Shown here: positions 1-26,396 of the stretch, piece by piece
How the letters are laid out: each line of letters starts with the position of its first letter
How positions within the stretch are numbered: position 1 is the first letter of the stretch
Virus record (IMG/VR): IMGVR_UViG_3300033147_000114
Location: 1 to 26,396 of that record
Origin: a virus
DNA length: 26,396 nucleotides
Reading direction: 5' to 3' (one strand)
The notes under the pieces: model-generated
What the model saw: the letters and a program-made list of their open reading frames with translations, nothing else
Databases searched by the model: none
Told to the model about the DNA's origin: nothing
Position numbers and translations under genes: made by a program

Positions 1-8
1 TTGCTCAT
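1..8 (-). CDS. start of a further downstream gene (partial)
   Basis: An ATG on the minus strand begins at position 8 and runs off the left edge after Met-Ser. It lies 2 bases past the TAG stop of the preceding gene and is preceded by an AAGGA-type ribosome binding site about 7 bases upstream. The product cannot be judged from two codons. Spacing and ribosome site fit the pattern of the other genes in the operon, so another tail-tip or post-tail gene probably follows. Confidence 0.5.
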
Positions 9-10
9 CG

Positions 11-391
11 CTATTCCTTCGCTCCCATAACTTGAACATGGACATCGGTCGGAGCCGTGCCGCCGGCGAGGCAATCCACCAGGAGGTCGCCGAGCGCGAG
101 CACGTCGGCCAGCGATAGATGCATGGAGGTCCACTGGCCGGCGGGGCAGGCGATCGCGGTGACGGTCGGGTCGTTAATCAAGCCGAGTCGCTCGGCCGCC
201 GCGCCGTCCTCGCCGCGCACGCCTCGGAGTCGCCAGGTAGCGGTGACGGCCTGGGCCGTCGGATAGATCCAGGCGGTCACGTCGTCAACGCTTCGCATCT
301 GGCCGCGTGGAACCTCGAGCGTCTCGGTCGTCGCCGGCGCCGCGTAGGTGAGCACGTCGCGAGCGATCATCAAGTTGTGCCGGTGTGCCAT
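11..391 (-). CDS. hypothetical 126-aa protein in the tail-tip region
   Basis: A 126-aa protein that I do not recognise. It has no signal peptide, membrane segment or clear motif. The sequence alternates short beta-like stretches, such as VTAWIYPTAQAVTATWRLRG near residues 38-57, with a C-terminal helical part (LADVLALGDLLVDCLAGG). The start is well supported: AGGAG lies 7 bases before the ATG. It follows the 301-aa gene after a 34-base gap, is transcribed in the same direction, and ends just before the next start. By position it is a late gene of the tail-tip cluster. A structural role is inference only. Confidence 0.8.
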   Translation of the reverse strand: MAHRHNLMIARDVLTYAAPATTETLEVPRGQMRSVDDVTAWIYPTAQAVTATWRLRGVRGEDGAAAERLGLINDPTVTAIACPAGQWTSMHLSLADVLALGDLLVDCLAGGTAPTDVHVQVMGAKE

Positions 392-425
392 CGCGTTTCT
401 CCTGGGCGCAGTCTAGCGCGTCGGG

Positions 426-1331
426 CTATTCAAAGTAAGCGGAGAGCCGGCCGAGCCAGAACGACGGCGACGAGAGGCCCTGGACGAACGCGCCGGCGCA
501 CTGAATCCGCAGGTGGATCATATCGCCGGCCGCGAACGGGTTGGTCATCCCGTTGAGCGTGGCGCCGGTGATCTGGACATCCTGGTAAACGGTGTCGGCC
601 GCCTGGGCGTTCGTCCGCGTTCGCGTCGTCGTCTCGGCGACGGTGTCGCTTCCGGTGCTCGGATCGTAGACCGAGATGGCGACGGTGCCGGTGTCGGTTC
701 CGTTGCCGGCCGCGCCGTCGGCGTCGATCTTGTGATGCAAGATGATGCCGTTCGTTCCCCAGGTCGTGAACGCCTCGGGGATCGCCATCCGCATATCGAG
801 GATGACGGTGTTGCCTTCCTCGGTGTTGATGTCGTTGAACAGAGCGAACGCCGTGCGCCGACTCGTCGGGTCGCTTCGCCCGTCGAGCTCCTCCCCCACG
901 GGGGGCTCGGGGATCGTTCCGCCGGCCGCGTCGTTCAGGTCGAGCTTGGCCTCCGACCACTGGCCCCACTTGTATTCGGTGTCGAGTCCGAACGTCGAAG
1001 GTGCGAGGCCGTCGCCGCGCTTCAAGGTCGCCCAGGGGTAGGCGTGATGCGTGAGGTCTTGGCCGCCGGCCGCCGCGATCGTCGAAGCGAGCAGGTCGGT
1101 TCCGCTCGAGTTGATCATCTTGACGACGTTGTTGAGCACGTTGAGCCGCGCCCATCCGCTCGCCGGGTTCGCCGGCGCCGACGTGAGGAGCTTGAGGTCG
1201 AGCAAGCCAGTCGGAAGCCGGAGCGCCCTGAATGGTCCGCTCCACTGGCCGAGCCAAAGCCGAGCCGTTCCGATGGCTTTCTCGAAGATGTCGGTGTTCG
1301 TGCTGAGAGGTTCGCCGGGATCGTGCGCCAT
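426..1331 (-). CDS. probable virion (tail tip or fibre) protein, 301 aa
   Basis: A 301-aa protein without a family I can name. The N-terminal third is helical (FEKAIGTARLWLGQWSG). From about residue 150 it becomes rich in Thr, Gly and Asp with alternating hydrophobic residues, such as GTVAISVYDP and HLRIQCAGAFVQG, suggesting a beta-sandwich like those in receptor-binding or fibre proteins. It starts 9 bases after the TAG of the 309-aa gene; no strong ribosome site is visible, so translation may be coupled to the gene before it. Its place after the hub and the 309-aa protein suggests an appendage role. This is inference. Confidence 0.82.
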   Translation of the reverse strand: MAHDPGEPLSTNTDIFEKAIGTARLWLGQWSGPFRALRLPTGLLDLKLLTSAPANPASGWARLNVLNNVVKMINSSGTDLLASTIAAAGGQDLTHHAYPWATLKRGDGLAPSTFGLDTEYKWGQWSEAKLDLNDAAGGTIPEPPVGEELDGRSDPTSRRTAFALFNDINTEEGNTVILDMRMAIPEAFTTWGTNGIILHHKIDADGAAGNGTDTGTVAISVYDPSTGSDTVAETTTRTRTNAQAADTVYQDVQITGATLNGMTNPFAAGDMIHLRIQCAGAFVQGLSSPSFWLGRLSAYFE

Positions 1332-1340
1332 GCGAGCTCG

Positions 1341-2270
1341 CTACCCTGCGCGAAGCGCTGCCGCCGGCGTCTTGGTGAGGGTCGCCGTCGGCGACGCCGG
1401 GAATGGATCGGGGAGCGCCGCCGCTTCGTCGTTGCCGGCCGCCGAGCCGCGCCACATCGTGTTGGCCGAGGCCGCGAGGAAGTCGGTCGCGCCGCCGGGG
1501 TAGCCGAGGTCCGCGCTCTGCTCCGCGCCCACGTCGAACGCTCGGAACGCGACGACGGCCGAGCCAGCGATGAGCCCGACGAAGTAGAGGCCGGGGGCGA
1601 GGGTGCGCGTCGGCGAGACGGTGAGAGTCTTGATGCCGGTGGTCGCGCTCGAGACGGTTCCCAAATCCTCGAGCAACACGCCAGGCTCGCCGCGAACGGT
1701 GAGGCTCTCGGCGTAGAGCCCGAGACGGATCGCGCTTCCGCCGTCGGCCGTCGTGACCTCGACGGCGATGCGGTCGATCGCCGCCCAGGATGCGACGGGG
1801 AACGGGATGCCGTAGAGCGTGTCGGCCGTGAGCGTGAGCGTCGAGCTCGGGGGCCGGCCGTCCTGTAGGTAGAACCGGCCGGCTCGCCAGAGGCGCCGGC
1901 CGACGCCGCCGGGGAGCTCGAGGCGCGGCCGGCGATCGGTGATGCCGGTGATCGCGCTGCCCGAGCTCGCGACCTCGGCGAGCGGGATGTGTGGCTCGTC
2001 GGCCGGGAAGCCGGTGATGTTCGTCGCGAGCGTGCCGGCCTGGTCGATGAACACGTAGGTGGTGACGCTCGCCGTCGCCGCCTGGTCGGCGACGACCTCG
2101 GCGAAGTCGAACCGTCGATCCCGAAGCCGGAGAGTCGCGGCCGTGATGCGGAAGTTGAGGCCGCCGTTCGGGCTGTGGTAGACGTTGCCGCCGTCGTCGA
2201 GGCTGTTGAGGTTGGCCGCGTCGAGGTCGGTCGCGTTGTCTACTTGTCGGACGCTTGCGCCTAGTGCCAT
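1341..2270 (-). CDS. probable tail fibre or tail tip accessory protein, 309 aa
   Basis: A 309-aa protein. Residues about 40-115 have the pattern often seen at the N-terminus of phage fibre and tip proteins: a beta stretch, a spacer, then 'IPLAEVASSGSAITGITDRR', which ends in the ITDRR motif typical of such domains. Residues about 155-250 look like a separate beta-sandwich (IDRIAVEVTTADGGSAIRLG, then TLAPGLYFVGLIAG), comparable to the C-terminal domains of the TIG proteins in this window. The last 50 residues are Ala/Pro-rich. AGGAG lies about 7 bases before the ATG, and the gene follows the hub after a 9-base gap. Receptor binding or fibre attachment is plausible but not shown. Confidence 0.82.
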   Translation of the reverse strand: MALGASVRQVDNATDLDAANLNSLDDGGNVYHSPNGGLNFRITAATLRLRDRRFDFAEVVADQAATASVTTYVFIDQAGTLATNITGFPADEPHIPLAEVASSGSAITGITDRRPRLELPGGVGRRLWRAGRFYLQDGRPPSSTLTLTADTLYGIPFPVASWAAIDRIAVEVTTADGGSAIRLGLYAESLTVRGEPGVLLEDLGTVSSATTGIKTLTVSPTRTLAPGLYFVGLIAGSAVVAFRAFDVGAEQSADLGYPGGATDFLAASANTMWRGSAAGNDEAAALPDPFPASPTATLTKTPAAALRAG

Positions 2271-2279
2271 CGTGCTCTC

Positions 2280-5200
2280 CTATTTCTGCCAGACGATCGC
2301 CGCGAGCTTAACCGAGATGAACGGGCCGGCGCCGAGGTTGATCGTCTCGACCGTTACATCCAGAACCTCGCCGAACGCGAAGCCGAAGTCCAGGTGCGTC
2401 AGGCTGACCAGGTCGCCCAGGGCGAGCTCGAGCGCGAACAGGGGAAGGCTCATCTCGACAAGCCAGCGCGGCGAGCTCCGGCGAAGCAGGTCGCGCTCGG
2501 TGACGAGCTCGGCCGTTCCCTGGTCGCGGATCAGGTCGAGCTCGCGAGCTTCCTCGCGCCGGCCGAACTCGAGCTCGGCCGCGTCGTTGATGACCTCGAC
2601 GCTTCCGCCGGAGTCGCCGGTGTGAGCGAGCGGCTTGAACTTGACCTGGTAGCGGGTGCGCGTGTCGTCGAGCGCGGTCCTCGAGAAGCCGAGCGAGTCG
2701 CGAAGCACGTCGTCGTTCTCGAGGTCGGTGAACGCCTCGAAGGTCGTGCCGGCGACGAACTTGATGATGCCGTCCGTTCGGAGCAAGCCACCCACGAACG
2801 GCTTGCGGATGATGCGGTGCTTGCCTCGCGCCCAGGCTTGGCGGAAGTCGCACTGGTCGGCCAGGGCGGCGAGCACGTCGAGCGTGTTGATCTGGCTGGT
2901 GATGGTGAAGTCGGCGCGGATCGCGTCGGCCGCGAATCCGGTGCGGGCCGGGTTGTAGTCCTCGCGTGCGATCGCCGTCGAGGGGAGGCCCATCCCTTGA
3001 GGCGCGGCCGTAGTGACGATGCTCTCGGCGATGTCGGCCGGGTTGCCGTCGGTGACCTTGCCGGTCACGTCGGCGAACACGTCGGGGACGCTCGAGCTCG
3101 CATCGAAGAACGGCTGATACTCGACGACCCAAAACACTTCGAGGATGCGGAGCTCGCCGGCCGAGCTCTCGACGGCGACCGAGCCGCCGCGAAGCGGGTC
3201 GGAGAAGAACGACCAATCCCCATCGACGAAGTCGGTGACCTCGAAGTGATTGGTGATGCCCTTGCGATCCTCGATGACGGGATCGGGCGGGGGCTCTTTC
3301 TCGAGCTCGATGACCAGGTCGCAGGTGTGAGCCACCCAGGTGTTGAGGCAGGTGACGGGATCGAGCGAGCCGTTCGATGGTGCGCTCGGCTCGAGAACCA
3401 TCCGGAGTCCCTTGAGAAGCTGGAGGCGATCGCCCAGGACATCGATGGGGATCGAGTCGCCGGAGCCGTGAGGAAGCACGTCGCTTCGATACTCCTCCGG
3501 CGCCAGGATGCATCCGGTCGGGATGGTCGGCTCCGTCTCGCCGGGGAGCGCGTTGAAGTGCCGACACCGAACCTCGGAGGCCGCGACCTTGCCGCTCCCA
3601 TCTTCGAGGTAGGCGAGGAGCGGCGCGTAGATGTAGCCGAGGAGCGTGACGGTATCCACCCACACTCTGATGTAGGCGTTGACGACCTTGAAGCCGGAGG
3701 ATGCCGGCTCCTCCTGGCCGTCGAGAAACTTGACGCGTGCGGCGAGGCCGGGGCCGTCGCCGGCGTTGACCTCGCCGGGGATGTTGAAAGCCGTGTCGCC
3801 GGTCGTGTCGTCGCCGCCGTCGAAAATGCTCTCCGCGTTCTCGCGTTGCGTGACCAGAAGGACGTGACGGTTGACGATCTTCGGGCCGTTGCTCCAGATG
3901 CCGGCCGTCTCAATCTCGACGGCCGCGATGATCGTTTTCGTCTCCGGCTTGAATGGCTCGATCTGAACCTCCACATCGTAGAGCCGGTCGTTGGTCCGGT
4001 CGTCGAAGCGGGCGATGGCGATCGGCGTGAGGTCTTGCGCGACCAGTTGGAACTTGGCGGGGCTCTTGCTCGGGAAGGTGACCGAGCCGCCGGCGACGAT
4101 CGCCGCCGAGCTCGCCGCGCTCGCCGCCGCCTGGGCCGAGGCGAGCGCCGACGCGTGCGCCGCGCTCGCCGCGTTCTGGTCGTTCACGGCTGTCTGCACG
4201 ACGCCGGCCAGGCCGGTCGCGAACACAACGCCGTAGCCGTTCGGGATGCCGTGAACCGATCGCGTGAGCTCGTTGAAGGTCGCGATGGCCGCGTTCACTC
4301 CGTCGTCGTCGATCGAGTTGCGAACGCGCTCGGCCGTCGTCGTCGCGTTCGTGAAGCCGCCATCGGGGAGCGGAACCCAATCGAATATCTGGGAGAACAC
4401 GACGCCCTCGGCGACCTCGCCGTCCGTGAGCTCGACGAAGCCGGTCCCGTCCTCGACCTGCTCGGCCGCCGCCGTCGGTGGCGCGGAGTCGTGAACGACG
4501 GCGACCCACACGCGTTTGATGTCGCCGGGGATGCCGAGGTCGTTCACGTTCGTCGTGATCTTGAGCGGGGCCGCTGGATCGACCTTGGCATACTCGAAGG
4601 TGTCGTAGCCTGGATTCTCTCGAGCGGTGAACCGAGCATCGGCCGCGACGTTGTCGAGCTCCTGGGCGTTGAAGTGAACGCGTTGAAACAGGGAGTCCAC
4701 ACCAGACGATCGGATGCGCGGGAGCTCATCCCAGGTCGCCGTCGCCTCGGCGTGGTCGATCGAGGTCGGGCCGGGGACGGGTTCGCCCAGGTTGCCCTGG
4801 GGGTCTACGATCTTGATGTCCGTGAGCGCATCCACGGGGTGGTCGGCGAACTTGACGACGAACGGGCCGAGCTCGCGAACCTCCTTGTCCTTCGCGTGGT
4901 CGCTCGCGGTCGTGCCGTTCGCTCCTCGAGTCGCGCCGGTGAGCTCGCGGGCCGTGTCGTTCTTCCCGGTGTAGGTCACCTGCTCGTCGCCGACCTGGAT
5001 CGTTCCCGAGCTCGGGAAGCTGGACGTGTCGGTGAGCTTGATGGTCACGTCGGCGATGAAGTGATTGAAGAACAGACGGCCGACGCCGTTCGTGTTGATG
5101 ACCAAGCCAGGCGAGAGCTCGACGCGGCCGAACACGATGGGGACGACGGCGCCGAGAACCTCGGCCGGCGCGTCGGGGAAGTCGGTGAGCGTGACCAGGC

Positions 5201-5858
5201 GACCCATCAGGCGATCGTCGATGACCTCGTTCCTCACAACGTCGAGCGAGACATCGACGCGGGAGAAGCCGGGGACGCGTTCGATCTTCCCCTCAAAGAG
5301 ATGGATGCGATTCGCCACCATGCTCGGGTCGTCGGTCAAGCCGATCCAGACCGAGACGCCTCGACCTTCCGGCGCGTCGATCGCGAACAGGTCGCGGAAG
5401 CGGGCCTGGCCTCCCTGGTCGGTGTCGTCCAGAACCAGTTGAACCTCATCGGTTCCCTCGGTGATCGTGCGGAGGATCGCGCCGGCGTTCGCGAGCCGAG
5501 GCGCGTAGGGATCGGAGCCGACCAGGACGGCATGGTTGGCGAGCCGGAGCGTTCCGCCAGCCAGTCGGAGCTCGACCAGGATGATCGGGTGCGTCTCGGT
5601 GAGTCGGTAGAGGTCGGTGGGAAGCCGGAGGTCGAACGAGTCCACTGAGAACGCCGCGAGCTCGGTCGATCGGATGAGCGAATCGACCAGGGCGATCGCG
5701 CTCTGGTCACGGCCGCCGATGTGCGAATCGACCGAGAAGGTCAACGCGGGGCAGAGACGGATGCGCGAATCGACCAGGAACTGATGAAGGTTCTGCGCGA
5801 AGCACGCGCCCAGGATCGCGCCGCCCCACTTCGCTCTGGTCGGATGCCCGTAGCTCAT
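2280..5858 (-). CDS. tail hub/tip protein, 1192 aa
   Basis: The largest gene here. It probably forms the central tail tip that closes the tube and carries fibres. Residues 29-74 hold four VDS repeats. Residues about 90-260 resemble the N-terminal region of siphophage tip proteins (LFEGKIERVPGFSRVDVSL, then a stretch ending PIVFGRVELSPG). Residues about 560-590 are an Ala/Ser-rich helix. The C-terminal 250 residues have hub-like signatures: INTLDVLAALADQCDFR, RWLVEMSLPLFALELALGDL and a final FGEVLDVTVETINLGAG. The ATG overlaps the preceding TIG gene by four bases (ATGA), implying translational coupling. It lies three genes later than expected because the TIG proteins sit between the distal tail genes and the hub. 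No lysozyme or peptidase motif was seen. Confidence 0.85.
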   Translation of the reverse strand: MSYGHPTRAKWGGAILGACFAQNLHQFLVDSRIRLCPALTFSVDSHIGGRDQSAIALVDSLIRSTELAAFSVDSFDLRLPTDLYRLTETHPIILVELRLAGGTLRLANHAVLVGSDPYAPRLANAGAILRTITEGTDEVQLVLDDTDQGGQARFRDLFAIDAPEGRGVSVWIGLTDDPSMVANRIHLFEGKIERVPGFSRVDVSLDVVRNEVIDDRLMGRLVTLTDFPDAPAEVLGAVVPIVFGRVELSPGLVINTNGVGRLFFNHFIADVTIKLTDTSSFPSSGTIQVGDEQVTYTGKNDTARELTGATRGANGTTASDHAKDKEVRELGPFVVKFADHPVDALTDIKIVDPQGNLGEPVPGPTSIDHAEATATWDELPRIRSSGVDSLFQRVHFNAQELDNVAADARFTARENPGYDTFEYAKVDPAAPLKITTNVNDLGIPGDIKRVWVAVVHDSAPPTAAAEQVEDGTGFVELTDGEVAEGVVFSQIFDWVPLPDGGFTNATTTAERVRNSIDDDGVNAAIATFNELTRSVHGIPNGYGVVFATGLAGVVQTAVNDQNAASAAHASALASAQAAASAASSAAIVAGGSVTFPSKSPAKFQLVAQDLTPIAIARFDDRTNDRLYDVEVQIEPFKPETKTIIAAVEIETAGIWSNGPKIVNRHVLLVTQRENAESIFDGGDDTTGDTAFNIPGEVNAGDGPGLAARVKFLDGQEEPASSGFKVVNAYIRVWVDTVTLLGYIYAPLLAYLEDGSGKVAASEVRCRHFNALPGETEPTIPTGCILAPEEYRSDVLPHGSGDSIPIDVLGDRLQLLKGLRMVLEPSAPSNGSLDPVTCLNTWVAHTCDLVIELEKEPPPDPVIEDRKGITNHFEVTDFVDGDWSFFSDPLRGGSVAVESSAGELRILEVFWVVEYQPFFDASSSVPDVFADVTGKVTDGNPADIAESIVTTAAPQGMGLPSTAIAREDYNPARTGFAADAIRADFTITSQINTLDVLAALADQCDFRQAWARGKHRIIRKPFVGGLLRTDGIIKFVAGTTFEAFTDLENDDVLRDSLGFSRTALDDTRTRYQVKFKPLAHTGDSGGSVEVINDAAELEFGRREEARELDLIRDQGTAELVTERDLLRRSSPRWLVEMSLPLFALELALGDLVSLTHLDFGFAFGEVLDVTVETINLGAGPFISVKLAAIVWQK
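5637..5774 (-). repeat. four VDS repeats at the N-terminus of the hub protein
   Basis: The hub protein has VDS at residues 29-31, 43-45, 58-60 and 72-74, a spacing of 14, 15 and 14 residues. Each unit reads roughly (F/A)(L/S)VDS followed by a mixed hydrophobic-polar stretch. On the + strand the repeat appears as recurring copies of gaatcgacc. A regular period of this kind fits a small beta-solenoid or stacked hairpins. The repeats are too diverged and too short to be a CRISPR array and lie inside a long open frame. Confidence 0.7.
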
Positions 5859-7105
5859 GTGGTTTGCATCCTAACGCCGGCCGTCGCGTTCAACGCTGCC
5901 TGGGTTCCTGTCTTGGTAATCTCGACCTGGATGCGCTCGCCGGCCGCGACGGCGATGCTCAGGTTGCCGCCGAAGTAGCGCGAGCGATCGCCGAGAGAGA
6001 TGACGCCCGACGTGTGCGCCTCGACGCCGTCGATCAGGATGCGAACAAGGACGAGCCGGTCGGTCCCGAGTTGGAGCGTCTCGATGCCGACATAGACGGC
6101 ATCGATCGTTCCGGCCTGGGGCACCACCCACTCGTCGGCCTGGCCGGTGGTCGTGCTGGTGTTCTGCGCCATCGCGCCCATGAGTCGGGCCGTCGTCGTC
6201 GCGCTCGGAATCTGGTGACCGAAGGGGAAGTCGATGTCCGCTTCGTATCCCCACCGAACGCCCTCGGCCGCCGCCGAGTCGGCGATGAGTCGCTGGCCTT
6301 TCTCCTCGGTCGCCGTCTTGCCGTCGAGGCCGACCAGGCCGACGGCGTCGCGGGTGAGGATGTCGCCGTTGTTCGGCGTGTTGTCGCGCAAGAGGAAGTC
6401 CAGGGCCGTCGCCATCCGCTCCCACATTCGCGCCTCGGCGCGGGTCGGATCTTCGACGACGGCGCCGGTCACGGGAACGCCGCCGGTCGCTCCGGTGTTG
6501 ACGCTTCCCGCGAACTCCTCGGGGCCTGGCTCCTGGTCGGAGAGGCTCGCCGCTTCGAGGTCGGCGATGGCATCCTTGATCCAGTAGGCGACCTCGGTGA
6601 CGCGGTTGTTGTCGAAGTTGTTGACCTGGAGGATCGCGAAGCCGTCGGTGACGTTGAAGGTCGTGGGCTGCGTGATGACGATCTGGGTCGTTGACTGGCT
6701 GACGATCGTGCAAGCCGTTCCGTCGAGTCGGACGTTGTTGTTCGACGCGGCGAAGCCGGTGCCGACGATGGTGATCGTCTCGCCGCTCCGGCCGCGTTGC
6801 GGGGTGACCGACGTGACGGTGTGGATGTTGCCGTCAACCAGGAGCGCCTCGAGCACGTCGGCGACGGCGATCGCGTCGGCCGGCTCGCGGAGAATCTCGC
6901 CGGGGAGCTCGGAGCGCTCGACCTCGATCGCGTCGGCCTCGAGCTCGAGCACGTCGCCGAGCTCGATCGAGTAGCTCGCCTCGAGCTCGAGGGTGTCGGC
7001 GCCGGCGATCGCGTCGGAGATGTTCGGCTCGAAGCTGTCGAGCTCGACGGTGATCGTGTCGCCGAGCTCGAGCGAGCCAACCAGGGCTAGGTCGTGGAGC
7101 GCCAT
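5855..7105 (-). CDS. IPT/TIG-domain tail appendage protein C, 416 aa
   Basis: Third of three tandem paralogues. Residues 1-92 are an acidic repeat rich in Glu-Leu and Asp (SLELGDTITVELDSF, GDVLELEADAIEVE). An IPT/TIG immunoglobulin-like domain follows at about 94-170, with its hallmark VTPQRGRSGETITIVGTGFA. Next comes an aromatic strand end (YWIKDAIADL), matching WWSKA in the other two, then a helical region and a C-terminal beta domain (RLVLVRILIDGVEAHTSG). TIG domains are common in surface and phage fibre proteins and often mediate adhesion. The start is 1 base after the TAG of protein B; its stop overlaps the hub start. A tail-tip decoration or fibre role is inferred from domain and position. 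Confidence 0.85.
   Translation of the reverse strand: MALHDLALVGSLELGDTITVELDSFEPNISDAIAGADTLELEASYSIELGDVLELEADAIEVERSELPGEILREPADAIAVADVLEALLVDGNIHTVTSVTPQRGRSGETITIVGTGFAASNNNVRLDGTACTIVSQSTTQIVITQPTTFNVTDGFAILQVNNFDNNRVTEVAYWIKDAIADLEAASLSDQEPGPEEFAGSVNTGATGGVPVTGAVVEDPTRAEARMWERMATALDFLLRDNTPNNGDILTRDAVGLVGLDGKTATEEKGQRLIADSAAAEGVRWGYEADIDFPFGHQIPSATTTARLMGAMAQNTSTTTGQADEWVVPQAGTIDAVYVGIETLQLGTDRLVLVRILIDGVEAHTSGVISLGDRSRYFGGNLSIAVAAGERIQVEITKTGTQAALNATAGVRMQTT
6830..7105 (-). repeat. acidic Glu-Leu/Asp repeat module of TIG protein C
   Basis: The first 92 residues of TIG protein C are built from imperfect short units such as SLELGDTITVELD, GADTLELEA and GDVLELEADAIEVE, giving strong DNA periodicity with repeated gagctcg on the + strand. 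Comparable modules occur at the C-terminus of TIG protein A (about 8212-8475) and, shorter, at the C-terminus of the second tail tube protein (about 14729-14860). Alternating Asp and Leu/Val/Ile suggests short beta strands. Function is unknown. Confidence 0.55.
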
Positions 7106-7106
7106 C

Positions 7107-8045
7107 CTAGAACACTACCAGGCCGGCGACGCACTCGACCGAGCTCGTTCCGCCGTCGCCCGTCATCCGGACGCTGATTCTGCTCGAGGCCGTCAGGGTT
7201 CCAACGTCGGCCCAGACGTTCGCCGTGTAGTGATCTTGGGCCGCCAGGCCGAGGCCGGTGCCGGAGTCGTGAACCACAACGCCGTCCACTAGAATCTCGA
7301 CCTGGTCGAGCTCGCGGGTGCCGCCCTGGCGATCGACGTAGATGAGGAACACGGTCGCGAAGCCGCCGTCCGGTGTGCGGAGCTCGGCGCCGACCGAGCT
7401 CCCTTGGGTCGGGCCTCCGTGGCCGGCCATGAGCGTCGCGACGGCGTCGCTCACCTGGCGCCCCCAACAGAGGAAGGTCGGCCGCCGCGTTCGGTGGTTC
7501 GCGCCGGAGCCGCCGCCGCTGGTGCTGTGGTCGAGCATCACGGTCGAGCCGTGCGGGCCGTTCGTGATCCGGCCGACGTTCGCGCCCAGGCCGACGCCGG
7601 CCATGTCGCCCTTCGCCTGGAGCACGTCGATGGGCAGGTATTGGAGGAGCTCGTGGAGTCCCTCGATGTCCTTCGCCTCAACGTCCTCGGGGTGCTCGTC
7701 GCTCGAGGCCGCGCCCCAATCCTCAAACTCACCTGGGTTCTGCATCGCCAGGAGGAACGCCGCGAGCTCGGCCGTCGTCGCCTTGCTCCACCATTGCCGG
7801 GTGGTGACGCTGCCATCGGTCGCGTGCGTGACCTCGACGGGGACAAAGCGATCCGTCCGGATCGAGCTCGGGACGGTGACGGTGATGCTCGTCGTGCTCT
7901 CGCCGGTGACGGTCGCCGCCAGGCCATCGACCTCGACGGTGTTGCCGGCCGCCGCGAAGCCGGTGCCGGCCAGGGTGATCGAGTCGCCGGCTCGAGCTCG
8001 AGGCGGGGCGATCGCGGTGACCAGGACGCCAACGGGTGCCGCCAT
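7107..8045 (-). CDS. IPT/TIG-domain tail appendage protein B, 312 aa
   Basis: Middle member of the TIG triplet and the shortest, lacking the acidic repeat module of A and C. Residues about 8-80 form the IPT/TIG domain: AIAPPRARAGDSITLAGTGF, then NTVEVDGLAATVTGE. QWWSKATTAELAAFLLAMQ follows at about 84-102 and a helix ending DVLQAKGDMAGVGLGANVGR leads to the C-terminal beta domain, where VEILVDGVVVHDSGTGLGL closely matches protein A. The gene starts in a TGATG overlap with the small ORF before it and ends 1 base before protein C. Probably a tail-tip or fibre subunit; no enzymatic motif is visible. Confidence 0.85.
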   Translation of the reverse strand: MAAPVGVLVTAIAPPRARAGDSITLAGTGFAAAGNTVEVDGLAATVTGESTTSITVTVPSSIRTDRFVPVEVTHATDGSVTTRQWWSKATTAELAAFLLAMQNPGEFEDWGAASSDEHPEDVEAKDIEGLHELLQYLPIDVLQAKGDMAGVGLGANVGRITNGPHGSTVMLDHSTSGGGSGANHRTRRPTFLCWGRQVSDAVATLMAGHGGPTQGSSVGAELRTPDGGFATVFLIYVDRQGGTRELDQVEILVDGVVVHDSGTGLGLAAQDHYTANVWADVGTLTASSRISVRMTGDGGTSSVECVAGLVVF

Positions 8046-8215
8046 CAGGTTCTCTCAAGCCGGCGAGGAACGGTGTCGCCTGGGCGCCTGGGCCGCCCGT
8101 GCTGGCCGTTCGGCCTCGAGCTCGACGCCCAGGGCGCGGAGCTCCTCGAGCCGCTCAGGGGCCTCCCTGGGCGCCGCCTCGAGCCGGTCGTTACTGTGTA
8201 TGGGTTTACGGTCAT
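8045..8215 (-). CDS. possible small ORF between TIG proteins A and B
   Basis: An ATG overlapping the stop of TIG protein A (ATGA) opens a 56-aa frame that ends exactly in a TGATG overlap with protein B, which is what a coupled operon gene would show. However, after the first nine residues (MTVNPYTVT) this frame is only Arg/Ser/Pro/Gly-rich, as off-frame translation of this DNA usually is. The -1 frame from about position 8192 instead reads a plausible charged helix (NDRLEAAPREAPERLEELRA, then LGVELEAERPARAAQ) and stops at 8055. Either the 56-aa frame is real, or one base is missing or slipped near 8192, or the space is non-coding. I favour a small gene with a frame problem. Confidence 0.35.
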   Translation of the reverse strand: MTVNPYTVTTGSRRRPGRPLSGSRSSAPWASSSRPNGQHGRPRRPGDTVPRRLERT

Positions 8216-9447
8216 TGGGTGACCTCGACGACCAGGGCGCCGGGGCCGTCGTCGTGGATGTCGATCGCGTCGGCGAGCTCGCGAGCTCCGTCGGCGACGC
8301 GCTCGAGGTCGTCGGTCGCGCCGGCCGCGTCGGCGAGCTCGAGGCCGTAGGTCATCTCGAGCTCGATCGTGTCGGCGTCGAGCTCGATCGTGTCGGACGC
8401 CTCGCCGCCGAGCTCGACCAGGACGGCGAGCGAGTCGGTCACGGCGACGGTGTCGGCGATCAAGTCCTCTAGCGAGGTCGCCAGGACGGCCGGCCTCACT
8501 TCCTCCTCCATGGTGATCGTGGCGGTCAGGTCCATCGCGCCGCTGGTGCCGCTCTTGTCCACAAGGACGCGGAGCTCGCGACCCACCACCCACTCGTCGA
8601 GGTCAACGATGTAGGCGTCATCCGCTCCGATCGCGAGGCCGGTGCCGGAGTCGTGGAGCGTGACGAATCCATCGTTGTAGCCAACGCGCACGCGGTCGAG
8701 CGTGTCGCCGCTGACGGCCTCGACGTTGACGGTCAGGAAGCGAAGCCGGCCGCTCGTCGGCATGACGTGGTTGAGCGAGTTGCCGCCGGTCGTGCCGGAG
8801 TCGGCCGCCGCGTTGACGGCCATCGTCGAAGCCGTCGAGCCGCTCGGAATCCGCCGCCCCCATCGCATCGTCCAGGTGCGCTTCGGCTTGTTCCACTTCA
8901 AGCCGGTCGGCATCCCGGTGCCGGCCGGAACTCGGTTGAGCTCCATGCCGTCGGCGCCGACCAGAACCTCCGCGATGCCGTTCTCGTCTCGAGAGAACAC
9001 CGAGCCCTTCGCGGTGAGAACCTCCTGGGTCAGAAACTCGACGAAGGTCGCGAGCCGGTTCCACGTCGCCGCCGTGAGGCAGTCGTTTGTGGGGTTGTCC
9101 AAGTCCTCGCCGGTGGGGATCTTTTCGGTGAGCCGCGAGTCCGTTTGGAGCGTTGCCAGGCTGGCCTTGCTCCACCATCGGAACGTCGCCCACTCGTTCG
9201 TGTCTTTGCGCTGGACCAGGATCATCACCCACAGGTCAGTCGCGCAGAAGCCGAACGTCGTATAGCACGACGGGATGGCGAACACGATGTCCGTTTCGTC
9301 CTGGCTCGCGATCGAGAACGCGGTGGCTCCATCGACCTCGACGGTGTTGCCGAACGGCGAAGCCGGAGCGAAGCCGGCGCCGGCGATCGCGACGCCGGCC
9401 TGGCCGGCTCGGCCGCGTCCTGGCGTGACGGAGAAGATTTCAGGCAC
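8212..9447 (-). CDS. IPT/TIG-domain tail appendage protein A, 411 aa
   Basis: First and most elaborate of the upstream TIG pair. A GTG at 9447 is chosen because the TIG domain begins right after it (VPEIFSVTPGRGRAGQAGVA) and a G-rich ribosome site lies just upstream; upstream in-frame sequence is Arg/Ser-rich and unlikely coding. Layout: TIG domain about 3-60, FRWWSKASLATL at about 89-100, helical region with VLTAKGSVFSRDENGIAEVL, C-terminal beta domain with FVTLHDSGTGLAIGADDAY, and an acidic repeat at about 325-411 (ADTVAVTDSLAVLVEL, SDTIELDADTIELE). It overlaps the previous gene by 8 bases. Adhesin or fibre function is inferred from the fold. Confidence 0.85.
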   Translation of the reverse strand: MPEIFSVTPGRGRAGQAGVAIAGAGFAPASPFGNTVEVDGATAFSIASQDETDIVFAIPSCYTTFGFCATDLWVMILVQRKDTNEWATFRWWSKASLATLQTDSRLTEKIPTGEDLDNPTNDCLTAATWNRLATFVEFLTQEVLTAKGSVFSRDENGIAEVLVGADGMELNRVPAGTGMPTGLKWNKPKRTWTMRWGRRIPSGSTASTMAVNAAADSGTTGGNSLNHVMPTSGRLRFLTVNVEAVSGDTLDRVRVGYNDGFVTLHDSGTGLAIGADDAYIVDLDEWVVGRELRVLVDKSGTSGAMDLTATITMEEEVRPAVLATSLEDLIADTVAVTDSLAVLVELGGEASDTIELDADTIELEMTYGLELADAAGATDDLERVADGARELADAIDIHDDGPGALVVEVTQ

Positions 9448-9811
9448 GGGGCGCCCCCCGTCTACACGCCGCCTGGATCGCCTGGACGGCCGCGCCCACT
9501 TCCTCCTGGGTTCGTCCGATCCCGATGACCTCGCCCGAGCTCCAGACAAACAGGCGACGGTCGTCGCCGAGGATGTCGCCGAACGACCAGACGCGTTGCT
9601 TGACGCCGACGCCCATCGAGAAGTCGGCCGCGCACTTGACGGCCGCCGGTCCCGAGAGGAACAAGCGCGGGAGTCCAGGGAAGCACCACATCGCCGCGAT
9701 CGCCTCGGCCATGAGCCCGCACACGTTCCCGTTGGGGCCGTCGCCGGCGCCCATGACGACCTCGCCGGTCGGCATGAGCAGAGCCCATTGGGTCGGAGGC
9801 AGAGCCGTCAT
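9440..9811 (-). CDS. hypothetical 123-aa protein between tail genes
   Basis: A 123-aa protein without a recognised family. It has three Cys residues (NVCGLM, MWCFPG, VKCAAD) but no paired CxxC motif. The frame begins 2 bases after the TAA of the 174-aa gene and ends within the start of TIG protein A, so it is embedded in the tail operon. The sequence (WALLMPTGEVVMGAGDGPNG, RLFVWSSGEVIGIGRTQEE) looks like a compact alpha/beta domain, in which a short strand with Gly turns is repeated at the two ends. It may be a tip accessory protein; function unknown. Confidence 0.78.
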   Translation of the reverse strand: MTALPPTQWALLMPTGEVVMGAGDGPNGNVCGLMAEAIAAMWCFPGLPRLFLSGPAAVKCAADFSMGVGVKQRVWSFGDILGDDRRLFVWSSGEVIGIGRTQEEVGAAVQAIQAACRRGAPRA

Positions 9812-9813
9812 CC

Positions 9814-10338
9814 TTAGCTCTCATCGTATCGGTAGGTGAGGGTCTTGCTTCCGCCGTCGCCACCGACGGCCGAGCTCGCCACTTCGAGTTGGAGCATCAC
9901 ATGATCTTGCAGGGCGCCGCCGGCGAACGGCGCGATGTCGTTCGCGCCATCGACGAAGTTGCCGGCCTGGATGATCTTCGGGATGTTCGCGGTGAAGCTG
10001 TCCACGTCAACGGCCGAGATGGCGAGCTCGGCATCCGCCGCCGTCGCCTGGACGTAGCTCGTCGAGGTTCCGAACAGAACGCGCTGGCCGTCGCCGATCG
10101 CCGAGCCGTCGGAGAAGAATCGCAAGTTGCTCAGGAAGTTGTCGGGGAGCGAGCTCGCGACAAGGAGGAAGCTCTTTCGCCAGGAGTAGGTGACGCCGGC
10201 CGCCGGCCGGTCGATCGGCGCCGCCGCATCCTGGGCGTCGTCGTCGGCGAGCTTGAAGCGGGCCGTCTGGCCGGTGATGTTCCCGCCGAGCGCGGGGCTC
10301 CCCCCGTGCAACACTCTTACCTCTACAGTCGCCGCCAT
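9814..10338 (-). CDS. probable minor tail protein, 174 aa
   Basis: A 174-aa beta-rich protein. The pattern of an N-terminal strand (ATVEVRVLHGG), GQTARFKLADDD, a Pro/Gly turn, then YSWRKSFLLVASSLP and LRFFSDG resembles small beta-sandwich proteins found in siphophage tail clusters near the tape measure gene. I recognise the pattern but not a named family. GGAGG lies 6 bases before the ATG, and the gene follows the 162-aa distal-tail-like protein after 12 bases. It has no membrane segment or catalytic motif. A virion subunit near the tail tip is the best inference. Confidence 0.82.
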   Translation of the reverse strand: MAATVEVRVLHGGSPALGGNITGQTARFKLADDDAQDAAAPIDRPAAGVTYSWRKSFLLVASSLPDNFLSNLRFFSDGSAIGDGQRVLFGTSTSYVQATAADAELAISAVDVDSFTANIPKIIQAGNFVDGANDIAPFAGGALQDHVMLQLEVASSAVGGDGGSKTLTYRYDES

Positions 10339-10350
10339 CCTGGCCTCCCT

Positions 10351-10839
10351 CTATGCCGCTCGGTGGATTCTAAACCGGAGGTCCAGACTAAAGCGCTCAT
10401 CCCGTTCCTGGTCGAACGCGAGCTCTGACTGGTCGAGGAACACATCGCGCAGGTTCGCCGTGTCGGCGTTGACTGTTTGGCCGGCCTTGTAGCCGTCGCC
10501 GGCCTGGACGACGGCGCCATCGATGACCATGCCGGCCTTGAGCGTTTGCGGGAAACTCGAGCCGGTGATGTCGATCGAGAACGGCCGCGCTTGCCGGAGC
10601 GTTCCATCGCGGCCGAAGAACGCCTCGAGGTCGGCGCGTTCGGTCGTCGTCAGGAATCCCCACGACGCATCCACGAACTGGTCGGAGCCGTCGAGGTCTT
10701 GCACGTAGACGATGCCGCCCTCGGTGATGCCGCGCCCTTGGCGAAAGTTGCGCCGATCGACATCGTTGAACTCGGCATTCCGAATCGTCGCGGTGAGCGT
10801 GACGCCCTCGGGGTTCGTGACGGTGAAGGTCCACGACAT
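10351..10839 (-). CDS. distal tail-like structural protein, 162 aa
   Basis: A 162-aa protein directly after the tape measure gene, sharing one base with its stop codon (TAATG), so the two are probably translationally coupled. It has the plan of small phage tail proteins at this spot: MSWTFTVTNPEGVTLTATIR, RRNFRQGRGITEGGIVYVQD, then FLTTTERADLEAFFGRDG at about 62-79, and a closing strand (RFSLDLRFRIHR). The middle 'tttER..L..FF' segment is characteristic of beta-sandwich tail proteins that act around the tape measure and tip. Probably a distal tail or tail-tip ring component. No enzyme motif. Confidence 0.85.
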   Translation of the reverse strand: MSWTFTVTNPEGVTLTATIRNAEFNDVDRRNFRQGRGITEGGIVYVQDLDGSDQFVDASWGFLTTTERADLEAFFGRDGTLRQARPFSIDITGSSFPQTLKAGMVIDGAVVQAGDGYKAGQTVNADTANLRDVFLDQSELAFDQERDERFSLDLRFRIHRAA

Positions 10840-13800
10840 TAGAACGGGCCGCCTTGCTTCACGCCGAGCTTCGTCTGGCGCCGGAGCTCGGGGAGCATGG
10901 CGCGAATCTGCGCCCGTGTTCCGATCGTGCTGCGATCGCTCGCGTTGATGGTGTTGTTCACGGTGACGCCTCGGTTGAGCTTGCGGAGCTCGGCCGCGCC
11001 CAGGGCGTTCGCCGCCTTCCTACGGATGACGAACTCGCCACGGTGACCGATGAACGCGCCCGTCTTTGAGAGGAAGCCGCCGCGCTGCCTGCTCTCGATC
11101 TGCCCATCGTTCCCGATCGGCCGGCCGGTGATCGAGCGCCGGCCGCTCGAGCTCGAGCGGAACGAGCCGGCGCCGCTGGCCGCGCTGGTGACGCCCTGGG
11201 CCGACGCCTTGAGTCCGTCCATCGCCTTGGCCGCCGCGTCGAGCTCGCCAGCCAGGCCGGCCTTGCCTGCCTTGTCGGCCGCCGCTTGCATCGACTTCGC
11301 GAGCCTGTCGAGCTCGGCCTTCGCCGGGTCTTTCGCCGCGTCGGCGAGCTTCCGCATCTCGTCGGCGAGCCGCTGGAACTTCGCCTGGGCCTTCGGGCCA
11401 GTCGCGTCGCCCAGGGCGACGAACTTGCGTTGGAGCTTGCCGAAGCTGCCAGGCAGGTCGGCCTTCTTAATCGCCTCGCCCGTAGACTCGAAAAGCTGCT
11501 GGGTCTTGGTGACGGCCGCCGTGAATTGCTCGGGGGTCGTGAGGCCGGCGAGGCCGTCGGTGATCTCTTGCTTGAGCTTGAGGAACGCGGGGCCGAACGC
11601 GTCGGTGCCGATGCTCCTGGCGAGCTCTTTGATCTTGTCTTTGACGGCCGTGAACGAGGCCGACACTTTGGGATCGTCGGCCGCTTCCTTCGCGAGCTTG
11701 CGGAAGCGCTGGAACAGTTGCGCGAGCGCTTCCATCGCTCCCTGCTGGCCGCCGCCGCCGCCGCCGCCGCCTCGAGCTCCTGGGCCTTGGACCATGCCGC
11801 CGAACTGGCCGGAGCCGCCGCCCTGGCCGCCCGTCGCGCCGACGGTTCCAAACTGGCCGCCGCCGCCTCGGAGTCCTGGGAAGCCGGCGCCGCGTTGGCC
11901 GCGCACGATGCCCAGGGTGAGCCGGCCGCGTGAGCCGCCGCCGCTTCGCTGGTGCCGCCGCCGGCCACCTGGACGGCCGCCGCCTGGACGGCCGCGTTTC
12001 TTCGCCGCGCTCTCGAGCTCCTTCCGTTGCTGCCGCACCGAGGTCGTCATCCGGTTGGTCTTTTTGGCCGCCTCCTCCTGGGCGTCGCCGACGCCGTCGA
12101 TCTTCTCCTTGAGCTTGTCGAAGCGCGTGCCGAGGTTGCCGAGGATCTCGACCTGCTCGGCGAGCTTGCGCGAGCTCACGGCCGCCGCGTCGCCCATCAT
12201 CTTCTCGGCGTCGGCGATCCCCTTGGCCGCCTTGTCGAACTTCTTGGCCGCGTCCTCGCCGGCGACCAGGGCGACGGCCGCCGCGATCCCCTCGGCGACG
12301 AACTTGACGGCCTTGAGCGTGCCCTCCGCGATCGTGAAGATGGCGAGGCTCGCCGCGTTGCCGGCCGTGAGGATCGCCGCGCTCGCTCCCTCAAACGCGA
12401 CGATGATGCCGGCCGCGATGCCGCCGATCGAGGAGAACGCGGTGGCCGTCTCGCTGCCGGCGATCCCTGCCGCCTTCGCCATCTCTCCGATCGCCGCGAT
12501 GATCTTCTTGATGAACAGGATCGACGACTTCACGAAGCGCCCGATGCTCTTGCCCATCTCGGTCGCCGAGTTGATGAACGCCTTGCCGTTCTTCTCGACG
12601 AACACCAGGAACTCATCGAACGCGCTGCCAGCGCTCGAGAGGTCAACGCCGACGGCCGTGAGGAATCCGTTGATGGCCGCCTTCGCGACGTTCACGAAGA
12701 TCGTGACGACGCGACCGATCTGCTCGCTTCGCTTCTGCATGAACTCGGCGAAGCTGCCGAACACCTTGCGGGCCTTCGTCACCATGTTGTTGAGCGCGGT
12801 GACGATCGGAACGAAGATCGGCGCGAGTCCCTCGCCGAGAGAACGGAACGCATCCTTCGCGCCCTGGACGACGCTCGAGAACTGGAATGCCAGAGTCCGT
12901 TCGACCTTCTTGAAAGCCGTCTCGGCCGCGCCGGTCGCGTTGCGCGTTTGCTTGAGCGTGTCGATGAACTTCTTGAAGCCGTCGCCGGCGAGGATGCTGA
13001 CGCCGTTGAGCGCTCGCACGTTCGGGAAGAACTCAACCAGTCGCCGGTTGTTCTGTCGGACGGCCGTCCGAACTTTGGTGATGGCGTCCTCGAGCCCTAG
13101 CTGGCTATCGGCGAGCGTGTCGGCCGAGACGCCGATGCTCGCGAACGCCTTGGCCGCCGACTCGCTCGGCTTGAGGATGCCGACGATGGTCGCCTTGAGC
13201 GCGGTGCTCGTCTCGGCCGTGTTCAATCCGCTCGCGGTGATCGACGCCATCGCGGCCGACATATCGGCGAAGCGCACGCCGGCCGACGCGGCGACGGGGG
13301 CGACCTGGCCGATCGACGCGGCGAGCTCGGACATCGTTGTCTTGCCGGCCTTGATCGTCGCGAACAGAACGTCGGACGCATTGTCCACGTCGATCGCCTG
13401 GCCGACAAACGCGTTCATCACGGTGGTCAACGCGTCCACGGCTTCGTCGGCCGTCGAGGCGCCGGCCGCCGCTGCCTTGAACGCGGCCTCTAGGAACGCC
13501 GGCGCCTGGGCGACGGTTCGCCCAGCCGAGATGGCTTGGTAAGCCGCCTCGGTCGCTTCGAGCACGTCAACGCCCATCGTCACCGAGAGTTGCCGGAGCT
13601 CCTTCGATAGCCTGGCGATCGCCTTGGGCTGGCCGTCGATGAGCGTCGTGACCTGAGCGAACTTCTTTTCAAACTTGGCGAACGATACGACGGCCGCGAT
13701 GCCGACGCCGGTGAGCGCCGCGCCGGCGACGGCCGAGAGCTTCGCCATCGTTTTGAGGCCGCCGGCGATCCCCTTGAACGCCTTGCCGAGTTTCGCGCCG

Positions 13801-13916
13801 GTGCTCTCGCCTTGCTTGGTGAGGTCGCCCAGGCTGCGTTGCGCCTTCTTCGACGCACCGACGAAGCCGCGAGAGTCGCCGGAGATTCTTCCTTCGAGCT
13901 CTGGGCCTCTTGCCAT
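10839..13916 (-). CDS. tail tape measure protein, 1025 aa
   Basis: This protein sets tail length and is thought to sit inside the tube and be released on infection. Evidence is the length, the position after the chaperone pair, and sequence typical of TIGR01760-like tape measures: FEKKFAQVTTLIDG, then TEAAYQAISAG, then MSELAASIGQVAPVAASAGV and a long helical remainder. Hydrophobic segments lie near residues 62-79 and 492-535, as is usual for tape measures. Residues about 637-725 are an unusual Gly/Arg-rich, probably disordered linker with a run of eight glycines. The C-terminus has GAFIGHRGEFVIRRKAANAL, a motif frequent at tape measure C-termini. It begins 3 bases after the chaperone stop. 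Assuming about 1.5 angstrom per helical residue, a tail near 150 nm would be expected; this is inference. Confidence 0.95.
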   Translation of the reverse strand: MARGPELEGRISGDSRGFVGASKKAQRSLGDLTKQGESTGAKLGKAFKGIAGGLKTMAKLSAVAGAALTGVGIAAVVSFAKFEKKFAQVTTLIDGQPKAIARLSKELRQLSVTMGVDVLEATEAAYQAISAGRTVAQAPAFLEAAFKAAAAGASTADEAVDALTTVMNAFVGQAIDVDNASDVLFATIKAGKTTMSELAASIGQVAPVAASAGVRFADMSAAMASITASGLNTAETSTALKATIVGILKPSESAAKAFASIGVSADTLADSQLGLEDAITKVRTAVRQNNRRLVEFFPNVRALNGVSILAGDGFKKFIDTLKQTRNATGAAETAFKKVERTLAFQFSSVVQGAKDAFRSLGEGLAPIFVPIVTALNNMVTKARKVFGSFAEFMQKRSEQIGRVVTIFVNVAKAAINGFLTAVGVDLSSAGSAFDEFLVFVEKNGKAFINSATEMGKSIGRFVKSSILFIKKIIAAIGEMAKAAGIAGSETATAFSSIGGIAAGIIVAFEGASAAILTAGNAASLAIFTIAEGTLKAVKFVAEGIAAAVALVAGEDAAKKFDKAAKGIADAEKMMGDAAAVSSRKLAEQVEILGNLGTRFDKLKEKIDGVGDAQEEAAKKTNRMTTSVRQQRKELESAAKKRGRPGGGRPGGRRRHQRSGGGSRGRLTLGIVRGQRGAGFPGLRGGGGQFGTVGATGGQGGGSGQFGGMVQGPGARGGGGGGGGQQGAMEALAQLFQRFRKLAKEAADDPKVSASFTAVKDKIKELARSIGTDAFGPAFLKLKQEITDGLAGLTTPEQFTAAVTKTQQLFESTGEAIKKADLPGSFGKLQRKFVALGDATGPKAQAKFQRLADEMRKLADAAKDPAKAELDRLAKSMQAAADKAGKAGLAGELDAAAKAMDGLKASAQGVTSAASGAGSFRSSSSGRRSITGRPIGNDGQIESRQRGGFLSKTGAFIGHRGEFVIRRKAANALGAAELRKLNRGVTVNNTINASDRSTIGTRAQIRAMLPELRRQTKLGVKQGGPF

Positions 13917-13919
13917 CCT

Positions 13920-14120
13920 TTACTCTGCTCCTCGCGAGCTCGCCGCTTCGTGTTCTTCGGAGTCTCTCAGTGCCGCGTAGGACAAGAGTAACACCTGCTC
14001 CTCGCGAGCGAGAGCACTGAACGAAGCGCCAGGAGGTAGGGGCCAGGGTGGAAGGTCTGGAAAGAGCTCCCACAAGCGGAGCTCCCAATAGACCTGCGTG
14101 CGTCGCTGGCCCTCCTCTAG
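13920..14120 (-). CDS. tail assembly chaperone, -1 frameshift extension (T part)
   Basis: A 66-aa open stretch with no good start of its own, in the -1 frame relative to the preceding 187-aa chaperone. It begins LEEGQRRTQVYWELRLWELF and contains ALAREEQVLLLSYAALRDSE, a pattern common in the second half of siphophage G-T chaperones. Ribosomes slipping at 14120-14126 would make a 253-aa fusion (187 + 66). In lambda-like phages a small fraction of ribosomes do this, and the fusion recruits the tape measure for tube assembly. The stop is 3 bases before the tape measure ATG. Confidence 0.88.
   Translation of the reverse strand, partial: LEEGQRRTQVYWELRLWELFPDLPPWPLPPGASFSALAREEQVLLLSYAALRDSEEHEAASSRGAE
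14064..14084 (-). promoter_or_regulatory. hairpin downstream of the frameshift site
   Basis: A perfect 7-bp stem (GAGCTCC with GGAGCTC) and a 7-base loop lies about 35 bases after the slippery heptamer in the mRNA. Classical stimulatory structures lie 5-9 bases downstream, so its role in frameshifting is uncertain. It is recorded because it is the clearest local structure. Confidence 0.35.
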
Positions 14121-14680
14121 TTTCCCGAGGTCGCGCCCAGCGCTTCGCGTGCGCCGTCGAGCTCCTCGTCTGCCAGGCCGGCGAGACGCATCGCCGCGTT
14201 GGTGAGTCGGTTGATCGCGACCAGGTCGATCCCGAACGCCTCGAGCTCGAGCCACACGGCATCGTAGTAATCGACCAGGGCGCCGGCCGGCTTGCCCTCG
14301 CCGTAGTCCTCGAGCTTGGCCTCCGTTTCGATCTGGCCGCCGATGCACTCGAGGAGCATCCCGAGGGTCTTGGCTCGGTTGTGCCGCCCCTCGAGCTCGC
14401 CGTGTTTCTCGAGCGCCTTGAGGTAGGCCGGGTCGCGTTCGTTCCTGGTCGTGATCGGCCGGCCGCCGTCGTCCTTCTGCACTCGGCCGCGCTCGTCGCG
14501 GAGCACTTCGCCGGCCGGTGCCTGTGGCGCCGGCGGCGCCTCGAGCTCGGAGTCGAGCGAGGTGATCGCGTTGAGCCTCGGTGCCTTGAGCTCGATGACC
14601 AGGGCGGTCCCGTCCTCCAGGTCGCCGAGGTTGACGCTCTCGGTCCTCGCCTTGATGCCTACGTGTCCCAGAATCTTCAT
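14117..14680 (-). CDS. tail assembly chaperone (G part), 187 aa
   Basis: Unshifted product of the tail chaperone pair, located as in most siphophages between tail tube and tape measure genes. The protein starts with a small beta domain (MKILGHVGIKARTESVNLGD, then GTALVIELKAPRLNAI). A Pro/Ala linker follows (about residues 47-57), then a charged helical C-terminal half (AYLKALEKHGELEGRHNRAK, LVAINRLTNAAMRLAGLADE). It ends ATSGN at the slippery site. A GGGAGGAG ribosome site precedes the ATG at longer than usual spacing (about 11). In known systems the free G form coats the tape measure during assembly and is absent from the virion. Confidence 0.9.
   Translation of the reverse strand: MKILGHVGIKARTESVNLGDLEDGTALVIELKAPRLNAITSLDSELEAPPAPQAPAGEVLRDERGRVQKDDGGRPITTRNERDPAYLKALEKHGELEGRHNRAKTLGMLLECIGGQIETEAKLEDYGEGKPAGALVDYYDAVWLELEAFGIDLVAINRLTNAAMRLAGLADEELDGAREALGATSGN
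14120..14126 (-). promoter_or_regulatory. programmed -1 ribosomal frameshift site GGGAAAC
   Basis: The zero frame reads TCG GGA AAC TAG, so G GGA AAC is a canonical X XXY YYZ slippery heptamer, placed immediately before the TAG stop. Slipping one base back re-pairs as GGG AAA and continues with CTA GAG GAG into the 66-codon extension. Lambda G-T uses the very similar GGGAAAG. Position, chemistry and neighbouring genes all agree. Confidence 0.93.
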
Positions 14681-14728
14681 AGCCGCTTCGCTCCTCCCAC
14701 CTGTTCGGGCCGGTGGGCCGCCGGTGTG

Positions 14729-15607
14729 TTATGCGGTCACCAACACGTCGAGGTCGTCGAGCTCGTCGGAGACGAACACGGAATCCGACAGGTTGAGCTC
14801 GATGGTTTGCTCGCTCGGTGGGCTCACGATGTCGGACGGGCCGCCAGGGGAAACGCTCGGCTTGGTGACGTAGCCGATCCCCGAGAAGGTCAACGTGTCG
14901 AACTCGTCGCCCTCGGCTTGCTCGACGCTCTCGATCGTCGCGTGGTTGATCTCGTATTGCTCGGCGATGACGCCTTCCTTCGTGAGAGCCACATCGAACT
15001 TTTCGAGAATGATGAGGAACGTGCGGCGATCGCTTTCGCAACGCGGCGACGTGATGCCCTTCGGGTCGAGCGTGCTGGTGCCGATCGCGTCGAACACGAC
15101 ATCCATATCCGTGTCGGCCGCCGCCGGGTAGACGTTGACGGTGCCGGGGTCAATCTCGAGGAACTCGGCCTCCTGGCGAAGCAAGCCGACGGGCTCGGAG
15201 AACTCGTTATCCGCCGACGGCGCGACGCCGTGCGCGAGCTTCGTGGCGATCGCCTCGCCGGTCGCGGGCTGCATCGATCCCTGCCGGTATCGGTAGGGAA
15301 CGGCCGCGAGGTTGTTGCTCGAGGGGGTGAGCGCTTTGATCTGGAAGGCCGTCGCTTCCCACACGTAATCCTCGGCCGTCTCTCGGAGCGTCTTGTCGAT
15401 GAACTTGGCAGAGAACGACCAGGCGACGGCTTCCTCATCGCCTCGACGAAGGTGGCCCAGGGCGCCGCGATCTTTGACCTGGATGGTCGTCTTGGCTCGC
15501 GTGAACGAGAAGTCTCCCTCCGTGAACGCGGCCGTTTTCTCGAGCGCCAGAGGCACATCGCCAGAGAACAAACGGATGCGTCCGTGGCGCAGGTTCTTAG
15601 TCGGCAT
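14729..15607 (-). CDS. tail tube protein paralogue 2, with C-terminal extension, 292 aa
   Basis: Second of two tandem paralogues. It shares with its neighbour KTAAFTEGDFSFTR, TIQVKxRG, SFSAKFxDKTLR, ADTDxD, IGxSTLDP and ESVEQAEGDEFDT, over essentially the whole length. The ATG at 15607 has a near-perfect AGGAGGT 7 bases upstream. Unlike the first copy, it carries about 43 extra C-terminal residues (PSVSPGGPSDIV linker, then ELNLSDSVFVSDELDDLD) that resemble the acidic repeat modules of the TIG proteins. Tube proteins of some siphophages carry an added surface domain, so this copy may be a decorated tube subunit or an end-of-tube variant. Which copy is the major subunit cannot be told from sequence. 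Confidence 0.88.
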   Translation of the reverse strand: MPTKNLRHGRIRLFSGDVPLALEKTAAFTEGDFSFTRAKTTIQVKDRGALGHLRRGDEEAVAWSFSAKFIDKTLRETAEDYVWEATAFQIKALTPSSNNLAAVPYRYRQGSMQPATGEAIATKLAHGVAPSADNEFSEPVGLLRQEAEFLEIDPGTVNVYPAAADTDMDVVFDAIGTSTLDPKGITSPRCESDRRTFLIILEKFDVALTKEGVIAEQYEINHATIESVEQAEGDEFDTLTFSGIGYVTKPSVSPGGPSDIVSPPSEQTIELNLSDSVFVSDELDDLDVLVTA

Positions 15608-15633
15608 CGTTCTGACCTCCTGGGGGCGATCGC

Positions 15634-15660
15634 CGCCGAGCTCGGGGCGCGAGCTCGGCG
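15634..15660 (-). promoter_or_regulatory. perfect hairpin between the two tail tube genes
   Basis: CGCCGAGCTCG and CGAGCTCGGCG form an 11-bp perfect stem with a 5-base loop, starting 6 bases after the stop of tube gene 1 and before the AGGAGGT of tube gene 2. No U-run follows in the mRNA sense, so it is not a standard intrinsic terminator. It could slow polymerase, mark an RNA-processing point or stabilise the 3' end of the upstream message. Confidence 0.6.
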
Positions 15661-15666
15661 ACTCGG

Positions 15667-16431
15667 TTAGACGATGGTGGCCTTGGTGATGTAGGCGAAG
15701 CCGGAGAAGCTGACGGTGTCGAACTCGTCGCCCTCGGCCTGCTCGACCGACTCGACCACGCAATGGTTGAGTTGGTATGTCTCATCCACGATCCCCTGGG
15801 CGGCGAGAGCCACGTCGAGTTTCTCGAGGTCGATGCGGAACGTCTTGACATCCGACGTGCCGGGGTCAAGCGTCGAGCGCCCGATGGCGTTGTAGATGAT
15901 GTCCACGTCGGTGTCGGCCACCGGGGGCTGAACGGCGAACGTGCCGCCGACAACCACCACGGCCTCGGCGTCGCCGACCATCTCGACGCCTTCGAGGTCG
16001 TCGCGGGTTTTCAAGTCCTCGCCATACTCGCCGTCCGAGCTCGGCGCGACGCCGTTCGCGACCTTCGTCTGGATCGCGTCGCCGGCCGCCGTCGCCAGGC
16101 TGTCCTGCTCGTAGGCGTAGGCGGTCGGCTCGGCCGGGTTGTTCACTTGCGCGGTGAGGCCGGTGATGTTCTCGGTCGTGCCGTCCCAAATGAACTCCTC
16201 GAGACAACGCCGGAGGGTCTTATCGACGAACTTGGCCGAGAAGGAATACGTGATGGCCTCCTCGTCTCCCTTGCGGAGATGGTCGAGCTTCCCCCGGTTC
16301 TTAACTTGGATGGTGTTCTTCGTTCGCGTGAACGAGAAGTCGCCCTCCGTGAACGCCGCCGTCTTGACCAGGGCAACGGCGTCGCCGCTCTGAATCTTGA
16401 TGACGCCTTGCCGTAGGTTGTGAGTTGGCAT
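15667..16431 (-). CDS. major tail tube protein (paralogue 1), 254 aa
   Basis: Likely main tail tube subunit, forming the hexameric rings of the tail. It begins MPTHNLRQGVIKIQSGDAVA and shares long blocks with the downstream 292-aa copy (KTAAFTEGDFSFTR near residue 23, SFSAKFVDKTLRR near 63-75, VESVEQAEGDEFDTVSFSG near the C-terminus). Position after the tail terminator and before the chaperones and tape measure fits a tube protein, and no sheath gene is present. AAAGGAG lies about 7 bases before the ATG, consistent with high expression, and the gene is followed by an 11-bp hairpin. I did not recognise a specific Pfam family, so the call rests on gene order, size, duplication and beta-rich composition. 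Confidence 0.82.
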   Translation of the reverse strand: MPTHNLRQGVIKIQSGDAVALVKTAAFTEGDFSFTRTKNTIQVKNRGKLDHLRKGDEEAITYSFSAKFVDKTLRRCLEEFIWDGTTENITGLTAQVNNPAEPTAYAYEQDSLATAAGDAIQTKVANGVAPSSDGEYGEDLKTRDDLEGVEMVGDAEAVVVVGGTFAVQPPVADTDVDIIYNAIGRSTLDPGTSDVKTFRIDLEKLDVALAAQGIVDETYQLNHCVVESVEQAEGDEFDTVSFSGFAYITKATIV

Positions 16432-16442
16432 CTGTTTCTCCT

Positions 16443-16931
16443 TTAAGGGTCACCAGTGACCAGGACGGTCACCTGAATCGTAGCAATGTCTAGCCCAACG
16501 ATCGAGACGCCGCCGATGCTCACGGCCGCGCCGTAGAGTCTGGCCTGTCTCGAGGCGCCGAACTGTAGGCGCCCGATGTCTGTTTTGTCCTCTTGCAGAA
16601 TGATGGCCGCGTTCACGTTCCGCTCGCCGCCGACGACCTCCAACACCTTGTCGCAAAGCGTCGAGAGCTCGAGGCGCCGCCGTCCCTTCTGCTCGGTCTT
16701 GATGAAGCATCGAACCTCGAGCTCGAGGCGACCGAACTCCTCGCCGGGTCGGCTCTCCTGCTCGAAGTCGATCGAGAGGATGCGGGGCTCGATCCATTCG
16801 CGAGCTCGCTCGGGGCTGAACACTTCGCCGGGGATGTGAATCCGTAGCCCTTCGGGGAGGAGCTTTTCAAGGTGCTCGAGCAGGTTGCGCTCGATGTCCT
16901 CGTTCGTGATGGGGGGGTCGCCGAACGCCAT
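16443..16931 (-). CDS. probable tail terminator protein, 162 aa
   Basis: A 162-aa alpha/beta protein that starts with helices (NEDIERNLLEHLEKLLPEG) and continues with strands (ILSIDFEQESR, RLELEVRCFIKTEQ), a helix (LSTLCDKVLEVVGG) and a closing beta hairpin (IGGVSIVGLDIATIQVTVLV). This plan and its position directly before the tail tube gene match tail terminator proteins such as lambda gpU, which cap the finished tube and join it to the head. The ATG overlaps the preceding stop by one base (TGATG). The function is inferred from layout and fold pattern, not from a conserved motif. Confidence 0.75.
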   Translation of the reverse strand: MAFGDPPITNEDIERNLLEHLEKLLPEGLRIHIPGEVFSPERAREWIEPRILSIDFEQESRPGEEFGRLELEVRCFIKTEQKGRRRLELSTLCDKVLEVVGGERNVNAAIILQEDKTDIGRLQFGASRQARLYGAAVSIGGVSIVGLDIATIQVTVLVTGDP

Positions 16932-17467
16932 CAGGTCCAGGCCGGGAGCGTGTTGATCGCGTTGGTGAGGTCGGAGAGGAAGCGGGGTTGGATGTCCTCG
17001 AGCGTCGAGCGAACCATCCCGCGTGGCGCCTGCTTGCTCACGTTGTTCCGCATATCCGGCCGGCCGCCTGGGGCCTTCTGCGTCCTGGCCGATCCGGTGA
17101 ACCGGCCGCCGGCGTCGCGAGCGCTCGGCGGGGGTCGGCCGCCCAGGACGGCGCGACCTCGCCGGAGGCCGGAGCGGCTCGTGTGACTCGAGGGGGTGAC
17201 GGGGTAGCCGCCGAACTCGAGCACGTTGATGTATGCGACGTTGTTGAAGATGCGGCCGTTCGCTCCTCGAGCCGACTGGCGCCAGCCGTTGCGAGCGTCG
17301 CCGCGATCGACGGGCGTCCGGTTCTTCGCCATCTTGAAAGCGCGATCCGTGGTGAGCGCGACGACCTCGGCAACGGCTCGCTCGGCTTCGCGTGGAAGGT
17401 TCTCGAGCGCCGGGATGAGCGTGTCGGTTCCCCACTCAAACGAAAGCAATGCGCGGCTCTTTGCCAT
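16931..17467 (-). CDS. HK97-gp10-like tail completion/neck protein, 178 aa
   Basis: A basic 178-aa protein with features of the HK97 gp10 family: an N-terminal helix (PREAERAVAEVVALTTDRAF), then NRTPVDRGDARNGWR, the family's 'P-V-D-x-G-x-x-R' segment, and FNNVAYINVLEFGGYP, which parallels the typical 'N..YI..lE.G' segment. The middle is Arg/Gly/Ser-rich. The start at 17467 is preferred because GAGGGG lies 6 bases upstream; an ATG at 17473 overlaps the previous stop (ATGA) and would add two residues. Family members join head and tail, or tail and terminator. Confidence 0.85.
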   Translation of the reverse strand: MAKSRALLSFEWGTDTLIPALENLPREAERAVAEVVALTTDRAFKMAKNRTPVDRGDARNGWRQSARGANGRIFNNVAYINVLEFGGYPVTPSSHTSRSGLRRGRAVLGGRPPPSARDAGGRFTGSARTQKAPGGRPDMRNNVSKQAPRGMVRSTLEDIQPRFLSDLTNAINTLPAWT

Positions 17468-17469
17468 CG

Positions 17470-18282
17470 TCATCCCCTCGTTAGGTAGCTGCTGCGCGTT
17501 TTGACCTGCCGCTCGGGAACGCTGTCGCCGTCGGAATCGACCAGGACGGGAACCATCGACCATGCCCGATCGGAGTCGGACAGGTAGCGATCGGCGCGGG
17601 CGACGAGCTCGTCATCTCCGCTCCGAGCTCGGCGGTCCCAAATCAGATGCAAGCTGTAGAGCGTCGCCCACGTTCGCCAGTCGCCAGGGTTCTCGAGTCC
17701 CTTGAGCTCCCAATCCCCTTCGCCGTTCAGGTGCCATAGGTGGATCGCGTGAACGTCGGGGAGTCCTCGCCGGCCGGCCGTCTGAACCTGGCCGGAGCCA
17801 GGGAACCGAAGCGGGTCGGAGACGAACGCCGGCGGGGGGAAGTTGGCCTGGATGCGAACGTAGAACTCGCGGATGACGAAGTCCCAAACGGCAGAGAAGT
17901 CGCACTCCGCAGGATCTTCGCCGAGCAATCCCCGGATGCGATCGTCGCGCCGTTCGATGTCGAGGTCGGTCGCCAGGGCGACGAACACCACGATGTTGTC
18001 GGCGTTGACGTTCGTGATGAACACAGAGCCGGAGATGCCGGAGTCGTTCATTTCCGCGAGCGTTGCGCGGGCGTTCGTCGCCGCCTGGCCCTGGGCGACC
18101 AGGTTCGCCTTGTCGCGATCGCTGTAGAGACTCACCTGGAGCTCGCCGCCGACGACGGTGAAGGTCGCGTGGAGGCGCCCCCGATCTGTGTTCTCATCCG
18201 TGAAGCCGGCGAGGCGCCAGGCTTCCGTGGATGGGAAGCTGTCGCCGACGGTCACGAACGGGAAGTCGATCGGGAGGCTCAC
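17470..18282 (-). CDS. probable head-tail connector region protein, 270 aa
   Basis: A 270-aa protein I cannot assign to a family. It starts at GTG (MSLPIDFPFVTVGDSFPSTE) with a weak AGGT site. The first 110 residues are mixed beta (LHATFTVVGGELQVSLYSDR, ITNVNADNIVVFVALATD). The central part is rich in aromatic residues (DFSAVWDFVIREFYVRIQAN). The C-terminal half has helical W-rich sequence (WRTWATLYSLHLIWDRRAR). It ends in the ATGA overlap with the gp10-like gene. Its place between the capsid-side 203-aa gene and gp10-like and terminator genes suggests an adaptor or stopper role; no motif confirms it. Confidence 0.8.
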   Translation of the reverse strand: MSLPIDFPFVTVGDSFPSTEAWRLAGFTDENTDRGRLHATFTVVGGELQVSLYSDRDKANLVAQGQAATNARATLAEMNDSGISGSVFITNVNADNIVVFVALATDLDIERRDDRIRGLLGEDPAECDFSAVWDFVIREFYVRIQANFPPPAFVSDPLRFPGSGQVQTAGRRGLPDVHAIHLWHLNGEGDWELKGLENPGDWRTWATLYSLHLIWDRRARSGDDELVARADRYLSDSDRAWSMVPVLVDSDGDSVPERQVKTRSSYLTRG

Positions 18283-18289
18283 GCGCTAC

Positions 18290-18901
18290 CTACTCGGCCG
18301 ACTCGGCCGGCGCCTTGATCTTGCCGGCGACGGCTTGCTGTGCGATCGGCAGGAGGATCGAACGGCCGCCGACCTTGGGGGGCTTGATACCGAACGCCTC
18401 GAGCACGCCCAGGAGCTCGAGCTCGGACATCGCGTCGAGGTCGTCGGCCGAGATGCCTGGGCCGGCGTCCTCGGCGTCGGCTTCGTCCTCGCCGCCGCCG
18501 AACAGGTCGGAGTCGTCGCCGCCGAGCTCGGCGACCTTTTCGGCCGCCGCCGCTGCCTTCGTGTTCGCCCTGGCCTCGGCCGCCTTCGCTTCCTCGAGCT
18601 CGGCCTGGCGTGCGTCCTCGTCCTGGTCGGCCGCTGCGCGAATGTCGCGGGCGATCCGAGCGGGGTCGATCGCCGCCAGGTGTTTCTTGTAGTCCTCCAT
18701 CTGGGACGGCGAGAGCTCTTGGATGCCCTTCGCGAGCGCGATCGCCTGGCCGAGCTCGACGTTGTCAGTCTCGAAGTAGGGGGGCGTGATTCGCGTGCTG
18801 AATCGGTAGGGGGTGAAGCCGTGCGCGACCAGGAAGCCGCGAAGCATCCGCTTCCGCTCCGGCGTTTTCTTCTTTCGACTCGGTGCCTTGCTTCGGGCCA
18901 T
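18290..18901 (-). CDS. acidic coiled-coil protein after the capsid gene, 203 aa
   Basis: A 203-aa protein of unknown family. It has a basic N-terminus (MARSKAPSRKKKTPERKR), a globular segment (LRGFLVAHGFTPYRFSTR), a long Ala/Glu-rich helix at about 80-128 that is likely coiled coil, an acidic stretch at about 129-150 (GDDSDLFGGGEDEADAED) and a C-terminal helix pair that resembles a short SAP/HeH-like fold (MSELELLGVLEAFGI, PPKVGGRSILLPIAQ). That last comparison is tentative. AAGGAG lies about 9 bases before the ATG. Small charged proteins here in other phages are head-completion or packaging-accessory factors. The gene is separated from the capsid gene by 122 bases with a long hairpin. Confidence 0.82.
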   Translation of the reverse strand: MARSKAPSRKKKTPERKRMLRGFLVAHGFTPYRFSTRITPPYFETDNVELGQAIALAKGIQELSPSQMEDYKKHLAAIDPARIARDIRAAADQDEDARQAELEEAKAAEARANTKAAAAAEKVAELGGDDSDLFGGGEDEADAEDAGPGISADDLDAMSELELLGVLEAFGIKPPKVGGRSILLPIAQQAVAGKIKAPAESAE

Positions 18902-18930
18902 TGGGTTCGCTCCTTTGGGTGGTTGTCCTT

Positions 18931-18997
18931 CGAGACGTTATCACAAGCCAACGGCCGAGGTCGATGCTCGATCGACCTCGGCCGCGCTTGTGTCTCG
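18931..18997 (-). terminator. long hairpin after the major capsid gene (terminator-like, no U-run)
   Basis: In the mRNA, arms CGGCCGAGGTCGAT and ATCGACCTCGGCCG (18952-18965 and 18971-18984) form a perfect 14-bp stem with a 5-base loop. Outside it CACAAGC pairs with GCTTGTG (18942-18948 with 18986-18992), and a further CGAGA/TCTCG pairing closes the base. The sequence after it is not U-rich (AUAAC follows the stem), so it would be a poor intrinsic terminator alone. It may attenuate transcription into the next genes, or act as an RNA end-protecting or processing site that keeps capsid mRNA abundant. Confidence 0.7.
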
Positions 18998-19015
18998 TCG
19001 TGAGGTCGATCGAGC
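18966..19015 (-). promoter_or_regulatory. competing upstream arm (antiterminator-like) of the post-capsid hairpin
   Basis: Positions 19002-19015 (gaggtcgatcgagc on +) are an exact 14-base inverted repeat of 18966-18979, which include the loop and part of one arm of the large hairpin. In the mRNA the order is third arm, middle arm, last arm, so the middle arm can pair with the first-made arm or with the last-made arm but not both. The first arm begins 8 bases after the capsid stop codon, so terminating ribosomes would cover it. This is the geometry of attenuators; function is inference. Confidence 0.5.
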
Positions 19016-19023
19016 CGCTTAGG

Positions 19024-20199
19024 CTATGCGGCCGAGAGGTTGTGGATCAGCGCGTGGCCGCCGTCGCTGGTGTTCTTCGCCTCGAGCGTGAGCTCGATCG
19101 ACACCAGTCGGTTGTCAACGTGGCCGGTCTTGCTGAGCTCCGTCTCCTCGAAGGGGTTGCCGTCGGTGCCGAGCTTCGCGATCGCCAGGCGAGCGCGATC
19201 GACGATGAGAACGGCGTCCTTCGGGATGTATTTGTCGGGCTCCATGACATCGACGATGCCGAAGTCAGACACGAAGCGCTCGACGACGACGCCCAGGACG
19301 TTGTCCTCGCCGGAGAACCGGACGCGACCTTCCATGAGCTTGGAGATGGCTCGCTTCTGCTTGGTGCTCGCGGCGAGGAGCGTCGGCCGGCCGCCTCGGT
19401 TCCAAGAATCCTCGAGCGCCTGATTCAGAAGATCCTCGGTGAGCGCTCCGGTCGCCGCATCGACGACCACGGAGTCCGATCCGCCGAGGAGCATCTGGAT
19501 GATCCCGTCCATCGTGCGCTCGCCGCCGGCCGAACCGTCGCCCTCGGGGCTCGAGCTCTGCCGCTTACCGTTGACGACGGTGCGAGCGATCCGACGGATG
19601 AGGTCTTGCTGGACGCGCAACACCTGGTGGTCGAGTTGGTCGCCCACGTTGCCGATGTTCTTCGACTTCCGCATCGCGCCGGTGACGCTCGCGGTGTCGT
19701 CAAAGAGCTCGGTGTAGTTGTCGCCTCGGGTCAACGTCGTCGGCCGCGCCGTCTTTGCGGTGCCGGCTTCGTTGTTCGGGTTGTTGACGACCTCGAGCAC
19801 GTCGCCGATGACCTGCGTCTCGCCAGTCGTGCCGCGCTCGGCGCGGGTGACGGTGAGCGCGTCGGTCGCGACGGACGTGACGCGAATGAGCTCGCGGCTT
19901 CCGTCGAACTGGAGGATGTCTCCAGCGCGGAACCGAACGCCCTGGCCGGCGGTCACGTTGATCGTCGTCGCGACGGCCGAGAGCGTCGCATCGTCGAGCG
20001 TGCCGGCGTCGGGGTTCAGGGCGTCCTCGGCCCACTGGTGGTGGGTCGTCTCGGCCGTCGCCATGCTGCCGGGGAATCCGAGAGCCGTCAGGAAGGACGA
20101 CTCGAAGCGGGTGATGAAAGCCACGGGATCTTCGAGCCCGGAGCTCTCGAGGAGCTCGGGAAGCGTCGAACCCGCCAGGAAGGTAGTCAGGTCGGTCAT
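19024..20199 (-). CDS. major capsid protein, DUF5309/SU10-like, 391 aa
   Basis: The main shell protein. Residues about 161-210 carry a signature I associate with the DUF5309 (SU10 major head protein-like) family: NYTELFDDTASVTGAM, followed by a long helix (DQLDHQVLRVQQDLIRRIAR). Around residues 75-140 is an inserted beta segment (TINVTAGQGVRFRAGDILQF, VTSVATDALTVTRA). A C-terminal beta region (GIVDVMEPDKYIPKDAVLIV, LVSIELTLEAKNTS) completes an HK97-like fold. AGAGGAG lies 6 bases before the ATG, consistent with heavy translation. A protease-scaffold gene precedes it and a strong hairpin follows. The first 40 residues may be a delta domain removed by the protease, which is inference. Confidence 0.9.
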   Translation of the reverse strand: MTDLTTFLAGSTLPELLESSGLEDPVAFITRFESSFLTALGFPGSMATAETTHHQWAEDALNPDAGTLDDATLSAVATTINVTAGQGVRFRAGDILQFDGSRELIRVTSVATDALTVTRAERGTTGETQVIGDVLEVVNNPNNEAGTAKTARPTTLTRGDNYTELFDDTASVTGAMRKSKNIGNVGDQLDHQVLRVQQDLIRRIARTVVNGKRQSSSPEGDGSAGGERTMDGIIQMLLGGSDSVVVDAATGALTEDLLNQALEDSWNRGGRPTLLAASTKQKRAISKLMEGRVRFSGEDNVLGVVVERFVSDFGIVDVMEPDKYIPKDAVLIVDRARLAIAKLGTDGNPFEETELSKTGHVDNRLVSIELTLEAKNTSDGGHALIHNLSAA

Positions 20200-20272
20200 G
20201 GGTTTCTCCTCTAAGAATTGTGCGGGCCGCAGACGCTACACAACGCCGGCGCGTGTCGTCGGTTGGTCGGCG

Positions 20273-20689
20273 CTAGGCGCCGATGAGCTTGGAACGGATG
20301 CGGCTGTATTTGAGAGCCGCCGCGATGTCGCCCTGGCGGGCTCGCATCTGGAGGTCTTTGATCGTGCCGGCGAGCGCGTCGGGGATCGCGCCGATGCCGC
20401 CGGCGCCGACCGACTCGCGGATGGTCGCGGCCGAAAGCGCTTGGAGCTCGGCCGCCTTCTGCGCCGACTCGTCGGCCTCGAGCTTCGCCGCTGCGAGCTC
20501 CTCGGCCGTCGGGGCCTTGCCGGCCTTGGCGAGCTCGGCGAGCTCCTCGGCCGTCTTGCCCTGGGCGTCGGCCGCGAGCGTGACGGCTTCGACCAGGTAG
20601 GGCTTGTCCTTGATGAGCGTCTCGAGACTCTCGCGGAGGCCGGCGACCTCCATCCCGTTGACGGTCACGCCGGTCACGTCGGCGAGCAT
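20273..20689 (-). CDS. C-terminal part of the scaffold, in a shifted frame
   Basis: Scaffold-like helical sequence continues in the -1 frame relative to the protease-scaffold gene. In-frame coding character starts upstream of the first ATG, near 20743 (DELDKLTPELKLRDATAALM), so this is most likely the same protein after a frameshift and not a separate gene. Visible content: GMEVAGLRESLETLIKDKPY, then TAEELAELAKAGKAPTAEEL and a C-terminal helix (LKYSRIRSKLIGA). If translated alone it would start at ATG 20689 or at GTG 20677, which overlaps the first frame's stop as GTGA. Proteins with such a C-terminus often bind capsid protein during assembly. Confidence 0.7.
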   Translation of the reverse strand: MLADVTGVTVNGMEVAGLRESLETLIKDKPYLVEAVTLAADAQGKTAEELAELAKAGKAPTAEELAAAKLEADESAQKAAELQALSAATIRESVGAGGIGAIPDALAGTIKDLQMRARQGDIAAALKYSRIRSKLIGA

Positions 20690-22032
20690 GAGCGCGGCCG
20701 TCGCGTCGCGGAGCTTGAGCTCCGGCGTGAGCTTGTCGAGCTCATCTCGGCACGCATCCGCTCGAGCTCTTTGCCCTCGGCGGTCTGCTCGCTCGGGGTC
20801 GTCAGACCTTCGAGAACCTTGGCGAGCCGAGCGCGTCGGACCTTGCCGTCCTTTTCCTCGGTGACGGCCTTGAGCTCGGCGGTCAGAGCGGCGAACTCGT
20901 CGGCCGCCAGGCCGGCGCCTTCGTCCTCGACCATCGCGCCCATGCCGGAGAGGAGAGCCTGAACCTGTTGCAGAGCGCTCATCCGCTCCTCGCCCTCGAG
21001 TCCCTCGAGCCAGGCCGCGAGCTCGTCGATCGGGTTGGCGGCGCGGGCCTTGTCGGCCGCTGCCGTCGCCGCTGCCTCTTGCTCGGCATCCTCGGCGCGG
21101 GCCTTTGCGATGCCGGCCGTTACTTGCTCGGCTACGAGCTTCGTGATGGTCGCTGCGTCCATGATGCCCTCCTTCAAGGGGGTCGATTCGTCGATGGCCG
21201 CTCGGGCCGCGTTGAGTTGAGAACACACCATACCCTCGAGCTCGCCATCGCGAGTCGAGCCGGTGAGCTCGTCGGCGAGCGCAACCAGCGCCGCCTTCCG
21301 TTGATCCTTCGTCCTGGTCGTGTCGCCGGCGATCGCCGTCGCCCTGGTCGCGAGCTCGGCGCGAACGACCTCGAGCACGGCCGCATCGTCCAGCCCCGAC
21401 TCGGCGCGGAGCGTCTCGAGCAAGGTGACGGGGGGAGCCTCGGCGACGATCGAGACGAACGCGCCGCCGGCCGCCGGCCTGGTAACCAGGTCGAGGCTGT
21501 TGCCCTTCACGAACTTCGCCACGCGCATGTCGCTCTTGAGAACCTCGGCGTAGATCGAGAAGCCGAACACATCGACCTCGGCGCCCTTGCCGATCGCGCC
21601 ACGCGTGAACGCGTTGCGAAGCCGGTCGCGGATCTTGCTGTCGTCGATCGCGGCGAGCGCCTCGATGGCTTGCTCCTCCTCGTTCCACCAGACCTCGTTC
21701 GTCACCTGGCCGATGAGGTTGCCGGTCGGCTGTCCTCGCGGGTCGTTGCTCGCGCCTTCGGGCAGGTGGTGGAATCCGCTGTTGGGATCGTCGGCCGCGT
21801 CGTCGCCGAAGCGGAACGAGTAGATGGGCAGACCTCGGAAGATGTCGAGCGAGTCGCGTAGAACCTCGGCCGGATACTCGTCTCCTGTGAGAGCTCGGCC
21901 GGCCTTGATGATCGTGATGTGCCAGAGCTTGCCGACCTTGTCAGGTGCGTCGGCCGTCGCGTCCTTCGGACCCATCAGGGTGGCGAGGAGCGAGAGCTTC
22001 GCGAGGTCGGTGCTCGAGGCGGCGAGGGTCAT
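20674..22032 (-). CDS. prohead protease fused to scaffold coiled coil, 452 aa (frame breaks near 20743)
   Basis: The N-terminal 210 residues are a prohead serine protease: KLWHITIIKAGRALTGDEYP, a candidate His pair at 88-89 (GFHHLP), a candidate catalytic Ser at 159 (VDVFGFSIYAEV) and SLDLVTRPAAGGAF at 180-192, a hallmark strand of this family. Residues about 215-430 are a charged, helical scaffold. The protease matures the capsid and removes the scaffold. The start at 22032 is favoured by GAGGG 7 bases upstream; an ATG at 22080 has worse spacing. The last 22 or so residues of this frame become Ser/Arg-rich junk while scaffold-like sequence continues in the -1 frame, so the true protein is probably about 586 aa. 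Confidence 0.88.
   Translation of the reverse strand: MTLAASSTDLAKLSLLATLMGPKDATADAPDKVGKLWHITIIKAGRALTGDEYPAEVLRDSLDIFRGLPIYSFRFGDDAADDPNSGFHHLPEGASNDPRGQPTGNLIGQVTNEVWWNEEEQAIEALAAIDDSKIRDRLRNAFTRGAIGKGAEVDVFGFSIYAEVLKSDMRVAKFVKGNSLDLVTRPAAGGAFVSIVAEAPPVTLLETLRAESGLDDAAVLEVVRAELATRATAIAGDTTRTKDQRKAALVALADELTGSTRDGELEGMVCSQLNAARAAIDESTPLKEGIMDAATITKLVAEQVTAGIAKARAEDAEQEAAATAAADKARAANPIDELAAWLEGLEGEERMSALQQVQALLSGMGAMVEDEGAGLAADEFAALTAELKAVTEEKDGKVRRARLAKVLEGLTTPSEQTAEGKELERMRAEMSSTSSRRSSSSATRRPRSCSPT
21160..21174 (-). promoter_or_regulatory. internal start with strong ribosome site for a separate scaffold product
   Basis: Inside the protease-scaffold gene the mRNA reads AAGGAGG, 5 bases, then ATG (start at 21162), in frame at residue 291 (MDAATITKLVAEQVTAG). 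This is one of the best ribosome sites in the window and lies at the boundary between protease and coiled-coil scaffold. Lambda C/Nu3 and other phages make free scaffold from such nested starts, so a second shorter product is likely. Confidence 0.8.
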
Positions 22033-22116
22033 CGGCTGGCCCTCGCTCGGTGTAGGTGGGCGCGGGTCACGAAGGAACATCCTTCGCCACCGTTGCCCGG
22101 AGCGAAGCCGGATGAA

Positions 22117-22184
22117 GTGTTGGCAACACCAGGCATCATTTGAGTTTGTTCCCTGAGTCCCTTGCGCCCGTCCGTGTTGCCAAC
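22117..22184. repeat. palindrome and inverted repeat in the leader of the protease gene
   Basis: GTGTTGGCAACAC at 22117-22129 is a palindrome around a central G, and GTGTTGCCAAC at 22174-22184 is its 11-base inverted partner. In mRNA they could form an 11-bp stem with a loop of about 44 bases, or each could be a dimeric repressor site. The span lies in the largest non-coding gap of the window (22033-22215). Nothing else in that gap is clearly coding. Confidence 0.55.
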
Positions 22185-22218
22185 GTCCGCAGCGTATGCG
22201 CTGGTCGTGCCAAGATCA
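22163..22218 (-). promoter_or_regulatory. weak candidate promoter/leader region before the protease gene
   Basis: Overlapping the end of the methyltransferase gene the minus strand has TTGATC, 17 bases, then TACGCT, a weak match to sigma70 -35 and -10 boxes. A CAGCG-CATA-CGCTG hairpin (22190-22203) overlaps the -10. The matches are poor, so this is a possibility only; it is noted because this is the longest untranslated gap upstream of the capsid genes. Confidence 0.2.
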
Positions 22219-23793
22219 AGGCCGCTTCCCTGGGCTCGCCGGATGGGTGAGCTCCCACGCCCAGACCTCGCCGCCGGCCTTGAGCTCCTCGACGGTCCAG
22301 AACTTGCCGAGGAACGCCGTCCATTCCTCCTTCGACCATCCGCACTGGTAGCCGCGAGACGTGCGAAACGTCTCGGCCTCGGGCGATCGCTGCCAGACCG
22401 AAACGAGCGCATGGCCGTCGGCGCGAACGAGCGAGCGAAGCGAGAGCATCACGTTCGTTCGGAGTCCCTCGAGCGGTAGCACGTTCAAAACGTAGTTACA
22501 GGTGACGGTGTCCCATTGCTTGTTCAACGCCGCCGGGTCGGGGTGGTGCGCCGGGTCGTAGCGGGCGAAGTCGTGCGGGTCTTTCCCGCATCCGAAGTCG
22601 AGAACCTCGCCGACCAGGAGGCCGGCTTCGCCGTAGAAGCGCATCGGCTTGCTCGCCGAGTCGCGGGCCTTCGCCGTGTTCGCGCCGGAGAGCAACATGA
22701 GCTCGCGCCGTTCGTCGTCGGTGATCGGCGCGGCTTCCTCGCGGGCCGACGCCTCGGCCGGGTCGCGGGGGTGCGTGTGTCCGTCCGTCTCGCTGGTGAG
22801 CTCGGCGCCTGGCTCGAGGTCGTGAGCGTGGCCGGCGGTCACGTTCGTCACGTCGGCGCCGGCTTCGTAGGTGTGCGTGTGGCCGGCCGCCTCGCCGGTC
22901 GTGAGCTCGGCCGCCGCGATCGCCTCGGCGCCCTCGACGCCGATCGGAACCCAGAACAGATGCCGCTGGTTCTCGAGCCGCTTGAGCTCGGCGGTCGGGA
23001 GGAGCTCGAGCACGGCGACGGGGCAAGCCGTCAAGCCGGGGAACGGGCCGACGGGCTCGCCGGTTCGGATGACGACGCCCAGGCCGGCGACCTCCTCCGG
23101 CGTCGAGCTCGTCAGGAAGCCGGGGAGGCCGAGCCGAAGCGCCTCGACGAACTCGGCGCGGACGCCCTTCCGCGAGTTGATCGCCCTGGCCTGGGCGAGC
23201 GCGTCGCCCTCGGCTTCGTGGCCGCCGCCATCGACGGCCGTGCCGGCCGCGTTGCGCTCGAGCTCGCCGCTCTCTGCGTCAACGACGCGGAACACGTCGC
23301 CCTCTTGCTTCACGGTGACGGGCATCGTCGTCGCTCCCTTCGCCTCGAGTCGTGCGGTGACGTGTTGCTCCCACCATGAGCGCTTGCCGATGCGCGATCG
23401 GTCAACGCCCTCGAGCTCCTCCCAGGCCGCCGACCGAGCTCGAGACTCGGCGACGTTGAAGCCGGCATAGTCCTCGCGGACCATCTGCCACTTGTGGTGG
23501 TAGATCCAGGGGTCGGCCGCGCCGGCCTGGGCGACGACCTCGCCGGCCTGGGTCACTCGGATCGCGTCGCCTACGGTCGGCTCGTCGGCCGTGTCGAAGT
23601 CGGGCGACGTGACGAAGGTGACGGCGCCGCTCTGCTCGTTCACCTTGGCGACGTGCCAGGCGAAGCCGTCGGGGAGCTTCTTAGCGGCGAGCTCGACGGC
23701 CTCGGCTTGTTCGCTTCCCGCGATGGCGCTTCGGTGAAGGTAGACGCTTCCCCCGATTCGCTTGCCTGGTCGTCGTTCGGTTCCCGTTGCCAT
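22216..23793 (-). CDS. multidomain head-cluster protein with C-terminal SAM methyltransferase, 525 aa
   Basis: A mosaic protein. Residues 10-24 have GKRIGGSVYLHRSAI. Around 188-206 is a GGGHEAEGDALAQARAIN segment, like the 'A..Q.RAIN' tags seen in phage head-assembly proteins. Residues 304-341 hold three GHTH/GHAH repeats. From about 385 there is a class I methyltransferase domain: motif I VLDFGCGK (397-404), YDPAHHPD (412-419), and CNYVLNVLP (432-440) as motif IV region. The target could be DNA, protein or a small molecule; no DPPY/NPPY of standard DNA methylases is present. The ATG at 23793 lacks a strong ribosome site; an upstream in-frame start at 23865 would add Arg-rich sequence. It sits directly before the protease gene, an unexpected place for an enzyme. 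Confidence 0.85.
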   Translation of the reverse strand: MATGTERRPGKRIGGSVYLHRSAIAGSEQAEAVELAAKKLPDGFAWHVAKVNEQSGAVTFVTSPDFDTADEPTVGDAIRVTQAGEVVAQAGAADPWIYHHKWQMVREDYAGFNVAESRARSAAWEELEGVDRSRIGKRSWWEQHVTARLEAKGATTMPVTVKQEGDVFRVVDAESGELERNAAGTAVDGGGHEAEGDALAQARAINSRKGVRAEFVEALRLGLPGFLTSSTPEEVAGLGVVIRTGEPVGPFPGLTACPVAVLELLPTAELKRLENQRHLFWVPIGVEGAEAIAAAELTTGEAAGHTHTYEAGADVTNVTAGHAHDLEPGAELTSETDGHTHPRDPAEASAREEAAPITDDERRELMLLSGANTAKARDSASKPMRFYGEAGLLVGEVLDFGCGKDPHDFARYDPAHHPDPAALNKQWDTVTCNYVLNVLPLEGLRTNVMLSLRSLVRADGHALVSVWQRSPEAETFRTSRGYQCGWSKEEWTAFLGKFWTVEELKAGGEVWAWELTHPASPGKRP

Positions 23794-23974
23794 CGCTCGC
23801 AGGGTAACCCAGGCTCGCCCCTGTTGGCGAGGCCGTTGCCGAGATGAGCCAGAGCGTCGAGCCATCCCACTCGAGCTCGCGGGTGTTCACGGCCGCGAAC
23901 GCCTCGAGCTCGGCCGCGTCTCGAGCTCGGCCGCCGGCGTCGAGCTCGCCGGCGCGGATGAGCGGAACCCTCAC
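23681..23974 (-). CDS. doubtful 97-aa ORF overlapping the methyltransferase gene
   Basis: A GTG overlaps the stop of the zinc-ribbon-like gene (GTGA), and the first 60 residues look protein-like (RDAAELEAFAAVNTRELEWD, GSTLWLISATASPTG). The frame then runs 113 bases into the methyltransferase gene, where it becomes Arg/Lys-rich and looks off-frame. It may be a real small gene with a long overlap, or a gene that lost its original stop through an indel near 23800. No family recognised. Confidence 0.45.
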   Translation of the reverse strand: MRVPLIRAGELDAGGRARDAAELEAFAAVNTRELEWDGSTLWLISATASPTGASLGYPASDGNGNRTTTRQANRGKRLPSPKRHRGKRTSRGRRARR

Positions 23975-24219
23975 GGCCTCTCGAGGTCGTCGAGCTCCTG
24001 GTGTCGCCGGTCTATCTCCTCGGCGATGAGCCTCGGGGTCGCCTCGGCCTTGACTCGGCATCTCGTTCTCTTGCACAGGTTCGCTCCGTAGACCTTCCCC
24101 CAAAACGACGCCATCCACTCCCACGTCCTGGTCACGACCTGGATGGGATCGCCGCACGCCGCGCACCGATCGGGAACGCGAACAGTCGGCGCCGGCGCCT
24201 GGGGCTCGTTCTCTTTCAC
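23971..24219 (-). CDS. small zinc-ribbon-like protein, 82 aa
   Basis: An 82-aa basic protein. It has DRCAACGDPIQVVTRTWEWM and later NLCKRTRCRVKAEATP, so two cysteine pairs (CxxC and CxxxxC) that could bind one zinc ion, followed by a charged C-terminal helix (AEEIDRRHQELDDLERP). The GTG start overlaps the stop of the 339-aa gene (GTGA), and no purine-rich ribosome site is visible, so it is probably translated by coupling. The stop overlaps the GTG of the next ORF in the same way. Possible nucleic-acid binding; function unknown. Confidence 0.75.
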   Translation of the reverse strand: MKENEPQAPAPTVRVPDRCAACGDPIQVVTRTWEWMASFWGKVYGANLCKRTRCRVKAEATPRLIAEEIDRRHQELDDLERP

Positions 24220-25235
24220 TCGAGAGGGGAGCCGTCGAGCGCGGTGCCGCCTCGGAGGAAGTCTTGCCGCCGCTCGCGCATAATCTCGCGCACTTCGTCG
24301 AGGTTCTCCGGCGGGACGGGCACGTAAAACTCCTCGGTCCCTGGGCCTTCGCCGATCCCTCGGAAGCCGCCGCCGGCGCCCTGGGTCGCGGTGCCGAGCG
24401 TCGCCGCTCGAGCGGTGAGCGCTTCGATCGTCATCACGCGCCAAGCAATCTCGGCCGTGCGACCTCCTGGGTTGAGCACGACGGCCGACGGGCCGGCGGG
24501 GCAGACGGCCGGGACAAGGAACGCCGTCTTGGGAATCTCGGCCGCCCTCCTCCTCGCGACGCGTGCCGCCATCCGTTCCGCGCTGCCGGCGAGAATCTGG
24601 CGCGAGACGCCTGGGGGGTGCGAGAGCAGGGAGAGGTTGAACAGGTTGCGGTTGAGGTCGTAGGTGTTGATCGAGTCGCCGAGCGCCTCGCGGGTGAGGC
24701 CGTTGCCCATGCCGCGCCGGAGCGTCTCATCGAGCTTCGTCCATGACTTCACTTCGAGCTTGAGCAGGTCGTTTCTCGCGTCGTCGATCTGCGCGATGGT
24801 TGCCTCGACCTCGGCACTCAGGCCGGGGTCGAGCTCCTGAATCTCGCGGAGGAAGCTGCGAGCGTTCCGCGCTAGTCGGTTGCTGTGTCGGTGGAACTCG
24901 GCGCGTTGCGCCGCGTCGAAGCCGGCCGAGATGCGTTGTTCCAGTTGGTCTTTGTTGAGCCACTGGAGCCGGAACCGGCTGAACCGTTCCTCCGATCGTT
25001 GCGACGTGATGCCAAGCCGTCGAAGGTTCGGCGAGGTCGGCCGGATGATCTGCCGGCCGCCGATCCGAACGCTTCCCATCTTGTCCAGGCCGTCGCCGCC
25101 GATCCGCCGCATATCGCCGACGAGCTCGGAGCGGATGCCCTCGATTTCGCCGCGAGAGATGGCGAGGTCGCGACTCATCGCGCACAGCATTTTGTCCATA
25201 GAACCGACGAACGCGGCGCCGTTCGGTGCTGGCAT
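24216..25235 (-). CDS. helical pre-capsid protein, 339 aa
   Basis: The start at 25235 is chosen because GGGAGAA lies just upstream and the frame above it is Arg/Pro-rich off-frame translation of the preceding gene. The protein begins MPAPNGAAFVGSMDKMLCAM. It is mainly helical to about residue 215 (AQRAEFHRHSNRLARNARSF, then VEATIAQIDDARNDLLKLEV), followed by a segment with two cysteines nearby (VPAVCPAGPS only one conserved here) and a Gly-rich linker (TQGAGGGFRGIGEGPG). I do not recognise a family. By position before the protease and capsid genes it could be a minor head protein, but no metal-binding or MuF-type motif was seen. Confidence 0.78.
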   Translation of the reverse strand: MPAPNGAAFVGSMDKMLCAMSRDLAISRGEIEGIRSELVGDMRRIGGDGLDKMGSVRIGGRQIIRPTSPNLRRLGITSQRSEERFSRFRLQWLNKDQLEQRISAGFDAAQRAEFHRHSNRLARNARSFLREIQELDPGLSAEVEATIAQIDDARNDLLKLEVKSWTKLDETLRRGMGNGLTREALGDSINTYDLNRNLFNLSLLSHPPGVSRQILAGSAERMAARVARRRAAEIPKTAFLVPAVCPAGPSAVVLNPGGRTAEIAWRVMTIEALTARAATLGTATQGAGGGFRGIGEGPGTEEFYVPVPPENLDEVREIMRERRQDFLRGGTALDGSPLE

Positions 25236-25261
25236 CTTGTTCTCCCTTCGAGCTCTCGACT

Positions 25262-25900
25262 CTAACCGAACGACGGGCCGCGTCTCGCGCCCTCGAGCTC
25301 CTCGGCCGTCGCGTCGCCGCGAAGCCGTAGAGCCAGGAAGCGCAAGTCCTCTTGGATCGCGCCGGTCTGAGCTCGCGCCGATCGCGTGCCGGCCGCGACC
25401 TCGCGCCGGATGCTCTCGAGCCAGCGCGGGCCGGTGATCGTCACCCAGGGTTGGAGCTTGAACGGGACGGCCGGCGCCTCGACCTCGCCGAGCTCGAGGA
25501 GCTCGACCAGGGGGAGCACGTCGGCCGGCCAGGGTGGCGCGATCGCCTCGCCCTGGGGGTCGCCCTCGAGCTCCTCGCCTCGAGCTCGCCGGAGAATCCA
25601 CGCGGGGCAGGGCGCATCCTCCTCCTCGACCTCGGCGATCGCCGCCGGCGAGCTCGAGGAGCTCGAGCGCTTCCGCCGGCGATGCCCTGGCGGGGGCTCG
25701 GGGTTCCGCTCGCGCTTCGGCCTGGGCGAGCTCGAGGGGAGGAAGCGCACGCAGGTCGGATCGTGGTCGGGGCCTTGCCGGCTCGGGTGGCCGCAGGTGC
25801 AAGCGGGATGCCCTGGCCTGGTCGGTTCGTCCTCGGCCGCCTCGAGCTCGGCCGGCGCGTGTCGCGCCGCCGCCCTGGCGATCCGCTCGAGGAAGGTCAA
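25262..25900 (-). CDS. hypothetical 212-aa protein with Cys-rich N-terminus and TTG start
   Basis: The preferred start is TTG at 25900, which overlaps the stop of the preceding gene (TTGA) and has GGGAG about 6 bases upstream; an ATG at 25960 would overlap by 64 bases and adds only Arg-rich sequence. Near residues 30-50 there is ACTCGHPSRQGPDHDPTC, a Cys/His cluster that could bind zinc. A Ser/Pro/Arg-rich, probably disordered stretch follows (about 55-85), then a helical C-terminal domain (PWVTITGPRWLESIRREV, TGAIQEDLRFLALRLRGD). No family recognised. Its partner genes on both sides suggest the packaging or head region. Confidence 0.72.
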   Translation of the reverse strand: MTFLERIARAAARHAPAELEAAEDEPTRPGHPACTCGHPSRQGPDHDPTCVRFLPSSSPRPKRERNPEPPPGHRRRKRSSSSSSPAAIAEVEEEDAPCPAWILRRARGEELEGDPQGEAIAPPWPADVLPLVELLELGEVEAPAVPFKLQPWVTITGPRWLESIRREVAAGTRSARAQTGAIQEDLRFLALRLRGDATAEELEGARRGPSFG

Positions 25901-26262
25901 GCCGGCTCCCAGCCGTCGAGCTCGACGAACGCGAGCCAGCCGCATCCGGCCTCGGGGCATCCCACTTGGGGCTCGACGGCGCCGGTCGTCCCTCCGATGC
26001 TATGGCCGCCGGCGATCGCGAAGCGGTGGCCGAAGGGGCAGACGATCAGAGCCGTCGGGTGCCGCGTCTCGACCTTGCCGGCCGCCTTCACCTGGAAGCG
26101 AAGCCAGGCCGGAGGATCGACGCCGGCGAGCTCGTCGAGGGTCGCGACGCGGGGGATCGTCAGGCGAAGCCGAGGCCCAGGCGCCGGCCGGATCGTGCTT
26201 CGGGTGAGCCAGGCGAGGAAACGCCGGCCGAGGGTCGGGGGGGGTCTGCCAGGGTCTTGCAT
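25897..26262 (-). CDS. hypothetical Cys/His protein, 121 aa
   Basis: The ATG at 26262 is chosen because AGGAG lies 9 bases upstream in a leader (GGAGCGAACCC) almost identical to that of the 203-aa gene; an in-frame ATG at 26295 has no such site. The protein has a basic N-terminus (LGRRFLAWLTRSTIRPAPGP) and a C-terminal candidate zinc ribbon: LIVCPFGHRFAIAGG, then VGCPEAGCGWLAFVEL. It resembles small phage proteins of the packaging region, but I cannot name a family. Its TGA overlaps the TTG start of the next gene. Confidence 0.75.
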   Translation of the reverse strand: MQDPGRPPPTLGRRFLAWLTRSTIRPAPGPRLRLTIPRVATLDELAGVDPPAWLRFQVKAAGKVETRHPTALIVCPFGHRFAIAGGHSIGGTTGAVEPQVGCPEAGCGWLAFVELDGWEPA

Positions 26263-26302
26263 CGGGGTTCGCTCCTGCCCCTCAACATACCTCATGGGCC
26301 TG

Positions 26303-26396
26303 TCACCAGTCGCAGTCGGGGAGCTCCACGGTCGCGCCGGCGAGGCCGTGATGGCAGTCGCTCAGGAATTGGATGCGGCCGGCCTTGACGAAGGAA
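26303..26396 (-). CDS. C-terminal end of a small Cys/His phage protein (partial)
   Basis: The last 30 residues of a gene entering from the right edge: SFVKAGRIQFLSDCHHGLAG, then TVELPDCDW and TGA. The pattern 'SFV..G.I.FL.DC.H.LAG.TV.LP' is one I know from the C-terminus of small phage proteins that often carry an upstream zinc-ribbon and are sometimes mislabelled ammonia monooxygenase. That recollection needs a search. The function is unknown. It is followed after 40 bases by the 121-aa gene. Confidence 0.7.
   Translation of the reverse strand, partial: SFVKAGRIQFLSDCHHGLAGATVELPDCDW

Follow-up and report, generated by a model that had tools for sequence, protein, structure and literature searches.

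The tail-tip hub protein described here carries a conserved piece of about 88 residues ahead of its HDI domain, and this extension is found in a clade with TIG tail proteins. The DNA under study is a stretch of 26,396 nucleotides from a virus (IMG/VR record IMGVR_UViG_3300033147_000114, positions 1 to 26,396), called the window below. Since the same extension occurs in six hubs, all accompanied by TIG proteins, it may help to attach host-binding parts to the tip of the tail. A putative docking or adapter role for TIG proteins is our best guess, and we consider this reading as a whole plausible, if somewhat short of an even chance. The hub gene and the parts of its extension are as follows.

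2280..5858, minus strand: tail-tip hub protein, an ORF of 1192 aa (stop codon included), PF13550 above the Pfam cut-off
5595..5858, minus strand: N-terminal extension, hub residues 1-88, gap-free internally in six hubs and absent from seven relatives
5808..5828, minus strand: conserved segment W11-G12 ... G17, head of the extension, invariant in six hubs
5766..5774, minus strand: VDS unit 1, hub residues 29-31, Asp position occupied by D,D,E,N,E,D in the six hubs
5724..5732, minus strand: VDS unit 2, hub residues 43-45, Asp44 invariant in six hubs
5679..5687, minus strand: VDS unit 3, hub residues 58-60, Asp59 invariant in six hubs
5637..5645, minus strand: VDS unit 4, hub residues 72-74, Asp in 5/6 hubs (D,D,D,S,D,D)

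The initial annotation had described four VDS units with a spacing of 14-15 residues at the N-terminus of the hub, next to the TIG genes and ahead of the recognisable hub sequence, and our results agreed with each of these points. VDS is found at hub residues 29, 43, 58 and 72 (spacing 14/15/14; exact span 5637-5774 of the window), the HDI-like part of the protein begins at about residue 82, and the end of a TIG gene is no more than 4 nt from the start of the hub. Far from these units, at residue 387, there is a fifth VDS. In 200,000 shuffles of hub residues 1-90, four VDS never appeared and at least two VDS appeared in 63. The search of other hubs for the repeat, which had been proposed together with these observations, was also positive, as all six hubs of the clade have units at these four positions.

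The six extension-bearing hubs are those of the window, L003 (a relative, 70% identical), L092, L093, L095 and L096. L092 was obtained from a scan with a TIG profile, L093 and L095 with a three-hub profile in viral contigs, and L096 with the same three-hub profile in a Planctomycetota MAG, the sole Planctomycetota-titled record of the six. The pairwise identity among the hubs is 36-71%, and the first 130 columns of their alignment are gap-free except for the first residue. The extension measures about 88 residues in all of them, its four-unit length is fixed (6/6 hubs), and the units usually read hydrophobic-D-[S/A], with a hydrophobic residue preceding the Asp position in 24/24 cells (four units in six hubs). 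G4, W11, G12, G17, D44, D51 and D59 are invariant. As regards a hydrophobic leader of the kind that a secretion signal peptide has, residues 12-20 look hydrophobic by eye in the window hub alone, the aligned positions of the other hubs including charged and polar residues. Among 392 genomes of the phylum of L096, only the L096 genome gave a whole-hub match; some match to the hub at E <= 1e-5 was present in 75 of the 392, in most cases confined to a short domain (profile positions of about 255-330). A tblastn search of 50,697 phage records with the hub and TIG protein 3 returned no match, and the nine matches obtained with hub residues 1-100 at E up to 10 were at chance level, the best of them lying in an open frame that is an 81-residue stretch unlike a hub. 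A copy of the window virus was also noticed in contig 3300033154_000190 (L091), 99.97% identical over 6318 bases (window 7728-14045) and stopping short of the hub.

The start codon of the hub is credible because of its overlap with the TIG stop and the opening pattern G4/W11/G12/G17 shared by the six hubs. Both the window and L003 have the hub ATG and the stop of TIG gene 3 in a shared ATGA of 4 nt. The codons of the VDS units are unlike in these two viruses, e.g. GTCGATTCG vs GTGGACTCG, which indicates conservation of the protein and not of the DNA. The identity of the two extensions is also concentrated in the units, since over residues 26-80 the motif cores are identical at 17/20 positions and the spacers at 15/35 (Fisher p = 0.004). 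The repeat could in principle be an artefact, i.e. the product of a wrong start codon, of a DNA-level repeat read as protein, or of chance, as three of the four window units use the same codons (GTCGATTCG) and other, unlike proteins also contain bare VD[SA] motifs spaced 14/15. We find this scarcely credible: the hub start overlaps or abuts a TIG stop in 6/6 cases, the codons of L003 differ, no shuffle held four VDS, and the conservation across six hubs in effect refutes it. Nine stretches came from the scan for three bare VD[SA] motifs spaced 14/15, of which seven were new and either low-complexity or otherwise unlike, the other two being the L003 hub and the L017 array described below; the occurrence of the bare motif in unlike proteins means that it is not diagnostic.

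The extension is under weaker constraint than the adjoining part of the hub. In the comparison of the window with L003, a rough dN/dS was 0.51 for hub residues 1-87 vs 0.20 for residues 88-147, so that the extension is constrained, yet less than the hub core. The identity of the extension vs that of the HDI domain was 49/88 vs 96/126, 50/87 vs 99/125 and 57/87 vs 97/125 in three close pairs. A rough dN/dS of about 0.5 and an identity below that of HDI in all three pairs would also be expected of a relic linker, that is, what is left of a longer array after degeneration, kept by inheritance and having no specific role. Such a remnant is, however, very unlikely to have stayed gap-free internally in six hubs that share 36-71% identity, with seven invariant residues (G4, W11, G12, G17, D44, D51, D59) and with motif cores better kept than spacers, the last of these being tested in one pair, window and L003.

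To place the extension on the tail, we considered the following features of the hub and its tail module.

5217..5615, minus strand: HDI-like hub domain, residues 82-214, aligned by VIA-align to lambda gpL and the RcGTA hub
4851..5054, minus strand: hub domain at residues 269-336, around GTIQVGDE and widely shared, phrog_4406, the stretch most matched in Planctomycetota genomes
2394..2888, minus strand: PF13550 Phage-tail_3 region, residues 991-1155, Pfam
10839..13916, minus strand: tape measure protein of the tail module, encoded upstream, PF10145, phrog_991

The hub gene lies downstream of the tape measure gene on the same strand. PF13550 matched the window hub with 29.4 bits, above the cut-off of 23; in the clade, L093 (22.5) and L092 (21.0) were just below it and L096 gave no match. 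The GTIQVGDE domain is common to many otherwise unlike proteins and matches baseplate and structural PHROGs. A first model, computed with AlphaFold2 for hub residues 1-300 from eight sequences, had a mean pLDDT of 50.6, with ten-residue blocks at 50-84 for residues 91-210 and at 27-42, i.e. of low confidence, for the extension. Its residues 82-214 were aligned by VIA-align to residues 13-159 of lambda gpL (Z 12.9, rmsd 4.5 over 124 residues), to residues 12-138 of the RcGTA hub (Z 12.5), and to the hubs of Sf11 (Z 12.2), R4C (11.9), T1 (11.7) and T5 (11.7). The match of residues 82-214 to HDI places the extension just before this domain. In the ten best solved hubs (Z 10-13), the aligned part starts at residues 6-25, which makes the front piece of about 88 residues an extra one. 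The window hub resembles the HDI hubs (lambda gpL, T5 pb3, RcGTA gp13) in its HDI alignment, with PF13550 at its own C-terminal end, and differs from them in the piece of about 88 residues in front of HDI. A sequence search of the PDB with the three-hub profile gave weak ribosomal P0 stretches only.

In the first model the extension was drawn with strands at residues 27-36, 40-49, 54-63 and 69-76, at a block pLDDT of about 30-42. A second model, to which rows of the arrays described below were added, had no strands in the extension (block pLDDT 45-57), and the fold search made with it returned nothing below E 2, an absence that says little. The lambda HDI domain makes up the last tail ring and is stacked there on the ring of the distal tail protein (PMC10721106), and in RcGTA, too, HDI forms the last ring of the tail, beneath the distal tail protein. 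In the docking reading, each VDS unit would be a strand-sized element, and the extension would lie at the outside of this last ring, in which the HDI domains are stacked below the distal tail protein. There it would act as an adapter surface to which the TIG proteins, whose genes directly precede the hub gene, could be attached. The same position may also suit a structural collar, in which the repeats of the three hub chains would pair with one another or with the ring of the distal tail protein and stiffen the tip, and no TIG protein would be bound. The location directly before HDI, which forms the last ring in lambda and RcGTA, the hydrophobic residue before each Asp (24/24 cells) and the poor single-chain models, as expected with partners missing, are all consistent with a collar. 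We nevertheless see it as possible but on the unlikely side, as seven relatives build a hub without the extension and as the extension was met only alongside TIG genes, though shared descent could give the same picture.

The docking reading depends on the genes beside the hub, which are the following.

5855..7105, minus strand: TIG protein 3, 416 aa, PF01833 at E 3.3e-9, its stop overlapping the hub start by 4 nt
7107..8045, minus strand: TIG protein 2, 312 aa, PF01833 at E 4.3e-5
8212..9549, minus strand: TIG protein 1, an ORF with an uncertain true start, paralogue of TIG 2 and 3 by alignment, no Pfam match of its own

Among 13 records, PF01833 was found in 6/6 with the extension vs 0/7 with extension-less hubs, two of the latter seven being short fragments (L026, 5.6 kb; L028, 6.7 kb). 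In 6/6 extension records the end of a TIG gene falls at -4 to +4 nt relative to the start of the hub. The case that would have spoken against the link according to the initial annotation, a hub lacking the repeat beside the same TIG set, was sought and not found: the scan with the TIG alignment yielded no TIG-bearing relative without the extension, its four loci all belonging to the same clade. As the six hubs form one clade, the link between TIG and the extension counts as one evolutionary association and not as six, and shared descent can account for the co-occurrence. The TIG/IPT proteins (PF01833) are neighbours of the hub in 6/6 records, whereas the extension itself is not a TIG domain; it had no PF01833 match, and the hub gave PF13550 only. 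A further suggestion, that Asp-Ser at fixed spacing also marks the acidic modules of the TIG proteins, was not borne out, as DS/DA are irregularly spaced in these modules and the extension profile had no match to a TIG ORF at E <= 1. The modules, LADAIAVSDS-like, are a repeat of another kind; they form the N-terminal end of TIG protein 3 and the C-terminal end of TIG protein 1, do not match the profile of the hub extension, and belong to loci at 5855-7105 and 8212-9549 in the window and at 4775-6004 and 2552-3676 in L003. In L003, TIG gene 1 (L003:2511-3676) is split over two frames (2511-2816, 2552-3673) and is continuous in the window; the split is either a sequencing error or a real frameshift.

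BppU-type adapters link receptor-binding proteins to the siphophage baseplate. The extension resembles them in its proposed role only, i.e. in mounting host-binding parts on the tip, and is unlike them in that the hub has no BppU match, the lone BppU_N match, below the cut-off, being that of the array protein of L019. To our knowledge, the way in which Ig-like and other host-binding parts are fixed to the tail tip has been worked out in few phages. No literature on TIG domains in Planctomycetota phage tails was found in our search. A conserved, short and separable hub extension tied to TIG genes is a testable candidate docking site.

The extension is absent from seven more distant relatives of the hub (L005, L024, L026, L027, L028, L029, L062). 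The profile of the HDI region gave 67 viral loci, most of which matched just the short shared domain. N-termini were read for L024, L026, L027, L028, L029 and L062, and for L005, which is on the same contig as L025. Those of L030 and L031 were read as well and set aside from the extension-less set because their matches lie 1651 and 974 residues inside larger proteins. The remaining loci, L032 among them, mostly match the short domain near query residues 180-260 and were outside this reading. In the profile alignments, HDI starts 22-31 residues into the open frame in L005, L024 and L026 (residues before the start codon counted) and 87-88 residues after the start codon in the extension-bearing clade. 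By eye, an extension-like piece was not seen at the N-termini of L027, L028, L029 and L062, nor in L098, a hub relative from a genome of the phylum of L096.

Repeats resembling those of the extension were found in other viral proteins, and we named this class "FTVDA"; the papers found under this name were unrelated. A DNA pattern of two F-S/T-V-D-S/A units 14 residues apart retrieved 16 viral stretches, of which 13 were long arrays (e.g. KTFTVDALLK repeats), one was the L003 hub (L008) and two were short unlike repeats (L006, L014). From eight loci we built an array profile of 117 four-unit segments, leaving out L011 and L012 (copies of L007), L018 and L020 (copies of L019), L015 (same contig as L016), and L006, L014 and L008; L006 and L014 match this profile weakly. 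Part of the likeness between hub and arrays is built in because the scan motif came from the hub; the pattern included neither the 15-residue period nor the positions that follow D-[S/A]. The spacing is 14 or 15 in 161/165 cases tallied in the eight proteins (spacings outside 12-18 uncounted), and the unit number varies widely, with 4 to 58 motif matches per array. Neither Pfam nor PHROGs gave a repeat family for the seven array proteins scanned, and their matches to models with zero matched stretches were dismissed as repeat noise. The finding in the hub also points to a repeat class, represented by 13 of the 16 pattern stretches, that is without such a family in these seven proteins.

The array profile ranked the window and L003 hubs first among the ORFs given. 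It scored the window N-terminus at 16.5 bits, the best of 5000 shuffles reaching 12.6, and the window, L003, L093 and L096 beat 1000/1000 of their own shuffles; for the L092 and L095 extensions it gave -1.6 and 0.2 bits, with 446 and 84 of 1000 shuffles as good. In the opposite direction, the six-extension profile found the arrays L009, L019, L017, L007, L016 and L013 (E 3e-29 to 8e-4, 1469 ORFs), with L010 and L021 at E of only 0.07-0.08 in the same ORFs. At E <= 0.01, hubs and arrays were the sole matches of the extension profile among 5730 ORFs from 126 loci. Its scores exceeded the best of 200 shuffles in 8/8 arrays, narrowly in L010 (9.8 vs 9.3); the scores of long arrays are sums over many units, their best single stretches giving 8-23 bits. 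The arrays resemble the extension in the 14/15-residue period, in the F-x-V/L-D-A/S core and in two-way profile matches for most members. They differ from it in being separate proteins with 4-58 motif matches, some with LamG, whereas the hub copy has four units and is joined to HDI.

Long FTVDA arrays were observed in L007, L009, L010, L016, L017, L019 and L021, and LamG domains are joined to those of L016 and L021. The class might adhere weakly to surfaces or decorate them, and the hub might simply bear a short copy. The fusion of long arrays to lectin-like LamG and the BppU_N match at the end of the L019 array protein, just under the cut-off, would fit such a binder. It seems unlikely to us, as the hub copy is fixed at four units in 6/6 hubs and the unit numbers of the arrays vary widely; the fixed register of the hub copy suggests a structural fit. 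A broader version of the docking reading, which we hold to be quite unlikely, is that FTVDA-type units could be a general building strip of viral tails, by which TIG or lectin-like appendages would be joined to the hub through strand pairing. Within it, and with just as slight a likelihood, the long arrays of accessory proteins and the fixed four-unit copy of the hub might offer complementary edge strands. Another kind of Asp-Ser repeat, with EIDS..-ELE units of about 21 residues, was noticed in a separate protein of a relative without the extension (L005:9996-11927).
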